From Nitrospira defluvii (GTDB taxonomy: Bacteria > Nitrospirota > Nitrospiria > Nitrospirales > Nitrospiraceae): 64,000 bases of DNA. The DNA lies in NCBI GenBank assembly GCA_011525625.1, contig WYAX01000012.1, forward strand, positions 1-64,000. The letters are read 5' to 3'. The first letter of the stretch is position 1. Each line of letters starts with the position of its first letter. Below the pieces are notes generated by a model. That model had not been told where the DNA came from, did no database searches, and was given only the letters and a program-made list of their open reading frames with translations. Below, piece by piece: positions 1 through 64,000 of this stretch. Both the position numbers and the translations under genes were made by a program.

Positions 1-180
1 AGTGACACCCTGACGCCGATGTTGGCGGTCATTTGTGCCACCCCTGGAGGGGAAGAATGGCTACTGAACGAAATTGTCAGGGGCATTGCTCGGTGGAAAG
101 ACCGACACCGCAATTTGCTCAAGCAACCACCCAATCGGTTTCACCGGACTGCCGGCGGTCACGCGGGCAGCCCATGTTAG
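1..180 (+). CDS. C-terminal 59 residues of an unidentified element protein (5' truncated)
   Basis: Frame 1 is open from the first base to the TAG at 178-180. The peptide has a protein-like composition, including the segment GGEEWLLNEIVRGIARW. It sits just upstream of the HTH and integrase genes, where small integrated elements often carry a primase, helicase or other replication protein. No domain can be recognised from so short a tail. It may also be chance open frame, because only 59 codons are visible. Confidence 0.35.
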   Translation, partial: SDTLTPMLAVICATPGGEEWLLNEIVRGIARWKDRHRNLLKQPPNRFHRTAGGHAGSPC

Positions 181-210
181 GGGGACTGGGGGTGTCGGGA
201 GACTCCCCCG

Positions 211-519
211 GTGGATCTGCACATGATCACCGTCAAAGAACTCTCGGCTTGGCTCAACATCAAAGAATCCACACTCTATCTCTGGGCCTCACAGAACAAG
301 ATTCCGTGCCGTCGTATTCATGGCCTCGTCCGCTTTGATCCTGAGGCCATCCAGGCGTGGCTAAAGGGCTTCGAGGCAGCACCCACTCACAGACCTCCTT
401 GTGTGCCTCGCCACAAAACCGGTGACGTAGACCACCTGATTGCCGTTGCAAAGGCCGCTCACTATACTTCCCGTCGCGAGAAACCAGGCAAAGACAGGGC
501 CACACAAGGAGGTCAATGA
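211..519 (+). CDS. AlpA/excisionase-like helix-turn-helix protein
   Basis: A protein of about 100 aa with an N-terminal MerR/excisionase-type helix-turn-helix: residues 9-30 contain VKELSAWLNIKESTLYLW, followed by a basic turn and the typical RFDPEAIQAWL end. Such proteins act as excision factors or regulators of the neighbouring integrase. The GTG at 211 or the ATG at 223 could be the start; only the ATG leaves the HTH at its usual distance from the N-terminus. Its TGA stop overlaps the integrase ATG at 516, so the two are translationally coupled. The C-terminal 40 residues are basic and unrecognised. Confidence 0.7.
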   Translation: MDLHMITVKELSAWLNIKESTLYLWASQNKIPCRRIHGLVRFDPEAIQAWLKGFEAAPTHRPPCVPRHKTGDVDHLIAVAKAAHYTSRREKPGKDRATQGGQ

Positions 520-1616
520 TGGCACTGTTTCGGCGAAACCGAGTCTGGTGGATGGGGTTTTCTTACTGCGGCAAACAGGTTCGAAGATCCACTGAAGTGA
601 CGGATAAGAAAGTGGCTGAAAAGATCTATCACAAGGTGAGAACTCAGATCGCTGAAGGGAAGTGGTATGAGCCAGCAAGGGGAGCTGATAAGACGGTGAA
701 GGAATTGTTGGAGCGCTATCTCCGAGATCATTCAGCGGTCAATAAGTCTTCCTCCTCTCAGCGAAGTGATAGGTCTGTGTCGGTGCATCTCATTCGAGCA
801 TTCGGGGGTCTGACCCTCAGGGAACTGCGCCCTTCTCTTATTGCAGCACATAAAGCGAGGCGACGAGCGGAAGGGGCTGCGGCCAAGACCATTAATATTG
901 AGTTAGGGATCTTGAGCCATGCCTTTCAGCTTGCCGTCAAGGAATGGGAGTGGGTGACGGAAAATCCGGTGATCCGCGTATCGAGGGAGAAAGTGCGTAA
1001 CGTGATTGAGCGGTGGCTTACAGCGGAGGAGGAACAGCGGTTGCTGGCCGCCTCCCCGCAATGGCTTCAGGAAATCATTGTCTTTGCCGCAAACACGGGG
1101 CTTCGACAGGGAGAAATCCTCGACCTGCAATGGTCCAGGGTTGATCTCTTCCGGCGGACTATTACGTTGCTGGAACAGAAAAACGGAGCGAAGGATACCC
1201 TTCCCGTCAATGCAAAGACGTTTGAGGTACTGAAAGCTAGAGCCAGGGTTCGTTCGCTCAAAAGCGATTACGTGTTCTTCAACGGTGCGGGCAATCGGAT
1301 GGATGCGCGAGATCTGCTCCGCGTGTTCTATCCTGTCATGCGCAAGGCAGACGTGAAAAACTTTCGTTTTCACGATCTGCGCCATACCTTCGCCACCCGT
1401 CTTGTGCAGGCCGGAGTCGACATTTACACCGTGCAGAAACTCGGACGATGGAAAACCATTTCCATGGTAATGCGATATGCCCATCACCATCCGGAGAGTT
1501 TGCGTGCTGGTGTGGAGATCTTGGATCGCGTTCCGGCAGGAGTTAGCACAAATTTAGCACAATCGCCTTCTCACACGCGTGTCGAGGCCGGTGCTGAAAC
1601 TGCTGTAAGTGTTTGA
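516..1616 (+). CDS. Tyrosine recombinase/integrase
   Basis: A phage-type integrase of 366 aa catalysing site-specific insertion and excision. The N-terminal part (about residues 60-150) is a SAM-like core-binding domain. The catalytic domain shows Arg197 in TGLRQGE, His286 and Arg289 in HDLRHTFA, Trp312 in place of the third His, and the nucleophile Tyr321 in MRYAHHH. A strong ribosome site (aggaggt) precedes the ATG at 516, overlapping the stop of the HTH gene. The gene ends 18 bp from the 3' end of tRNA-fMet, which points to that tRNA as its attachment site. All catalytic residues are intact, so it is probably functional. Confidence 0.95.
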   Translation: MMALFRRNRVWWMGFSYCGKQVRRSTEVTDKKVAEKIYHKVRTQIAEGKWYEPARGADKTVKELLERYLRDHSAVNKSSSSQRSDRSVSVHLIRAFGGLTLRELRPSLIAAHKARRRAEGAAAKTINIELGILSHAFQLAVKEWEWVTENPVIRVSREKVRNVIERWLTAEEEQRLLAASPQWLQEIIVFAANTGLRQGEILDLQWSRVDLFRRTITLLEQKNGAKDTLPVNAKTFEVLKARARVRSLKSDYVFFNGAGNRMDARDLLRVFYPVMRKADVKNFRFHDLRHTFATRLVQAGVDIYTVQKLGRWKTISMVMRYAHHHPESLRAGVEILDRVPAGVSTNLAQSPSHTRVEAGAETAVSV

Positions 1617-1634
1617 AAGAGAAGTGGGAAAGGT

Positions 1635-1711
<77 letters not shown>

Positions 1712-1716
1712 ACCGG

Positions 1717-1746
1717 ATAGTAACAGGCAGGTGAAACGAGAGTCAA
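1717..1746 (-). promoter_or_regulatory. Sigma-70 promoter of tRNA-fMet
   Basis: On the minus strand, TTGACT (1746-1741) and TACTAT (1722-1717) are separated by 18 bp. The -10 ends 5 bp before the mature tRNA 5' end at 1711. Confidence 0.6.
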
Positions 1747-1798
1747 GGAAGCTGCCGTGAGAATTGCATTCGCGAGGGGAGAATGATAAAGCGTGGGC

Positions 1799-2749
1799 AT
1801 GCGTATCGTGTTTATGGGAACACCGGACTTTGCCGTGCCATCGTTGGAGGCGTTGCTGAAGTCGGACGACGAAGTGGTGGGAGTGGTCACCCAGCCGGAC
1901 CGGCCGAAGGGGCGCGGACAGGACGTGATTCCCTCTCCAGTGAAAATCGTCTGCCGGCGTGAAGGCATCCCCGTGTTGCAGCCCCTGAAGATGAAAGACC
2001 CTGCCTTTTTGGATGCGTTGCGCCAGTGGGCTCCTGACGTGATTGCGGTGACGGCGTTTGGCCGGATTTTACCGCCGGTAATTTTGTCGCTCCCGCCGCA
2101 TGGCTGTATCAACGTGCATGGATCGTTGCTGCCGAAGTATCGCGGGGCGGGCCCTGTTCAATGGGCCATCATGCGAGGGGAACGGGAAACCGGTATCACC
2201 ACCATGTACATGGCCGAGGGGATGGACACCGGCGACATGTTGTTGCGTGAAACGGTGGAAATTCGTCCGGACGACACGGCGGGGACGCTGGCGGTTCGTC
2301 TAGCCGAGGTGGGCGGACGATTGTTGGTTGAGACCTTGCGCCGTCTCAAAGCAGGGACGCTCACTCCGGAACGACAGGACGATGCGCAGGCAACCTTGGC
2401 GCCCCTGCTCAAGAAGGAGGATGGATTGATCGATTGGACGTTGACGGCCGTGGAGATTGCCAATCGTGTGCGTGGCTTGTCTCCTTGGCCGGGTGCCTAT
2501 ACCTTCGTGAACGGGGAGCGCTGGGCCCTGTGGCGTGTCCAGGCCAGCGACGAATCGACCGGAGCGAGCCCCGGGACCGTGACCAAAGTTGCCAAAGACC
2601 GGGTTGAAGTCGCGACCGGTGGCGGGACCATTCACATCATCGATATTCAACCTTCCAACAGTCGGCGGATGACCATGGCCCAGTATTTGATAGGCCATCG
2701 GTTAGCTGAAGGCCTCAGTTTGCAGGCCGCTCCGCCGCCGGCGGGATGA
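1799..2749 (+). CDS. fmt: Methionyl-tRNA formyltransferase
   Basis: Transfers a formyl group from 10-formyl-THF to the methionine of initiator tRNA in the cytoplasm. The protein begins MRIVFMGTPDFAV, has the catalytic Asn105/His107 in INVHGSLLPKYRG and Asp143 in GMDTGD, and a C-terminal tRNA-binding domain. Its length of 316 aa is normal for the family. The ATG at 1799 gives the family's usual N-terminus; a GTG at 1793 is better spaced from the GGAG at 1778 and would add two residues. It heads the run fmt-rsmB-rpe-pheST and is divergent from the tRNA that it modifies. No def gene is adjacent, unlike the common def-fmt pairing. Confidence 0.96.
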   Translation: MRIVFMGTPDFAVPSLEALLKSDDEVVGVVTQPDRPKGRGQDVIPSPVKIVCRREGIPVLQPLKMKDPAFLDALRQWAPDVIAVTAFGRILPPVILSLPPHGCINVHGSLLPKYRGAGPVQWAIMRGERETGITTMYMAEGMDTGDMLLRETVEIRPDDTAGTLAVRLAEVGGRLLVETLRRLKAGTLTPERQDDAQATLAPLLKKEDGLIDWTLTAVEIANRVRGLSPWPGAYTFVNGERWALWRVQASDESTGASPGTVTKVAKDRVEVATGGGTIHIIDIQPSNSRRMTMAQYLIGHRLAEGLSLQAAPPPAG

Positions 2750-2810
2750 TCATGCGCGCATCATTCACGCGCCGCTGACGACCGGTCCCACCGTAACAAT
2801 TTTTCTACTC

Positions 2811-4253
2811 ATGGTTTCTGATCCGCAATCACTACAGCCGATTGACGCCGCATCCGCTGGGCGTCGTGCCGCCATGAAGGCGTTGGTGGCGATCGAAAAA
2901 GCCGGGTTGTTGAGCGATGATCTGTTCGATCAGGTTTCGGCTTCCGCCTCGTTGGATCAGCGGGACCGGGCCTTTATGGTCGAGCTTGTCCGCGGGGTTC
3001 TGCGCTATCGGGCGACGCTCGACTGGCGACTGGGCCTCTTGTCGGATCGGCGGATCGCAAAATTGCCCCTCCTTGTTCAGACAGTGCTGCGGTTGGGGGC
3101 GTACCAACTGCTGTATCTCGATCGAGTTCCGGATTCGGCTGCCGTCAATGAATCCGTGCGTTTGATCAAGCAGCAGTGCCGTCGCCTCGGGCGAGACTGG
3201 AGCGGGTTCGTGAACGCCGTGCTCAGGGCTCTACTGCGATCACCTGAACCGGCCTGGCCGGATATGGCGCAGGACCCGGTGACGGCCTTGAGCGTCCGGT
3301 ATTCCTGTCCGGTCTGGTTGGTAGAGCGATGGTGTCGTGATTGGGGCGTCGAACGGGCCGAGGCTTTGTGCCGTGCCACGGTTGAGATGCCGCCGCTGAC
3401 GCTTCGGGTGAACCGACTCCGAACCTCGCGTGGCGCGTTGTTGGCCGAACTGGCTGCGGCCAATGTTGCCGCCGGCCCGACGTTGATCAGCGAGGTGGGC
3501 GTTCAGCTGGCTCGCGCCACTTCGGTCGCAAATCTTCCGGGATATGCGGCGGGACATTTTTATGTCGAAGATGAGGCGGGCCAACTCATTCCGTTGCTCC
3601 TGGACGCACAACCGGGACAGCGGATGCTCGATGCCTGTGCGGCGCCGGGAGGAAAGACGACGCATGTGGCGGCGTTGATGGAAAATCGGGGGACCATCGT
3701 CGCCGTTGATCGAGCCACCGCACGGCTCAGTTTGGTGATGGAAAACTGCGGACGCCTTGGGGTGAACATCGTCACTCCGCTCATGGGTGATATGCGTGAC
3801 CTGATCCAGGCAGAGACGGCATCGGGAGCAGGACGGTGGGCCGTTGCAACGCGTGAGTCAGCCCTCTCCGTGCCGTTTGACCGCATTCTGCTCGACGCGC
3901 CCTGCAGCGGCTTGGGGGTGTTGCGACGCCATCCGGACGGCAAGTGGTACAAAACCCCGGAGAGCATCGCACAGCATCGATTGGTGCAGCAGGACTTGCT
4001 AGAGAAGACGAGTCGTCTCTTGCGGCCCGGTGGGGTGTTGGTCTATAGTGCTTGCTCGATCGAGCCTGAAGAAACCGAATCGATCATCGACGAGTTGTGT
4101 CGGGCTCATCGCGAATTTCAGCGTGAGTCGGTTGCGCCTTGGTTGCCCCCAGCCGGTCTGCCGTTCGTGACCCCTCGAGGGGATCTCTCTACGATGGCGA
4201 ACATGAACAGGATGGATGCGTTTTTTGCCGCTCGAGTGCGGAGGAGCGAATGA
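2811..4253 (+). CDS. rsmB: 16S rRNA m5C967 methyltransferase RsmB
   Basis: SAM-dependent rRNA cytosine-C5 methyltransferase of 480 aa. The N-terminal 140 residues resemble the NusB RNA-binding fold, as in other RsmB/Sun proteins. The catalytic domain carries the SAM motif DACAAPGGKTTH, the motif IV dipeptide in DAPCSGLG, and the second conserved cysteine in YSACSIEPEE. The ATG at 2811 has no clear ribosome site; an internal ATG at 2874 would shorten the NusB part. The stop overlaps the start of rpe (ATGA). Lies in the usual fmt-rsmB-rpe order seen in many bacteria. Confidence 0.94.
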   Translation: MVSDPQSLQPIDAASAGRRAAMKALVAIEKAGLLSDDLFDQVSASASLDQRDRAFMVELVRGVLRYRATLDWRLGLLSDRRIAKLPLLVQTVLRLGAYQLLYLDRVPDSAAVNESVRLIKQQCRRLGRDWSGFVNAVLRALLRSPEPAWPDMAQDPVTALSVRYSCPVWLVERWCRDWGVERAEALCRATVEMPPLTLRVNRLRTSRGALLAELAAANVAAGPTLISEVGVQLARATSVANLPGYAAGHFYVEDEAGQLIPLLLDAQPGQRMLDACAAPGGKTTHVAALMENRGTIVAVDRATARLSLVMENCGRLGVNIVTPLMGDMRDLIQAETASGAGRWAVATRESALSVPFDRILLDAPCSGLGVLRRHPDGKWYKTPESIAQHRLVQQDLLEKTSRLLRPGGVLVYSACSIEPEETESIIDELCRAHREFQRESVAPWLPPAGLPFVTPRGDLSTMANMNRMDAFFAARVRRSE

Positions 4254-4954
4254 TTCCCGGCCGGACCGTACGTATTGCCCCGTCTATTCTGTCGGCTGAT
4301 TTTGCCCGTTTGGCCGAAGAGGTCTCGCGAGTGGAGGCGGCGGGCGCCGACTGGCTGCACATCGATGTGATGGACGGCCACTTTGTTCCCAACCTTACGG
4401 TCGGGCCGCCCATCGTCGAAGCGCTGCGGAAGGTGACGACGCTGCCGCTGGATGTCCATCTCATGATGACAAATCCGGATGCGTTCATCGCGGAATTTGC
4501 CGAGGCGGGAGCAGATTATCTCACGGTCCATGTGGAGACCTGTCCTCATCTGCATCGGACGGTTCAGTCGATCAAGGAGCGGGGTGTGAAGGCCGGCGTC
4601 ACATTAAACCCCGCCACGCCGGCTGTGATGTTGTCGGAAATTGTGCGTGATGCCGATCTCATCCTGATCATGTCCGTGAATCCGGGATTCGGCGGACAAA
4701 AATTCATTCCCTCGTCGCTTCAAAAGATTGCCGAGGTTCGCGGATTGATCGATCGCACTCACAGCCATGCGCTCTTGGAGGTCGATGGCGGCGTGAAGCC
4801 GGATAATGCCGATGCGATTCTTGCGGCAGGTGCGGACGTGCTGGTGGCGGGATCCGCCGTGTTTTCCGGTGATGATTATGCTGCCGCCATTACCGCGTTG
4901 CGGGCCGGGCACGAATGCGCTGCTCGAACAGCGAGGACTGCCGCTGCCCGATGA
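4250..4954 (+). CDS. rpe: Ribulose-phosphate 3-epimerase
   Basis: Interconverts ribulose-5-phosphate and xylulose-5-phosphate in the pentose phosphate and Calvin pathways. The 234-aa TIM-barrel shows APSILSADF, the metal and catalytic segment WLHIDVMDGHFVPN, PLDVHLM, SVNPGFGGQ and the phosphate-binding LEVDGGVKPDN. The ATG at 4250 follows gaggagcg and overlaps the rsmB stop; an open frame extends further upstream but lacks family similarity. The TGA overlaps the pheS ATG at 4951, so rsmB-rpe-pheS are tightly coupled. It complements zwf later in the window. Confidence 0.96.
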   Translation: MIPGRTVRIAPSILSADFARLAEEVSRVEAAGADWLHIDVMDGHFVPNLTVGPPIVEALRKVTTLPLDVHLMMTNPDAFIAEFAEAGADYLTVHVETCPHLHRTVQSIKERGVKAGVTLNPATPAVMLSEIVRDADLILIMSVNPGFGGQKFIPSSLQKIAEVRGLIDRTHSHALLEVDGGVKPDNADAILAAGADVLVAGSAVFSGDDYAAAITALRAGHECAARTARTAAAR

Positions 4955-6528
4955 GCGAAGAGCGCCAGACCCCACCCCTATTCATGGATAACCTTCATCC
5001 CCTCGAAAGCAAAGTGTTGCTGGCGTTAGCCCAGCCGCAGAGTGCCCCGCCGACACTGGATCAGCTTACCTCGTCCACCGGGTTAGAGCCGTCGCAGTTG
5101 AGCATGGCGGTGGAATGGCTCTTGGCCAAGTCCCTGATTGCCGTGCATGCTGAAACCGTGGCGCACATTGCCTCGCTGACTCCGACGGGGGAGGCGTTTT
5201 TCGATCAGTCTGCACCGATCGAACGTGTGCTCTCGGCGGCTCGGGAGGCCGGGCAGACCGGGAAGCGGCTGACGATTCAGGATATTCAATCACAGGAACA
5301 ACTCGAGCCTTCCGATGTGAGCAAGGCCGTCGGGACCCTCAAGAAAGAGGGGGCGATTCTCATCGTGCAGGGCGGCTGCATCGAAAGCACTGGCCGCAAC
5401 AGTCCCACGGCCGAAGCCATGCGAACGGTACTGCAAGAATTACGGAGTGGGCAACGAGACCTAGAGACGTTCGCCGAGCCGCTCCGATCCGTGCTCCAGC
5501 AGCATGCGGTGAAGCGAGGGAATGCGCGCGAGCCCTTCCGTGTAGACGAACGGGTGACACGGTCGTTCGTGTTGACGGATGGCGGCCGAAATGTCGCGGA
5601 GCGGTTGTCGCGCGACGGTGTGGCGGAGGAAGTCTCGCAGTTGACGCCGGAACTTCTCAAGGAGGGGGCGTGGCGGACGAAGCGGTTCCGGAAGTACACC
5701 ATCAGCTTGCGGGCTCCGCGCATTGCGGCAGGGAAACGGCATCCCTATCGAGAGTTTCTCGATCTGGTGAAACTCAAGCTGGTCAGCATGGGGTTTCAGG
5801 AAATGCGGGGAACCCTCGTGGAGACCGAGTTCTGGAATATGGATGCGCTCTTCATGCCGCAGTTCCATCCGGCTCGCGACATTCACGATGTGTATTTTGT
5901 GAAGAACCCCACGCATGCTCGTGATATTGCCGAGCCCTATCTCAGGAATGTGACGCAGGTTCACGAGGAGGGCGCGGGGGCGGGTTCCACCGGCTGGGGG
6001 TATCGGTTCGATGTGGAACGCGCCAAGCGTTTAGTGCTGCGGAGTCAGGGGACCGCGGTGTCCGCGCGTCGGCTGGCGGCGAATCCTTCCGTGCCGGGGA
6101 AATATTTCTCCATTGCGCGCTGCTTTCGCTACGACCAGGTCGACGCCACCCACGCCACGGACTTTTTTCAGGTGGAAGGGATCGTCTTGGGGGCGGATAT
6201 TAACTTTCGCACCCTGTTAGGCTTGCTCAACCTGTTTGCGCGGGAAGTGGCCCAGGCCAAGGAAGTGAAATTTCTCCCCGCCTATTTCCCGTTCACGGAG
6301 CCCTCTGTGGAAATGCATGTGCGTCACCCGAAGCTCGGCTGGATGGAGCTTGGCGGTGCGGGATTGTTCCGTCCCGAGGTCACGACGCCGTTGGGTGTGT
6401 CGGTGCCGGTGATTGCCTGGGGGCTTGGGTTGGATCGGATGGCGATGGTGGCCCTGGGGATTCACGATATTCGCGACTTGTTCTCGGCGGACCTGGAATT
6501 CATTCGCACGATGCGAGGAAGTTTTTAG
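4951..6528 (+). CDS. pheS: Phenylalanyl-tRNA synthetase alpha subunit, archaeal/eukaryotic type
   Basis: Catalytic subunit of the (alpha-beta)2 PheRS. At 525 aa it is far longer than the roughly 330-350 aa of ordinary bacterial PheS. The N-terminal 230 residues are winged-helix-like repeats, as in archaeal and cytosolic eukaryotic enzymes. The class II core (about 280-525) carries the archaeal-type signature VETEFWNMDALFMPQFHPARD, then SIARCFRYDQVDATH and motif 3 in GLGLDRMAM. I chose the ATG at 4951, overlapping the rpe stop; an ATG at 4984 is an alternative. The partner pheT follows after 9 bp and is also of archaeal type. It lies convergent to the infC-rpmI-rplT operon. Confidence 0.93.
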   Translation: MSEERQTPPLFMDNLHPLESKVLLALAQPQSAPPTLDQLTSSTGLEPSQLSMAVEWLLAKSLIAVHAETVAHIASLTPTGEAFFDQSAPIERVLSAAREAGQTGKRLTIQDIQSQEQLEPSDVSKAVGTLKKEGAILIVQGGCIESTGRNSPTAEAMRTVLQELRSGQRDLETFAEPLRSVLQQHAVKRGNAREPFRVDERVTRSFVLTDGGRNVAERLSRDGVAEEVSQLTPELLKEGAWRTKRFRKYTISLRAPRIAAGKRHPYREFLDLVKLKLVSMGFQEMRGTLVETEFWNMDALFMPQFHPARDIHDVYFVKNPTHARDIAEPYLRNVTQVHEEGAGAGSTGWGYRFDVERAKRLVLRSQGTAVSARRLAANPSVPGKYFSIARCFRYDQVDATHATDFFQVEGIVLGADINFRTLLGLLNLFAREVAQAKEVKFLPAYFPFTEPSVEMHVRHPKLGWMELGGAGLFRPEVTTPLGVSVPVIAWGLGLDRMAMVALGIHDIRDLFSADLEFIRTMRGSF

Positions 6529-6537
6529 GACGACATC

Positions 6538-8256
6538 ATGCCCACCATCTCCGTACAACGAGACGACCTCGAAGCCCTCATCGCAGGACCGAACGGCACG
6601 CCGGTGCGCATTTCCCTTGATCAGCTGGAGCAGTCGCTCATGTTGGTGAAGGGGGAGTTGAAAGGACACAACGCCGAAACGGGCGAACTGCGGATCGAAC
6701 TCCAAGACAGCAACCGCCCTGATTTGTGGTGTTGCGAGGGTATCGCCCGGCAGATCCGGATCAAGCAACAGGGCGCGTCGATTTCGTATCCCTTCTTCAA
6801 AAAGCAGAAACGTGCGGCGGGGAAACTGGTCGTGGCGCCGGGGTTGGATCGGATTCGTCCCTATGTGGCGGCGTGTACGGCGGTCGGATATCGGGTGACG
6901 GCTTCCGGGCTCACCCAGCTCATCCAGACGCAGGAAAAGCTGGCCGATATCTTTGGGCGTAAACGACGGACGGTCTCTATTGGCTTGTATCGGTTGGCTC
7001 CCATCGTCTTTCCCGTGTCGTATGATTTAGTGAAGCCTGACGAGGTGCGGTTCACGCCGTTGGGCATGGAGACGGTGATGACCCTGCGCGAAATCCTCAT
7101 GGTTCACCCGAAGGGCGTAGAGTATGGCGGGATCCTCAGTGCTCATGATCGGCTTCCCGTGTTGCGCGATGCGAAGGGACAGGTGCTCTCGTTCCCGCCG
7201 ATCATCAACAGCCGGGAAATCGGCGAGGTGCAGGTCGGCGATCATGAATTGTTCGTCGAAGTGACGGGAACCGATTTACAGATGGTCGCGCTGACGCTGA
7301 ATATTTTTGCCGCCAACCTTGCCGATCGAGGGGCGGTGATCACCCCGGTGGAGATTCAATCGCCAGTGAAAACCGCATTCGGACGGCGCTGGCACACGCC
7401 GGTTGATTTCGGATCGCCGCGGTCGATTCCTCTCAAGGCCATTGAAACGGCTCTGGGTGAGGCATTGGGGGGGCGTGAGGTGACGGCGGCCTTGCAATCC
7501 TATGGCTACACGGTGAAGGCCGCCGGACAGAAGGTGGCTGTGCAATTGCCCGCCTACCGGAACGATCTATTGCATACCGTGGATGTGGTCGAGGATGTCG
7601 CGATCAGCCAGGGGTATGCCAGGTTTGCGCCGGTCATGCCGTCACAGTTCACCGTCGGCGGACTTTCCCCGCTGGAGCACATGGCCGACCGCATTCGACA
7701 CCTCATGGTGGGCATGGAGTTTCAGGAGATCATGTCCAACATCATGGGATCTCACCAGGATTTTTGCACCAAAATGCGGGTGGACGGCACCGAGTGGGCA
7801 AAGGTCGTGGAGGTGGACAACGTGATGTCCCTCAGCTATTCCTGTCTGCGTCAGTGGATCACGCCGTCGTTACTGCAGGTGGAGGCCAATTCGAGCCGTG
7901 CGTTTTATCCGCATCGCATGTTCGAAGTTGGGGAGGTGGCGGTTCTGGATGTGAATGCCGACATCGGCTCACGCACGGTGACGAAGTTAGGGGCTGTGAT
8001 TGCGCATGCCGGCGCACACTTCTCTGAAATTCACTCGTGCCTGGATTTGCTGCTGTACTATCTGGATCGCCCCTTTACCCTGGAGCCGGTACCCCATCCT
8101 TCATTTCTTGAGGGGCGGGCCGGAGCCATCGTTGCAGGTGGACGGGTGATCGGGCTGCTGGGGGAATTGCACCCCGAGGTGCTGGAACAGTGGCAGATAA
8201 GTGTGCCGGCTGTCTCACTGGAGCTGGAGCTCGACCGGTTACTCGATGAAGGATGA
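6538..8256 (+). CDS. pheT: Phenylalanyl-tRNA synthetase beta subunit, archaeal/eukaryotic type
   Basis: A 572-aa beta subunit, much shorter than the roughly 800-aa bacterial PheT. The N-terminal EMAP-type tRNA-binding domain and the C-terminal anticodon-binding FDX-ACB domain of bacterial PheT are both absent, which is the archaeal layout. It opens with the archaeal-type MPTISVQRDDLEALI segment, followed by the B3/B4-like region (about 110-270), B5 (about 300-370, with VQLPAYRNDLLHTVDVVEDVAI in pieces) and a degenerate class II fold. It is co-transcribed with pheS (9-bp gap). Its 3' end faces rplT, 52 bp away. Confidence 0.93.
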   Translation: MPTISVQRDDLEALIAGPNGTPVRISLDQLEQSLMLVKGELKGHNAETGELRIELQDSNRPDLWCCEGIARQIRIKQQGASISYPFFKKQKRAAGKLVVAPGLDRIRPYVAACTAVGYRVTASGLTQLIQTQEKLADIFGRKRRTVSIGLYRLAPIVFPVSYDLVKPDEVRFTPLGMETVMTLREILMVHPKGVEYGGILSAHDRLPVLRDAKGQVLSFPPIINSREIGEVQVGDHELFVEVTGTDLQMVALTLNIFAANLADRGAVITPVEIQSPVKTAFGRRWHTPVDFGSPRSIPLKAIETALGEALGGREVTAALQSYGYTVKAAGQKVAVQLPAYRNDLLHTVDVVEDVAISQGYARFAPVMPSQFTVGGLSPLEHMADRIRHLMVGMEFQEIMSNIMGSHQDFCTKMRVDGTEWAKVVEVDNVMSLSYSCLRQWITPSLLQVEANSSRAFYPHRMFEVGEVAVLDVNADIGSRTVTKLGAVIAHAGAHFSEIHSCLDLLLYYLDRPFTLEPVPHPSFLEGRAGAIVAGGRVIGLLGELHPEVLEQWQISVPAVSLELELDRLLDEG

Positions 8257-8287
8257 CGGGGAAGTCGCTTGATGAGGACCTCCCCGC
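8257..8287. terminator. Weak hairpin between convergent pheT and rplT
   Basis: CGGGGA at 8257-8262 can pair with TCCCCG at 8281-8286 around an 18-nt loop. There is no T-run on either side, so termination here is only a guess from the convergent gene ends. Confidence 0.25.
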
Positions 8288-8308
8288 CACGTGACTGATG
8301 TGTCTTGA

Positions 8309-8677
8309 TTAGCTCGTGGCTGTCGCGAGCTGCTGTTTGGCCACCCCGACGAGTTTCTCGAATCCCGCCATATCCCGGATCGCCATATCGGAGAGGACCT
8401 TCCGGTCCAATAGGATATTCGCCTTCTTCAGGGCATTCATGAACCGACTGTATGCGATGCCATGCATGCGGGTCGCGGCACTGATGCGCGCAATCCACAG
8501 CTGGCGAAAATCGCGTTTCCGCTGCTTTCGCCCCGAGTAGGCGTACGCCTGGCCTTTGTCGACGGACTCCGTTGCGCTTCGAAACAAGCGGCTCTTGGCA
8601 CCGTACTGGCCTTTCGCCAGTTTCAAGCGCTTCTTTCGCCGCTGTCGGGTTTTCGGACCACCTTTTGTACGAGGCAT
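8309..8677 (-). CDS. rplT: 50S ribosomal protein L20
   Basis: A 122-aa basic protein, of usual length, beginning MPRTKGGPKTRQRRKK and containing the conserved AKSRLFRSATESVDKGQAYAY segment (shown in part) and RKRDFRQLWIARI. L20 binds 23S rRNA early in 50S assembly and in some bacteria represses its own operon. It is the last gene of thrS-infC-rpmI-rplT and faces pheT. Confidence 0.97.
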   Translation of the reverse strand: MPRTKGGPKTRQRRKKRLKLAKGQYGAKSRLFRSATESVDKGQAYAYSGRKQRKRDFRQLWIARISAATRMHGIAYSRFMNALKKANILLDRKVLSDMAIRDMAGFEKLVGVAKQQLATATS

Positions 8678-8720
8678 GGGGAACGACTCCTTTCAGATCC
8701 TGTTCACCGGACAATTATCG

Positions 8721-8918
8721 TTACTGCGGAAGTAATTTGTTCAATGCGGGCGTCGAGGCGGAAGAGACTTCCGTGGCCCCCTTCAGGTTCCGCTTACGAT
8801 CGCGTGGCTTGCCGGTCAACAGGTGCCGACTGCCGGCCTTTCGGCGAACCAACTTCCCGGTTCCTGTGCGCTTGAACCGCTTCTTTGCGCCGCTGTGGGT
8901 TTTCATCTTCATCTTCAT
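8721..8918 (-). CDS. rpmI: 50S ribosomal protein L35
   Basis: A 65-aa basic protein with the L35 pattern MKTHSGAKKRFKRTGTGK and HLLTGK. Three in-frame ATGs lie at 8918, 8912 and 8906, giving the N-terminus MKMKMK. The ribosome site AAGGA lies about 8 nt before the first, so I use 8918. It sits between infC and rplT as in most bacteria. Confidence 0.95.
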   Translation of the reverse strand: MKMKMKTHSGAKKRFKRTGTGKLVRRKAGSRHLLTGKPRDRKRNLKGATEVSSASTPALNKLLPQ

Positions 8919-8951
8919 GCTCTCATTCCTTTCTTGCGTGCGTCACGCGCA

Positions 8952-9458
8952 CTACTTGGGAGCCAGAATCATGATCAGGCTCCGCCCTTCCATCCTCGGC
9001 GCGAACTCGACGGTTCCCGCCTCTGAACATTGTTGAATGACAGTGGTCATCATCGTACGGCCCATTTCCTGGTTCGCCATTTCGCGACCGCGAAAGGTGA
9101 GTGTCACCTTGGTCTTGTTGCCGTCGGTCAGGAATTCCTTGATCTGGCGGATCTTAATCTCGAGATCATGCTTGTCCGTGCGGGGGCGCAGCTTGATCTC
9201 CTTGACTTGCGTCGACTTTTGATGCCGCCGACTTTGGTGATCTTTCTTGCTGAGCTCGAACTTGTACTTCCCATAGTCCATGATGCGGCAAACCGGCGGC
9301 TGGGAAGTCGGGGCCACCTCGACAAGGTCGTATCCCCCCTCCTGTGCTTTATTGTATGCCTCGACAGTCGGCAGTATGCCCAATTGCTCGCCGTCAGGAC
9401 CGATGACTCGAACTTCCCGAATCCTGATTTCCCGGTTTACACGTAATTTAGGGACGAT
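8952..9458 (-). CDS. infC: Translation initiation factor IF-3, apparent ATC start
   Basis: IF-3 binds the 30S subunit, blocks premature 50S joining and proofreads the start codon. The frame covers the N-domain (VNREIRIREVRVIGPDGEQLG), the linker and the C-domain (RPRTDKHDLEIKIRQIKEFL), 168 aa, the normal size. Upstream of a TTG at 9383 (inside the conserved N-domain) there is no ATG, GTG or TTG back to the in-frame TGA of thrS at 9464-9462. Only CCT, ATC, GTC and other sense codons intervene. The ATC at 9458-9456 lies 3 bp after the thrS stop and is preceded by GAGGTGA, which overlaps that stop. Non-standard AUU/AUC starts are known for infC and allow IF-3 to repress itself. Confidence 0.93.
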   Translation of the reverse strand: MVPKLRVNREIRIREVRVIGPDGEQLGILPTVEAYNKAQEGGYDLVEVAPTSQPPVCRIMDYGKYKFELSKKDHQSRRHQKSTQVKEIKLRPRTDKHDLEIKIRQIKEFLTDGNKTKVTLTFRGREMANQEMGRTMMTTVIQQCSEAGTVEFAPRMEGRSLIMILAPK

Positions 9459-9461
9459 AGG

Positions 9462-11417
9462 TCACCTCGTTTGTGAGAGGGTTGCTGTGCCGCGTAATGT
9501 TTGATTCGTATCCGTGCGAATGAGTTCCAAAAACTGTTCGATCGGCATGCTTCCGTGGTTGGTGCCGCTTCGTCCCCGAACCGCCACCATGCCGCTTTGC
9601 ACTTCCTTCTCTCCGACCACCAGCATGTAGGGAATCTTGAGCTTTTCCGCTTCGCGGATCTTAAAGCCGATCTTCTCGTTTCGCAGGTCGGCTTCAACTC
9701 TGAAGCCCTGGCTCTTGAGGGTCGAGACGATCTTGGCTGCGAACTCTTGCTGATGGTCCGTGATCGTGAGTACCACCGCCTGCACTGGGGCCAGCCATGT
9801 CGGAAAGGCTCCGGCAAAGTGTTCGATCAAGATGCCGAAGAAGCGTTCGATGGAACCCATCAGTGCCCGGTGGATCATGATCGGTTGATGGTGCTTCCCG
9901 TCTTCGCCCGTATAGGCGAGCTTGAACCGCTCAGGGTTATTGAAATCGACCTGCACGGTTGAGCATTGCCACGATCGACCGAGGACGTCCTTGATCTTAA
10001 TGTCGATTTTGGGGCCATAGAACACGCCTTCGCCCGGATCTACCTGATAGGCCACGTGACGACTCTTGAGCGCGGCCTCGAGAGCGTTTGTGGCGATGGC
10101 CCAATTGTCATCCGAGCCGACAGATTTCTCCGGGCGCGTGGAGAGATAAATTTCAAATTCATGAAAACCGAAGGTGCCGAGTACGAAAAACGTGAAGTCG
10201 AGCACCCGGCTGACTTCAGCCTCGATCTGGTCCGGGCGGCAGAAGAGGTGTGCGTCGTCTTGCGTGAAACCCCGGACTCGCAGGAGCCCGTGCAGCACAC
10301 CGGTACGCTCATAGCGGTAGACGGTGCCCAATTCTCCGTATCGGATCGGCAAATCTCGATAGCTCCGCAAGTGCGATTTGTAGATCATGATATGGAAGGG
10401 GCAGTTCATCGGCTTGAGCTGATACTCGCTGCCTTCCAGCTTCATGGCGGCAAACATATTCTCGCGGTAGTAATCGACATGGCCGCTGGTCTTCCAGAGA
10501 TCCAGCCTGGCGACATGAGGAGAGTACACCAGGTCGTACCCGTCCTTGATGTGCTGCTCCCGCCAGAAGTTTTCGATGAGCAGACGGATCAACGAACCCT
10601 TGGGATGCCAGAGCACCAGGCCGGGGCCGATTTCGTCTTGAATGGTGATCAGGTCGAGTTCCTTGCCGAGTTTTCGATGGTCGCGACGTTTGATTTCCTC
10701 AAGTTTCGCGAGATGCGCATCGAGTTCCTTCTTCGTGGGAAAAGAGGTTCCGTAGATACGCTGCAACATGGGGTTGCGCTCATCCCCTCGCCAATAGGCT
10801 CCTCCGGTGGAGAGGAGCTTGAAGGCGCCGACATGGCCAGTGGTCGGAAGGTGCGGACCGCGGCAGAGGTCGACGAATTCACCCTGGCGATAGAGAGAGA
10901 TAGGAGAGGCGTCGTCGAAGCTGTTGATCAATTCAACTTTATACTGCTCGCCGCGGTCCTGAAAAAACTGGATCGCGTCGTGTTTCGACAGTTCGCTGCG
11001 ACTGACGGTCAGACCTCGCTTCGTGATTTCCAGGGCGCGGGCTTCAATCTTCTCCAAATCTTCGGGGGTGAAGGGCCGGTCGAACGCGAAGTCGTAATAA
11101 AATCCGTCCTCGAGCGCGGGGCCGATCGTGAGTTGCGCCGTCGGAAACACTTCCTTCACGGCTTGTGCCATGATGTGGGTGCTGCTGTGACGATACACTT
11201 CGCGCCCTTCCGCCGACTCGAATGTCAGGAGCTCGACGGTGGCGTCTTGGTCTAATGGGTAGAACAAATCCACCGGCGTCCCGTTGACCTTGGCTGCCAG
11301 AATTTTCTGGTCGAGACGTTTCCCGTCCGGCGACACTGCATCGCGGACAGTGCATCCTGCTGGTACTTGTTTTCGAGTTCCGTCAGGAAGGGTAATCTGA
11401 ATGAACTGTGAGGCCAC
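9462..11417 (-). CDS. thrS: Threonyl-tRNA synthetase
   Basis: Charges tRNA-Thr and edits misacylated Ser-tRNA. Domains in order: TGS (IQITLPDGTRKQVPAG), editing domain with HSSTHIMAQAV, class II core with MNCPFHIMIY and CRPDQIEAE, and a C-terminal anticodon-binding domain (VVLTITDHQQEFA). I use the GTG at 11417, preceded by AGGA with 9-nt spacing, giving 651 aa, close to the family norm. An ATG at 11447 would add ten residues. It is the first gene of thrS-infC-rpmI-rplT, and its TGA overlaps the infC ribosome site. Confidence 0.96.
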   Translation of the reverse strand: MASQFIQITLPDGTRKQVPAGCTVRDAVSPDGKRLDQKILAAKVNGTPVDLFYPLDQDATVELLTFESAEGREVYRHSSTHIMAQAVKEVFPTAQLTIGPALEDGFYYDFAFDRPFTPEDLEKIEARALEITKRGLTVSRSELSKHDAIQFFQDRGEQYKVELINSFDDASPISLYRQGEFVDLCRGPHLPTTGHVGAFKLLSTGGAYWRGDERNPMLQRIYGTSFPTKKELDAHLAKLEEIKRRDHRKLGKELDLITIQDEIGPGLVLWHPKGSLIRLLIENFWREQHIKDGYDLVYSPHVARLDLWKTSGHVDYYRENMFAAMKLEGSEYQLKPMNCPFHIMIYKSHLRSYRDLPIRYGELGTVYRYERTGVLHGLLRVRGFTQDDAHLFCRPDQIEAEVSRVLDFTFFVLGTFGFHEFEIYLSTRPEKSVGSDDNWAIATNALEAALKSRHVAYQVDPGEGVFYGPKIDIKIKDVLGRSWQCSTVQVDFNNPERFKLAYTGEDGKHHQPIMIHRALMGSIERFFGILIEHFAGAFPTWLAPVQAVVLTITDHQQEFAAKIVSTLKSQGFRVEADLRNEKIGFKIREAEKLKIPYMLVVGEKEVQSGMVAVRGRSGTNHGSMPIEQFLELIRTDTNQTLRGTATLSQTR

Positions 11418-11506
11418 TCCGTTCAATCCTGCCAAAAAATACGACATCGTGCCGACCGCCCTGCTCACGGCAGTCGGATCACAAACGTACTGCACAAACA
11501 GTAAAA

Positions 11507-11581
11507 TGGTAGGCGCGGACGGTCTTGAACCGTCGACCTCTACCGTGTCAAGGTAGCGCTCTCCCCCTGAGCTACGCGCCT
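11507..11581 (-). tRNA. tRNA-Val (anticodon GAC)
   Basis: A 75-nt cloverleaf with encoded CCA (plus-strand tgg at 11507-11509). The acceptor stem is AGGCGCG/CGCGCCT and the anticodon loop TTGACAC gives GAC. It lies upstream of thrS on the same strand. Confidence 0.94.
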
Positions 11582-11595
11582 ATCGAACGGCGATG

Positions 11596-11622
11596 CTAAT
11601 ACAGCCTTGCCAAAGGTGTCAA
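11596..11622 (-). promoter_or_regulatory. Sigma-70 promoter of tRNA-Val
   Basis: On the minus strand, TTGACA (11622-11617) is followed after 15 bp by TATTAG (11601-11596). With 17-bp spacing the -10 would be TTAGCA. Either places transcription start just before the tRNA. Confidence 0.55.
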
Positions 11623-11715
11623 GGAAACGCAACGGCAAAACAGGCTTTTGTCCGTGGCGTTCTCACGGAACGGCTGTCTTTGCAGATGTGCCCGGCTGCG
11701 TGCGCCGGCGGCGAG

Positions 11716-11988
11716 TTACTTGACCGCTGCCTTGAGTTCCTTCCCGGCCGAAAATTTTGGAATCCGGGCTGCAGGGATTTTCAAGGATTCGCCGGTTCTC
11801 GGGTTGCGGCCCATTCTGGCCTTCCGTTTCGAAATGGTAAAGGTGCCAAAATTGACCAATGTCACGCGCTTCCCCTTCTTAAGCGACGTGGTGACGGCGC
11901 CGGTAAAGGCTTCGAGCGCCACTGTCGCTGCGACCTTGGTAATGCCCGCACTGCTGGCCATTTTCGCGATCAATTCTTCCTTGGTCAT
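11716..11988 (-). CDS. hup: HU-family DNA-binding protein
   Basis: A 90-aa histone-like protein that bends DNA non-specifically as a dimer. It shows MTKEELIAKMAS, the core VTLVNFGTF and the arm GRNPRTGESLKIPA, ending FSAGKELKAAV. The length is standard. The ATG at 11988 follows a GGAGG. It stands alone, with the Fis-type regulator downstream on the same strand side. A second HU/IHF-like gene lies at 36549. Confidence 0.95.
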   Translation of the reverse strand: MTKEELIAKMASSAGITKVAATVALEAFTGAVTTSLKKGKRVTLVNFGTFTISKRKARMGRNPRTGESLKIPAARIPKFSAGKELKAAVK

Positions 11989-12091
11989 TGCATGCCTCCG
12001 TGAGTGGTTGGCAACCGTAGATCTGATGTGTCGAACGGACTGACGGGTTTGGGTTCCGAGTGAGGTGCTGATGGCCTGCGCCCGTTCGAAC

Positions 12092-12676
12092 CTAGCTTGC
12101 TCTGGCTCGTTTAACGGGAATATCCAGATCGAGAATTTTCTTTCTCAACGTGTTGCGGTTCAGCCCGAGCAACTCTGCGGCTTGGATCTGGTTGCCCTTG
12201 GTTTCCCGTAGGGTCAGGAGAATCAATGGACGCTCCACTGCGGCGATCAACATCGGATGAAGATTTTTCCCCGAGCCATTCCGCATGCCTTTGACGAAGT
12301 CTCCGACCTTGTGTTCCAAGTAAGTGTCCAAGCACAAGGACTGGCCCTTGCCATTGGACAGCGGGACTTCTGCCTTCGTGGTCTTGGCGGCGTGCAGTGA
12401 CGACGCAGCCTGCTTGAGTACGGCTCGAGATCCGACAATCAGTAGGGTATGAGCCGGATCGATGCCTGCGAGGAGCTTGGCAACATCTGGAGACGTGGTT
12501 GTTCTGGATTCGACGATCACGGCGTCGTATCCACGTTTCGCGAAGTCTTTCGGCAGTGTGAACCCTTCTCGGCTGATCGTGATCGAGGGCTCGCCGAACA
12601 GGTCTTTGTAGTGTGCCTGGACTTCGCTGTCCGCGCTGAAGAGCAGAATATTGAATGTTGATGAACGCAGCGTCAT
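12092..12676 (-). CDS. Fis-type regulator with a receiver-like N-terminal domain
   Basis: A protein of about 194 aa. The C-terminal 45 residues (PLILLTLRETKGNQIQAAEL, then LGLNRNTLRKKI) are the Fis/NtrC-type HTH. The N-terminal 110 residues have the alternating hydrophobic pattern of a response-regulator receiver (NILLFSADSEV, YDAVIVESR, TLLIVGSRA). The acidic pocket and conserved Lys are not evident, so it is likely unphosphorylated. There is no AAA+ domain, so it is not a full sigma-54 activator. The ATG at 12676 is chosen because the frame upstream opens only with TTG and is low in similarity. Target genes are unknown. Confidence 0.75.
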   Translation of the reverse strand: MTLRSSTFNILLFSADSEVQAHYKDLFGEPSITISREGFTLPKDFAKRGYDAVIVESRTTTSPDVAKLLAGIDPAHTLLIVGSRAVLKQAASSLHAAKTTKAEVPLSNGKGQSLCLDTYLEHKVGDFVKGMRNGSGKNLHPMLIAAVERPLILLTLRETKGNQIQAAELLGLNRNTLRKKILDLDIPVKRARAS

Positions 12677-12925
12677 GAACGGTACCGAGGAAGAGGAGGG
12701 CGGGATTATTGCGCAGGCCCCACATGATGTCAATCACGAAAAATGCGTGAAAATCATGAAGCAGGCAGGCTGTGCGCATGCCGGCCTGGTGAGTAGAATT
12801 GTCTCTGCGCGGATGGTTGTTGAGGCGTGGGCTGGGTATCGCGAGAGGTTCGTTCAGTACGGGCGTCACGTGTTCTTTGAGAGAGTGCAGGGCAAGAGAT
12901 GCTCGTGAGTCCGGCGCAGCCGTGC
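12677..12925. other. Intergenic region between the Fis-type gene and the cys promoter
   Basis: A divergent intergenic stretch. No protein-like frame, RNA gene or strong hairpin was seen. It should contain the promoter of the minus-strand Fis-type gene, but no convincing -35/-10 pair was found. Confidence 0.4.
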
Positions 12926-12955
12926 TTGACAGGGCCGGCAGGGGGCAGGTATACA
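12926..12955 (+). promoter_or_regulatory. Sigma-70 promoter of the sulfate-assimilation cluster
   Basis: A perfect TTGACA at 12926-12931, an 18-bp spacer and TATACA at 12950-12955. Transcription would start near 12962, about 25 nt before the Rrf2 start. Overlap with the binding site of the Rrf2 protein is plausible but no operator was identified. Confidence 0.7.
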
Positions 12956-12986
12956 GTTGCATGAATCCCCATCGGAATAGTCGCAA

Positions 12987-13439
12987 ATGAAAGTGAGCCT
13001 TCGAGCTACCTACGGGATCATCGCCGCCGTAGACCTTGCGTTGCACGACGCCGAACAGCCGGTCTGTGCGAAGTCCATCGCCAAGCGTCAGGCGATCCCG
13101 GCTCGGTTCCTCGAACAGGTCCTGCATGCGATGAAGAAGGCCGGGGTGGTGACGAGCCAGCGCGGCGCGCAGGGTGGGTACGTGTTGAGTCGCAAGCCGT
13201 CTGAGTTGTCCGTCGCGGACATTCTGGATGCGTTAGAAGGCCCCCTTCTTTCGGGAAACGGAGAGGCCGCTCTTAAGAGCACATCGGCGCGAGCCGCAAA
13301 GCAAGAGGCGCTGCTGGCACACATGTGGGATCGTGTGAAACGGGCGGAACTGAGTGTCTTGTCTGAAGTCACGGTCGAAGAGTTGGCCAAGCGACAACGA
13401 GCCCTCGATGCACAGCATACGTTGATGTATCACATCTGA
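12987..13439 (+). CDS. Rrf2-family regulator (CymR-like, no Fe-S ligands)
   Basis: A 150-aa winged-helix regulator. The N-terminus MKVSLRATYGIIAAVDLAL and the recognition region ARFLEQVLHAMKKAGVVTSQRG with GGYVLSRKP are typical of Rrf2/IscR/CymR proteins. IscR and NsrR coordinate an Fe-S cluster through three cysteines near residue 95; here that stretch has none and only Cys27 is present. This resembles CymR, which controls cysteine metabolism with CysK as partner. It is the first gene behind a good promoter and is followed 50 bp later by sulfite reductase, so it is probably the local regulator of sulfate assimilation. Confidence 0.85.
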   Translation: MKVSLRATYGIIAAVDLALHDAEQPVCAKSIAKRQAIPARFLEQVLHAMKKAGVVTSQRGAQGGYVLSRKPSELSVADILDALEGPLLSGNGEAALKSTSARAAKQEALLAHMWDRVKRAELSVLSEVTVEELAKRQRALDAQHTLMYHI

Positions 13440-13489
13440 ACCATACCGAGTCATGGTAGAGGCATGACCACCCAACACACGAGGTCGTT

Positions 13490-15988
13490 ATGACGAGTTC
13501 TCATACAGTGGCCATCCGTCCGGCCGTCAAGGCAGAGCCCATTCCTCCTCACATCGTGGAGGAGATCGAGACATTCGAAGCGGAAGCCGATCGCGTCCTT
13601 GCGGGGGATCTTTCAACCGACATCTTCAAGCCATTTCGGCTGCAGTATGGCATTTATGGTCAGCGTCAGCCGGGCGTGCAGATGTTCCGGATCAAGATTC
13701 CGTTCGGCGGTCTGACGGCCAATCAGGTGCGGCGGGTTGCCGAATTGGCCGACCGGTTCGCCACAGGCGTGGGGCACGTGACAACACGCCAAGACATTCA
13801 GCTGCATTTCGTGGAGCTCAAGCATGTGCCGGAGATGATGCGATTGCTGGCCGCTGTGGGCCTGACGACCCGTGAGGCCTGCGCCAACACGGTCCGTAAT
13901 GTGACCGCGTGTCACCTGGCGGGCGTGTGCCAGGGGGAGGTGTTCGACGTCACGCCCTATGCGAAGACGGTGGCCTACCATCTGCTGCGCAATCCGCTGA
14001 ATCAGAGTCTCCCGAGGAAATTCAAGATCGCCCTCTCCGGCTGCCGCCAGGATTGTGCGCTGACCCCGATTCACGATATCGGCCTGCTTGCGGCGAAGCG
14101 GGCGGACGGGACCATCGGCTTTCGAATGGTTGCGGGTGGCGGACTGGGCTCGACTCCGCGCATGGCGCAGGTGCTCAGAGAATTTACGCCCATGGAGGAA
14201 TTGCTGCCGAGTATCGAGGCCGTGATCAAGGTGTTCGACACCCTGGGCAACAGGAAAAATCGCAACAAGGCCCGGATGAAGTTTGTGATCGAAAAGCTCG
14301 GCTTCGAGGAGTTCAAACGTCGCTGGGAAGCGGCCTATGCGGCCATGGGATATGCGGTGCCGACTCATGAACCGATCAAGCTGCTGGAGTATGCCGATAC
14401 GCCGCCGTTGTTGATGCCGACGAAAGCGCCGGGCAGCGCGAACGGGAATGGTAATAGCGGCGGCAATGGACACGGTCTTGCGCAGGGGGCACTCAATGGG
14501 CACGAGACCGCCTTCCAGGCCTGGAAGCGGACCAATGTGGTGCCGCAACGTCAGGCAGGATTCGCAACCGCGGCCATCAAGCTGCCTATGGGTGACCTTA
14601 CCGCCGATCAGATGTGGGTGGTGGCTGATTTGGCCGAGCGGTACTCAAACGGCAACATTCGCACCACCATTAATCAAAATATGGTGATCCGCTGGATTCC
14701 GGAATCCCGCTTGGAAGAATTTCACGGCGAGCTCGTAGCTCATAGCCTCGGGGATCCCGGTGCCGAACTGGTCGAAGACATCATTGCCTGTCCCGGAACC
14801 GACACATGCGGACTGGGTATCACATCGTCAAAGGGGATGGCCCGTGCATTGGCCGAAGTGTTTCCCGCAGGCCAGGTGCCGGAAGACCTTCGAGATGTGA
14901 GCGTCAAGATCAGCGGGTGTCACAATTCATGCGCGCAGCACCATATCGCCACCGTTGGGCTGCACGGCGTCGGCAAACGCCTTGGGGAGCATACGGCGCC
15001 GCACTACGAGTTGCACCTTGGCGGACATGTGGATGGCACGCCGAAAATCGGACAGTTGGCCGTGAAGTTGCCGGCGAAAAGCGTCCCGGCTGCCGTCCGT
15101 CATCTGGTGGACGTGTATCGACGTGATCGCACGACCGGCGAGAGCCTGCAATCGTTCATCGGCAGGGTGGGGAAACATGTCCTCAAGGACGAGCTGATTC
15201 CCTACACGTTTGTACCGCCATACGAGCAGGATCCGACCTACTACTACGATTGGGAAGGTGAAGCGGAATTTGTGTTGGAGGACCTGGGGCCCGGCGAGTG
15301 CGCGGGTGGCGCCTTGGAAATGATCGACGACCGTATGTTGGAGGCGGACCAGGAACTCTATCAGGCCAAATTGCTGGTCGAAAAACATCAATATGCCTTG
15401 TCGGTGAATAAATCGTATCGAGCCGTGTTGGCTGCGGCCAAGGGGCTCTTGGTGACCGAGGGACTGGATCCGGCAACCGATGCGGAAACATTCCAGGAGT
15501 TCGATCAGCGCTTGGCGAGCAAGGGCGTTGTGCCGGCCAATTACGCGAATCTTGGCGCACAGGTCGGCGATCTTGGATCGAAGGACGCAACTGCCGCGGA
15601 GGCCACGGAGAAAATGGCCTTTGCCAAACGGTTCCTCGCGGTCTGCCGGGCGGCCACGGAACAGATGGGAAAGGATCTCAAATTGGCCCAAGTCAAAGAA
15701 GAGGTGCTCCCAACCCCCGCTCCGATCGTAGCACCGGCCGCGCCGGTGTCGACGGCGCCGGTGTACGACTTGCGCGGCGTTGCTTGCCCGATGAACTATG
15801 TGAAGACCAAGCTCAAGCTCGAGATGATGGACAACGGCGAGCGACTCGAAGTGTGGCTCGACGCCGGAGAGCCGATCCGGAACGTGCCCATGAGTTTGCG
15901 GAACGACGGGCATAAGATTCTCGAAGAGGGCCCGTTGGAGCCTGGGGCGACACATTTCAAAATTCTTGTGGAAAAGGTCGAGGGGTAA
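13490..15988 (+). CDS. Siroheme sulfite (or nitrite) reductase fused to HEPN-like and TusA domains
   Basis: An 832-aa fusion. Residues 45-290 and 340-560 are two nitrite/sulfite-reductase halves (ferredoxin-like plus 4Fe-4S domain), joined by a Gly/Asn-rich linker near 315-335. The C-half has the siroheme/4Fe-4S ligands Cys434, Cys440, Cys477 and Cys481. The N-half also has a complete set: Cys141, Cys147, Cys185 and Cys189, unusual because in monomeric SiR/NiR only the C-half binds cofactor. Residues about 610-730 are helical and HEPN-like. Residues 755-830 are a TusA-type sulfur carrier with Cys766 in VACPMNYVK. Its position before cysH, cysD and cysN supports sulfite as substrate. Electron donor is probably ferredoxin. 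Confidence 0.88.
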   Translation: MTSSHTVAIRPAVKAEPIPPHIVEEIETFEAEADRVLAGDLSTDIFKPFRLQYGIYGQRQPGVQMFRIKIPFGGLTANQVRRVAELADRFATGVGHVTTRQDIQLHFVELKHVPEMMRLLAAVGLTTREACANTVRNVTACHLAGVCQGEVFDVTPYAKTVAYHLLRNPLNQSLPRKFKIALSGCRQDCALTPIHDIGLLAAKRADGTIGFRMVAGGGLGSTPRMAQVLREFTPMEELLPSIEAVIKVFDTLGNRKNRNKARMKFVIEKLGFEEFKRRWEAAYAAMGYAVPTHEPIKLLEYADTPPLLMPTKAPGSANGNGNSGGNGHGLAQGALNGHETAFQAWKRTNVVPQRQAGFATAAIKLPMGDLTADQMWVVADLAERYSNGNIRTTINQNMVIRWIPESRLEEFHGELVAHSLGDPGAELVEDIIACPGTDTCGLGITSSKGMARALAEVFPAGQVPEDLRDVSVKISGCHNSCAQHHIATVGLHGVGKRLGEHTAPHYELHLGGHVDGTPKIGQLAVKLPAKSVPAAVRHLVDVYRRDRTTGESLQSFIGRVGKHVLKDELIPYTFVPPYEQDPTYYYDWEGEAEFVLEDLGPGECAGGALEMIDDRMLEADQELYQAKLLVEKHQYALSVNKSYRAVLAAAKGLLVTEGLDPATDAETFQEFDQRLASKGVVPANYANLGAQVGDLGSKDATAAEATEKMAFAKRFLAVCRAATEQMGKDLKLAQVKEEVLPTPAPIVAPAAPVSTAPVYDLRGVACPMNYVKTKLKLEMMDNGERLEVWLDAGEPIRNVPMSLRNDGHKILEEGPLEPGATHFKILVEKVEG

Positions 15989-15996
15989 GAAACATC

Positions 15997-16728
15997 GTGA
16001 CCGAATCGAAGACCGATCAATCCGTGGTCAATCGTCCGGCGGATGACGAGCTGAAATCGCTGAGCGATTCCTTTGAGGAAAAACAACCGTGGGAGGTGCT
16101 GGAATACGCATTGCAGGCGTACCGGCAACGGATCGTGTTGGCCTGTAGTTTCGGGGCCGAGGATGTTGCGCTTGTGGATATGGTGCATCGAATCGATCCG
16201 GAAGCGCCGTTGTTTTACCTCGATACCGATTTCTTGTTTCCCGAAACGTTCGAGGTGCGCGATCGCATTATTGCGCGGTATGAATTGAAGCCCGCCCAGG
16301 TCATTCAGATGAAGCCCCTGTTGACGCCCGAGCAGCAGGGTGCGCAGCATGGCGACGCGCTGTGGGCGAGCCAGCCCGATCAATGTTGTGAGATCAGGAA
16401 GATTGAGCCGCTGACCCGCGTCTTGGCGCAATACGGCGCGTGGATCACTGGAATCAGGAGAGATCAAGCTCCGACGCGAGCCAATGCCGGATTGATCGAG
16501 TGGGATAAGAAGTTCAAGTTAATCAAGTTCAACCCCTTGGCCCGCTGGACCAGCGAGCAGGTCTGGATGTACCTCCAGCTCCACGAAGTCCCGTACAACA
16601 GGCTCCACGACCGCAACTACCCCAGCATCGGCTGCACCCATTGCACCGCGCCTGTCCTTCCGGGCGACGATCCGCGTTCTGGCCGGTGGAAGAATTTCGG
16701 CAAGACCGAATGCGGGCTGCACAAATAA
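15997..16728 (+). CDS. cysH: Adenylyl-sulfate (APS) reductase, thioredoxin-dependent
   Basis: Reduces APS to sulfite and AMP. The 243-aa protein has the PP-loop-like LACSFGAEDVAL, then Cys130-Cys131 and Cys213-x2-Cys216, the four ligands of a 4Fe-4S cluster, and the catalytic Cys239 in the terminal ECGLH. The cluster ligands mark the APS-using (bacterial/plant) type rather than the PAPS type of E. coli. The start is GTG at 15997, 8 bp after the sulfite reductase stop. It works between CysDN and the sulfite reductase. Confidence 0.93.
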   Translation: MTESKTDQSVVNRPADDELKSLSDSFEEKQPWEVLEYALQAYRQRIVLACSFGAEDVALVDMVHRIDPEAPLFYLDTDFLFPETFEVRDRIIARYELKPAQVIQMKPLLTPEQQGAQHGDALWASQPDQCCEIRKIEPLTRVLAQYGAWITGIRRDQAPTRANAGLIEWDKKFKLIKFNPLARWTSEQVWMYLQLHEVPYNRLHDRNYPSIGCTHCTAPVLPGDDPRSGRWKNFGKTECGLHK

Positions 16729-16769
16729 CATCATCGTCACCCTGACATCGAGAAGGTTACCAACGATCC

Positions 16770-17828
16770 ATGCAACATCTGCTCGCCAAAGTCGCTAAGG
16801 GCCAAAAAACGTCCAAAGATCTCACCTGGGAAGAAGCCAAGCAGGCCATGCGTCTCATGATTGAAGGGACGGCCACACCCGCGCAGGTCGGGGCGTTTCT
16901 CACGGCCATGCGCTTCAAGTCGGAATCTGTGACGGAGCTGGCGGCGTTCACGGCCACCGCGCGGCAATATGTGCCGCCCGTGCCGGTCCGTGCCGGACTT
17001 GGAGTCGTCGATGTGCCTGTCTATGCGGGCAAGCGGGAGACGTTTCACGCCATCGTCCCTGCTGCCATCGTCGCGGCCGCAGCGGGAGCGGTGTTGTTGC
17101 TTCACGGTGTGGACGGTCCTTCCGACCGGCAGGGTGTTTCATCCGTGCTGAAGCTGTTGGGAGTGCCGGTTGATCTCACCGCCAAGCTTGTCGGGCCTGA
17201 ATTGGAAAGAGTCGGTGTCGCCTACATGGATCTGGCGCTTTATCACCCGCCGGTCAGCCGGTTTCTCGAGATGCGGCAGGAATTGGGTGTGCGAAATTTC
17301 TTCCACCCCGTGGCGAGGATGCTCAATCCTGCACGGGCCGCCTCGCAGGTGATCGGGTTGTCGCATCCGCCCTATTTCGAAAAGACGGTCGAGGCCTTGC
17401 GCATGCTGAGTTGTCCGCGTGCGCTGGTGATCCGCGGGGTCGAGGGCGACCCGGAACTATCGATCGGGAATACGACCCGTCTGTTGGAGCTCAAGGGCGA
17501 GCGCATCACGCCATTCACATTCCAGCCCAAGGACGCTGGGTTGACAATGGCGACGTTTCGGGAAATGGCCGGGTTCCCGGCCGAACAGCGTGAACGTGAG
17601 GCGGATCTGATCAAGCGCATCGTCGCCAATGAAATACAGGGCGGGCAACGCGACTGGGTGTTGCTCAACGCGGCCATGCTGCTGTATGCGGCAGGCAAGG
17701 GGACATCGATTGCGGGCAATTTGGCCACCGCTCGGCAGGCACTCGAGTCGGGGCAAGCCAAGGCGAAGCTGGCGGCGCTCAGTGTCGGCGCCGGAACCGT
17801 GTCGAAGGTCGGTCTCTCGGCACAATAA
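16770..17828 (+). CDS. TrpD-family (glycosyltransferase family 3-like) protein in a cys operon
   Basis: A 352-aa protein with the anthranilate phosphoribosyltransferase fold. The N-terminal helical domain ([24 protein letters not shown] in pieces) is followed by an alpha/beta domain. The PRPP-binding GTGGD loop is replaced by a [11 protein letters not shown] segment and the KHGNR motif by [10 protein letters not shown]. It is therefore unlikely to be a classical TrpD. It resembles TrpD2/YbiB-type homologues, some of which bind nucleic acid. It lies 41 bp after cysH and 13 bp before cysD, so it is almost certainly co-transcribed with sulfate assimilation. Its role there is unknown. Confidence 0.75.
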
Positions 17829-17841
17829 GAAGAGTGGAACC

Positions 17842-18639
17842 ATGAAGCACTTACGTCAACTTGAAGACCAAAGCGTCTATATCCTTCGCGAAGCCTATAA
17901 ACATTTCAATCACCTCGCTATGCTCTGGTCGATGGGGAAGGATTCAACGGTGCTGCTGTGGCTGGCCCGCAAGGCCTTCTTCGGACACGTGCCGTTTCCC
18001 CTCTTGCACGTGGACACGAGTTATAAAATTCCGGCCATGATTGAATATCGCGACCGGATTGCTCGTGAGTGGCGACTCAATTTGGTGGTAGGGCAGAATA
18101 AGGAAGCACTGGCCGCCGGGATGAACCACACGCTGGGTCGGGACGTCTGCTGCACGGCGTTGAAGACCACGGCGATGAAAAATCTGGTCGAGGAAAAAGG
18201 CTATACCGGCATCATTCTCGGGGTGCGTGCAGATGAGGACAGTACCAGGGCCAAGGAGCGATACTTTTCGCCCCGCGACAAACACGGCGATTGGGACTTT
18301 CGCGATCAGCCGCCGGAATTGTGGGACCAGTTCAAGACGACCTTCCCGCCGGGGACACACATTCGCATCCACCCCCTGCTCGATTGGACCGAGATCAACA
18401 TCTGGGAATACATCCAGCACGAGAACATTCCCTTCATGGATCTTTATCTCGACAGGGGCGATGGCACGCGGTATCGCAGCCTGGGCTGCGCTCCCTGCAC
18501 CACCCCCATCAAGTCGACGGCGAAGACGGTGGACGAGATTATTATCGAGCTGCGCAAGAGCACTGTGGCAGAGCGGGCCGGTCGTGCGCAGGATGCAGGG
18601 CGGGGCATGGAGATGCTTCGTAAAAAGGGCTACATGTGA
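17842..18639 (+). CDS. cysD: Sulfate adenylyltransferase subunit 2
   Basis: The ATP-sulfurylase subunit that forms APS from ATP and sulfate. The 265-aa protein has [17 protein letters not shown] (PP-loop SxGKDS), [30 protein letters not shown] and [11 protein letters not shown], all typical of CysD. The true start is ATG at 17842; the open frame upstream of it overlaps the previous gene. The partner cysN follows after 82 bp. Confidence 0.96.
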
Positions 18640-18721
18640 GGCCGGCGCGAGACGCTCTCTTTGCCGGTACGGATTGGTGAGGACTATCCAGTAAACGAAG
18701 TTTTCTTGAACGAGAAACGCT

Positions 18722-20569
18722 ATGACACAGCATGATCAAGGTAAGCCGCAAGAGAGTCTGAACATCGTGATCGTGGGGCATGTCGACCACGGGAAATCCA
18801 CGTTAGTGGGCCGTCTTTATGCCGATACCGGCTCCTTGCCGGAAGGCAAGCTGGAAAAAGTGCAGGCCATCTGCCGGCAGCAGGGCAAGGAATTCGAATA
18901 TGCATTCCTGTTCGATGCGTTTCTGGAAGAGCAGGAGCAGGGCATTACGATCGACACCGCGCGCACGTTTTTCATTTGGAACGAACGGCAGTACATCATC
19001 ATCGACGCTCCGGGGCACAAGGAGTTCCTGAAAAACATGATTTCCGGCGCTGCTCGTGCCGAGGCGGCGCTGCTGTTGATCGATGCCGTGGAAGGTGTGC
19101 GCGAACAGTCCAAGAAGCACGGATATCTGCTGTCTCTGTTGGGGGTCACGCAGTTTGCGGTCGTCGTCAACAAAATGGATCTGGTGGGGTATCGACAGGA
19201 CGTGTTTGACGGGATCGAAAAGGAATACCGGGAGTTCCTCGGGCAGTTTCGGGCCGTGCCGCAACAGATGATCCCTGTCAGCGCCAAAATGGGCGACAAC
19301 ATTGCGGTGCGCAGCCGCCACATGAATTGGTATCAAGGTCCTACGGTGTTAGATACCCTCGCGCTCTTCAAGAAAGAGCAAGTGCGTTCCGAGCAGCCCC
19401 TCCGATTCCCCTTGCAGGATGTGTACAAGTTCGATGCACGACGGATTTTAGCAGGACGTATTACCGCAGGCCGCCTGAAAGTCGGCGATCATCTGGTCTT
19501 TTCACCATCCAATAAAACGGCGATTGTGCAATCGATCGAGGGATTCAATGTCGATCCGCCGACGAGTGAGGCCCAGGCCGGACAATCGGTCGGGATCACA
19601 CTCGACGAACAAATTTTTGTGGAGCGCGGCGAAATTGTCTCCCATCGGGATTCGGTCCCGCTGGTTTCGACCGCTATTCGGGTGAACTTGTTTTGGATGG
19701 GGCGGCGGCCGCTGGAAAAAGGGCGGAAATATACCTTGCGCTTGGCGACGCGAGAGGTCGCTTGTGAGGTAGCGACGATACACCGGATTATCGATACGGC
19801 CGACCTGGCCCAACTTCAGGAAAGCCAGTCGGTCGCCAAAAATCAGGTGGCCGAATTGACACTGCGGGTCAAGTCGCCGCTTGCATTCGACCTCTCGTCT
19901 TCCTTCGAGGCGACCGGTCGCTTCGTGCTGGTGGATGAATATGACATTTCCGGCGGCGGGATCATCACCGAACTGGTGCACGATGAACAGGAGGGGCTGC
20001 GCGAAGAAGCCCGACAACGGGAATATGCCTGGCTGACGGGAGATGTTCGTCCCGAAGATCGAGCCGTGCAGTATGGGCATCGAGCGGCCATCGTGTTGTT
20101 CACCGGCTCGGCCCAGACCGGCAAGACCTTCCTCGCGCGACGGGTCGAGGCCTTGCTGGTTGCCGACAGCCGGCACGCCTATCTGTTGGAGGGCGAAAAC
20201 CTTTTGCAGGGGCTCGATGCGGATTTGTCGGCCGCCGATCCCTCGTTCGCCTCGGAGCGGGTGCGTCGATACGGCGAGGTGGCTAGGCTGCTGATCGATA
20301 CGGGGCTCATCGTGGTGTCTACGAGCAAAACGTTCGGCATCAATTATCAACGCATGGCTGAGATGATACGAACCCTGGTTCAGCCGGCCCCAGTGATCGC
20401 GGTGCATATGAGTCGAGCCGGGGAGGAGCCGCCGCCGAATACGGATCTGCATTTTGCCGGGCCGCAGGACTTCGATGCGGCCGCTCGCCAGATTATTGAA
20501 GAGTTGAAGCGGCGGGGCGTGTTGATTCAGCCCTCCGGCACCAGGTCCTCCATTCAATATTCCATCTGA
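18722..20569 (+). CDS. cysN: Sulfate adenylyltransferase subunit 1 with degenerate APS-kinase domain
   Basis: The GTPase subunit of ATP sulfurylase (615 aa). The N-terminal 430 residues are a translational-GTPase fold: [22 protein letters not shown] and VVNKMDLV. Residues 455-615 align with the APS-kinase part of CysNC. The Walker A is kept as GSAQTGKT and the [15 protein letters not shown] stretch is clear. However, the DGDN motif has become LEGEN, and the FISPF motif and the usual C-terminal KGLYKKAR are missing. Since the neighbouring CysH is an APS reductase, PAPS is not needed for assimilation, which fits a decaying or repurposed kinase domain. Confidence 0.92.
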
Positions 20570-20716
20570 GGGGATGGGCCCATACTCGGTCGGTTGGTTT
20601 TGGCGACCCTCACAGGATCAGTGCACGATCCACGGGCGGTTGGCTGCCCCAGGGCTGTTTGACTCCATTCAAATCCCTGTGGTAGCGTCCTTCATCAACA
20701 ATTTCGAGGGCTTCTC

Positions 20717-21643
20717 ATGACCATGGCTGCCGGTAAGGATCTCAAGTCGATCCTAACAAAACTGCAGTATTCCGACGACGCGAAAGTCGTGCAACAGATT
20801 ACCGCGCAGATGAAGCAGGTGCAGGCCCGTATGGCCGGCATCAAGCGGAAGCTTGTGGTGATGAGCGGGAAGGGCGGAGTCGGGAAGAGCATGACCACCG
20901 TGAATCTCGCGTTGGCATTCGCGCGGCAGGGAGCCAAGGTTGGATTGCTCGATGTGGACTTGAACGGTCCCTGTGTCCCGCGGATGATGGGTTTGCATGG
21001 CCAGTCGTTGACCATGAGCCCCGATGGAGCATTGCCGCCGGTCGGCCCGCTCGGGATCAAAGTCGCCTCGATGGATTTTTTCCTCGGCGATGCGTCGCCG
21101 GTCCGGTGGAAGGGCCCCATGGATCTGAGCCCCGTGTGGCTGGGATTGATGGAAATGAACGTGATCCGGGAGTTCCTCGCCGATGTGGCGTGGGGTGAAC
21201 TGGATTACCTTCTCGCTGACTTGCCTCCGGGGGCAGCCGCAGATAAACCGCCTGTGATCGCCGGATTCATTCCGGATCTGGCCGGGGCGATCGTCGTGAC
21301 GACACCGTCGGAGGTGGCGTCTGATGTCGTACAGAAATCAGTGACATACGCCAGGGACATGGGTATCCGGGTGTTAGGTATTGTGGAAAATATGAGCGAG
21401 TATCGGTGCCCGTCCTGTGGCGCTGAGAATGAACTGTTCGAGGGGAATACCGAGGCGATGTGCGAGGTGCTGGACTTACCGTTGCTGGGCCGTATTCCCT
21501 TCGATCGTACCCTCGCCAAGACGTTCGACAAGGGACAACCGCTTCTCGATCCTGACTACCCGACCATTCGGAAGTATCAGGACATTGTCGGGCGGATTCA
21601 AGCGTTACTGGATTATAAAAAAGTCCTGGCGGAAAAGCTGTAG
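20717..21643 (+). CDS. Mrp/ApbC-type P-loop ATPase, Fe-S cluster carrier family
   Basis: A 308-aa ParA-like ATPase with the deviant Walker A VMSGKGGVGKSMTT, the Mrp signature LDVDLNGPCVPRMMG, Walker B in YLLADLPPGA and the Mrp Cys pair in YRCPSCGAENELF. Mrp/ApbC/Nbp35 proteins bind and deliver Fe-S clusters. About 45 N-terminal residues (helical) precede the core; a second ATG lies at 20723. The next gene, 26 bp downstream, encodes a zinc-ribbon/PCP_red protein, suggesting joint function. Confidence 0.92.
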   Translation: MTMAAGKDLKSILTKLQYSDDAKVVQQITAQMKQVQARMAGIKRKLVVMSGKGGVGKSMTTVNLALAFARQGAKVGLLDVDLNGPCVPRMMGLHGQSLTMSPDGALPPVGPLGIKVASMDFFLGDASPVRWKGPMDLSPVWLGLMEMNVIREFLADVAWGELDYLLADLPPGAAADKPPVIAGFIPDLAGAIVVTTPSEVASDVVQKSVTYARDMGIRVLGIVENMSEYRCPSCGAENELFEGNTEAMCEVLDLPLLGRIPFDRTLAKTFDKGQPLLDPDYPTIRKYQDIVGRIQALLDYKKVLAEKL

Positions 21644-21669
21644 GCGCACCGACCTGGAAGGGGGATCCT

Positions 21670-22419
21670 ATGAAGTTCGTTTGCCTGAACTGCGAGACCT
21701 ACATGACGTTTCAGAAGGTCGAAAAACCCGGTGAGGGCTCACTCGGTGTGTTCTTCGGCTGTCCATCGTGCGACGCAAAGTTTTCCATGGTGACGAATCC
21801 CGGCGAGACGCAAATGGTTGCGTCCCTCGGCGTGAAGCTGGGAGGCCGAACAGAGACCGCGGAGCCGTTCGAGATGACGCGTGGAACCCTGAAGGATGAG
21901 GCGCAGGCCGGTGCAGGGCAGATGGCGGCCTACCTCAACGAGAAAATCCAGGGTGGTCAACCGGTGACGGCCAAACCAGCTGCGCCGGCGACGAGTGGAG
22001 AAAAGACCAGCGGGGGATGTCCGTTCTCGGCGATGGTCGCTGAAATGGGCCTGACCTCGGGCGGCAAGCCTCAGAATGGCGCCGGCGCGAGCGAATTTGC
22101 CTGGACCCCGGATGCCAAAGAAAAACTGGAGCGCCTCCCGTCCTTCGTGAAGCCAATGGTGCAAAGCAGCGTCGAGGCCTATGCGCGTAAACATGGATAT
22201 AAGTCGATCACGCTGCAAGTTATGGATGATTCCAAGAACGATTCCCCCAACGGGATCGCCTGGACGAAAGATGCCGAGCAGCGTATGGATAACATCCCTG
22301 ACTTCATCCGTCCGATGGCCAGACGAGAAATCGAACGGATTGCCAAGGAGCGGGGCTTGGCCGAGATCACCGCGCAAGTGATGGACGAGGCCAAGGAAAA
22401 GTTTATGAAATTTATGTAG
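21670..22419 (+). CDS. Zinc-ribbon protein with two PCP_red-type repeats
   Basis: A 249-aa protein. The N-terminus has a ribbon of Cys5-x2-Cys8 and Cys31-x2-Cys34. A low-complexity middle (about 75-140) contains GGCPFSAM. Two C-terminal repeats begin at Trp145 (WTPDAKEKLERLPSFVKPM) and Trp198 (WTKDAEQRMDNIPDFIRPM). The repeat matches the small domain found at the end of the light-independent protochlorophyllide reductase B subunit (PCP_red). No chlorophyll genes are near. It follows the Mrp ATPase and may be a partner in metal-cofactor handling; this is inference. A paralogue with four repeats lies at 36841. Confidence 0.8.
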   Translation: MKFVCLNCETYMTFQKVEKPGEGSLGVFFGCPSCDAKFSMVTNPGETQMVASLGVKLGGRTETAEPFEMTRGTLKDEAQAGAGQMAAYLNEKIQGGQPVTAKPAAPATSGEKTSGGCPFSAMVAEMGLTSGGKPQNGAGASEFAWTPDAKEKLERLPSFVKPMVQSSVEAYARKHGYKSITLQVMDDSKNDSPNGIAWTKDAEQRMDNIPDFIRPMARREIERIAKERGLAEITAQVMDEAKEKFMKFM

Positions 22420-22447
22420 TGGGCGTGCATGCCTGAGCTGAGTTTGT

Positions 22448-22473
22448 GGCCCATCCGGCTTGCCGGATGGGCC
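22448..22473. terminator. Perfect 11-bp hairpin after the PCP_red gene
   Basis: GGCCCATCCGG (22448-22458) and CCGGATGGGCC (22463-22473) enclose a CTTG loop, 28 bp after the stop of the preceding gene. No T-run follows, so termination may be imperfect. Its position argues that the next gene does not start at the ATG 22429. Confidence 0.5.
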
Positions 22474-22527
22474 GTTCGATGCCTGCCGAATCGTTTTCAT
22501 TCACCCAGACAGTGCTTGAATGCTCTG

Positions 22528-23277
22528 ATGCCAGCGGTCCCGCTCCTGGCGCTGCTTTGTCTCGTGCTCTCCATCGTGGCCACCTCTCATTCCATGGCCC
22601 AGTCTGCCGATCATAGCCAGACCCATGCGCTCGACGGGCAGGCGCACCACCATAGTCATGCTTCCGCCGGGGAGGTTCAATGGGAAGGATCTCGCCAAGG
22701 CATTGCCTATTCTGAGTTTAATCACCATCTGGCCGGAGTCTTTCTGTTGCTGATCGGCCTTGGCGAAGTGCGACAGGCGCTCGGTTGGACGTCCATGGCC
22801 TGGACACGAGCCTTGCTGCCTGGTGCGTTGACCGTCGCGGGAATCTTTCTTCTCATCTGGAGCGATCATGACGCATGGCCCGTCGGATCGATGACGTTTG
22901 CTCAAACATTCGGTGGGCATGATCCGGAAGTGCTCCAGCACAAAATATACGGCATCCTGGCACTGACCGTTGGCTTAGTGGAATGGTTGCGGCGCGTCGG
23001 TTGGTCGGACCGTGCTGTGTGGGCAGCGCCCCTGCCGCTGTTCGCCATTGTGGGGGGACTGATGTTGTTCGAGCATTCGCATGGGGAGCATCCCGCCGCA
23101 CGGAAAATCGTGCTGCACCATATCATGATGGGGACGATGGCGATCACGGCCGGCTCGTCAAAGTTGATCTCCGGCTGGCGATCTCGACAGCTCCTCGTCG
23201 CCCGATCGCATTGGGACCTTCTGTGGGCGACCCTCGTCGTCGCCATCGGGTTGCAGTTGCTGATCTACTCTGAGTAG
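22528..23277 (+). CDS. His-rich multi-pass membrane protein of unknown function
   Basis: About 249 aa from ATG 22528; an ATG at 22429 lies in front of a perfect hairpin and is less likely. A signal-peptide-like helix (PLLALLCLVLSIVATS) is followed by a His-rich loop (residues about 30-45, including HHHSH) and about five further membrane segments. Conserved-looking histidines sit at helix ends: FNHHLAG, WSDHDAW, LQHKIYG, FEHSHGEHPA and LHHIMMG. This suggests metal (possibly copper) handling in the periplasm or membrane. No family was recognised. Probably not part of the mrp operon because of the hairpin. Confidence 0.7.
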   Translation: MPAVPLLALLCLVLSIVATSHSMAQSADHSQTHALDGQAHHHSHASAGEVQWEGSRQGIAYSEFNHHLAGVFLLLIGLGEVRQALGWTSMAWTRALLPGALTVAGIFLLIWSDHDAWPVGSMTFAQTFGGHDPEVLQHKIYGILALTVGLVEWLRRVGWSDRAVWAAPLPLFAIVGGLMLFEHSHGEHPAARKIVLHHIMMGTMAITAGSSKLISGWRSRQLLVARSHWDLLWATLVVAIGLQLLIYSE

Positions 23278-23319
23278 AGACGTGTCGCGGAATGAGCCTT
23301 GTAGGGCATGCTGCGTGCG

Positions 23320-23348
23320 TTGACACCCCTGTCAGGACTATGTTAGCT
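23320..23348 (+). promoter_or_regulatory. Possible promoter of yebC
   Basis: TTGACA at 23320-23325, 17-bp spacer, TTAGCT at 23343-23348. The -35 is perfect, the -10 is poor. It lies about 80 bp before the yebC start. Confidence 0.35.
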
Positions 23349-23426
23349 GTACAATTTTGATCCCATTGTGCATGGATAAAGGGATCCGCAGACACACCCT
23401 ATTCACCTGGGTCAAGAGGAGTCGTC

Positions 23427-24182
23427 ATGGGTGGCCACAGCCATTGGGCAACAATCAAGCGGCATAAGTCGGCAGTGGATGCCAAGCGGGGGAAGATTTT
23501 CACCCGTATCATCCGTGAATTGACCATTGCAGCACGGTCGGGCGGTGATCCTGACGGCAATCCGCGGCTGCGCCTGGCCATCGCCAAGGCCAAAGAAGCC
23601 AACATGCCCGGCGATACGATGAAGAAGGCCATTCAGCGAGGGACCGGAGAACTTCCCGGCGTGACGTACGAGGAGTTTACTTTGGAAGGATACGGTCCTG
23701 GCGGAACGGCCGTGCTGATGGAAATTACTTCGGACAATCGAAATCGCACGGTGGCGGAGATTCGGAGTCTGTTGACTAAGAACGGCGGCAACATGGCGGA
23801 GGCGGGTGCCGTTTCTTGGCAGTTCCACAAAAAAGGTGTCTTGGTCGTCGAAAAAGGCAAAGTCGAAGAAGATGCGCTCCTCACCATTGCGTTGGAGGCG
23901 GGCGCGGAAGATGTGAAGGGCGGCGACAAGGCGTTTGAAGTGTTGACCAGTCCGCAAGACTTTGAGGCCGTCAAAAAGGCTCTTGCCGACGCGAAGATTG
24001 ACTATACGCTTGCCGAATTGAACTTCATTCCTCAGAATACGATTGCCTTGGAAGAGAAAGCGGCGGAACAGATGTTGAAGCTGATGGAAATCCTGGACGA
24101 ACACGATGACGTCCAAAAGGTGCATGCCAACTTCGACATTTCCGATGAGATGATGGAGAAGGTGGCCGCTGCCACCGCGTAA
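23427..24182 (+). CDS. yebC: YebC/PmpR-family regulatory protein
   Basis: A 251-aa YebC/TACO1 family member, starting MGGHSHWATIKRHKSAVDAKRGK as in the family (partial quote of the conserved start). It contains DGNPRLRLAIAKAKEANMP, GGNMAEAGAVSWQF and ends with the EDVQKVHANFD-like DDVQKVHANFDI. Family members have been described as DNA-binding regulators and, more recently, as factors that help ribosomes on proline stretches. A ribosome site (agagga) precedes the ATG. It leads the ruvA and ruvB genes, but ruvC is missing between. Confidence 0.94.
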   Translation: MGGHSHWATIKRHKSAVDAKRGKIFTRIIRELTIAARSGGDPDGNPRLRLAIAKAKEANMPGDTMKKAIQRGTGELPGVTYEEFTLEGYGPGGTAVLMEITSDNRNRTVAEIRSLLTKNGGNMAEAGAVSWQFHKKGVLVVEKGKVEEDALLTIALEAGAEDVKGGDKAFEVLTSPQDFEAVKKALADAKIDYTLAELNFIPQNTIALEEKAAEQMLKLMEILDEHDDVQKVHANFDISDEMMEKVAAATA

Positions 24183-24263
24183 TTCGCAAGTGACGACGTT
24201 CAGTATGGATGCGACTGCAGTCCGTTCACCAGGTACTCCGCACCGCACCAGACCACGATCCAC

Positions 24264-24872
24264 ATGATCGCCTTACTGACGGGCTACTTGGCCTTCAAGG
24301 CGCCTTCGCACGTGACGCTCGATGTTCACGGCGTGGGCTACGAAGTCCTGATTCCCCTCAGCACCTACTATTCCCTGCCCAATCAGCATGAGCCCGTCAC
24401 GCTCAGCATCCACACTCATGTGCGGGAAGATGCGATTCAGCTCTACGGGTTTCTCACGGGAACTGAGAAAGAGGCCTTTCTTCTTCTGACAGGTATTTCC
24501 GGCATCGGACCGAAGTTGGGGTTGAGCGTCCTGTCGACGCTGTCCGTCAAGGACTTGTTCTCTGCCATTCAAGTCGGCGATACCGAAAAGCTTGCAACGG
24601 TGTCTGGGATAGGCAAAAAATCCGCCGCCAGGATTGCCTTGGAACTCAAAGATAAGGTGGCGAAGCTCCATCCGGTGGGCGCACCAGGCGGGGCCGACAA
24701 CGGGCGGCCCGTGAGTCCTCTGTATGACGATGCCATGTCGGCTCTCGTGAATCTCGGGTATCGGCAACCGGATGTGAAAGAGGCGCTGAAGCGGGTCGAA
24801 AAGTCCGGCGCGATGGCGCGGGGACTGGAGCAGGTAATTCGAGAGGCACTCAAAGACCTGGCTAAGGGGTGA
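24264..24872 (+). CDS. ruvA: Holliday junction DNA helicase subunit RuvA
   Basis: Binds four-way junctions and loads RuvB. The 202-aa protein starts MIALLTGYLAFK, has two helix-hairpin-helix motifs (TGISGIGPKLGLSVLSTL and TVSGIGKKSAARIALEL) and the C-terminal RuvB-binding domain III (SALVNLGYRQPDVKEALK). Length is standard. It starts 81 bp after yebC, where ruvC is found in many bacteria. Its stop is followed after 3 bp by a small exported-protein gene instead of ruvB. Confidence 0.96.
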   Translation: MIALLTGYLAFKAPSHVTLDVHGVGYEVLIPLSTYYSLPNQHEPVTLSIHTHVREDAIQLYGFLTGTEKEAFLLLTGISGIGPKLGLSVLSTLSVKDLFSAIQVGDTEKLATVSGIGKKSAARIALELKDKVAKLHPVGAPGGADNGRPVSPLYDDAMSALVNLGYRQPDVKEALKRVEKSGAMARGLEQVIREALKDLAKG

Positions 24873-24875
24873 CGC

Positions 24876-25373
24876 ATGCTGACAGAGGGCCTGCAATCGA
24901 CGTTGGAGCAATGGGGCATCAGGGGGACGCTCGCGCTGCTGCTGCTGTCTGCCGGTCTAGCAGGATCGAACGCGGTAGCTGAGAGCATGGACGATGTGAA
25001 GAGCATTCGCAAGACATGCGGGGCCTGCCCTGAAGGGTATGCTACGACTGGGCGCACCACTGCTCCGGAGCTCTGCAAGGACGGTGATCCGGTCTTGGTG
25101 CAGTGCGTGCCCTTAGGGGCGAACATGCTGGCGGTGTGCGGGCCTTGCCCGGACGGCTATGCTGAAATCGGCCGATCGAATGTGCCTTCCAGGTGCGGAT
25201 CCGTCGACGGCGGACTCGTCTCGCAGTGCCAGTCGCAACAGATGGGAACGAGCCTACCCGATCCGACGCAAGGCGGCGTCCGATGCCCGCCGGATTGCGG
25301 AAGCCCAGCTGCGCCAGGCCAGGGTGCCTCTCCGCCGCCCCCTAAATTCAGACCGTCACCGGAGCCTCGGTAG
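24876..25373 (+). CDS. Exported Cys-rich protein with two 40-residue repeats, between ruvA and ruvB
   Basis: A 165-aa protein with an N-terminal hydrophobic segment (GTLALLLLSAGLAGS) ending in an AVA/ES-type cleavage site near 35. Two repeats of exactly 40 residues follow: Cys48, 51, 67, 77 and Cys88, 91, 107, 117. Both share CGxCPxGYxxxGR and the spacing 3-16-10. The tail is Pro/Gly-rich with CPPDC. The even cysteines suggest disulfides or a metal site in the periplasm. A ribosome site overlaps the ruvA stop and the ruvB ATG lies 30 bp downstream. No family was recognised. Confidence 0.72.
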   Translation: MLTEGLQSTLEQWGIRGTLALLLLSAGLAGSNAVAESMDDVKSIRKTCGACPEGYATTGRTTAPELCKDGDPVLVQCVPLGANMLAVCGPCPDGYAEIGRSNVPSRCGSVDGGLVSQCQSQQMGTSLPDPTQGGVRCPPDCGSPAAPGQGASPPPPKFRPSPEPR

Positions 25374-25403
25374 CCGAACCATCCGCTGGAGCTATACTGT
25401 CCA

Positions 25404-26441
25404 ATGACCGAGCGCACGGTGAGCAACCAACTGACCGACGATGAGCGCGGCCTCGAAGCGGCACTGCGTCCACAGAGCCTGCAAGAGTACGTCGGGCAGC
25501 CACGAATGAAAGAGTCCCTGGAGATTTGTATCGAAGCCGCCAAGCGACGGGGCGAAGCGTTGGATCATGCCATTTTTTACGGCCCGCCCGGATTGGGCAA
25601 GACCACGATCGCGCACATCATCGCCCGTGAGATGGGCTCGGCCATTCGCTCGACCTCCGGCCTGGTGCTGAGTCATGCCGGCGACCTTGCCGCGATCTTG
25701 ACCAATTTGCAGGAACGGGATGTACTGTTCATCGATGAAATTCACCGACTGCCGGCTTCGGTGGAGGAAGCCCTCTATCCGGCGATGGAAGACTATCAGC
25801 TGGATCTGGTCATCGGACAGGGTGCCTCAACCAGGACCGTGAAGTTGGAATTGCCACGGTTTACGCTGGTCGGCGCCACCACGAGGGCTGGGGCCTTGAC
25901 CTCACCGCTCAGGGACCGGTTCGGCTTGGTCCATCGCCTGGAATTTTATTCCCCCGAGGAGTTGACCTCCATTGTGACACGCTCCGCCGGATTGCTCCAC
26001 ATCCCGATCGACCAGGCCGGTGCGTCGGAAATCGCCCGCAGGGCTCGCGGTACCCCGCGCATCGTCAATCGGCTGATCAAGCGAATTCGAGACTATGCGG
26101 AGATCAAAGCGCAGGGGCGGATCACCAGGTCGGTGGCGCAGGAGGCGTTGGCGTGGTTGGCGGTCGATGCGGCCGGGCTGGATGAGATGGACCGGCGTAT
26201 CGTGCTTACCGTCATCGAGAAGTTCAACGGCGGCCCTGTGGGGGGCGACTCCCTGGCGGCTGCCGTGCAGGAGGACAAGGGGACACTCGAGGATGTCTAC
26301 GAGCCCTATCTGATCCAGGCCGGTTTCCTGGAGCGGACCGGCCGCGGTCGTCAGGCGACCAGGCTGGCGTTTGATCACTTCAAGAAACAAAAAGATCTCC
26401 TCTCGTTCTCCGGCGGAACCGACGCCGTCACAACTCCTTGA
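25404..26441 (+). CDS. ruvB: Holliday junction DNA helicase subunit RuvB
   Basis: AAA+ motor that drives branch migration with RuvA. The 345-aa protein has Walker [13 protein letters not shown], Walker [10 protein letters not shown], sensor 1 GATTRAG, the arginine finger region LRDRFG and the C-terminal winged helix ([20 protein letters not shown] in part). The ATG at 25404 has no clear ribosome site; TATACT lies at 25393-25398, so a very short or absent leader from an internal promoter is possible, although no -35 fits. Confidence 0.97.
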
Positions 26442-26579
26442 ATCCTCGCACCTATCCTTGCAATGCCCTTGCAGGCTCCTGTAGGATACCCACTTGCCTA
26501 GACGCATGTCTCGGCGTGGACTCGTATCGCGGCGTCGCCTTCTCGAAGGCACGCATCGCGAGGAGGGAATCCCCCCGTC

Positions 26580-27656
26580 ATGTCTGATGACCTGCAAAGC
26601 CATCGCCAGGAAATCGACCGGATCGATGATCAGATTCTGCGCCTGCTGAATGAGCGCTCGAAATCCGTCATCGAAATCGGACGACTAAAGAAGCTAAAAG
26701 ATGCGGAAGCGCACCTTCATACGCCGGCTCGCGAAGCGGCGATTTTTGAGCGGCTGAGCAGGCAGAATACCGGTCCCTTTCCTACCGAAGCCATTCGGGC
26801 GGTGTATCGGGAAATCATGTCGGCCTCGTTGTCTCTGGAAGGGCCGCAGAAGGTCGCCTATCTCGGGCCTCGGGCCACGTTCACGCATATGGCCTGCATG
26901 CAGAAGTTCGGTTCATCCGCGCACTATATCCCGGTGAACAGTATCAAGGACGTCTTCAGTGAGGTGGAGCGTGGTCGCGCCCATTTCGGCGTGGTTCCCA
27001 TTGAGAACACGACGGAAGGCGTGGTGAACCACACGCTGGATATGTTTGTCGACTCCAACCTGCTGATTTACGGAGAGGTCCTTCAGGAAGTCGCACATCA
27101 CCTCATGTCCAAGAGTGGCTTGGCGGGAGACATCAAACGGATCTATTCGCACCCGCATGCCATTGCCCAATGCCGGAATTGGCTGGAAACGAATCTGCCC
27201 CACGTCCCGGTATCGGAGGTGGCGAGTACTGCACGCGCGGCGGAAATGTCCGTCGATGATCCGTCGGCCGCCGCCATCGCGTCGGAGTTGGCATCGCAGT
27301 TGTATGGGCTCAAAGTCGTGACGGCCAGAATCGAAGATAACATCAACAACTTTACCCGTTTCCTGGTCTTGTCGCAGAAAGCTCCTGAGCGGACCGGCCA
27401 TGACAAGACATCGTTGATGTTGTCGGTCAAGGATAAGGTCGGCGCCTTGTACGATCTCTTGAGGCCCTTTGCCTCCCATGGTCTCAACATGACCAAGATC
27501 GAATCGCGTCCATCACGCCGGAAGGCGTGGGAGTACATTTTCTTTGTCGACATTGAAGGACACATCGACGAAGAACGAGTGAAAAAGGCGGCCGAAGAGG
27601 TCAAGAGCCGCTGTTTGTTTATGAAGATTCTTGGGTCGTATCCCGCGTATTCCTAG
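26580..27656 (+). CDS. pheA: Chorismate mutase/prephenate dehydratase (P-protein)
   Basis: Bifunctional enzyme of phenylalanine synthesis, 358 aa. Residues 1-90 form an AroQ chorismate mutase (LLNERSKSVIEIGRLK). Residues 95-270 are prephenate dehydratase (VAYLGPRATFTHMA, FGVVPIENTTEGVV, NNFTRFLVL). Residues 280-358 are an ACT domain with the Phe-binding ESRPSRRKAWEYIFF, giving feedback control. It heads the long aromatic operon. The ATG at 26580 follows a gaggaggg ribosome site. Confidence 0.96.
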   Translation: MSDDLQSHRQEIDRIDDQILRLLNERSKSVIEIGRLKKLKDAEAHLHTPAREAAIFERLSRQNTGPFPTEAIRAVYREIMSASLSLEGPQKVAYLGPRATFTHMACMQKFGSSAHYIPVNSIKDVFSEVERGRAHFGVVPIENTTEGVVNHTLDMFVDSNLLIYGEVLQEVAHHLMSKSGLAGDIKRIYSHPHAIAQCRNWLETNLPHVPVSEVASTARAAEMSVDDPSAAAIASELASQLYGLKVVTARIEDNINNFTRFLVLSQKAPERTGHDKTSLMLSVKDKVGALYDLLRPFASHGLNMTKIESRPSRRKAWEYIFFVDIEGHIDEERVKKAAEEVKSRCLFMKILGSYPAYS

Positions 27657-27971
27657 CAGAATGCGGAAACATTCCGCCAGCGGCACTCTCGCGTCATTCA
27701 GCGGCTCACCCTACCGCCACGGGACGAGGGCTTGTCTCGGCAGGCTCGGGGTGGATGTACATGCACGATTCATCTTCGGGACAATGGGTGCTCATAGACT
27801 CGCGACCCTCCGCAGAGGTGACCGCATGTTTCTTCGCGTCGCGGACCTCGCTGCGGCCTTGCGCGCATCCTGCGGTGGATGGTTGATTCGAGACGGCGAT
27901 GTGGAGCTTAGTGCGAGTGACGTCGCAACAAACGAGTGTGTCCGAAACCTGCTAGAGAATCGAGTCACGCC
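27657..27971. other. 315-bp spacer between pheA and the aminotransferase gene
   Basis: No convincing gene, terminator or RNA. A plus-strand frame ending at 27981 overlaps the hisC start and encodes a stretch (VADLAAALRASCGGWLIRDG) that faintly recalls the start of LpxD-type acyltransferases; it is too short to call. A gene remnant is possible. Confidence 0.3.
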
Positions 27972-29057
27972 ATGCCATTGAACGTGCATCCCGATATCGC
28001 GTCCCTCGTGCCGTACGTTCCCGGAAAACCCATTGAAGAGCTGCAGCGAGAGTTAGGCCTGCCGCGAGCCGTCAAGTTGGCCTCCAATGAAAACCCGATC
28101 GGCCCGTCGCCGAAAGCGCTCGCCGTATTAGCCGAGACCGCCGCCACACTGCATCGGTACCCGGACGGTGGGGCGTTCCGATTGCGAGGGGCGCTGGCCG
28201 AGCGATGGAAGGTCTCGCCGGATCACGTCATTTTGGGAAACGGTTCGGATGAGCTCCTCGGCCTCCTGGCGCGCACCTTTTTGTCGCCGGGGGATGAAGC
28301 GGTTATGGCTGAACATACCTTCGTGATTTATAAAATGGAGGTGAAGGCGGCGCACGGAGTGGCGGTGGAGGTTCCTCAAAAGGCCTGGCATCACGACTTG
28401 CCGGCGATGGCGGCGGCTATCACTGATAAGACCCGGTTGCTCTTTGTCTGTAACCCCAACAACCCGACCGGCACCATGGCCACGAAGGCCGAGGTGGCGG
28501 CCTTGATGGCTCGTGTGCCGGAGCACGTCGTGGTGGTTTTCGATGAAGCCTATTACGAATATGTCCGGCATCCGGCGTTTCCCGACTCGATCGGGTATGT
28601 AACGGCCGGGCGGAATGCCATTGTGCTGCGGACGTTCTCAAAGATCTACGGCTTGGCCGGCTTGCGGATCGGGTATGGCATCACAACGCCGGAAATTACC
28701 AATTACCTGAATCGACTCCGTCCGCCCTTCAATGCCAACAGCATGGCGCAGCGTGCGGCCTTGGCCGCACTGGATGACGAGGCCCACGTGGCCGCCAGTC
28801 GATCGCTTAATCATACGGAAATGGACAACGTGCGGGCCGGTCTGCAGCGGCTTGGTTTTGAAGCGTTGCCGAGCGAGACGAATTTCCTCTATTTCGATGT
28901 CGGAAGGGATGGGCGTGCAGTGTTCGACGCACTGCTACGCAAGGGCATCATCGTTCGTCACATCGACGGCCGTATGTTGCGGGTCACCATCGGCCTCACG
29001 GAAGAAAATCAACTGTTCCTGAGCGCGCTGGAAGACGTGCTGGGCGCGACGCGATAA
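27972..29057 (+). CDS. HisC-family aminotransferase, probably for aromatic amino acids
   Basis: A PLP enzyme of 361 aa, fold type I, close to histidinol-phosphate aminotransferase. It shows KLASNENPIGPS, NGSDELL, the NPNNPTG motif, DEAYYEY, and the PLP lysine in RTFSKIYGLAGLRIGY. HisC-like enzymes can transaminate phenylpyruvate and hydroxyphenylpyruvate. Its place between pheA and aroF/tyrA suggests that it completes Phe and Tyr synthesis here, possibly also serving histidine. The ATG at 27972 begins the family-like MPLNVHPDIASLVPYVPGKP. Confidence 0.92.
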   Translation: MPLNVHPDIASLVPYVPGKPIEELQRELGLPRAVKLASNENPIGPSPKALAVLAETAATLHRYPDGGAFRLRGALAERWKVSPDHVILGNGSDELLGLLARTFLSPGDEAVMAEHTFVIYKMEVKAAHGVAVEVPQKAWHHDLPAMAAAITDKTRLLFVCNPNNPTGTMATKAEVAALMARVPEHVVVVFDEAYYEYVRHPAFPDSIGYVTAGRNAIVLRTFSKIYGLAGLRIGYGITTPEITNYLNRLRPPFNANSMAQRAALAALDDEAHVAASRSLNHTEMDNVRAGLQRLGFEALPSETNFLYFDVGRDGRAVFDALLRKGIIVRHIDGRMLRVTIGLTEENQLFLSALEDVLGATR

Positions 29058-29075
29058 GGAAAGCGAGACGCGATC

Positions 29076-30089
29076 ATGATTATTGTCTTGAAACCTGACG
29101 CTTCCGAGCGGGAAGTCGATCACATCATCGACCGACTTCGTGAGCTGGGGCTGAAGTCGCACATTTCTACGGGTCAGGAGCGGACCATTATCGGGGTGAT
29201 CGGGGACGACCGGATTTTGCACAATCAGCCGTTGACGGCGTTGCCGGGCGTCGAAAGTGTGCTGCCGATTCTGGCGCCTTGGAAACTGGTGAGCCGGGAG
29301 TTTAAGAAAGAGAACACCATCATCGACGTCAACGGGGTGAAGATCGGCGACAAAAAGATCACGATCATGGCCGGCCCCTGTGCGGTTGAACGGTTGGAGT
29401 TGACGGTCGGGATTGCGCATGAAGTGAAATCCGCTGGGGCCACGGTCCTGCGAGGCGGCGCATATAAGCCTCGAACGTCGCCCTATTCTTTCCAGGGGCT
29501 GGGGCGAGAAGGACTGGACTATTTGGTGGAGGCCAAGAAGCAGACGGGGCTTCCGGTCGTGAGCGAGATCCTGGACACCCGCGACATCGAGCTGTTTCTC
29601 GAAAAGGCCGACATCATTCAGATCGGTGCCCGGAACATGCAGAATTTCGAGCTTCTCAAGGAGGTCGGTGCGTACGACAAGCCGGTCCTGCTGAAGCGAG
29701 GCCTCTCCGCCACGATCAAGGAATTTCTGCTGTCTGCGGAGTACATCATGTCCCGCGGCAATCGCAACGTGATGCTCTGCGAACGCGGCATCCGCACCTT
29801 TGAAACACAGTATCGGAATACGCTGGACCTTGCGGCCATCCCCACGCTGAAAGACCTATCGCATTTGCCGGTGATCGTCGATCCCAGCCATGCGACCGGC
29901 AAGTGGGATTTGGTGGCGCCGATGTCGAAAGCGGCCATTGCGGCCGGAGCCGATGGGCTGTTGATCGAAGTGCATTCCAACCCCGAATGTGCGCTCTGCG
30001 ATGGGGAGGAGTCGATCCGGCCGTCGAAATTCAAGGAGTTGATGGGCGACTTGCGGAAGATTGCGACCGCGGTCGATCGCACGTTGTAA
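29076..30089 (+). CDS. aroF: 3-deoxy-7-phosphoheptulonate (DAHP) synthase, type I-beta
   Basis: First committed step of the shikimate pathway. The 337-aa protein has an N-terminal 70-residue ferredoxin-like regulatory domain (IIVLKPDASEREVDHII), as in Thermotoga-type DAHP synthases, then the barrel with IMAGPCAVE, GGAYKPRTSPYSFQG, IQIGARNMQNF, VLLKRGL, and DPSHATG. The regulatory domain suggests feedback inhibition by Tyr or Phe. It starts 18 bp after the aminotransferase gene. Confidence 0.96.
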   Translation: MIIVLKPDASEREVDHIIDRLRELGLKSHISTGQERTIIGVIGDDRILHNQPLTALPGVESVLPILAPWKLVSREFKKENTIIDVNGVKIGDKKITIMAGPCAVERLELTVGIAHEVKSAGATVLRGGAYKPRTSPYSFQGLGREGLDYLVEAKKQTGLPVVSEILDTRDIELFLEKADIIQIGARNMQNFELLKEVGAYDKPVLLKRGLSATIKEFLLSAEYIMSRGNRNVMLCERGIRTFETQYRNTLDLAAIPTLKDLSHLPVIVDPSHATGKWDLVAPMSKAAIAAGADGLLIEVHSNPECALCDGEESIRPSKFKELMGDLRKIATAVDRTL

Positions 30090-30144
30090 CCCTTCCCGCA
30101 CCGCGGCGATGCACGTTGGAGCGTGAAGAGGCGTAAGTCATTCA

Positions 30145-31041
30145 ATGAAGACACCACACTTTAAACAGGTGGCGATTATCGGCGTCGGGCTCATCGGGGG
30201 CTCGCTGGGCATGATTTTACGTCGGCAACAACTGGCGGATTCAGTGGTCGGGATCGGACGCCGAGTGGAGAACCTGAAAACGGCAGTGGAGGTTGGGGCG
30301 ATCGACCGGTATGTGTCCGATCCGCGCGAAGGGGTGGAAGGGGCCGACTTCGTCTTGCTGGCGACGCCGGTCGATACCTACGAGCGCCATTTGCAGGACT
30401 GGGCGGGATGTCTCAAGCCGGGCACGATCGTGAGTGACGTGGGCAGCGTCAAGGGCGCATTGGTGACGCGCTCGGAAGCCTTACTGCCGCCTGCCGTGAA
30501 GTTCGTGGGCGCGCATCCCATTGCCGGGAAGGAGAAGACCGGAGTCGCCGCCGGTTCGGAAACCCTTTTCTCAGGTGCGCGCTGCATTTTGACGCCTACC
30601 GCGACAACCGACCCCGAGGCGTTGCGGATCGTTCGCGCGGTGTGGGAGCTGGCCGGCTCGATCGTCTTGGAGATGGACCCGTTCCTTCACGATAAAATCC
30701 TCGGCGCGGTGAGCCACCTCCCGCATGTGGCGGCCTTTGCGTTGATGACGGCCTTGGCCGACGTGCGCGATCACGGCGTGCCGGAATTGGACTTGGCCGG
30801 TCACTCAGGCGGGGGGTTACGGGACACGACGAGAATCGCCGCGAGTTCTCCGGAAATGTGGCGGGACATTTTTTTATGGAACCGAGACAATGTCGTGTCC
30901 TTAATCGAGACCTACGAACGGCATCTGGGCGAGCTGAAGCGCTTGATCGCTGCCGGTGACGCATCGGGGATCGAAAAGCAATTGGACAAGGCGAAGCATG
31001 AGCGGGAACAGCTGACTCTCAAGACGCCGCGGAAAGCCTAG
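30145..31041 (+). CDS. tyrA: Prephenate/arogenate dehydrogenase
   Basis: NAD(P)-dependent oxidative decarboxylation toward tyrosine. The 298-aa protein has the Rossmann motif IIGVGLIGGSLGMIL, DVGSVKG, the active-site FVGAHPIAGKEKTGV and the helical domain with SHLPHVAAFAL and DTTRIAASSPEMWRDI. It lacks an ACT domain. It lies between aroF and aroA, 6 bp before the latter. Confidence 0.95.
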   Translation: MKTPHFKQVAIIGVGLIGGSLGMILRRQQLADSVVGIGRRVENLKTAVEVGAIDRYVSDPREGVEGADFVLLATPVDTYERHLQDWAGCLKPGTIVSDVGSVKGALVTRSEALLPPAVKFVGAHPIAGKEKTGVAAGSETLFSGARCILTPTATTDPEALRIVRAVWELAGSIVLEMDPFLHDKILGAVSHLPHVAAFALMTALADVRDHGVPELDLAGHSGGGLRDTTRIAASSPEMWRDIFLWNRDNVVSLIETYERHLGELKRLIAAGDASGIEKQLDKAKHEREQLTLKTPRKA

Positions 31042-31047
31042 GTCGCG

Positions 31048-32376
31048 ATGGCATCAATGACGATTACTCCAGGTCGGCCGTTGAAGGGCACCATTACGGT
31101 GCCGGGCGATAAGTCGGTCACGCACCGGGCGATCATTCTTACGGCCCTCGCCGAAGGCGCGAGTACCATTCGCGACTATTGTCGGGGCGAAGATTGCCTG
31201 AACACCATGCGCGCGTTTCGGTCGTTGGGGGTACATATCGACGAGTCGCCGGAAACCTTGCGCGTTACCGGCAAGGGCATGTGGGGACTGACCGAGCCGT
31301 TCGGGCCGATCGACTGCGGGAATTCGGGAACGGGGATTCGGTTGATGGCCGGTCTACTGGCCGGGCAAGATTTTTTCACCATCCTGACCGGTGATGAATC
31401 AATCCGGCGTCGCCCGATGGGACGCGTGGTGAAACCATTGCGAACGATGGGGGCGACCATTGCCGGGCGTAAAGGCGGAGAACTGGCTCCCTTGGCCATT
31501 ACCGGCACTCGTTTGCGGGGCGTGTCGTATGTGTCGCCGGTGGCGAGCGCGCAGATCAAGTCGTCGCTCCTGTTTGCTGCCTTGTATGCCGATGGCCTCA
31601 CGACGATCTCGGAACCGCGACTCTCGCGGGACCACACCGAACGGATGTTTGCTTATTTCGGGATCCCATTCCAGCGAGAGGGCTGCACGGTGCGGATCGA
31701 GGGGCGGCCGTCCGAACGCTGGGGCGGGAAGCCGGTGGTGGTGCCGGGAGATCTGTCGGCTGGGGCATTTTTCCTGGTCGGGGCTTCGATTGTGCCGGAT
31801 TCCGATGTGACGATTCGCAATGTGGGGATGAATCCGACACGAACCGGCTTGGTAGAGATTCTGTGCCAGATGGGTGCGCAGATTGAAATTCTCCATCCTC
31901 GCGAGGAGGCCGGAGAGCCGGTGGCTGATCTGCGTGTGCGTTCCAAGCCCCTTCACGGTGTGCGGATCGGGCCGGATCAGATTCCCCAGACCATCGATGA
32001 ATTTCCCATTCTGTGCGTGGCAGCCGCAGTAGCGGAGGGGGAGACAGTGATTACCGGTGCCGAAGAGTTGCGGGTGAAAGAGAGCGATCGGATCGCGACA
32101 ATGGCCAAAGAACTGCGGGCGATGGGCGCGCGAATTGAAGAGCGGCCGGATGGCCTGGTGATTCACGGGTTGGGGCGCAATGGGAGCAACGGGGCGCTGA
32201 CCGGATCGACATGCGAAAGCCATGGCGACCACCGAGTGGCGATGTCTGTCGCCATCGGCGCGTTGACCGCCGCGCAGCCGACTCAAATTGTCGACACCGC
32301 CTGTATCGAGACTTCGTTCCCGGGCTTTGAGGGTAAGCTCTTGGAACTGTTGACTGCTTCGGGAAACCGTCTATAG
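31048..32376 (+). CDS. aroA: 3-phosphoshikimate 1-carboxyvinyltransferase (EPSP synthase)
   Basis: Adds enolpyruvyl from PEP to shikimate-3-phosphate. The 442-aa protein shows PGDKSVTHRAIIL, DCGNSGTGIRLMAG, the RRPMGRVVKPL loop, DEFPILCVAA, LRVKESDRI and DHRVAMS. The active-site loop has GNSGTGIR with Gly rather than Ala at the position linked to glyphosate sensitivity, but class assignment was not tested. Tightly placed after tyrA. Confidence 0.96.
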   Translation: MASMTITPGRPLKGTITVPGDKSVTHRAIILTALAEGASTIRDYCRGEDCLNTMRAFRSLGVHIDESPETLRVTGKGMWGLTEPFGPIDCGNSGTGIRLMAGLLAGQDFFTILTGDESIRRRPMGRVVKPLRTMGATIAGRKGGELAPLAITGTRLRGVSYVSPVASAQIKSSLLFAALYADGLTTISEPRLSRDHTERMFAYFGIPFQREGCTVRIEGRPSERWGGKPVVVPGDLSAGAFFLVGASIVPDSDVTIRNVGMNPTRTGLVEILCQMGAQIEILHPREEAGEPVADLRVRSKPLHGVRIGPDQIPQTIDEFPILCVAAAVAEGETVITGAEELRVKESDRIATMAKELRAMGARIEERPDGLVIHGLGRNGSNGALTGSTCESHGDHRVAMSVAIGALTAAQPTQIVDTACIETSFPGFEGKLLELLTASGNRL

Positions 32377-32388
32377 TGCGAGGAACGA

Positions 32389-33087
32389 GTGTCTGAGCGT
32401 ATGGGTGACGATCGGACAAAACGTGGATTGATCATTGCCATCGATGGTCCGGCTGGAGTGGGGAAGAGTACGGTTGCACGGCTGCTGGCCCGGGAACTCG
32501 GCTACCTTTATCTGGATACCGGGGCCCTCTACCGGGCGATCGCTTGGAAGGTGCGGGATATGGGTGTGAGTCCTGATGATCCGCTTGCCATCGCGGCATT
32601 GTTGCCGAAGACGACCTTGCAGATGGCCTGTGGACCGGAGCAATCTCACGTGCTCTTGGATGGACGAGACATTACCGGTGAATTACGCACACCGGGTGTG
32701 ACGGCGCTGGCCTCAGTGGTTTCGGCCATTCCGGCCGTTCGCGAATGGTTGTTGCCGGTGCAGCGGAAGATCGGGGAGGAAGGCTGTGTGGTTGCTGAAG
32801 GTCGCGATATCGGCACCAAGGTGTTTCCTCAAGCCGACGTGAAGTTTTTTCTGGAAGCCGATGCCGAGGTTCGCGCGACCAGACGGCATCTCGAATTGGT
32901 CGCGGCCGGTCACTCGGTGCACTTTGATCAGACCAAGCGCGACCTGACCGGGCGGGACGATCGGGATCGCTCTCGTGCCGTGGCGCCCTTGATCCCTGCG
33001 CCCGATGCGGAGCACATCGATACGTCGAGCATGCCGGTGGACGCGGTCGTAGCACATATGATGGCAGTGGTTACGGCGCGATTGTGA
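32389..33087 (+). CDS. cmk: Cytidylate kinase
   Basis: Phosphorylates CMP and dCMP. The 232-aa protein has the P-loop IAIDGPAGVGKSTVARLLA, YLDTGALYRAIA, the VAEGRDIGTKVFP segment and the lid R residues (RDDRDRSRAVAPL). The GTG at 32389 lies 4 nt after AGGA; an ATG at 32401 would lose four residues. The cmk-plsC-rpsA order with aroA upstream is widespread. Its TGA overlaps the plsC GTG start. Confidence 0.94.
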   Translation: MSERMGDDRTKRGLIIAIDGPAGVGKSTVARLLARELGYLYLDTGALYRAIAWKVRDMGVSPDDPLAIAALLPKTTLQMACGPEQSHVLLDGRDITGELRTPGVTALASVVSAIPAVREWLLPVQRKIGEEGCVVAEGRDIGTKVFPQADVKFFLEADAEVRATRRHLELVAAGHSVHFDQTKRDLTGRDDRDRSRAVAPLIPAPDAEHIDTSSMPVDAVVAHMMAVVTARL

Positions 33088-33779
33088 GTTCCACACTCTA
33101 TGGTCTGTTGTGGGTCCTATCTCGTACGATCGGATGGGTATGTTTTCGGTATCGAACCGTCGGCACGGTGCCGCGAGATGGCGGACTGCTGATCGCCTCG
33201 AACCATGCCAGTTATTTGGATATTCCGCTGCTCGGTTGCGGCATTCCCAGGCGGGTGTGGTACATGGGGCGGCATGATTTGTTTCCGATTCCGCTGCTCA
33301 ACGGCCTGCTGCAAGCGTTGGGATGGATTCCATTACGGATTGGTCGCCTCGATCGGGACGCCTTCAGTAAAGCGGTGGCCTTGATCAAAGAGGACAAGGC
33401 CGTGGCCATTTTCCCCGAAGGCGGGCGGACGATGACCGGTGCATTGAAACCGGGGAAGCCGGGGATCGGGGTGATCGTGTCGCAGACCGGATGCCGCGTG
33501 GTGCCGGCGCATATCGGCGGAACGTTTGAGGTGCTGCCTCCGGGAGCTAAGTGGCCCAGGTTCCGCCGCGTGACGGTGACCTATGGAGAACCGTTGGACT
33601 TCTCGGCAGACGCCGCCCAGTTGGAAGGCAAAGTGTTTTATCAACATGTCAGTCGGACGGTGATGGCCAAAATTGCGGAACTCGGACAGGTTCCGATTCC
33701 GGGGGATGGTCCGGCCCAAGCCGACACACCCCGTGGTGCTGCAGCCACACCAACAGCCCGGTCTTGCAACGCTGAGTAA
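33084..33779 (+). CDS. plsC: 1-acyl-sn-glycerol-3-phosphate acyltransferase
   Basis: Membrane-associated enzyme making phosphatidic acid. The 231-aa protein has an N-terminal hydrophobic helix (LYGLLWVLSRTIGWVCF), the catalytic NHASYLD (NHx4D) and the substrate motif FPEGGRTMTG. It starts with GTG at 33084, overlapping the cmk stop (GTGA). The C-terminal 25 residues are Pro/Ala-rich and probably disordered. Confidence 0.92.
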   Translation: MSSTLYGLLWVLSRTIGWVCFRYRTVGTVPRDGGLLIASNHASYLDIPLLGCGIPRRVWYMGRHDLFPIPLLNGLLQALGWIPLRIGRLDRDAFSKAVALIKEDKAVAIFPEGGRTMTGALKPGKPGIGVIVSQTGCRVVPAHIGGTFEVLPPGAKWPRFRRVTVTYGEPLDFSADAAQLEGKVFYQHVSRTVMAKIAELGQVPIPGDGPAQADTPRGAAATPTARSCNAE

Positions 33780-33837
33780 GACGCGGGCGTTTTTCACAAT
33801 CAGCACCCGGCGCAAGCCGGAGGACGAGGATGTTTTC

Positions 33838-35559
33838 ATGAGTACTGCCACACCCCAGAGCGAACCCAAACTTGACCGCGATGCCTTGGCGGCGATGTAT
33901 GAGGAGACCTTCCGTAATTTTGAGGAAGGCACCATCACTGAAGGCATGGTCGTCGCCATCGGCAAAGACAAGGTGGTGGTCGATATCGGCTACAAGTCTG
34001 AGGGCATGATCCCAGCCGACCAGTTCTCCCATGAGGAACTGGCGCAATTGAAGGTGGGCGATCGGCTTCAAGTGTATCTCGAAGAATGTGAAGATGCCGA
34101 CGGCAATCTGGTGCTTTCCAAAGAAAAAGCCGACAAGATGAAAATCTGGGAGGAATTGGAGAAGCTCCACAAAGACGAAAAAAGCATTGAGGGTAAAATC
34201 ATTTCCCGTATCAAGGGCGGCATGATGGTCGATATCGGCGTCAAAGCGTTCTTGCCCGGCTCGCAGATCGATCTGCATCCGGTTCGCGATCTCGACAGCT
34301 TGGTCGGAAAGACCTTTCCCCTCAAGATCATCAAGATCAACCATCGTCGCGGCAACGTGGTCGTGTCCCGGCGCGTGCTGTTGGAAGAGACGCGCGATCG
34401 TCGCCGTCAGACGACCTTGTCCACGCTGAAGGAAGGCCAGTTGATTCAGGGGACAGTCAAGAACATCACCGATTACGGGGCATTCATCGACCTCGGCGGC
34501 ATCGATGGATTGCTGCACATCACGGATATGTCCTGGGGACGCGTGGGGCATCCGTCTGAGTTGTTCCAGGTCAGCGATAAGGTGGAAGTCACCGTCCTCA
34601 AGTACGATCGGGAAACCGGCCGTATTTCGCTGGGCTTGAAGCAGAAGTCGGCGGATCCCTGGACCGGTGTGGCGGGCAAGTATCCGGTGGGCACGCGTGT
34701 GCGTGGCCGAGTCGTCAGCTTGACCGACTACGGTGCCTTTGTGGAATTGGAGCCCGGAGTGGAAGGTTTGGTACACGTGTCGGAGATGTCCTGGACGCAC
34801 GAAGTGCGCCATCCGTCCCGCGTCGTGTCGGTGGGCGATCAGGTCGAGGCTGCCGTGTTGAACATCGATCCGGGAAGCCGCAAGATTTCCCTGGGTATGA
34901 AGCAGACGGCTCCCAACCCCTGGGACATGATCGAGGCCAAGTATCCGGCCGGCACGCGCATCGAAGGAAAGGTGAAGAGTCTGACCGATTTCGGCGCGTT
35001 CGTCGGATTGGAAGAAGGCATCGATGGCTTGATCCACATCTCCGATATGTCCTGGACCAAGCACATCAAGCATCCGTCCGAACTGTTCAAGAAGGGACAG
35101 AAGGTGGATGCCGTTGTGATTCGTATCGACAAGGAAAAGGAGCGACTCTCGCTGGGGTACAAGCAATTGTCCCGTGACCCGTGGGAGGAGCAGATTCCGA
35201 ACCGCTACCGGGTGGGTGATAGCATCACCGGCAAGGTCAGCAAGATTGCCGACTTTGGACTCTTCATCGAATTGGACGGCGACGTGGAGGGCTTGATCCA
35301 CATCAGTGAAGTCGGGCTGGATGCCAATGTCCGCATGGAAGAGAAGTTTAAGCTGCAGGACGAAGTCACGGCGAAGATCATCAAGGTGGATCGTGAGGAG
35401 CGGAAGATTGCCCTCAGTCTGCGCGATCATCAGCTCGATTCGGATCGGCGTCAGGTGGAAGAATTCCACGCATCTCAGGGCGGCATCGACCAGAGCCTGG
35501 GACGCGCGGCTAAGCAGAGCCGGAAGCGCAAAGACAATCAGAGCGATTCCGAAGCCTAG
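33838..35559 (+). CDS. rpsA: 30S ribosomal protein S1
   Basis: A 573-aa protein that binds mRNA and docks it on the 30S subunit. Six S1/OB-fold domains are visible, each ending in a pattern like RISLGLKQ or KISLGMKQ. The central ones repeat VKNITDYGAFIDLGGIDGLL-type motifs. The ATG at 33838 follows a GGAGGACGAGG ribosome site; the frame open upstream is the overlapping plsC tail. The basic C-terminus (SRKRKDNQSD) is family-like. Strongly expressed codon pattern; a long antisense open frame over this gene is an artefact of it. Confidence 0.97.
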   Translation: MSTATPQSEPKLDRDALAAMYEETFRNFEEGTITEGMVVAIGKDKVVVDIGYKSEGMIPADQFSHEELAQLKVGDRLQVYLEECEDADGNLVLSKEKADKMKIWEELEKLHKDEKSIEGKIISRIKGGMMVDIGVKAFLPGSQIDLHPVRDLDSLVGKTFPLKIIKINHRRGNVVVSRRVLLEETRDRRRQTTLSTLKEGQLIQGTVKNITDYGAFIDLGGIDGLLHITDMSWGRVGHPSELFQVSDKVEVTVLKYDRETGRISLGLKQKSADPWTGVAGKYPVGTRVRGRVVSLTDYGAFVELEPGVEGLVHVSEMSWTHEVRHPSRVVSVGDQVEAAVLNIDPGSRKISLGMKQTAPNPWDMIEAKYPAGTRIEGKVKSLTDFGAFVGLEEGIDGLIHISDMSWTKHIKHPSELFKKGQKVDAVVIRIDKEKERLSLGYKQLSRDPWEEQIPNRYRVGDSITGKVSKIADFGLFIELDGDVEGLIHISEVGLDANVRMEEKFKLQDEVTAKIIKVDREERKIALSLRDHQLDSDRRQVEEFHASQGGIDQSLGRAAKQSRKRKDNQSDSEA

Positions 35560-35574
35560 ACAGCCGGAGATCGA

Positions 35575-36474
35575 ATGGGGCCACAAGCAGACACGGCGGC
35601 TCCACCAAAGCGGAGCATGCTGCGCCGGATACTCTGGGCGATCGTCATCGGGGGAGGGGCGTTGATACTCATCAATGCGCTCCTCCCCGACCTCGATTTG
35701 TCTGGGCAGGATCGTGTGGCGCTCATTCGCGTCGAAGGCGTCATTCTTGATGCCCAAGCGACGATCAGCGAGTTGAAGCACTACAGCGAAAACCCGCTGG
35801 TCAAAGCGATCGTGTTGCGGATCGACAGCCCGGGGGGCGGGGTCGTGCCTTCCCAGGAGATACACGATGCCGTGAAGCGAGTGAAGAATAAGAGCAACAA
35901 GGCCGTGATCGCCTCCATGGGCACGGTCGCCGCCTCCGGGGGGTACTACATCGCTGCGGCCACGGACCGGATCATCGCCAATCCCGGGACCCTGACCGGG
36001 AGTATCGGCGTGATCATGGAAATGGCGAACTTCGAAGGCCTGATGAAAAAAGTCGGGGTCGAAGGGGTGGTCATCAAGAGCGGGCGCTTCAAGGATGTCG
36101 GCTCGCCTATACGGAAAATGAGCGAGGAAGAACGCAAACTTCTGCAATCCGTAATGGACGACGTGCATCACCAGTTTATCCAAGCTGTGGCCGACGGCCG
36201 ATCGCTGGAGGTCTCTGAGGTAGAGCCGTTGGCCGACGGGCGGATTTATACCGGGCGTCAGGCGAAAGAGGCGCGTCTGGTCGATGAGTTGGGTGATCTC
36301 GATGATGCCATCCATATCGCGGCGGATATCGCCGGCATGGAAGGCGAGCCCAAAGTTGTGGAGCCGCGCAAGCGATTCTCAATTCGGGACATTATCGAGT
36401 CACGGTGGGCGTCGGTCTTTCCGAAGTTGGAGTTGGATACCGGCGTCAAACTAAAATACCTGATGGCGTTCTGA
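35575..36474 (+). CDS. sppA: Signal peptide peptidase SppA
   Basis: Membrane-bound serine protease that degrades cleaved signal peptides. The 299-aa short form has an N-terminal membrane helix (RRILWAIVIGGGALILINALL in part), the oxyanion segment RIDSPGGGVVPS, the nucleophile Ser in VAASGGYYIA and the general-base Lys in VVIKSGRFKD, forming the Ser-Lys dyad. It starts 15 bp after rpsA. The rpsA-sppA-himD order is common. Confidence 0.94.
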   Translation: MGPQADTAAPPKRSMLRRILWAIVIGGGALILINALLPDLDLSGQDRVALIRVEGVILDAQATISELKHYSENPLVKAIVLRIDSPGGGVVPSQEIHDAVKRVKNKSNKAVIASMGTVAASGGYYIAAATDRIIANPGTLTGSIGVIMEMANFEGLMKKVGVEGVVIKSGRFKDVGSPIRKMSEEERKLLQSVMDDVHHQFIQAVADGRSLEVSEVEPLADGRIYTGRQAKEARLVDELGDLDDAIHIAADIAGMEGEPKVVEPRKRFSIRDIIESRWASVFPKLELDTGVKLKYLMAF

Positions 36475-36548
36475 GCGGCCGAAGCACCAGGGTGACGGTG
36501 ATGCAGCAATTCAGCCGCACGTAAGCCCACCCCACGAGGAGAGGGACG

Positions 36549-36827
36549 ATGACCAAAGCGCAGATTATCGAGCGGGTATCGGAGCAGGTCACGACGCTGA
36601 CGAAACGGCAAGCGGAGATTGTGGTCAACACCATCTTCGATTGTATTCGGGACTCGCTGCGAAGCGGCAACAAGACGGAGATTCGAGGATTCGGAAGTTT
36701 TCGTCTCCGCGCCAGGCGGATGAAGGAAGGTCGCAACCCCAAGACCGGCGCGACGGTTGCGGTTCCCGCCAAGCGTGTGCCATTCTTTAAGGCAGGCAAG
36801 GAACTGAAGGAATTACTCAATAAGTAA
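36549..36827 (+). CDS. IHF/HU-family DNA-binding protein
   Basis: A 92-aa histone-like protein with MTKAQIIERVSEQ, IRGFGSFRLRARRMKEGRNPKTG and the end FKAGKELKELL. The VxxRGFGSF-like core and the gene order after rpsA recall integration host factor beta (himD), but a single-gene HU cannot be excluded. The ATG follows a gaggagaggg ribosome site. Confidence 0.93.
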   Translation: MTKAQIIERVSEQVTTLTKRQAEIVVNTIFDCIRDSLRSGNKTEIRGFGSFRLRARRMKEGRNPKTGATVAVPAKRVPFFKAGKELKELLNK

Positions 36828-36840
36828 CAGGAGTGATACC

Positions 36841-37836
36841 GTGGCAGAGTCGTCAAATCTAGCAGCCCCTGAGGTTCGGTGGAGCGACGGCGCACTCAAA
36901 CGTATGGAGCGCGCGCCCATGTTTTTGCGTGGGATGGTCCGTCGCTTGGCCGAGAAAAAGGCGCGGGAATTGGGTTATGCCGAAATAACCGAAGACATTC
37001 TCGAACAGTTCAAGGGCCAAATGATGGGGACCATGGGCGGTGAAGGCGGCATGGCCGAGGCCGCCGACCAAATGGCCAAGGGCCAGCTGCCATGGACGGC
37101 TGCAGCAAAGGAACGTCTGGCCGCGGTGCCGGAGTTCATGCGGGGGATGATCAAGCAGATCGCCGATGAGATTGCCCGGAAGGGCGGTCATATGGAAGTG
37201 AACGTCGACCTGTTTGAAAAGGTCGAAGCCCTCGGCGAGATTCGTGAACAAGAGGCGGCTCCGCTGGAATGGACCGAGGGCGCCCTGGCGTTGCTCCAGC
37301 AAAAAATCAAAGAGTCTCCGCCGATCGCGATGGACTTTGTGAGCGATATGATCAAGCATGATACCGAGGAACTTGCGCGGGAAAAGGGCTTGACCAGGAT
37401 TGATGAACACATCGTGGTGCAGCTATGGGAGGCTCCTCAGGAACGCGTGGCCTGGAGCGATGAGGCGTGGAAGCGACTGCAAACGTCGCCGGATTTCGTT
37501 CGCAGCGGCATTCGGAAGGCGGCGGAGCGCAGAGCCCGCAAGCTGGGTCTCAAAGAGGTCGACTCGGAACATCTCACCACGTTCCGCAACCAGGCCATGA
37601 TGAAGGCCGTGAAGAGAATCCGGTCGTTCGGCTATAACGAGTTGACGTTCGACGCCTTCGATACCGCGCTGCAGAAAACCAAACGGCTGCAAGGAAACGA
37701 TCAGGCGGAAAAACGACTGCAGGAAATCCGGTCACATTTTAGTGACCCGGAAGTGAAAAAGCCCGAGGGCGGTACCTTGGGGGCCGACCTCATGGGGCGG
37801 TTTAGGAAGTTTCTTAAAGGTGAAGGGTCACTCTAG
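36841..37836 (+). CDS. Protein with four PCP_red-type repeats
   Basis: A 331-aa protein built almost entirely of four repeats starting at Trp14, Trp85, Trp144 and Trp205. The typical unit is W-x4-A-x3-R-x4-P-x-F-x-R followed by a basic helix and an (L/G)Y-x-E(I/V)-type strand, e.g. APMFLRGMVRRLAEKKAREL. The unit matches the PCP_red domain at the end of the dark protochlorophyllide reductase B subunit. There is no Cys cluster and no catalytic domain. GTG start at 36841 after caggag. Co-transcribed with rpsA-sppA-IHF and ending at a strong terminator. Function unknown; the paralogue at 21670 sits next to Mrp. Confidence 0.8.
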   Translation: MAESSNLAAPEVRWSDGALKRMERAPMFLRGMVRRLAEKKARELGYAEITEDILEQFKGQMMGTMGGEGGMAEAADQMAKGQLPWTAAAKERLAAVPEFMRGMIKQIADEIARKGGHMEVNVDLFEKVEALGEIREQEAAPLEWTEGALALLQQKIKESPPIAMDFVSDMIKHDTEELAREKGLTRIDEHIVVQLWEAPQERVAWSDEAWKRLQTSPDFVRSGIRKAAERRARKLGLKEVDSEHLTTFRNQAMMKAVKRIRSFGYNELTFDAFDTALQKTKRLQGNDQAEKRLQEIRSHFSDPEVKKPEGGTLGADLMGRFRKFLKGEGSL

Positions 37837-37892
37837 TCGTATGTCGGCGGGAGTTGCCCGCGCCAGTCTCCATTAACAGACCATCATTGTGA

Positions 37893-37928
37893 CCCGCCCT
37901 GCGCCGAAGCTGCAGGGCGGGTTTTCTT
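37893..37928 (+). terminator. Rho-independent terminator of the aromatic/rpsA operon
   Basis: CCCGCCCTGC (37893-37902) and GCAGGGCGGG (37912-37921) form a 10-bp GC-rich stem with a 9-nt loop, followed by TTTTCTT. The best terminator in the window. Confidence 0.92.
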
Positions 37929-38277
37929 GTTGTGCAATCTATCTCACCCGGTGATACATCCTCGGTTCTCTCGCCTGCGTTCATACCTCCTCCCTGCCGT
38001 AAGCGAGGTGGAGGGTGAGGTCATTGGCCGAAACAGCCGGGGTAGAATCGAAGCCGTCGGAGTACGACAGAGGTGAGTTCAGGCAGCGTTCAGTCAGGAG
38101 GGAGGCCCTGTAACCGAGAGCGACAGCAGATGATGGTCGGAAGTCAGACACAACCGGGACTGTGCCAGAGAGAATGGGCCTGGGGCACAGGTCGAGTGGC
38201 TTCGACGAAACCCACCCGCAAGTTACAACGCTGGCGGGTGGATTTCAACCTTGAAAGGGCTACAGTAACCAGATCGC
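37929..38277. other. 349-bp spacer without a recognised gene
   Basis: Read in six frames and for RNA folds; only short, composition-poor frames were seen. No known RNA could be recognised. Confidence 0.4.
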
Positions 38278-38604
38278 TTAGTGAGATGCGACGCTGGCGG
38301 CCTGAGGCCAAAACTTATGGCGAATTTGCGGAAGCGGTTCGTTGTCGAAATTTGGAATGTCGTACAGGCAGCGGTCGATGGTTGAGACTTCATCTTCCGT
38401 GAGCTCCAACGCAATCTGTTTCTTCCAGAATTGGTCGAGGGCCAGGTAATCATTGGAAGTCGGCTTCTCGGCTAACAGCGCCTGCATCCTCTTGAAGCCT
38501 TCTGTATCGACTCCGGGTACACGGCCGTTGTTACGGTCGATGCACCACTTCAACACTTCGGCTACGCCGTACATGGTCAACGGGATCGTCACTTTATCGC
38601 TCAT
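38278..38604 (-). CDS. Small conserved-looking hypothetical protein
   Basis: A 108-aa soluble protein from ATG 38604, which follows a very strong GGAGGAGGTG ribosome site. It begins MSDKVTIPLTMYGVAEVLKW, contains two acidic helices (ELTEDEVSTIDRCLYDI) and ends with a short His/Ala tail. No domain recognised. The strong ribosome site and protein-like composition support a real gene. It is isolated, divergent from the FG-GAP lipoprotein. Confidence 0.75.
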   Translation of the reverse strand: MSDKVTIPLTMYGVAEVLKWCIDRNNGRVPGVDTEGFKRMQALLAEKPTSNDYLALDQFWKKQIALELTEDEVSTIDRCLYDIPNFDNEPLPQIRHKFWPQAASVASH

Positions 38605-38732
38605 GGGCACCTCCTCCACACTTGGTCCGCATTGTAGCCTAAGGCTTTCCGAGTTTTCAAAGGGGCGAAAGGCCTAGGCGAGAGTGCCCATTGGGGGCCA
38701 GGCGATATCTCCCCTGACCACGTCTGACTTCG

Positions 38733-38761
38733 TTGCGAAGCAGGAGGGGGCTCTGTATACT
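38733..38761 (+). promoter_or_regulatory. Sigma-70 promoter of the FG-GAP lipoprotein gene
   Basis: TTGCGA at 38733-38738, 17-bp spacer and TATACT at 38756-38761, about 70 bp before the likely start codon. Confidence 0.6.
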
Positions 38762-38832
38762 CCGCTCGACGCGTGGGACGTGGAGGCGGCGAAGCATGGA
38801 CTTGGCCGGAATGTCATGCCTTTTTCAAAGAG

Positions 38833-40029
38833 ATGGAGATGACCGTCGACCTTCAGCACAGGAAACGGCTGTCGAGTTGCCGTCTCGCATTCGCGCTGCT
38901 GGCCTTCGGTATTCTGCTGTCCGCTTGTTCAAAGGGCGATTCCTATGTGCCCCCGGACCCGTTCTACTATTTTGCCAGTTACTCAGTGGGGAAAAATCCG
39001 ACGACGGTCACGACTGCGGATTTCAACCGAGATCAAATCACCGATCTCATCACCACCAATATCTCCAGTAACTCCATTTCGCTGCTCTTTGGCAACGGCG
39101 ATGGCACCTTCCGTGAGCAGGTGCAGGTGAAAGTCTGCCAGGAACCCCGGTCGCTGGCCGTGCACGATTTCAACCACGACAATCAACTTGATGTGGTACT
39201 CGCCTGTTCCGGTGGAGACCAGGTTTCCATTCTCCTTGGGCGTGGAAACGGGAAGTTCGATGAGGGGCCGCAGTATCCTGTTCATCGTGCGCCCGTCTCG
39301 GTGTCTAGCGACGATATCAATGGGGACGGGCATCCGGATTTGGCAGTCGCCCTCCGTAACGATAAAGTGAAAATTTTTCTTGGCAATGGTCGCGGGGAAT
39401 TCCGACCCGGCATGCAGTATGAGTATGGGGATACGCCTACGTCCTTGGCGCTGAAAGATCTCAATCTGGACGGTAAGCCGGATCTGGTGGTGACCAACGG
39501 GGGGCCAATGTTGAGCGCGGTCTCGGTATGGATTGGCAACGGGGACGGGACGTTTCGAGACCCGAAAGACTACAAGACCGGAAGGCGACCCCTGGGGGTT
39601 AGCTTCGCCGATTTTAACAATGATCACCTGTCCGACCTTCTCGTGATCAACGGGGAAGGGGACAGTTTCACCACCTTTCTCGGAAACGGCAACGGAACCT
39701 TTCAGCAGGGGAAAGATTCCGGTGCAGATGCCAGCCCAAATTTCGGCGTCGCGCATGATTTCGACGGCGACCATATCGATGATGTGGCCATCGTCAACTT
39801 GCAGTCCACCGATCTTTCCATCTTATTCGGGCGCGGCGACGGCACCTTTCACTATCCACCGCGAAATTATCGAACGAAGAATGGGCCGTTCGCCGTTGCC
39901 AGTTATCGCGTCTCTGCGGACAATGCGGAAGAGCCGGGCCTAGTCACGGCAGACAATGGAGCAGGCAGCGTCTCGATCTTTCTCCATCGCGGCCGGATGC
40001 GCCCGGGCTCGGCCGGGACGACGGAGTAG
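38833..40029 (+). CDS. FG-GAP/VCBS-repeat lipoprotein
   Basis: About 398 aa. The N-terminal helix LAFALLAFGILLSAC ends in a lipobox (LLSAC), so the mature protein is anchored by Cys. The rest is a beta-propeller of six to seven repeats, each with a calcium-type loop (DFNRDQITDL, DINGDGHPDL, DLNLDGKPDL, DFDGDHIDDV) and a closing LFGNGDGTF-like motif. Such propellers act in binding or adhesion; the partner is unknown. Starts at ATG 38833 or 38839. Monocistronic with its own promoter. Confidence 0.85.
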   Translation: MEMTVDLQHRKRLSSCRLAFALLAFGILLSACSKGDSYVPPDPFYYFASYSVGKNPTTVTTADFNRDQITDLITTNISSNSISLLFGNGDGTFREQVQVKVCQEPRSLAVHDFNHDNQLDVVLACSGGDQVSILLGRGNGKFDEGPQYPVHRAPVSVSSDDINGDGHPDLAVALRNDKVKIFLGNGRGEFRPGMQYEYGDTPTSLALKDLNLDGKPDLVVTNGGPMLSAVSVWIGNGDGTFRDPKDYKTGRRPLGVSFADFNNDHLSDLLVINGEGDSFTTFLGNGNGTFQQGKDSGADASPNFGVAHDFDGDHIDDVAIVNLQSTDLSILFGRGDGTFHYPPRNYRTKNGPFAVASYRVSADNAEEPGLVTADNGAGSVSIFLHRGRMRPGSAGTTE

Positions 40030-40081
40030 TGAGCGTTTCAGGTTGGCGACCCTATAGCCGATGAGAAGACTGGCGGTTTGC

Positions 40082-40110
40082 TTGACACCTCGATAGGGCT
40101 CGGATAGAGT
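40082..40110 (+). promoter_or_regulatory. Sigma-70 promoter before the small membrane-protein gene
   Basis: Perfect TTGACA at 40082-40087, 17-bp spacer and TAGAGT at 40105-40110. Confidence 0.6.
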
Positions 40111-40169
40111 TCGAAAAGGTCGTCGGACCAAGGGCCGCGCTCTTTTCAGCCAGCACACGGCGGGGGCTT

Positions 40170-40370
40170 GTGCGAGCGTTTCTGTGGTGGTTCAGCATGG
40201 GCTGCCTAACGACATTGGCAGTCTTGATGGTTCAGGGCGGAATGCGCGATCTGGTTTCGGGCACCAACCCGGCGGGGAGTTCAGGCGCGATTCTTTCCAT
40301 GAGCACCACGATCTTCGGGGGTGGGTTATTGGCCGGTTGCCTTGCCCTTATCCTCAATCGTCTCCGCTAA
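40170..40370 (+). CDS. Small two-helix membrane protein
   Basis: A 66-aa protein with GTG start. Two hydrophobic helices (FLWWFSMGCLTTLAVLMV and TTIFGGGLLAGCLALIL) flank a short polar loop. It lies 60 bp downstream of a good promoter. No family recognised. Confidence 0.6.
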   Translation: MRAFLWWFSMGCLTTLAVLMVQGGMRDLVSGTNPAGSSGAILSMSTTIFGGGLLAGCLALILNRLR

Positions 40371-40449
40371 ACAGCATGCTGACGTTTGTATCGGTTTGAA
40401 ATGGGACGATACGTCCAGAGAGGCCAGTGGAAAGGGGCACGACCGGGCG

Positions 40450-40638
40450 ATGCACTGCCTGAAATGCAAAGGTTTTATGATGGTCGAGCGGCACTACACG
40501 CTCATGAATCGCCGTCTCTACGCCCGTTGCCTGAACTGTGGATTCTGGATTGATCTGGCCGACTTGCTCCGGTTCTTTCATAAGGTGATTGCCAGCAGCG
40601 TGCGTGGCACAAAGGTTCGAGAAACGTATACCCTGTGA
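40450..40638 (+). CDS. Small zinc-ribbon protein
   Basis: A 62-aa protein from ATG 40450. It starts with Cys-x2-Cys in MHCLKCKGFM and has a second pair in RCLNCGFWID, an apparent zinc ribbon. The C-terminal half is basic and helical. The frame is open further upstream but that part is not protein-like. No partner is evident; it may be co-transcribed with the small membrane protein. Confidence 0.65.
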   Translation: MHCLKCKGFMMVERHYTLMNRRLYARCLNCGFWIDLADLLRFFHKVIASSVRGTKVRETYTL

Positions 40639-40684
40639 GAGTCAGGCAGGGCCTCATCATCACAAGAAAGCATAGACACGCCGC

Positions 40685-41614
40685 ATGAAGCGTACATGGC
40701 AGACCTGGTCGATGCGTGGTTTCGCGGTTCTTCTTCTCGCGTCCGCCTCATGGAGTGGCCAGGCCTTTGCCCTGGACAGTGACGCGGATGATGAGGTCAT
40801 TACGGTCCCCTACGATCCGAGGCCGGTACCCACGGCCAAGCAAGCTCACCACAGTCTCCGGTGGCGCCATGTGCCGGCGCACAGCATTCTGCTCAAAGAA
40901 TTGAAAACTGGTACGACGCTGTATCAGTTCGAAAGTGCTAAGCGGCTGTCACCGGCCAGCCTCACCAAAATCATGTCTGCGCTGGTGATTCTGGAGTACG
41001 GTCACTTGGATGACGAGGTGACCGTCAGTCCCAAGGCTGCCCGTGCACACAAGACGCATTTGCGTCTACGCACCGGCCAGATCTTTCGCCTAGAAGATCT
41101 GTTGAAGGCCATGCTGATCATGTCGGCGAATGATGCGTGCCTGGCCGCCAGTGAGCATGTGGGCGGCGACGAGGCGCGATTCGTGGAACTCATGAACGCC
41201 AAGGCTGTTGCGCTGGGGTTACAGAACACCCATTTCAGCAACGCGTGTGGATTCGATGCCCCTGAACATTATTCGACGGCGGAAGATCTCGCGAAGCTCA
41301 GTGAAATCGCCATGCACCATCCCGTCTTCAAAGAATTGGTCAGCGAAGAACGGGAAATCATCATGCCGATCAATGAGCATCGTGCGTATGTCCTGCGGAC
41401 CACGAATCGGTTGCTGGGCCGGATTCCCGGAGTGCAGGGGGTGAAGACGGGCTTCACGTCCAAGGCAGGCCGATGCCTCATCGCGAAGGTGTCGCAAGAC
41501 GGACGCGATCTCCTCCTCGTGATTTTGAATTCCAAACGCCGTTGGAATACGGCGACAAGCCTCATCAATTACGGTCTGCGACTCAGTGATAGTCGCGCCG
41601 CCCTCGCTCGGTAG
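40685..41614 (+). CDS. D-alanyl-D-alanine carboxypeptidase (penicillin-binding protein 5/6 family)
   Basis: A 309-aa periplasmic serine peptidase trimming peptidoglycan stem peptides. Signal peptide to about residue 29 (LLLASASWSGQAFA). Catalytic motifs: SPASLTKIMS (SxxK), SANDACLAAS (SxN) and VKTGFTSKAG (KTG). It lacks the long C-terminal domain and amphipathic anchor of E. coli DacA. Starts at ATG 40685. Convergent with the next gene. Confidence 0.94.
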   Translation: MKRTWQTWSMRGFAVLLLASASWSGQAFALDSDADDEVITVPYDPRPVPTAKQAHHSLRWRHVPAHSILLKELKTGTTLYQFESAKRLSPASLTKIMSALVILEYGHLDDEVTVSPKAARAHKTHLRLRTGQIFRLEDLLKAMLIMSANDACLAASEHVGGDEARFVELMNAKAVALGLQNTHFSNACGFDAPEHYSTAEDLAKLSEIAMHHPVFKELVSEEREIIMPINEHRAYVLRTTNRLLGRIPGVQGVKTGFTSKAGRCLIAKVSQDGRDLLLVILNSKRRWNTATSLINYGLRLSDSRAALAR

Positions 41615-41777
41615 TCTTCTCGTTCATCGACTGTGGTGATGGCGTTGCGCCGGACCTGTTGTGTGGGGGTGCGGCAGCGAGCCGCTCGCCGAAGCGGGGT
41701 ATGGGTTGGAAATCTCGAACGCGACGAATTGGAGGAGGATTCGTGAAGAACTCGGGACCCAACACGATCCTTGAGGC

Positions 41778-42308
41778 TTATCGAGGCAGCGAAAATTCGA
41801 CGTTGACGTCCTTGCCCAGATAGTTCACCTGGAAGCCCTGCTTGTCGTAGGCCAGTAAGGCGCCCATCACGTTCTCATCGCCATAATCTTCCTTGCCCAG
41901 AATCTTGCGCACGTCGTCCGGACTCTCGCTGTTGAGGACATTGCGAAAGATACCTCGTGTCTTAAACGCAAAGCGGTTGTTGATGAAAATTAAATCGACT
42001 TTCCCGTCCTGCACCCGAACCCCGGCCATCGGGCCGGTCGGTTTGCGTTGATCCAACAGGAAAATGAAGGTGGCTTCCTGCTCCGCCTTGATGCCGGGAA
42101 TTTTTTCGTTGACGAGGCCATCGAGGGCCTTCGCCTCATCGTCGCCTAACTTGATACCGAAGAGTGAGACATCCTGACTGGCAATTCCTTTGGGGTCTGT
42201 CAGGTCGTTCTTGCTCAGTTCATAGGGCTCGGCATTCACTACAGCAGCCAGGCAAAGGGACCCCAGCGTGGCCATCAAGGCGGTGAACGTCCGCTTGCGT
42301 TGGATCAT
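41778..42308 (-). CDS. Secreted hypothetical protein
   Basis: A 176-aa protein from ATG 42308, which follows a strong AAGGAGG. A signal peptide (TFTALMATLGSLCLAAVVNA) is clear. The mature part has alternating strands and the segment VSLFGIKLGDDEAKALDGL, reminiscent of periplasmic proteins that measure fold stability over sequence; no family recognised. An open frame extends 33 codons upstream but lacks a ribosome site. It lies downstream of the LysR gene on the same strand. Confidence 0.78.
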   Translation of the reverse strand: MIQRKRTFTALMATLGSLCLAAVVNAEPYELSKNDLTDPKGIASQDVSLFGIKLGDDEAKALDGLVNEKIPGIKAEQEATFIFLLDQRKPTGPMAGVRVQDGKVDLIFINNRFAFKTRGIFRNVLNSESPDDVRKILGKEDYGDENVMGALLAYDKQGFQVNYLGKDVNVEFSLPR

Positions 42309-42399
42309 GAATGCCTCCTTACCAGAAATCTCGGGGGGTCGAACAGTTCCGATGATTCGCACTGAACGAAAGAAAAAACGGCCCAGGCAACGGGGCATT

Positions 42400-43425
42400 C
42401 TATCCAACGCGTCGTCTGACTTTCAAGGTCGTGCCGGAGCGGAGGAGAGGTCTCCCTTTTGGGGGCGTCGATCGCAATGGCGTCCGGCCGGATAGGTCTG
42501 TGGGGTATCCGGCCGTGAGTGTGGGCGAGGACGCCGATTGCAGATCCCGCATGGTGCGTTGACACAGGGCTGCAAATTCTTCGGCGGCCACACCGCGGTA
42601 CCGTTTCGTGAGATAGGCGAGCCCGACCATATGGCGTGGTGTGGGATCGTAGAGATCGATCACCTGAAGCCGCGTCGCGGGAAGACGAGACCGGACATAA
42701 AGTTCGGGAAGAATCGTCGCCCCGGTACCTTCCGCCACCGCCTGTAGAATGCCTTCCGGGGAGCTCATTTCCAGGACGACCTGCGGGTGCACTCCGGCCT
42801 TGGCGCATTCCACTTCGACCATTTTCCGCAAGCAATAATCAACGGGCATCAACACCAACGGCAGTCGGGCGAGATCCTGCATGCGAGTGCGTACCGTTCC
42901 TATGCTCATGCTCGCGGGGGCAATGAGGGCAAGGCGTTCCTCAAAAAGCGGGATGGTGGTCATGTGGGGGTGGGTGAGCGGCAGCAAACAGATGCCGATA
43001 TCGAGCCGGTTGGCGAGGAGCCCGCTGACGATGTCGGATGACGGCTGAGCATGTACCTGCAAATGGATGTCTGGGAAACGCTGCTTGAATCGCGACACGA
43101 GTGGAGCAATCAGGTAGGAATTGACGGTCGACAAGGTACCGACGACCAGACGGCCGCGTTTCGCTCCCAGCAACTCATGGACGACCTGCGCGGCTTGATC
43201 CAGTTCCCGGAGGGCCCGTTCCGCGTGCACACGAAATAACTCGCCGGCCTGGGTCAGAACCACTTTCCGTCCCAGTCGATCAAACAGGCGGGTACCCAAT
43301 TCGCGCTCGAGGGCGCCGATTTGTATCGAGAGCGACGGCTGCGAAACGTGAACCTGCTCCGCCGCCCGGGTGAAATTCTGGTGCGCGGCCACAGCCATGA
43401 AATAGTGGATTTGGCGTAGCTCCAT
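42400..43425 (-). CDS. LysR-family regulator resembling OxyR
   Basis: A 341-aa LysR-type regulator. N-terminal winged HTH: MELRQIHYFMAVAAHQNF, VHVSQPSLSIQIGALERELG. The substrate domain contains Cys198-LRKMVEVE-Cys207, the same C-x8-C spacing and almost the same residue numbers as the redox pair Cys199/Cys208 of E. coli OxyR, with conserved CLR. The residue before the first Cys is Tyr rather than OxyR's His. The last 35 residues are basic and unrelated. ATG 43425 follows GAGGAGG. A palindrome ATAG-N7-CTAT lies in its upstream region, and a globin gene is divergent. A peroxide or NO-responsive role is inferred. Confidence 0.88.
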   Translation of the reverse strand: MELRQIHYFMAVAAHQNFTRAAEQVHVSQPSLSIQIGALERELGTRLFDRLGRKVVLTQAGELFRVHAERALRELDQAAQVVHELLGAKRGRLVVGTLSTVNSYLIAPLVSRFKQRFPDIHLQVHAQPSSDIVSGLLANRLDIGICLLPLTHPHMTTIPLFEERLALIAPASMSIGTVRTRMQDLARLPLVLMPVDYCLRKMVEVECAKAGVHPQVVLEMSSPEGILQAVAEGTGATILPELYVRSRLPATRLQVIDLYDPTPRHMVGLAYLTKRYRGVAAEEFAALCQRTMRDLQSASSPTLTAGYPTDLSGRTPLRSTPPKGRPLLRSGTTLKVRRRVG

Positions 43426-43438
43426 GCAGGGCCTCCTC

Positions 43439-43463
43439 AAACTATAGCTAAAACCTATAGTTT
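43439..43463. promoter_or_regulatory. Palindromic LysR-type operator
   Basis: AAACTATAG (43439-43447) and CTATAGTTT (43455-43463) form a perfect inverted repeat with a 7-bp spacer. The core ATAG-N7-CTAT contains the LysR T-N11-A pattern and equals the half of the OxyR site. A weaker second half (ATGA-N7-ATAT) may lie at 43466-43480. It is 14 bp upstream of the LysR start and between it and the divergent globin gene, fitting autoregulation plus target control. Confidence 0.65.
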
Positions 43464-43596
43464 TCATGAAAACAATATATTAGACGAATGCATCATAGCG
43501 GCCGTATGGTCTGAGGTCAACAGAGGTGCCGCCTATGGGATTCACGGTCCACTGTGGAACGGAAGGGCGCACCAGGCAGGTCATAGGAGGGCGCAC

Positions 43597-44079
43597 ATGA
43601 TGGCAAGCAAGTGGTACGGCATGGGGGTGGTGGTGGTGGGAGTGACGGCAGTGCTCGCTGGTTGTGCGGACACGGGTGGCGTGAAGGGCGCCGTGCAACC
43701 GGTGGCTGGCATCACCGCAACGAAGACGCTGTATGAGCGGCTCGGGGGCAAGTCGGCGATTACCGCAGTCGTCGATCAATTCGTGGCCAATGTCGCCGCA
43801 GACCGACGGATCAACAGCCGGTTTGCCAGTACCGACATTCCGAAGTTGAAGGGACATCTCGTTGATCAGGTGTGTCAGGCGACGGGAGGGCCATGCACGT
43901 ATCAGGGGCGAGATATGAAGCGCACTCATCTCGGCATGCAAATCAGTTCAGCCGATTTCGGAGCACTGGTGCAGGATCTCGTGGCCGCACTTGACGCGTT
44001 TCATGTGCCGGCGGGGGAGAAGAGCGAGTTGTTGGGGATGCTCGGTTCCATGAAGAAAGATATCGTGGAATTGCCGTAA
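43597..44079 (+). CDS. Lipoprotein group 1 truncated hemoglobin
   Basis: A 160-aa protein. The N-terminal 22 residues are a signal peptide with lipobox (AVLAGC), so the globin is probably membrane-anchored outside the cytoplasm. The remaining part is a trHbN-type globin: TLYERLGGKSAITAVVDQF, HLVDQVCQATGGPCTY, the proximal His in MKRTHLGM, and DFGALVQDLVAALD. Such globins bind O2 or NO. A ribosome site aggaggg precedes the ATG. Divergent from the OxyR-like regulator. Confidence 0.88.
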   Translation: MMASKWYGMGVVVVGVTAVLAGCADTGGVKGAVQPVAGITATKTLYERLGGKSAITAVVDQFVANVAADRRINSRFASTDIPKLKGHLVDQVCQATGGPCTYQGRDMKRTHLGMQISSADFGALVQDLVAALDAFHVPAGEKSELLGMLGSMKKDIVELP

Positions 44080-44086
44080 TGGCTCA

Positions 44087-44120
44087 ATGCGGGGACCGGC
44101 TTGAGGGTCGGTCCCCGCAT
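44087..44120. terminator. 12-bp hairpin after the globin gene
   Basis: ATGCGGGGACCG (44087-44098) pairs perfectly with CGGTCCCCGCAT (44109-44120), 10-nt loop, 8 bp after the globin stop and before the convergent gene. No T-run follows on either strand. Confidence 0.5.
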
Positions 44121-44137
44121 GATGGCGTTGACCAAAC

Positions 44138-44431
44138 TCAGCGAGTCTGATTGACATCCACGAGCGCAGTGGCGAGTCGGCGGAGGCGTTGAAAGTAGCC
44201 CAGGCTGTCACCAGACAGCTCTTCCAGCAGCCCATCGAGGTCGGCAACACAATCTTGCAGAATGGCGATGCGCTGGTCGTCCAGTTCAGGTTGTCCATCC
44301 AGGTAGAAGACCGCGCAGCCGCCGATGACCGTGTCCAAGGTCATCAACTGTCCTTCGTTCGGGCTAGAAAAGTGGGGCCAGCCTTCGCGGCTGTGCTCTT
44401 CCCAAAGTGAGGCGATGGAGTGATGACTCAT
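44138..44431 (-). CDS. Hypothetical protein, acidic and helical
   Basis: A 97-aa soluble protein from ATG 44431. It begins MSHHSIASLWEEHSREGWP and consists of acidic helices with DDQRIAILQDCVADLDGLLE. The frame is open much further upstream but that part overlaps the membrane-protein gene and is not protein-like. No domain recognised. It follows the membrane-protein gene by 38 bp. Confidence 0.65.
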   Translation of the reverse strand: MSHHSIASLWEEHSREGWPHFSSPNEGQLMTLDTVIGGCAVFYLDGQPELDDQRIAILQDCVADLDGLLEELSGDSLGYFQRLRRLATALVDVNQTR

Positions 44432-44469
44432 AACGGCGCGATACGTCGATGTCGGGTCCTGACGAACGG

Positions 44470-44856
44470 TTATCCCTGCAGCAACCCTAACGCATGCAGG
44501 AGCAAGACGGCAAGCATGCAGAGCCAGAGGCCGACAAATCGATAATCGATGGCTTCGCGTGCGAAACACCAGGATAACACCGGCGTGCGCCAGGCGGCCG
44601 GGCCCCATGTCAGGAAGCCACCCTTGATGACCATGGCACTTCCAGTCATCCACCAGAGTGGTTGATAGGGTAAGGCCGTGGACCAGAGCAGCAGCATGAG
44701 TCCGAGGACCATGCCGATGGCTTCCCATCGAAGCATATGCGGATTCTCCGCCAATGAGTCGTGCAGCCGCCGTATCACAAGTAGGGGTGCGATCAAGAGG
44801 GCGAGGCCGTCGGCCATCCAGATACCGGCAATTGCCGCGAGTATGTACCGTGTCAT
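44470..44856 (-). CDS. Small four-helix membrane protein
   Basis: A 128-aa protein with four hydrophobic segments (ILAAIAGIWMADGLALLIAP, AIGMVLGLMLLLWSTALP, TGSAMVIKGGFLTW and FVGLWLCMLAVLLLHALGLL). No catalytic residues stand out and no family was recognised. It lies 30 bp after glutamate dehydrogenase on the same strand and may share its transcript. Confidence 0.72.
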   Translation of the reverse strand: MTRYILAAIAGIWMADGLALLIAPLLVIRRLHDSLAENPHMLRWEAIGMVLGLMLLLWSTALPYQPLWWMTGSAMVIKGGFLTWGPAAWRTPVLSWCFAREAIDYRFVGLWLCMLAVLLLHALGLLQG

Positions 44857-44886
44857 CGTCGGTAGCGCGTCAGGCCTTATGACACT

Positions 44887-46143
44887 CTACGGATAGAGTC
44901 CGCGCTGGAGATGGGCCTGGGCGACCTTGTCGATTCCCGACATGAGCGCGGCCATTCGCATCGTCGTCCGCTTTTGGAGCGAGAACTGCAGGGTTCTGTC
45001 GAAGGCGCTCGTGATAATGTCCTGAAGTCGATCCTGAATATCCTTGGCTTTCCAGAAGAATCGCTGCACATCCTGCACCCACTCAAAATACGAGACGATC
45101 ACGCCTCCCGAATTCGCCAGAATATCGGGAATGATGAAGATACCTTTGTCGGTGAGGATGCGATCGGCCTCCAGCGTCGTGGGCCCGTTCGCGCCCTCCG
45201 CCAGAATCCGGCAGCGTAACTTGGCCGCATTTGCGCCGGTGATTTGCTCGGAGAGCGCGGCGGGAACCAGCACGGTACAATCAAGTTGAAGGAGTTCCTC
45301 GTTGGTGATCGGTTCGCCGAGCTTGCTCTCGTGCAGTGGCTCCTGCTTCTCGCGATACCGGCGAAGGAGTTCCGGAATGTCCAGGCCCTTGGGGTTGTAG
45401 AGGCCTCCGCTCACGTCGCTCACGGCCACGACCCGTGCCCCCGCTTCCTGCATGATCAGCGCCGTGTGGGAGCCCACGTTGCCGAACCCCTGAATCGCGA
45501 CGGTGGCCTGGCTGATATCCAGCTTCAGGTGACGTAAGGCTTCGAGCGTGACATACACGACGCCGCGACCTGTGGCGTCTTCCCGGCCAAGGCTGCCGCC
45601 GATGGAGAGTGGTTTGCCCGTGACCACTCCTTGCACCGCATATCCGACCTGCTGGCTGTAGGTGTCCATGATCCAGGCCATGACCTGTTGGTCCGTCCCC
45701 ACATCCGGCGCGGGCACGTCTTTGTCCGGGCCGATCAACGGGAAAATCTCCGCGGCATATCGCCGCGTCAGCCGCTGGAGTTCTCCGCGGCTCAACAGTT
45801 TCGGGTCCACCTTGACGCCGCCTTTGGCTCCGCCGTAGGGGAGGTCGGCGAGCGCGCATTTCCACGTCATCCACATGGAGAGGGCGGCGACTTCACCCAG
45901 ACTCACGCCGGGATGGTAGCGGATGCCTCCTTTCGACGGACCTCTGGCTGTATCGTGTTGGACGCGATAACCGGTAAAGACTTCGACGCGCCCATCGTCC
46001 ATCCGTACCGGTACACTCACGATCAGCGAACGTTGAGGCAGTGTGAGCCGCTCGCGCAGGTTGGTATCCAGATGCATCGCTTCGGCCGCTTCATTAAATT
46101 GGGCGACGGCCAGACGAAATGTGTGGGTGTCCAGTTCAGTCAT
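44887..46143 (-). CDS. gdhA: Glutamate dehydrogenase (NAD(P)+)
   Basis: Interconverts glutamate and 2-oxoglutarate plus ammonia. The 418-aa protein has GYRVQHDTARGPSKGGIRYHP (in part, with the substrate Lys), the catalytic PYGGAKGGV, PAPDVGTD, and the dinucleotide fold VAIQGFGNVGSHTA. ATG 46143 follows AAGGAG and lies inside the end of lipB (8-bp overlap); the longer frame start at 46176 is rejected. Ammonium assimilation or glutamate catabolism cannot be decided from sequence. Confidence 0.95.
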   Translation of the reverse strand: MTELDTHTFRLAVAQFNEAAEAMHLDTNLRERLTLPQRSLIVSVPVRMDDGRVEVFTGYRVQHDTARGPSKGGIRYHPGVSLGEVAALSMWMTWKCALADLPYGGAKGGVKVDPKLLSRGELQRLTRRYAAEIFPLIGPDKDVPAPDVGTDQQVMAWIMDTYSQQVGYAVQGVVTGKPLSIGGSLGREDATGRGVVYVTLEALRHLKLDISQATVAIQGFGNVGSHTALIMQEAGARVVAVSDVSGGLYNPKGLDIPELLRRYREKQEPLHESKLGEPITNEELLQLDCTVLVPAALSEQITGANAAKLRCRILAEGANGPTTLEADRILTDKGIFIIPDILANSGGVIVSYFEWVQDVQRFFWKAKDIQDRLQDIITSAFDRTLQFSLQKRTTMRMAALMSGIDKVAQAHLQRGLYP

Positions 46144-46969
46144 CAGGGCGCTCCTTCGGAATGAGTGACGCATCAATGAGTGTGGGGCTGAGATCGTCGG
46201 TGGAGTCCGCGAGATCGGCGGACTCCTGCCCCATGCGCGGGACCCAGGTCAGATGAAACCGTTCGGCAAAGTGGGCGGCAATACGTTGTTGTACGACAGG
46301 AAGCTCGGGTGCGGAGCCCAGCAGCGCGGCCATCGAAGTGACGCGGCAATCGGCGATTCCACAAGGAACAATGGAGGAGAAGGGCGCGAGATCCATGCTG
46401 ACATTCAGCGCGAAGCCGTGCATGGTGACACCGTGGGAGATCCGCACGCCGATGGACGCGATTTTAGACGGGTGATCGTCGCCGACCCATACACCCGGGA
46501 GCCCCTCACGCCGATGGGCAGTGATGCCCCACTCGGCCAGCGTGTCGATCAACACAGCTTCCAGCCGGCGGACATAGGCCTTCGGTCCTGCGCAGTGATC
46601 TGTGAGGCGGAGGATGGGGTATCCGACCGCTTGCCCAGGTCCGTGATAGGTGATCGATCCACCGCGCTCTGTGCGCACGACCGGAACGCCGGTCAGCTGC
46701 AGGAGCCGGGCATCTCCCGGCCAATGATGATCCTGCGTCGTGCGGCCCACCGTATAGACGGGCGGATGTTCGACGAGAAGAAGCAGATCATGGCAGCGGT
46801 CCGCGGCTCGCGCGGCATGGTAGGTCTGCTGCAGGTGCCAGGCACGTTCATAAGGGAGGAGGGAGCAGCAGAGTAAGGTCGCGGGTCCTGCCGGCTCATT
46901 CGAGTCGCCTGTCTCCGGTGGTGGGTCTTGGCCGACAGCCTGCAAGGGGGGCGGGTGGTGACGCATCAT
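46136..46969 (-). CDS. lipB: Octanoyl-[ACP]:protein N-octanoyltransferase
   Basis: First enzyme of lipoate synthesis on target proteins. The 277-aa protein has the LipB core: RGGSITYHGPGQAVGYPIL, the lysine in SKIASIGVRI, VTMHGFALNV, and the acyl-cysteine in VPCGIADCRVTSM. The N-terminal 35 residues are Pro-rich and unusual. Two adjacent ATGs begin the frame. It follows the protease gene by 2 bp and overlaps gdhA. lipA is not in the window. Confidence 0.93.
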   Translation of the reverse strand: MMRHHPPPLQAVGQDPPPETGDSNEPAGPATLLCCSLLPYERAWHLQQTYHAARAADRCHDLLLLVEHPPVYTVGRTTQDHHWPGDARLLQLTGVPVVRTERGGSITYHGPGQAVGYPILRLTDHCAGPKAYVRRLEAVLIDTLAEWGITAHRREGLPGVWVGDDHPSKIASIGVRISHGVTMHGFALNVSMDLAPFSSIVPCGIADCRVTSMAALLGSAPELPVVQQRIAAHFAERFHLTWVPRMGQESADLADSTDDLSPTLIDASLIPKERPDD

Positions 46970-46971
46970 CG

Positions 46972-48045
46972 TTAGGGCCGTGACAAATTCGGTCGTGACA
47001 CCGTGATGGTTGCCGTTCCGGCTTTGCCTTGTGTGGAGACGTGAAAGGCCATGTGCCCATTCGCGTGAGTCACGGCATGCCAGAAATCCCCCATATTGTA
47101 GAGCGGGCGGTTATCGATCGCCGTCACCACGTCGCCTGACTGCAATCCGGCTTGTCCGGCCGGTTTGGACGGATCGACGTGCAAGGCCAGGATGCCTCGA
47201 TCACTTTCCAGGTCAAAACTGGCCGCGATGCTGGGCGTAATGGTGACCGGGATCAGGCCGAGATCCGGCCGCGAGACAGATCCGCGCGCGATCATCGAGT
47301 CGATATGCGGTGTCACCGCTTCGATGGCGATGGCGTAACTAATGGCTTGGGCTGAGGGGGCGATCGCCACGTTGATCCCGACGACCTGGCCGAATCGGTC
47401 GACCAGCGGGCCGCCGCTATTTCCGGGGTTGATCGCCGCGTCGGTTTGGAGGAGATCGTAGAGGGTTTCCCCTTCTGGTGTCAGGACGGAACGGTCGAGC
47501 GCGCTGATGACGCCCACCGTGACGGTGGAACCGCCCTTCAGGGCCAACGGGTTGCCGATGGCAATCACGGTTTCTCCGATGTCGAAGCTGCTCCGGCGGC
47601 TGAACTCAGCCGGCACCAGATCCGGGGCGGTGATGCGGACGAGCGCCAGGTCCAGCAGAAAATCGCGAGCCACGACACGGCCCGGTGTGAGTCGGCCCGT
47701 CGACAGGCCCACGACCACGCTGGTCACACCCTGCACCAGATGATTGTTCGTCAGGATGTATCCGCCGGCATCCAGAATGATACCGGAACCGGATCCGGAG
47801 GGTGCGCCATGTTGTGAGCCGCCTTGGGGGATGCCCCGGGTCAACACCGTCACGACCGAAGGGCGGACCTTGGTGACGACGGCGGGAACGGAGAGTTCCG
47901 TGAGCGGGGTGTTGTTGCCTTGCCGCTCTGCGCCGTAGGCTGCCGGGTTCAAGATGAAAAGGAGGAGTGCGAGAAGAGTCCAGGTCTGCCATCGAGTCCT
48001 GGTTGGCCTGAAGGCCGCGTCACGACTGTGGGCCTCTGTCACCAT
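46972..48045 (-). CDS. HtrA/DegP-like periplasmic serine protease
   Basis: About 357 aa. A hydrophobic helix (TWTLLALLLFILNPAAYGA) serves as signal or anchor. The trypsin-like domain shows His in TNNHLV, Asp in LDLALVRI and Ser in GNSGGPL, a complete triad, and one PDZ domain follows (GLQSGDVVTAIDNRPL). With one PDZ it resembles DegS/HtrA-type quality-control proteases. Start is uncertain: ATG 48045 is 12 nt from GGAGG; ATGs at 48057 and 48072 are alternatives. It precedes lipB and gdhA. Confidence 0.9.
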   Translation of the reverse strand: MVTEAHSRDAAFRPTRTRWQTWTLLALLLFILNPAAYGAERQGNNTPLTELSVPAVVTKVRPSVVTVLTRGIPQGGSQHGAPSGSGSGIILDAGGYILTNNHLVQGVTSVVVGLSTGRLTPGRVVARDFLLDLALVRITAPDLVPAEFSRRSSFDIGETVIAIGNPLALKGGSTVTVGVISALDRSVLTPEGETLYDLLQTDAAINPGNSGGPLVDRFGQVVGINVAIAPSAQAISYAIAIEAVTPHIDSMIARGSVSRPDLGLIPVTITPSIAASFDLESDRGILALHVDPSKPAGQAGLQSGDVVTAIDNRPLYNMGDFWHAVTHANGHMAFHVSTQGKAGTATITVSRPNLSRP

Positions 48046-48115
48046 AAGGGTCGCCATCCTCCGTGCAGGCATTCTCTCATAATGAACGGCAGGGCGAAAG
48101 CTTGCAGGAAACAGC

Positions 48116-48142
48116 ACGGGCGAGGCTGCTGGCCTCGCCCGT
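48116..48142 (-). terminator. Terminator-like hairpin after the sigma factor gene
   Basis: A perfect 10-bp stem ACGGGCGAGG (48116-48125)/CCTCGCCCGT (48133-48142) with a 7-nt loop. On the minus strand it follows the sigma gene stop and is trailed by GCTGTTTCC, a weak T-run. Confidence 0.6.
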
Positions 48143-48175
48143 CACCCACATCTCACGGCGTTGTCCCGGTCAGGA

Positions 48176-49429
48176 CTACTTAAGCGCCGCGAACATTTCT
48201 TTCACCATCGGGCTCTTGAGTTTCTTGAGTGCCTTGGCCTCGATTTGCCGGATGCGTTCACGGGTCACCGACAATTGCTGCCCCACTTGCTCGAGCGTTC
48301 GCGCCTGATCTTGGCCGATCCCGAATCGTAGCCGGATCACGGTCTGTTCTCTCGGAGTCAGCGTGCCCAGGATTCGGTCCATTTCACGCGTCATTTCCGT
48401 GCGGTTCACGTGGGCGTCCGGTGGAACCGCCTGCTGATCCGGCAGCAGCTCGCCGAGTTCCGTGCCGCCATCGCCCACCTGGTGCTCGAGTGCAACCGGC
48501 TCCTGGAAGGCCTGGATAGTTTCCTGCAGCCGGTCGGGGCGCATCCGCATGGAGAGCGCGACTTCTTCCAGACGGGGCTGACGTCCCAACTGCTGCACCA
48601 GCCGTCGTGAGGCCCGTAAAATCCGGTTCGACGCTTCTGTCTGGTGCACCGGGATTCTGATCGTTCGTGCCTGGTCGGCCAGGGCGCGAGTAATTCCCTG
48701 CCTGATCCACCACGTGGCGTAGGTGCTGAACTTGAACCCTTTCCGGTGTTGGTACCGTTCGGCAGCCTTCATCAACCCGATGTTGCCCTCTTGGACGAGG
48801 TCGAGCAACGTGAGGCCGCGACCGGTGTAATGTTTGGCGACATTGACGACGAGGCGAAGATTGCAGCGCACCAACTCGTCCTTCGCGGTCTCCAACGTGA
48901 CCCGCGAGGCGCGCAGTTGTGCCAGGCAGGTCTCTAACTCTTTTCGCACGGCCGCCGGCACCTTGCCCCCGGCAGCACTGTCAAGCTGCAGGTGGGTCAG
49001 CGCCTCGTCAGCTTGGTTCAGCGCGGTTGCCGACAGACCACTCAGGCGGCGCACCGTCTGGAGCGTCTGGAGATGTTCGGTGACGTGTTCGGTCCGTTTC
49101 AGGCGACCACACAGTTTGACGGCTTGTTGGAGTACCTGGCGAATCTGTCTGGTGCCGAGGTCAAGTTGTTTGGCCAAGGCAATTTCTTCATCCCGCTCCA
49201 AGAGACCACGCTCGCCGAAAGAACGGAAGTACAAGGACTCCAACAGAAACGGAGAGGATGCCGAACGCGAGGGCCGCGCAGGCTCCTGGGCTTCGGCATC
49301 GACCTCGGGCTGCTCATCCTGGCCGATGCTATCCATCAGCGTGCTGGCTTCTGAGTCATCAGCGTCCGGGTCGACAGCCACTGCCACCGACGGTTCTGTA
49401 TCGTCTTGAATCACCGACGCGTGTTTCAT
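48176..49429 (-). CDS. RpoD/RpoS-type (group 2) RNA polymerase sigma factor
   Basis: A 417-aa sigma-70 factor. An acidic 55-residue N-terminus replaces region 1.1. Region 1.2 (LLERDEEIALAKQL), region 2 (NLRLVVNVAKHYTGRGLTLLDLVQEGNIGL in pieces, then FSTYATWWIRQGI), region 3 (HQTEASNRILRA) and region 4 (LTPREQTVIRLRFG, VTRERIRQIEAKALKKL) are intact. An insert of about 80 residues separates 1.2 and 2. The features and size fit an RpoS-like alternative factor more than the vegetative RpoD. ATG 49429 follows GAGGGG. Confidence 0.88.
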   Translation of the reverse strand: MKHASVIQDDTEPSVAVAVDPDADDSEASTLMDSIGQDEQPEVDAEAQEPARPSRSASSPFLLESLYFRSFGERGLLERDEEIALAKQLDLGTRQIRQVLQQAVKLCGRLKRTEHVTEHLQTLQTVRRLSGLSATALNQADEALTHLQLDSAAGGKVPAAVRKELETCLAQLRASRVTLETAKDELVRCNLRLVVNVAKHYTGRGLTLLDLVQEGNIGLMKAAERYQHRKGFKFSTYATWWIRQGITRALADQARTIRIPVHQTEASNRILRASRRLVQQLGRQPRLEEVALSMRMRPDRLQETIQAFQEPVALEHQVGDGGTELGELLPDQQAVPPDAHVNRTEMTREMDRILGTLTPREQTVIRLRFGIGQDQARTLEQVGQQLSVTRERIRQIEAKALKKLKSPMVKEMFAALK

Positions 49430-49673
49430 TCTCGTCACCCCCTCTTCCCCGAGGTGGGGAGGTTGGTTATGGAACCAGTGAAGGACCCGACTCGTGTCCT
49501 AAAACATTAGAGACCAGCGGGTACAAAAAGGATTCGACGGCCTGGTCTCCCCGCATCGCGTTCCTCATAGTACGGATGCACACACTGGCCGGATGTCTTT
49601 CCTTGTGAAGATAGGAACCATCGCCGCAGTGTCAAGTGGGCCGGTGGCCGGGCAGGCCGTTGCGGCGGTTTGG

Positions 49674-49702
49674 TTGAAAACCCGTGGGCAGTTCCATAGA
49701 AT
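49674..49702 (+). promoter_or_regulatory. Sigma-70 promoter giving a probably leaderless trmI mRNA
   Basis: TTGAAA at 49674-49679, 17-bp spacer, TAGAAT at 49697-49702. The ATG lies 8 bp after the -10, i.e. at the expected transcription start, and no ribosome site precedes it. Confidence 0.65.
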
Positions 49703-49710
49703 GCCTTCCC

Positions 49711-50589
49711 ATGTCACAACTGCAAAACGGAGAGCGTGTCCATCTGGTGGATAAGAAGGGGCGTCAGTATGCCCTGACATTAAAAGCCGGGGATATCTAT
49801 CATTTCAGCGGCGAAACTATTCCGCACGATGAGTTGATCGGGAAGCCGGATGGTTCGATCGTGACCCTCTCGAAGGGGAAGCGATTTCTGGCCTTACGGC
49901 CGACCTTCGGAGAGTATGTCCTCAAAATGCCCCGCGGGGCGCAGGTGCTCTACCCGAAAGATCTGTCGTTGATTCCGATGTGGGCCGACGTCTATCCCGG
50001 CGCGCGGGTGTTTGAGGCTGGAACCGGCTCCGGAGCACTGACGATGGCCTTGTTGCGCGCGGTCGGGCCGACGGGACTGGTGGTGACCTATGAGGCGAGG
50101 GACGACTTTGCGCGGACCGCGTTGACGAACATTGAACGGTACATGGGGGCGGTGTCGACGTTGATGCCTTTGAGGAAGAATGCCTACGAAGGGATCGACA
50201 TTCTTGAAGACGGGCGTCCATTCGACCGGCTGGTGCTGGATTTGCCCGAGCCCTGGCAGGTGGTGCCCCATGCGGCGAAAGTGTTGCGCTCCGGTGGCAT
50301 TTATTTGAGTTTTGTCCCGACCGTACCGCAGGTGATGCAGACCGTCGAGGCACTGGAACGCACGTCGGTCTTCGGCATGATCGAAACATTCGAGACCCTA
50401 CTGCGCACCTGGTCGATTCAAGGGCGTAGTGTTCGGCCTGACCATCGCATGGTCGCTCATTCGGGGTTCTTGACCGTCGCACGAAAGGTGGAAGAGGGGT
50501 GGTGGGCACGCCCTCACCGCACAGTGGAGACGGAGGCAGGTGGAGAAGAGGATCAGGGCGAGCGCGAGGGGGAGGACGCAACGGCATGA
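49711..50589 (+). CDS. trmI: tRNA (adenine58-N1)-methyltransferase TrmI
   Basis: Makes m1A58 in the T-loop of tRNAs. The 292-aa protein has the N-terminal beta domain (QLQNGERVHLVDKKG), the SAM motif FEAGTGSGALTMALLR and the DLPEPWQVV segment of TrmI/Trm61. An acidic low-complexity tail follows residue 265. ATG 49711 has no ribosome site and sits at the promoter's predicted start. Its TGA overlaps the next ATG. Confidence 0.93.
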   Translation: MSQLQNGERVHLVDKKGRQYALTLKAGDIYHFSGETIPHDELIGKPDGSIVTLSKGKRFLALRPTFGEYVLKMPRGAQVLYPKDLSLIPMWADVYPGARVFEAGTGSGALTMALLRAVGPTGLVVTYEARDDFARTALTNIERYMGAVSTLMPLRKNAYEGIDILEDGRPFDRLVLDLPEPWQVVPHAAKVLRSGGIYLSFVPTVPQVMQTVEALERTSVFGMIETFETLLRTWSIQGRSVRPDHRMVAHSGFLTVARKVEEGWWARPHRTVETEAGGEEDQGEREGEDATA

Positions 50590-51347
50590 ATCGGTTACAG
50601 GGAAAAGTGGCCATCATCACCGGAGGCAATGCTGGTATCGGGGAGGCCATTGCCAAATTGTTTGCGGATGAAGGCGCGCAGGTGATCGTGACCGGCCGCC
50701 GGAAAGAAGAACTCGACCGAGTCGTGAAGGGGATTGGGGTCAACGGCGGTCGAGCGCTGGCCGTGGCCGGCTCCGTCACCGACGAGGCCCATGTCAAAGA
50801 GGTGGTCGCGCAGGCCACGCGCACGTTCGGCAAACTGCACATTCTGGTGAATAATGCCGGGATCGGCGATTTCGGCAAGCGGATTCATGAGATCGACGAT
50901 GCTACCTGGGCGAATGTGCTGGACATCAACCTGACGGGCGTGTTCCGCATGACGCGGGCGGCGATTCCCGAACTGATCAAGACCGGCGGCGGGTCGATCA
51001 TCAACATTTCCACCGTCGCCAGCCTGGTCGGGATTCGTGGATTGTCGGCTTACGCAGCGTCGAAAGGCGGGTTGGATGCATTGACCCGATCCTTGGCCGT
51101 CGATTATGCCCAGGATCACATTCGCTGCAATGTCGTGAACCCCGGTTTGGTCGACACGCCGATGGCGGCGCCGTTGATGGCCGACCCGGCCAGCCTGGAG
51201 CCCATCATGGCGCAGTATGCCATCCGGCGACCCGGGAAGCCCGAGGAAGTCGCCAAGATGGTGCTGTATCTGGCCTCCGACGAATCGATCTGGGTCACCG
51301 GCGGAACGTTCCCGATCGACGGGGGCATGACCATCTATAAGGGCTAG
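50586..51347 (+). CDS. Short-chain dehydrogenase/reductase
   Basis: A 253-aa classical SDR: TGGNAGIGEAIAKLF (TGxxxGIG), NNAG in ILVNNAGIG, Ser in INISTVASL, and YAASK (YxxxK) as catalytic set, ending in GGTFPIDGGM. FabG-like 3-oxoacyl reductase is possible, but no fatty acid genes are near. Coupled to trmI by ATGA overlap and followed by aroE after 54 bp. The substrate is unknown. Confidence 0.9.
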   Translation: MNRLQGKVAIITGGNAGIGEAIAKLFADEGAQVIVTGRRKEELDRVVKGIGVNGGRALAVAGSVTDEAHVKEVVAQATRTFGKLHILVNNAGIGDFGKRIHEIDDATWANVLDINLTGVFRMTRAAIPELIKTGGGSIINISTVASLVGIRGLSAYAASKGGLDALTRSLAVDYAQDHIRCNVVNPGLVDTPMAAPLMADPASLEPIMAQYAIRRPGKPEEVAKMVLYLASDESIWVTGGTFPIDGGMTIYKG

Positions 51348-51401
51348 CCCGCATGGAACGCGACGCCTGCCCACGAGAGCGCATCAAGTAGGACCGATTG
51401 C

Positions 51402-52256
51402 ATGGACATTACCACTCACACCCAATGGTGCGGCATCCTCGGAAACCCGGTTGAGCATTCCCTCTCGCCCGCGATTCACAATGCGGCCTTCCAGAAACTG
51501 GGGCTCGACCTCGTGTATCTGGCCTTTCGCGTAGAAGCGCTCGGCGATGCGATCAAAGGCATTCGGGCGCTGGGAAATGCCCGCGGGTTCAGTGTGACGA
51601 TCCCGCACAAGGTGGCTGCGATTCCCTTCCTGGACGAGGTGGAGCCGACGGCCAAACACATCGGCGCCATCAATACCATAGTGGTCGAGGACGGGCAGCT
51701 CAAGGGCTATAACACCGATGCGTCTGGAGCCCTGCGTGCCTTGAAGGAGGGCGGCGCGCTGCTGGATGGGCATCGGGTGCTGATACTCGGGTCCGGTGGT
51801 GCGGCGCGTGCGATTGCCTTTGCGATCGCCACCGGAAGCAATATTGCTGGGCTCACCATCCTGGGGATCGAGGAGGCGGAGCGGCAGCGGCTGGTGCGGG
51901 ATCTGCGGGACAAAACCGGGATTCCGATTGAGGAGGGTCCGCTGACCCTGGACATGCTCCGCAACTGGGTCCCGCATGTCCGCACGTTGATTCACTGCAC
52001 GCCGGTGGGCATGTCGCCCCAGGTGGGCGACTCCTGCGTTCCGGCCAATCTGTTCAGGCCGGAACTGACGGTGATGGATATCGTCTACAATCCGCGCGAG
52101 ACGAAACTTCTGCAGGAGGCCAAGGCGGCAGGGTGCCGAACTATTCCGGGCTTAGAGATGTTCCTCAATCAAGCCGTGATGCAGTTTGAGCTCTGGACGA
52201 AACAGCCGGCTCCGGTCGACACCATGCGGCATGTCCTGGAGTCTCGTTTTGTGTAA
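51402..52256 (+). CDS. aroE: Shikimate dehydrogenase (NADP+)
   Basis: Reduces 3-dehydroshikimate. The 284-aa protein has GNPVEHSLSPAIHNAAF, the catalytic Lys in TIPHKVAAI, GAINTI, NTDASG, the Rossmann motif ILGSGGAARAIAFA and the C-terminal GLEMFLNQAVMQFELW (in part). aroK follows, 66 bp downstream. Confidence 0.96.
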   Translation: MDITTHTQWCGILGNPVEHSLSPAIHNAAFQKLGLDLVYLAFRVEALGDAIKGIRALGNARGFSVTIPHKVAAIPFLDEVEPTAKHIGAINTIVVEDGQLKGYNTDASGALRALKEGGALLDGHRVLILGSGGAARAIAFAIATGSNIAGLTILGIEEAERQRLVRDLRDKTGIPIEEGPLTLDMLRNWVPHVRTLIHCTPVGMSPQVGDSCVPANLFRPELTVMDIVYNPRETKLLQEAKAAGCRTIPGLEMFLNQAVMQFELWTKQPAPVDTMRHVLESRFV

Positions 52257-52322
52257 CAAGGCGGCACGACTCTCCCCCGTCTGTAGCGCTGCCGGCCCAT
52301 TCTCTCAGGTAGGCAGCCTCGT

Positions 52323-52841
52323 ATGAATCTCGTCTTGATCGGCTATCGCGGGACCGGCAAGAGCACGGTCGGCAAACTGTTGGCCAGGAAGCTCGGGCGC
52401 ACCGTCGTCTCCACCGATGCCGAGATCGTCAAGCGGGCGAATCTCTCCGTCCCTGAAATCGTCAAACAATTCGGGTGGGACCATTTCCGCGATCTGGAGT
52501 CGGCGGTGTGCCGAGATGTGGCCGCGCAGGATCAGCTGATCATCGATACCGGGGGCGGTGCCATTTTGCGGCCGGAGAACGTGGAGGTATTGCGAAAGAC
52601 CGGCACGTTGATCTGGCTGACCGCCACAGTCGACACCATTACGCGCAGGATCGGCGGCGATACGCAGCGCCCCTCGCTGACCGGCACGAAATCGTTCACG
52701 GACGAGATCCGCGAGGTGTTGAGCGAGCGCACCCCGAAGTATCAGGCCGCCGCCACCCATGTGGTGTCGACAGACGGAGTCTCCTCGGCCCAAGTAGTCG
52801 ATCGGATTCTCCAGCTGACATCCGGGCAGGCCGCTCGGTGA
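52323..52841 (+). CDS. aroK: Shikimate kinase
   Basis: Phosphorylates shikimate at O3. The 172-aa P-loop kinase has LIGYRGTGKSTVGKLLA, STDAEIVKRA with the shikimate-binding Asp, RDLESAVCRDVA, DTGGGAILRPENV and the adenine-lid RPSLTG. Normal length. Followed by tRNA-Arg. Confidence 0.95.
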   Translation: MNLVLIGYRGTGKSTVGKLLARKLGRTVVSTDAEIVKRANLSVPEIVKQFGWDHFRDLESAVCRDVAAQDQLIIDTGGGAILRPENVEVLRKTGTLIWLTATVDTITRRIGGDTQRPSLTGTKSFTDEIREVLSERTPKYQAAATHVVSTDGVSSAQVVDRILQLTSGQAAR

Positions 52842-52891
52842 GTTTCCTGTCGCATGTCGGCATGAGGATATTCGAGGGGGTCCTGCCTTTC

Positions 52892-52920
52892 TTGACATCC
52901 CTGCAGCAACGTGGTTCTTA
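52892..52920 (+). promoter_or_regulatory. Promoter of tRNA-Arg
   Basis: Perfect TTGACA at 52892-52897 with TTCTTA at 52915-52920 (17-bp spacer), just before the tRNA at 52930. The -10 is weak. Confidence 0.5.
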
Positions 52921-52929
52921 TATCGGCGC

Positions 52930-53006
52930 GCGCCCGTAGCTCAATTGGATAGAGCATCGGACTTCGGATCCGAGGGTTGGGGGTTCAAGTCCCTCCGGGC
53001 GCACCA
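52930..53006 (+). tRNA. tRNA-Arg (anticodon TCG)
   Basis: A 77-nt cloverleaf with encoded CCA. Acceptor stem GCGCCCG/CGGGCGC, anticodon stem TCGGA/TCCGA with loop CTTCGGA, giving TCG. Confidence 0.94.
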
Positions 53007-53334
53007 TCTCGCCAAGGCGTCGGCGAATGTCCCAGGTCTGCCACGGACGTCGCACCGGTTCTTCCTCTCAGCCGTCAGCTCTATCGCCCCGATTCTCTCC
53101 CCACGAATTGATGCGCTTCCCTGCCGCGATGAACCGGCGTGTGCCTTGTAACGTGCCAAAAGTATGACGGTTTTCTTCAGGCGTCCTACGCCATCCTTCC
53201 CGGGAATTCGCCGGATACCTGATTGAAAGAACGGTGCTTTCTGGCGTGCGCTTGCGAAAACCTGAGGAAATCGAGGCCGGTGCTATAGTTGTTACGTACA
53301 GCACAGGTTACACCCCCTGCAAGGAGCAAGGTTC
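53007..53334. other. 328-bp spacer between tRNA-Arg and the Pal-like gene
   Basis: No convincing gene. TATAGT at 53284-53289 could be a -10 for the downstream gene, but no -35 at suitable distance was seen. No tRNA-derived att repeat was recognised. Confidence 0.4.
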
Positions 53335-54072
53335 ATGAAGTACCGTGGCGCGTCGCAGCTGATGTTGGGCGGAATGGCAGTAGTTCTGTTAACGGCACCG
53401 GGCTGCAGCAATATGAAGTGGTTTCAGTCCGGCTCGGATGAAGCCACCAGTCCGGGTTCCTCTTTGTCGGCCTCGTCCGGCGCGTCCGGCGGCGATTCGG
53501 GTGGCTACGGGAGCGGGGAGGCGAGGCGTGACGGCCAGTATCCCTCGCTTGGCCGCCGGCAGGACGCGACAGAGGCTGAAGGCGGGCGCTTGCGTGGGTT
53601 CTCCCCACTCGTGAACGGGGAGATCTCAGGCGAGGAACGCCTCAGCCGGAGCCCGATCGGTAGCATGTTGACCTCGAATGAACGGGACGAGAAGTGGGCG
53701 GCAGAAATTCGACGAGAGGAAGCGGCAGCAGTGGAAGCCGGCCTCAAGGACGTGTTTTACGGGTATGACCGGTATAACGTGGCGGATCACGACGGAGTAG
53801 CAGCACTGACCGTCAATGCCGCGTGGCTCAAAGAGAACCCCAAGGCGCTCCTCAAGATTTCCGGACATTGTGATGAACGCGGAACGCACGATTATAATCT
53901 CGTGCTCGGGGAAAAACGTGCGAAGGCCGCCAAGAGTTTCATGGTCGACATGGGGGTGAGCCCCAAGCAAGTGGCGATCGTCTCCTATGGAAAGGATCGT
54001 CCCTTCTGTGCCGACCACGATGAGGCCTGCCATCAGCAGAATCGGCGCGGACACATGTTGCTGCGCAAATAG
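53335..54072 (+). CDS. OmpA-family (Pal-like) peptidoglycan-associated lipoprotein
   Basis: A 245-aa outer membrane lipoprotein. The signal helix ends in the lipobox-like LLTAPGC near residue 24. Residues 25-135 are Ser/Gly-rich and disordered-looking. The C-terminal 105 residues form an OmpA/Pal domain: VFYGYDRYNV, LLKISGHCDERGT, NLVLGEKRAKA and VSYGKDRPF. The peptidoglycan-binding DE/R pattern is kept. AGGAG lies before the ATG. No tol genes are adjacent. Confidence 0.9.
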   Translation: MKYRGASQLMLGGMAVVLLTAPGCSNMKWFQSGSDEATSPGSSLSASSGASGGDSGGYGSGEARRDGQYPSLGRRQDATEAEGGRLRGFSPLVNGEISGEERLSRSPIGSMLTSNERDEKWAAEIRREEAAAVEAGLKDVFYGYDRYNVADHDGVAALTVNAAWLKENPKALLKISGHCDERGTHDYNLVLGEKRAKAAKSFMVDMGVSPKQVAIVSYGKDRPFCADHDEACHQQNRRGHMLLRK

Positions 54073-54380
54073 TCGAGCGGTCCCGGCGTCTGCCCGTGAG
54101 GCGCCGGGGCCAGGTTCGGGCATCTCGGTTCCAGCCCTTCTCCCCCTTCCATTTCCCCAATTCGTCCTCACTGTTGACGCCGAGTCTGCCGGTTGAGCGG
54201 CTCGGGGTGTCTCGGTTCCGCCGGCGCTCGCGGACAGGGTCGATAGCGTGGAGTTGCCCCTTTACGCCGAGTCAGCTCCCCCCTTCTGCGCCGGCATGGT
54301 GACAATACGCGGGAGCTTATGGTATTGAGCCTCAGCGGGGACAGGCGTTCTGCCCCCTCATTCGCCGAAGGAGTATGATT
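54073..54380. other. 308-bp spacer with one hairpin
   Basis: CCCGGCG (54082-54088) and CGCCGGG (54102-54108) may form a terminator-like hairpin just after the Pal gene, without a T-run. The rest holds nothing recognised. Confidence 0.4.
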
Positions 54381-54545
54381 GTGAACCAGCGCTTTGGAAT
54401 TACCGTGAAGTTCTTGATTTCAGCCGACTCACCCGAAGAGGCTGAAGAGATTATCGAATCTGCCTGCGAAAAGATGGCCTCATCCATCCATGAAGGGGAT
54501 GTCAGCTACGAAGGCATTGAAGATATCGAAGAGGAAGATGAGTAA
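54381..54545 (+). CDS. Small acidic protein, 54 aa
   Basis: GTG at 54381, 7 nt after AAGGAG; an ATG at 54375 would be too close to it. The product has a beta-alpha start (QRFGITVKFLISADSPEEA) and a strongly acidic tail (IEDIEEEDE). Codon use and the ribosome site support translation. No family recognised. Confidence 0.65.
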   Translation: MNQRFGITVKFLISADSPEEAEEIIESACEKMASSIHEGDVSYEGIEDIEEEDE

Positions 54546-54669
54546 TGACGGGGGCCGTCTTTGCCGCCAGTCCAACAGTCTCCGGAGATCGACGTCATTC
54601 CGGGGTTGTGCCGATTCGACGGCGAGGTGAAGCTATGCGGTCTCCGTTTCAGCTGGAGAAGCGGACCTT

Positions 54670-56061
54670 ATGACGGACTCGGTTGAGCCTGCCGGAACCG
54701 ATTCCCGCCGCCCGGGATTCTTGAACCGGATTCATCAGTCCAATAAGCAATATCTGCCGCAGTGGCTCGGTGTGCCGGCGCACATTCATCATGTCGCCTA
54801 CCGGATGGCCAATCCTCCGGTGGAACGGCCCAACAGCCGGCGGGAGTTTCAACATCTCCTCCAGGCCTTGGACATCACCGAAGGCGCTATCGAGGAGCGG
54901 TTCGGCTACGGGTTCAAGAGTGCCGCCAATGGCGATCGCCTGGTGGTCGTGTGGGAGGCCCACACGGAGTACTACAGCTATCAGGTGTGGCATGTCGTGA
55001 AGGACGGCAGTGCTCCGCTGGATTTCGGCCCGATCACCTTTCCCGGCTATGTGATGCCTCTCTGCCCCCTCGGCATTCGAGTCAACGCCCTCGACCTGCT
55101 GTTTCTTGCGCAAGAGCCGCCGCTTGAGCGGGAACTGCCCGCGAGGCTTCCGGGCGCGATGGTGTATGGCAGCCGCATTCTGGGCGACGATATCGTTGCG
55201 GTGACCAGCTTTACGCCTGATGAGTTTGACCGAGAGCGGTACCTGATTTGTTCGACGTCCGAACAGGCGCTGCGCCAACAGGTGGCAAAGATTGTCGATA
55301 CGATCGTCGCCATCGAAAATTATTACCACCTCGTCATGTTGCCGATGAAGGCGTTCTCCCGAGCCGTCGATCAGATTCATGACTATGAACAGCGGCACCT
55401 CTACCAACGGGCCGTGTTGATCGAGCAGCTCGGCGGGACCGCTCCGCCGACCATGCAGAAATGGCTGACCGTTCTCACGCAGGATCTCTTGCAGGTGAGT
55501 CGATTGGCCGAGTCGATGCGCTACCGGCTGTCGGCCTCGGTGCCATATGATCGTATCGTGCAAAGCAACCTGGCGGCGTTACAGGAACGGCCCTATCCCC
55601 CGCTTCGTCAAATCTCCGAGTATGTGAGTTGGAAAATTACCGGCGTGACCGATGGCTATCAACAGTTGCTCCGTCGCATCGATGCCATGGAGAAGGATTT
55701 CGAGGCCACGGTCGCGGTGCTGCGCACTCATATCGAGCTGCGGTTGCAGGAGCAGAATATCGAGTTGCAGGATCAGAACATGAAGTTGCTGGCCAGCGTG
55801 GATTCCACGACCCGCGCCCAGGCGATTCTGCAGCGCACGGTCGAGAGTCTCTCGGTGATCGTCATCACCTACTATCTGACGGGTTTGGGCGGCTATGTGC
55901 TGAAGGCCTGTTACGAGCTGGGGTGGATCAAGAATGCCAATGTGGCCACGGCGATCTTCGTGCCGATCGCGTTTGCGATTTCCTTTACCCTCATGACGGT
56001 GGGGCGGAAAATTATCGTTAAGCGGATGGCGAATCCCGCCTCAGACCCCGGGGGGCACTGA
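54670..56061 (+). CDS. DUF3422-family membrane-anchored protein
   Basis: A 463-aa protein. The large N-terminal part contains WEAHTEYYSYQVWHV and a coiled coil near 340-375 (LRLQEQNIELQDQNMKLL). Two C-terminal membrane segments (SVIVITYYLTGLGGYVLKA in part and ATAIFVPIAFAISFTLMTVG) place the bulk in the cytoplasm or periplasm with a membrane tail. This matches the DUF3422 family, of unknown function. ATG 54670; it stands alone. Confidence 0.85.
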   Translation: MTDSVEPAGTDSRRPGFLNRIHQSNKQYLPQWLGVPAHIHHVAYRMANPPVERPNSRREFQHLLQALDITEGAIEERFGYGFKSAANGDRLVVVWEAHTEYYSYQVWHVVKDGSAPLDFGPITFPGYVMPLCPLGIRVNALDLLFLAQEPPLERELPARLPGAMVYGSRILGDDIVAVTSFTPDEFDRERYLICSTSEQALRQQVAKIVDTIVAIENYYHLVMLPMKAFSRAVDQIHDYEQRHLYQRAVLIEQLGGTAPPTMQKWLTVLTQDLLQVSRLAESMRYRLSASVPYDRIVQSNLAALQERPYPPLRQISEYVSWKITGVTDGYQQLLRRIDAMEKDFEATVAVLRTHIELRLQEQNIELQDQNMKLLASVDSTTRAQAILQRTVESLSVIVITYYLTGLGGYVLKACYELGWIKNANVATAIFVPIAFAISFTLMTVGRKIIVKRMANPASDPGGH

Positions 56062-56156
56062 CAACCTTGCCCGGGTGGCTTGTGCCACAGCCGGACGGAT
56101 TGTGTTCCCTCCCGAGCCGCACGTCGACGAGGAACATGCTGTGCTCGACGAACGGT

Positions 56157-56519
56157 TCAGGCGGCGGTTAATTCCTGCCGGTCGGTGGTGACCCCGGCCG
56201 TCGATTCTTCTAGTACCCGACCAATCAAGCGCTGGAGACGGCTCTGCTCATCCTGACGCACCCGAATGAATTCCACGCCTGCCTTCTGCTCGGTTGCCCA
56301 TCGAACCTTCGCGAGCCCCACGGTCAGTGGTCGGGCCTGATCCGGAGCCATCACGTGCAATTCGAGATAGTCGCCGGGTTGAACGGGAAGGGTCGTTTCG
56401 ATGGCGCACCCGGGCGCCGACAGGTTGATGAGGGTGCCCTGACCGACCATTGAATCGCCTGAGAGTCGGACCGGGTAGGCGACCGTGACCCGGGTCGATG
56501 AACGAAGATCCATGTCCAT
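56157..56519 (-). CDS. PilZ-domain protein
   Basis: A 120-aa single-domain PilZ protein, likely a cyclic-di-GMP receptor. The N-terminal LRSSTRVTVAYPVRL carries a reduced R-x3-R motif and NLSAPGCAIE gives the (N/D)xSxxG motif. The end is acidic and polar. Another PilZ gene lies at 57350 on the opposite strand. No flagellar or pilus genes are nearby. Confidence 0.82.
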   Translation of the reverse strand: MDMDLRSSTRVTVAYPVRLSGDSMVGQGTLINLSAPGCAIETTLPVQPGDYLELHVMAPDQARPLTVGLAKVRWATEQKAGVEFIRVRQDEQSRLQRLIGRVLEESTAGVTTDRQELTAA

Positions 56520-56640
56520 AGTAAGGCCTCCTTGCCTCCGCCCTCGGTTCCTGAGGGCTACACACCTTGTCGGTAAGGGTTTTTCTGAACTTTAGTGGGG
56601 GGGCGTACGCCCACTCTATACACGGCTCAAGGGGGAATCC

Positions 56641-56817
56641 TTAGGTGGTGGGCGGGGTGGCCAGTGGCCCTCGTGGGCCGTTCGGCCGCCAGGATCGGCC
56701 GGTCAGCCAGAGGACTAGGGGAATGCTGACGGGAAGCGGCAACAGGATGAGCAGGAGGAGGGCAAGGGGTCTTCCCTGTAGACTGCGCAAAATTGAGAGA
56801 TATCTTATGACGAACAT
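56641..56817 (-). CDS. Small single-helix membrane protein
   Basis: A 58-aa product from ATG 56817, 6 nt after GGAGC. It has one hydrophobic helix (ALLLLILLPLPVSIPLVLWL) with positive flanks and a Pro-rich tail. No family recognised; it may be spurious. Confidence 0.45.
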   Translation of the reverse strand: MFVIRYLSILRSLQGRPLALLLLILLPLPVSIPLVLWLTGRSWRPNGPRGPLATPPTT

Positions 56818-56898
56818 GGGGAGCTCCACACCTGCACCGCTACGAGTGCATCTCGTGGGGGCTTCTTCTGCCCCTGCGATCGTCCCGGAGGGAGGCGG

Positions 56899-56988
56899 TT
56901 AGACTCGACGCAAAAGGTCCGTGACCCAGTGGGCGATCAAGGCCGAGAACGCTGCGAGGGTGATGAGCATGTCAAAATTGAGTTCCAT
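56899..56988 (-). CDS. 29-aa membrane microprotein
   Basis: ATG 56988 follows AGGAGA with good spacing. The product MELNFDMLITLAAFSALIAH is followed by WVTDLLRRV, one hydrophobic helix with a basic end. It lies just downstream of the divergent PilZ region. Size and position make chance possible. Confidence 0.45.
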   Translation of the reverse strand: MELNFDMLITLAAFSALIAHWVTDLLRRV

Positions 56989-57349
56989 GAGTCGTCTCCT
57001 CTGACGTGATGAATCGCCTGACTCTACGCATCTGATGCAGCAACCCCTGTGCCAGTCTGGTTGTGGCCAGGGCCTGGAGTTGAGCCCGCTCATGCACTGG
57101 GATTATCGAGCGGGCTGGCTGCTGTGTGTGACAGGTATGGGTGGGAACGGGAGAAAGAGATACGGTAGCGTATCTTCCCCGATACGTCGGCTGAGCTGCC
57201 TGCATGGAGTTGAGGCATCGGCCGGCTGCTCCGGCGTGCCAGGTCTATGGGGTGGAATGCCGGTTGATTTCGGGAGCTGAACAGCGTATCCATCTCGGGA
57301 TCTTGCTCGGGTTGAACGCCTGTCACCCTCTGCTGATGAAAGGACCATA
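56989..57349. other. 361-bp spacer before the second PilZ gene
   Basis: Only composition-driven open frames on both strands; no RNA, repeat or clear promoter. Confidence 0.4.
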
Positions 57350-57670
57350 TTGGAGCGCCGCGATAGCCCCCGTTATGAAATTCGAGTGCCGCTCACGTTT
57401 TCCGGCCAGTCCGTTGCCGGTAGCGGGTTGATGACCAGCCTGTCCAGGGAAGGCTGTCATGTGGTGAGTGAGGAGTCCCTTCCTGCGCGAGCCTGCTTGT
57501 CTCTTCTTGTCGAGTTTCCTGCGCCCTATGAGCCCTTGACGGTCGAGGTGGCTGAGGTGCGCTGGACAGATGCCACGGGGTTTGGGCTGGTCTTTGTCCA
57601 TGTGCACGAGGAAGAGCATGCCCGGCTGCAGAAATTTATCGACTGGTTGAAGCGGACCCAAAACAACTAG
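57350..57670 (+). CDS. PilZ-domain protein, TTG start
   Basis: A 106-aa PilZ protein: MERRDSPRYEIRVPLTFSG has the RxxxR motif and TSLSREGCHV the SxSxxG motif needed for cyclic-di-GMP. The only fitting start is TTG at 57350, preceded by AAAGGA. It is similar in plan to the PilZ protein at 56157. Alone on its strand. Confidence 0.82.
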   Translation: MERRDSPRYEIRVPLTFSGQSVAGSGLMTSLSREGCHVVSEESLPARACLSLLVEFPAPYEPLTVEVAEVRWTDATGFGLVFVHVHEEEHARLQKFIDWLKRTQNN

Positions 57671-57699
57671 CCCGTGAGCCGCTAGACGGTCTCCCTGCA

Positions 57700-58674
57700 T
57701 CAATGGACACGTGGCGGGACTTCGACATGTACGTCGATGAAGGGGTCCATCGTCCCTGGAGGGAACGGGGGGAACGGGTGGGCGTTTACCACGGCCAGCA
57801 GGGCCGCCCGGTCGAGCGTCAGGTCCCCGGAACTCCGTTCGACTTCGATCAGCTGCGCCTCGCCGTTGGCATAGAGACGAAAGCCGATGCCTGGTCCCCG
57901 CTGGACTGGATGGGTCGGTCGTCCGCCCGCTTCATCGTGAAGTTGTTGCCGAATCAACCCCTGTAGCCTTTTCCAGTAGCCCTCCTGCCTTGCCAGAGGT
58001 CGAGTCCCGGCCAAGTCTTCTTCTTGGAGATGCCCTTCCAGTAGGGCCAGATCAGTTGGGGTGTTGTGTACGTTCCGCGGGGCTTCAGTCAGAGGGAGCG
58101 ACAGATCCGCCGGCCCTCGGTGGTGATCCGCATATCCCGGTGTGGCGATCGTGATGACGACGGTGCGGTCGAGCAGCGCTTCAAGCTGTTCTCCCCGCGG
58201 GCGACCGATGAGGACGTGAATGGCGGTCGCTTTCGGCGGCGTCCCCATGGTGCTGGGCAGTCGCCCGAGATCGACAGTTGCGGAGTAGCCCCGCCGGTCA
58301 TGATCCATGTCCAAAGGCACGACGTATGGGGCCGTGTCGGGGATCTCAAATTGAGCGAGCAGTGGGATGCCTTGCCAGGCCGGTGCGTTCGGGACGTGCA
58401 CGAATATCGTCAGACGACGGTTGATCGGCAGAGTTCCGAACAGACTGTCGGCCGGCAACTCGATCTGAAGGTCCTGTGGGGCGAGCGGCACGGTCGTGCC
58501 GTTGGCTGCCGGTGCGGCGCCTGCGAGCGCCAGCATTCCGGAGAGCACAAGGCCGCAGGACCATGGGTGACACCACGACAAAGGCGGCTTCACGAAGCGA
58601 TCTGGCGCAGGGAGTGGCATGCTGGTGCTCGCTGGTGTGGGCGATGCGGTGTGTGTCTCTCCCATCAGTACCAT
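57700..58674 (-). CDS. Exported protein with a TonB-like C-terminal domain
   Basis: About 324 aa from ATG 58674; the frame is open further but overlaps zwf upstream sequence. A hydrophobic segment near residue 45 (GLVLSGMLALAGAA) is likely a signal or anchor. A long middle has beta-rich repeats. The C-terminal 90 residues (IGFRLYANGEAQLIEVERSS, AVVNAHPFPPFPP) resemble the TonB C-terminal domain. It lacks the usual Pro/Lys spacer of TonB, so it may be a stand-alone energy-transducer-like protein. Confidence 0.72.
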   Translation of the reverse strand: MVLMGETHTASPTPASTSMPLPAPDRFVKPPLSWCHPWSCGLVLSGMLALAGAAPAANGTTVPLAPQDLQIELPADSLFGTLPINRRLTIFVHVPNAPAWQGIPLLAQFEIPDTAPYVVPLDMDHDRRGYSATVDLGRLPSTMGTPPKATAIHVLIGRPRGEQLEALLDRTVVITIATPGYADHHRGPADLSLPLTEAPRNVHNTPTDLALLEGHLQEEDLAGTRPLARQEGYWKRLQGLIRQQLHDEAGGRPTHPVQRGPGIGFRLYANGEAQLIEVERSSGDLTLDRAALLAVVNAHPFPPFPPGTMDPFIDVHVEVPPRVH

Positions 58675-58786
58675 GTGTCGGAGAGGGCGCCTACTTAAAC
58701 TCAGAAAACGGCCAGTCGACGGAGCGGAGGTTGCGTAGACCTCATGGATCAGGCAGGATGTCGTCTCGTCTGAGAGGACCTCGTCT

Positions 58787-60316
58787 ATGAACCCAGCGCC
58801 GACCATGGACCTTCCCCGGCTTCGTACTCCCTGTGTGATGGTAATTTTCGGGATCGATGGCGATCTCGCCAAGCGGAAGCTGCTGCCGGCCGTCTACAAC
58901 CTCATGGCCGGGCAGTTCCTCCCGGAAGAATTCGCCATCGTGGGATTGGACCGGCCGGAAAGCACGACCGAAGCGTTCCGCGAAAAATTAGACCGGGTCA
59001 TGGGCGAGTATCTGCCCGCGTCCGTCGACCGAGCTGTCTGGCAGGCCCTGTCGCAACGCGTGCACTACCTGGCCGGGGATTTTCAGGAGGGGGGCACCTA
59101 TCGCCGGCTGAATGAGCTCCTAGCGGACGTGGACGCTGCCGCCGGGACCAAGGGGAACTACATTTTTTATCTGGCCACCATTCCAAGGTTGTTCGGCAAG
59201 ATTGTGACGCATCTCGGCGAGTACGGCCTGACTGTCGAGCGCGACGGAGCTTGGCGGCGGGTCATCATCGAAAAGCCGTTCGGCCATGATTTGGACTCGG
59301 CCCGGGCCCTCAATCATGAACTTCAGCGAGTCTTGCACGAACGGCAGATTTATCGCATCGACCACTATCTTGGAAAAGAAACGGTGCAGAATATCCTGGT
59401 GTTCCGGTTTGCCAACGGCATTTTTGAGCCGGTCTGGAATCGTCAGTACATCGATCATGTGCAAATCACGGTGGCGGAGAGCCTCGGGGTCGAGCATCGT
59501 GGGCGGTACTATGAGCAGGCCGGAGCATTACGCGATATGGTGCCGAATCATTTGTTGCAGTTGCTCTGTTTCCTGGCGATGGAGCCGCCGAACTCTTTTG
59601 CCGCGGACGCCGTGCGCGACGAGAAGGCCAAGGTGCTGCGGGGTGTGATGCCGCTGAATTCGCTCGATGTGCTGCGCTATGTGGCGTTCGGCCAGTATGG
59701 ACCCGGTATGGTGGAGGGGAAATCCGTCGCGGGGTACCGGGCTGAGCTGCATGTCGAGCCGGAATCGATGATGGAGACCTTTGTGGCGATGAAATTATTC
59801 ATCGACAACTGGCGCTGGGCCGGGGTGCCGTTTTACCTGCGGACTGGAAAACGCATGGCGCGGCGGTTGACGGAAATCGTGGTGCAGTTCAAACGGGCGC
59901 CGTTCATGTTGTTTCGCAAGACGCAGGTGGATCGATTGGCTCCGAATGTGCTTGTTATCCGCATTCAGCCGGACGAAGGTATTTCTCTGCGGTTCGATGC
60001 CAAAGTCCCGGGACCGACGGTGCGGATCGGGACGGTCGATATGGACTTTCAATATGCGGATTATTTTGGAAACGCGCCGCATACGGGATATGAAACGCTG
60101 CTTCACGATGCCATGGCCGGGGATGCGACGTTGTTCCAGCGGGCCGACAACATTGAGTTGGGTTGGGCTGTGGTGCAAATGATGTTGGATGTCTGGAAGT
60201 CGTTGCCCGGCGCGGCAGCGTTTCCGAATTATCCCGGCGGGAGTTGGGGGCCGCCTGAGGCCGAGGCCTTGCTGCGTCGGGAAGGCCGGGAGTGGTGGAA
60301 CGGAGGGCAGGCGTAA
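58787..60316 (+). CDS. zwf: Glucose-6-phosphate 1-dehydrogenase
   Basis: Oxidises glucose-6-phosphate to the lactone, producing NADPH. The 509-aa protein has the dinucleotide motif [15 protein letters not shown], the substrate motif RIDHYLGKE with catalytic His, EKPFGHDL and the C-terminal [17 protein letters not shown] 58787 follows gagagga; ATG 58805 is possible. Its product feeds the oxidative pentose phosphate pathway with rpe. msrA follows after 32 bp. Confidence 0.96.
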
Positions 60317-60348
60317 TCGACGTGGTGGCGGAGGAGGAGAGGTGCGTG

Positions 60349-60891
60349 ATGGCGCAAGCGACGGAGCGTGCGACGCTGGCCGGCGGCTGCTTCTGGTGTC
60401 TGGAAGCGGTCTATGACCAGATGAAAGGTGTGCAATCGGTGGAATCCGGCTATATCGGCGGACAGGTGGACTCGCCGACCTACGAGCAGGTGTGTGGCGG
60501 TCGAACGGGCCATGCGGAGGCGGTGCGGATCACCTTTGATCCTGCGATCGTGAGCTACCGCGATCTGCTGAACGTGTTTTTTGTCATTCACGATCCGACG
60601 ACGTTGAACCGGCAGGGGAACGACATCGGGACGCAGTACCGTTCGGCGATTTTTTATCACTCGCTCGAACAGCAACGCTGTGCCCAGGAAGCGATTGCCG
60701 CGGTAACGGAAGCGGGGCTCTACCCGAATCCGGTCGTCACCGCAGTGGTCCCGGCGACACAATGGTTCGAAGCGGAACCTTACCATCAAGAGTACTTTGC
60801 GCGGCATCCGTCTGAGGGCTACTGCGCCTATGTGGTGGGACCGAAGGTGGCCAAGTTCCGACAGAAGTTCTCGTCGCTGCTCCGGGTGTGA
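60349..60891 (+). CDS. msrA: Peptide-methionine (S)-S-oxide reductase
   Basis: Repairs oxidised methionine. The 180-aa protein has the catalytic GGCFWCLEAVY, GYIGGQ, CGGRTGHAEAV and NDIGTQYRSAIFYH. ATG 60349 follows a GAGGAGGAGAGG stretch; the longer frame start at 60292 is rejected. Probably co-transcribed with zwf, whose NADPH supports thioredoxin recycling. Confidence 0.96.
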   Translation: MAQATERATLAGGCFWCLEAVYDQMKGVQSVESGYIGGQVDSPTYEQVCGGRTGHAEAVRITFDPAIVSYRDLLNVFFVIHDPTTLNRQGNDIGTQYRSAIFYHSLEQQRCAQEAIAAVTEAGLYPNPVVTAVVPATQWFEAEPYHQEYFARHPSEGYCAYVVGPKVAKFRQKFSSLLRV

Positions 60892-60912
60892 TCGAGAGTC
60901 GAGAGGCTGGTC

Positions 60913-61347
60913 CTAGACGCGTTTGAGTAGCCGGAATAGGCCGTCGCGAAGGTCCTGCAGCAGACTTGGTTGTTGGGTAACCTGGTAGCGTTTGATGCGT
61001 AGTTCCGCTTGAGGTGGACAGAAGGGCCATTCGATGGCGCTCTTTCCCTGAACCTGGGCCAGGAAATCTTCCTCCGATCCCTCTCCCGGAGTCTGGAGGA
61101 CGATCATGGGATCTTTGGGATCCAGAAGGCAGGTCGAGTCATAACCGGCGTGCCGGTGCTGGTCCGGTCGGTTGAGGGACACCTTGTGCGCTCCGGTTGA
61201 GAAGACGGTGTCCCCTTCGCGAATGGGGCCTTCCGGTGCGAGGGAAAAGAGCACCATGGGGGTGAGCATAATCACTGCGGCGGCCGCCGCGATCGACCAA
61301 AGCGGTGGTTCGGCCCCCTGGCGGGGACGTGTGTTCGGCCGATTCAC
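60913..61347 (-). CDS. Single-helix membrane-anchored hypothetical protein
   Basis: A 144-aa protein with one N-terminal membrane helix (LWSIAAAAAVIMLTPMVLFSL). The rest is soluble, with Cys-Leu-Leu-Asp and WPFCPPQAEL giving two cysteines and a basic end. No family recognised. It is convergent with msrA. Confidence 0.65.
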   Translation of the reverse strand: MNRPNTRPRQGAEPPLWSIAAAAAVIMLTPMVLFSLAPEGPIREGDTVFSTGAHKVSLNRPDQHRHAGYDSTCLLDPKDPMIVLQTPGEGSEEDFLAQVQGKSAIEWPFCPPQAELRIKRYQVTQQPSLLQDLRDGLFRLLKRV

Positions 61348-61471
61348 GATGCTGGCAGGCCTCCGTTCGATGGGACTTGCGTCCGCATGACAACTGCTTC
61401 ACACTCACGTTCCCGCGCAGTTCGGCCATCTTACCCGATGCGACGGAGAAAGGTGCGCACCGACACCCGAT

Positions 61472-61615
61472 ATGGTCTATTGTCCCATGTGCTCAGGCAG
61501 TGCGAAGCGCGTGGCCCGGCACGGCTGGAAGGATTTTTTTCTGCATTTGATGGGCTATTACCCATTCCGATGCACGCTCTGTCTCCACCGCTTTCGCCTG
61601 CGTCGCCGAACCTAA
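61472..61615 (+). CDS. 47-aa zinc-ribbon microprotein, copy 1
   Basis: MVYCPMCSGSAKRVARHGWK is followed by DFFLHLMGYYPFRCTLC and a basic tail. Cys4-x2-Cys7 and Cys34-x2-Cys37 form an apparent zinc ribbon. It aligns without gaps with the microprotein at 61796 (same length, same Cys positions, shared CSG, KR, DFF, GYYP, RC). The match between two separate frames argues that both are real. No known family recognised; nucleic-acid binding is possible because of the basic tail. Confidence 0.7.
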   Translation: MVYCPMCSGSAKRVARHGWKDFFLHLMGYYPFRCTLCLHRFRLRRRT

Positions 61616-61795
61616 GCACCGGATCTCGCCGGCCGGCGAGTCATCACCCGCACAGTTTTGTGCCAAATTCAGCCATGGCGTTGGTCGTTTGGATGACCGT
61701 CCAGTCGTCCAAACTAGACTTGCATCGCCTCGGGGTGTTTCAGTAGGATCCTTCCCTGAGGCAGCAGCATGGTCTGTAGCGGATACCTAAGTCAC

Positions 61796-61939
61796 ATGTC
61801 TTTTTGTGGAAAATGTTCCGGTTATACCAAACGGTCTCGCCGTCAAGGGCTATTGGATTTCTTCTTCTTCCTGATCGGCTATTACCCCTATCGTTGTCTG
61901 CGATGTGGGCGCCGAACCCACCTCCGTCAACGAGTCTGA
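61796..61939 (+). CDS. 47-aa zinc-ribbon microprotein, copy 2
   Basis: MSFCGKCSGYTKRSRRQGLL is followed by DFFFFLIGYYPYRCLRC and a basic Arg-rich tail. Cys4, 7, 34 and 37 match copy 1 exactly. An in-frame ATG at 61769 could add nine residues, but the equal length with copy 1 supports 61796. The two genes are 180 bp apart in the same orientation, suggesting tandem duplication followed by divergence. The middle (DFFFFLIGYYP) is hydrophobic. Confidence 0.72.
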   Translation: MSFCGKCSGYTKRSRRQGLLDFFFFLIGYYPYRCLRCGRRTHLRQRV

Positions 61940-62076
61940 TTCCTCGCCCACTGTATCGTCTCTTCACGCAGCGGTTCTGTGTGCGAAGCCGTTGGGTGAG
62001 GAATGTCCCTCCTCCCGTCAGGTGACGATGGCGCGATGCCGTCTCCGGCCCCCTTCAGCGGCAGGAGCGCATCTCG

Positions 62077-62946
62077 TTACTCGTCGTCGGTCTCGCTGTC
62101 GACCGCATCCTCAGCACGCTCCTCGGTCTTCAGGGCCGCAAAATCGAAGAGTGCGCGATCAAGGAGCAACGACGGGGCGATGTTGCTCAGCGCGGCGAAC
62201 ATGCTGTCGTTCGATCCGGGAAACCGCTGATTCCAGTCCTGCAGCAACGCCTTGACCTGTTTGCGTTTGAGGTCTTCCTGGGAGCCGCACAGGTCGCAGG
62301 GGATAATCGGAAATTGCCGCAAGGCGGCATACTGTGCCAGATCGGCCTCTTTGACATAGGCCAACGGCCGGATGACCAGATGGCGGCCGCTCTTGGCCCG
62401 AAGCTTGGGCGGCATTGCCTTCATCTTGCCGGTAAACAACAGATTCAAGAGCAGTGTTTCCAGAATGTCGTCGCGGTGATGACCTAAGGCAATTTTGGTC
62501 GCGCGCAGTTCGGTGGCCAGCCGGTAGAGGTGTCCGCGCCGGAGACGGGAGCAGAGCGCGCAGGTGGTGTGTCCCTCTGGAATCAACCGTTTCACGACGG
62601 AATAGGTATCGCGGGTCTCAATGTGAAACGGGACCCCGCGCTTGGTCAGATAGTCAGGCAGCACGTGGGCGGGAAATCCCGGCTGCTTCTGGTCGAGATT
62701 GACGGCGATGATCTCAAAATGAATCGGGGCTCGGCTGCGAAGCGAGAGCAGGATCTCCAAGAGTCCGTAACTGTCCTTCCCTCCGGACAAACAGACCATG
62801 ACCCTATCGTCGGCCTCGATCATCCGATAGTCGGCAATGGCCTGCCCGACGAGGCGACACAATCTGGTTTCCAGGCGTTCGAGTTCGTCGGTCTGTTTGG
62901 CCGGCCGTGCAGCCTTCCGCGTCAGCGGAGTGATGAGAGGTTGCAT
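62077..62946 (-). CDS. ttcA: tRNA 2-thiocytidine(32) synthetase
   Basis: Inserts sulfur at C32 of tRNAs using ATP and an Fe-S cluster. The 289-aa protein has the PP-loop [14 protein letters not shown], the Cys pair in [10 protein letters not shown] and [13 protein letters not shown], all TtcA marks. The N-terminal 20 residues are basic, the tail is acidic. It uses sulfur delivered by pathways related to the cys cluster at 12987-20569. Confidence 0.95.
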
Positions 62947-63118
62947 GGTCGGGCATTGTAGCGCATGCGCGTCCGGGAATGGGATAGGGGAGGGTGACCG
63001 AGGGTTTTCCCTACACTCTGAGCGGGCACGCGGTCGATCTGCCAGCGTAATTTCAACGAGCTGCTATAGTTGAACGAGAACAAATTGGCGCCGGACGAGG
63101 CGTTTTGGTGGCGGAACG

Positions 63119-64000
63119 ATGGGGCGAACGCACAGACAGCGTCGGCAGCGGGCAGATTTTGTGGGTGCAGCGCCCGTATGGGCGGAGTGGAGCGACGAGC
63201 AACTCCTCGATCTTCGCATGTGCGATTTGGCGTTGCGGCTCGAGGGCACCTTTTATCAGGAGCCGATTGCACAACTGTCTCGTGAATTGGATGCCCGCCG
63301 TCTGCTGTTTCATCCGCACTTCTGGATTTCAGATGAGTGGTTTACCCCGGATGGGGTGCCTGGAATTGCGGTCCCCTTCTACCTCGCCCATCCTCGCTTG
63401 GCCAAATTGGAAGCGAGTCAGATGCTGGAGGTGGAGGGCGGCACCCACGACTGGTGCATGCGCATCCTTCGCCATGAGGCTGGGCACGCGATTGAAAATG
63501 CCTTTCTGCTCCGTCGGCGTCGGCGCCGGCAGAAACTGTTCGGCCGTTCTTCTCAACCCTATCCCGAGTACTATACGCCGCGACCCTACAGCCGCAGTTT
63601 TGTGCGCCATCTGGATGTCTGGTACGCCCAAAGTCATCCGGATGAAGACTTTGCCGAAACGTTCGCCGTATGGCTGGACCCGCAATCGGGTTGGCAGGAA
63701 CGGTATCGCGGATGGCCGGTGATGAAGAAGCTGGAGTTCATGGAGCGACTCATGGGCGAGCTGGCGGGGATGAATCCCAAGGTGACGGGACGCCAATTGC
63801 TGGATCCGCTGCCTCGTCTCTATAAGACACTGCGCGATCACTACGAGGAAAAGCGGAAGCACTATGGCATCGGCCGCGCATCGTCGTATGACAGCGATTT
63901 GAAGAAATTGTTTTCGGACCAGCCCGCTCACGCCAAAAATCTCAGCGCCGCCGAATTTCTGCATCGCACCCGCAAGGACATCCGCCGGCGAGTGGCGGAA
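63119..64000 (+). CDS. Putative zinc metallopeptidase (HExxH), 3' truncated
   Basis: Open frame of 294 codons from ATG 63119 to the end of the window, with no stop. The active site is RHEAGHAIENA (HExxH), followed by a possible third ligand in HPDEDFAETFAVW. The layout matches uncharacterised zinc-binding metallopeptidases. A basic RRRRRR stretch follows the motif. TATAGT at 63065-63070 may be a -10. Upstream frames are shadows. The C-terminus lies outside the window. Confidence 0.75.
   Translation, partial: MGRTHRQRRQRADFVGAAPVWAEWSDEQLLDLRMCDLALRLEGTFYQEPIAQLSRELDARRLLFHPHFWISDEWFTPDGVPGIAVPFYLAHPRLAKLEASQMLEVEGGTHDWCMRILRHEAGHAIENAFLLRRRRRRQKLFGRSSQPYPEYYTPRPYSRSFVRHLDVWYAQSHPDEDFAETFAVWLDPQSGWQERYRGWPVMKKLEFMERLMGELAGMNPKVTGRQLLDPLPRLYKTLRDHYEEKRKHYGIGRASSYDSDLKKLFSDQPAHAKNLSAAEFLHRTRKDIRRRVAE

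Follow-up and report, generated by a model that had tools for sequence, protein, structure and literature searches.

A fused sulfite reductase in a sulfate-assimilation operon

All positions given here are those of the window, the 64,000-nt stretch of Nitrospira defluvii DNA (GCA_011525625.1, contig WYAX01000012.1, forward strand) that was analysed. A single ATG frame encodes a protein, here called SIR, in which Pfam detects two NIR_SIR_ferr and two NIR_SIR stretches in tandem, followed by HEPN-like and TusA domains (Table 1). An earlier note had proposed this architecture; the open frame and the Pfam repeats confirm the fusion of two reductase halves, and Pfam together with a fold search confirms the two added domains. 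Similarly, each of the cysteines that the note had named (141/147/185/189, 434/440/477/481 and 766) is at the position given. The frame is open and alignable in nearly all sampled Nitrospiria genomes.

Table 1. Features of the SIR locus and its operon
Feature	Position	Strand	Basis or conservation
Rrf2-family regulator, CymR-like below cut-off	12987..13439	+	Pfam/NCBIfam; conserved upstream of SIR
Fused sulfite reductase-HEPN-TusA protein, 832 aa	13490..15988	+	Single ATG open frame, Pfam, orthologs
N-half NIR_SIR_ferr + NIR_SIR, about aa 45-306	13622..14407	+	Pfam and Fsr structural match
Arg100, substrate/siroheme quartet	13787..13789	+	Alignment of halves
Cys131, five residues ahead of Arg136	13880..13882	+	Invariant in 138/138 orthologs
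Arg136, substrate/siroheme quartet	13895..13897	+	Alignment of halves
N-half first pair, Cys141-x5-Cys147	13910..13930	+	Ortholog and panel alignments
Lys177 and Lys179, substrate/siroheme quartet	14018..14026	+	Alignment of halves
N-half second pair, Cys185-x3-Cys189	14042..14056	+	Ortholog and panel alignments
C-half NIR_SIR_ferr + NIR_SIR, about aa 344-561	14519..15172	+	Pfam; structural match to SiRHP
C-half first pair, Cys434-x5-Cys440, catalytic centre	14789..14809	+	Invariant in 141/141
C-half second pair, Cys477-x3-Cys481, catalytic centre	14918..14932	+	Invariant in 141/141
GECAG linker, aa 602-606, Cys604	15293..15307	+	Cys604 invariant in 139/139 readable orthologs
HEPN four-helix domain	15305..15670	+	Pfam 23.5 bits (cut-off 22, marginal); fold match 2hsb, Z 15.2
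TusA domain, active Cys766 in CPMN	15764..15964	+	Pfam 57.5 bits; Cys766 in 133/133
CysH, (P)APS reductase with CC...CxxC and ECGLH	15997..16728	+	Profiles; conserved downstream of SIR
CysD, sulfate adenylyltransferase small subunit	17839..18639	+	Profiles; conserved context
CysN with C-terminal APS-kinase-like domain	18722..20569	+	Profiles; conserved context

The gene order in Nitrospira is Rrf2-SIR-CysH-TrpD2-like-CysD-CysNC. This sulfate-assimilation operon, the R-R-K-K quartet of the N-half and the cysteine tetrad of the C-half support that the fusion is a sulfite reductase. The best NCBIfam match is to NirA, at 281 bits, and would favour a nitrite reductase; however, this score is far under the cut-off of 523, the operon is one for sulfate assimilation, and the genome encodes a separate NirA, next to two ORFs that by eye look like an FNT channel and GlnA. 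It is thus extremely improbable that SIR is a nitrite reductase. None of the named equivalog cut-offs of NCBIfam was reached, with CysI at 130 versus 757 and sir at 119 versus 732, and the same is true for DsrAB, with dsrA at 35 versus 393 and dsrB at 77 versus 342.

Within the operon, the TrpD2/YbiB-like glycosyltransferase-fold gene (16770-17828) is kept across Nitrospira, and such a gene also lies beside Sat in locus L187. The CC...CxxC motif of CysH resembles those of APS reductases. The APS-kinase part of CysNC matches positions 2-108 of the 152 of the Pfam model and may be degenerate; its DGDN-like motif reads EGEN. The operon is followed (20717-22419) by genes for an Fe-S carrier of the Mrp/ApbC type and for a protein that has two PCP_red domains; relatives of both also follow Sat in locus L180.

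In a genome scan, nearly all of the best 80 matches were named Nitrospira or Nitrospirae/Nitrospirota, and among them the closest loci are those of Nitrospira MAGs (up to 92%) and N. moscoviensis (75%). Orthologs are present across the Nitrospiria that were sampled and also in several further families of Nitrospirota, with identities falling to about 40%; the nearest relatives found outside Nitrospirota, from a Thermus oshimai plasmid and the nitrite/sulfite reductases of Persicobacteraceae, are 33-43% identical. A description of a SIR with a HEPN or TusA domain was not found in the open-access literature.

The N-half cysteine tetrad is conserved

The earlier note had described a full cysteine tetrad in both halves, and this observation stands: the N-half set is conserved, and its positions are those of the ligands in a siroheme domain. 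In 138 readable orthologs, these positions read C-C-C-C in 132, C-S-C-H in five and C-C-C-R in one. Among 27 diverse rows with the full tetrad, pairwise identity of the core falls to 42%, and the core has just 96 invariant columns out of 531. The five C-S-C-H rows form one clade (f9) with the joint change C147S, C189H and S183E, a combination also present in the Thermus relative. Given the near-complete retention and these paired changes, we conclude that the tetrad is, on the evidence of the alignments, under selection. Moreover, the definition of an assimilatory siroheme sulfite reductase has one cluster site, and because the 132 orthologs have Cys at each of the four N-half ligand positions, SIR is, as judged by sequence, a variant and not a plain member of this group. 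Cys131 presumably corresponds to Cys161 of M. tuberculosis NirA, which forms part of a Cys-Tyr crosslink and likewise precedes an active-site Arg.

An AlphaFold2 model of SIR, calculated from an alignment of 56 Nitrospira orthologs, is of low overall confidence (mean pLDDT 63, pTM 0.40, active-site loops below 50). In this low-confidence model, residues 54-288 of the N-half match residues 343-620 of the Fsr siroheme domain 7np8 (Z 14.3, rmsd 6.6, 215 residues); thus, the model gives no hint that the N-half cysteines cannot meet.

In the panel alignment, the N-half tetrad is absent from E. coli CysI, Nostoc Sir, the Agrobacterium/Acinetobacter/Pseudomonas type and Bacteroidota; in other alignments, M. 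tuberculosis NirA and plant NiR have no cysteine at the tetrad positions. C-x-C-C is present in NirA-type rows of Nitrospirota, Halocatena and Nonomuraea as well as in the NirA of the N. defluvii genome, and some NAD(P)H-reductase fusions have C-x-C-x. In most NirA-type reductases of the sample, three of the four cysteines are present in the N-half, and the fourth ligand is not constant. The claim that classical enzymes keep the tetrad just in the C-half is thus correct for CysI, plastid and cyanobacterial Sir, plant NiR and M. tuberculosis NirA; most sampled NirA-type enzymes depart from it. The full N-half tetrad was not found in 16 plasmid-borne relatives from eight phyla. In the sampled sequences, the full tetrad is peculiar to the SIR family, and three-quarters of it is common.

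Since C-x-C-C in NirA-type enzymes comes without a constant fourth ligand, part of the N-half pattern may be structural. The N-half cysteines could even be free of an Fe-S cluster and instead be an evolutionary remnant, be paired in a disulfide or form a mononuclear metal site stabilising the fold; the variable remaining positions of the NirA-type C-x-C-C and C-x-C-x sets and the C-S-C-H of one clade and Thermus are consistent with this possibility. However, all four cysteines are kept in all but six of the orthologs (132/138) and otherwise have mostly changed in concert, and their positions are those of the cluster ligands of Fsr and of the C-half, making a cluster-free N-half somewhat unlikely.

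In a tree of the halves, N-halves and C-halves separate into two clades that mirror each other (SH-aLRT 99 each), and the N-half of SIR is placed among all other N-halves. The tetrad therefore belongs to the N-half lineage, and a recent copy or gene conversion of the N-half from the C-half was rejected because the halves lie in separate clades. The SIR family is nested and not basal, with deep branches that are not firmly placed; Cys147 may have been either retained or regained.

One siroheme centre or two

The quartet that binds the substrate and siroheme is present in all 70 aligned N-halves, as RRKK in 51, RRKN in 10 and RRRN in 9. The mirror positions in the C-half of SIR are Asn395, Glu429, Asp469 and Ser471; the mean number of basic residues at the four positions is 0.59 in C-halves of the family, 0.44 in other aSiR/NiR C-halves, 3.0 in both DsrB and DsrA and 4.0 in single-half proteins. 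The sulfite-binding R-R-K-K, found in the N-half only, is predicted to serve the normal C-half centre. As the C-half is without mirror basics, a centre in the N-half would miss the anion-binding wall that is found even round the structural siroheme of DsrAB, which argues for an N-half cluster without siroheme or, at most, with a non-catalytic siroheme.

The earlier note had suggested two siroheme-4Fe-4S centres per chain. SIR would then be a single-polypeptide counterpart of DsrAB, in which one centre is catalytic and the other structural or weakly active; the C-x5-C...C-x3-C spacing of the N-half, which is the same as in the C-half and Fsr, and the modelled match of the N-half to the Fsr siroheme domain would fit this arrangement, as would the fused, duplicated ancestor proposed for such enzymes (PMC10229431). 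However, the count of C-half basics, an indirect test, does not support two sirohemes, being close to that of ordinary aSiR/NiR C-halves and far from that of DsrB, and we regard this arrangement as improbable. In total, the residue patterns suggest that a second [4Fe-4S] cluster without a catalytic siroheme is likelier than a second siroheme.

The TusA domain and the fate of the sulfur

The linker after the SIR core has the fuller form G-x-GECAG, with GECSG in some rows, and its cysteine is also present in the Thermus and three Bacteroidota relatives. The Thermus protein ends in ...GRGECAV, with the linker cysteine on the C-terminal tail, a position reminiscent of the terminal cysteine arm of DsrC. 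In the fold search with the low-confidence model, HEPN was matched over residues 606-727 (Z 15.2) and TusA over residues 754-831 (Z 12.7). A motif scan of the HEPN domain did not find the R-x4-6-H ribonuclease motif, and a role as a toxin or RNase was rejected for this reason; the domain is probably a scaffold.

Throughout the SIR family, the TusA motif is CP-x-N and not CPxP. The association with TusA is real: the domain is fused in most lineages, and in family f7 a separate TusA gene lies just downstream of the SIR gene. One genome (G138, locus L181) has two TusA domains and three DsrE-family genes. In another (G015), the SIR-TusA gene is followed directly by a cysteine-synthase-like (PALP) ORF, and a ThiF-JAMM-ThiS cluster has a TusA gene at its head.

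The N. defluvii genome encodes on contig C15 (L226:1173-6241) the gene order cysteine synthase-ThiF-PALP/ThrC-like-ThiS-like-NIL-like-ThiF-JAMM, which is kept in 7 of 10 relatives tested; the ThiS-like carrier ends in GG, and the small NIL-like ORF was called by eye. In Wolinella and M. tuberculosis, thiocarboxylated carriers serve the synthesis of homocysteine or cysteine, and in Wolinella the sulfide comes from Sir. The similar locus suggests thiocarboxylate-based synthesis of cysteine or homocysteine in Nitrospira, and with these precedents protein-bound sulfur transfer is a reasonable reading. By contrast, a cysteine synthase that scores above the curated cut-off is present, and free sulfide could therefore suffice. 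Altogether, Cys604, the SIR and TusA gene pairs, the AprAB/Sat operons described below and the ThiF/ThiS/JAMM locus favour a protein-bound hand-off of sulfur, as we infer it. Arg at position 100 together with C-x5-C is the assimilatory signature that was tied to full six-electron reduction in a study of Fsr, and these active-site residues predict that SIR by itself would form free sulfide and not persulfide (PMC10229431).

Deeper lineages and the direction of the reaction

In deeper lineages, the order is Rrf2-TauE-AprA-AprB-SIR-Sat (L180:3210-10457), with similar operons in L181, L186 and L187, and CysH-SIR-Sat in L183. The families in L180 (TauE, AprA, AprB, Sat), L181 (DsrE), L183 (CysH) and L187 (Sat, TrpD-like) were checked with HMMs and the rest were called by eye from N-termini. 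Dissimilatory-type AprAB is thus found in place of CysH in these Nitrospirota, with a TauE-type exporter and Rrf2 present.

These operons, and the three DsrE-family genes and double TusA in L181, could point to a dissimilatory or reversible enzyme that, with AprAB and Sat, oxidises TusA- or DsrE-bound sulfane sulfur to sulfite in the deeper lineages, in the manner of rDsrAB, and in Nitrospira was later turned to assimilation. However, the active-site residues are of the assimilatory type, and in genome G144 SIR is the single sulfite reductase match at E 0.001, which makes an assimilatory role probable there; moreover, the GTP-driven CysDN of Nitrospira favours the reductive direction. We consider such a dissimilatory or reversible enzyme very unlikely. 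SIR is probably the assimilatory sulfite reductase of Nitrospira, reducing sulfite at one site.

A model for SIR

Our preferred reading, to which we assign a probability of about 0.45, combines one canonical siroheme-[4Fe-4S] centre with a second [4Fe-4S] cluster in the N-half and capture by TusA for protein-bound delivery of sulfur. Sulfite would be reduced at the single siroheme-[4Fe-4S] centre, with the cluster on Cys434/440/477/481 and with the substrate and the siroheme carboxylates held by Arg100, Arg136, Lys177 and Lys179 of the N-half. The putative second [4Fe-4S] cluster would sit on the N-half tetrad, at the pseudo-symmetric position and with no catalytic siroheme, as an electron relay or store or as a structural centre. 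Reduced sulfur would be captured on Cys766 of the tethered TusA, perhaps through a mobile Cys604 (a presumptive route and chemistry), with HEPN as a spacer or dock, and could be delivered in protein-bound form to the ThiF/ThiS-like/cysteine-synthase machinery. A stricter version, in which both ancestral centres are kept (a cluster or a siroheme-cluster per half) and sulfur moves from the siroheme over the Cys604 arm to TusA Cys766 and into thiocarboxylate-type cysteine synthesis without release of sulfide, seems doubtful.

CysI/SiRHP, ferredoxin-Sir and M. tuberculosis NirA resemble SIR in the two-half fusion, the C-half tetrad, the N-half R-R-K-K and the assimilation operon but are without the N-half tetrad, HEPN, TusA and the GECAG linker. 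NirA-type nitrite reductases share the fold, the quartet and, in most sampled rows, three of the four N-half cysteines; by contrast, their position 147 is N/S/D/A/G/K, they have neither HEPN nor TusA, and their gene context is different. DsrAB is similar in that each half of its pseudo-dimer has cluster ligands and, in some lineages, in its link to TusA/DsrE; however, it consists of two chains with ferredoxin inserts, has Thr for Arg in DsrA and three of four basics in DsrB, whereas SIR is one chain without inserts and mirror basics. Fsr and Dsr-LP have C-x5-C...C-x3-C with R-R-K-K in one half, as in SIR, and some such single-half proteins of Nitrospirota are TusA-linked; unlike SIR, they are a single half with a ferredoxin insert. 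The T. oshimai and Persicobacteraceae proteins share the GECAG cysteine with SIR; the former has C-S-C-H in the N-half, ends in GECAV and is without TusA, while the Bacteroidota proteins have neither N-half cysteines nor TusA.

Fused sulfite reductases are thought to descend from a duplicated one-centre ancestor, one centre then being lost (PMC10229431). With all eight ligand cysteines kept, the SIR family allows this loss to be tested in an extant enzyme, and the series CCCC, CSCH, CxCC, CxCx and none provides natural variants of it. Moreover, the tethered TusA and the conservation of Cys604 point to a possible delivery of protein-bound sulfur by an assimilatory reductase, similar to that from DsrAB to DsrC, in organisms that are central to nitrification.

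Other reductases and TusA proteins of Nitrospirota

Single-half reductases of other Nitrospirota have TusA fused, as in a 384-aa protein with a ferredoxin insert (L175:1336-2487), or adjacent, as in L173 and L174, where reductase and TusA are neighbouring overlapping genes. In L148-L162 of Nitrospirota, fusions of about 1020-1200 aa combine NirA-type halves, of which the N-half reads C-x-C-C or C-x-C-x, with an NAD(P)H reductase (Pyr_redox_2, BFD [2Fe-2S]). Finally, the N. defluvii genome encodes a free-standing CP-x-N TusA on contig C4 (L219:4882-5223), upstream of apparent hemA, hemC and siroheme-type methyltransferase genes (called by eye).
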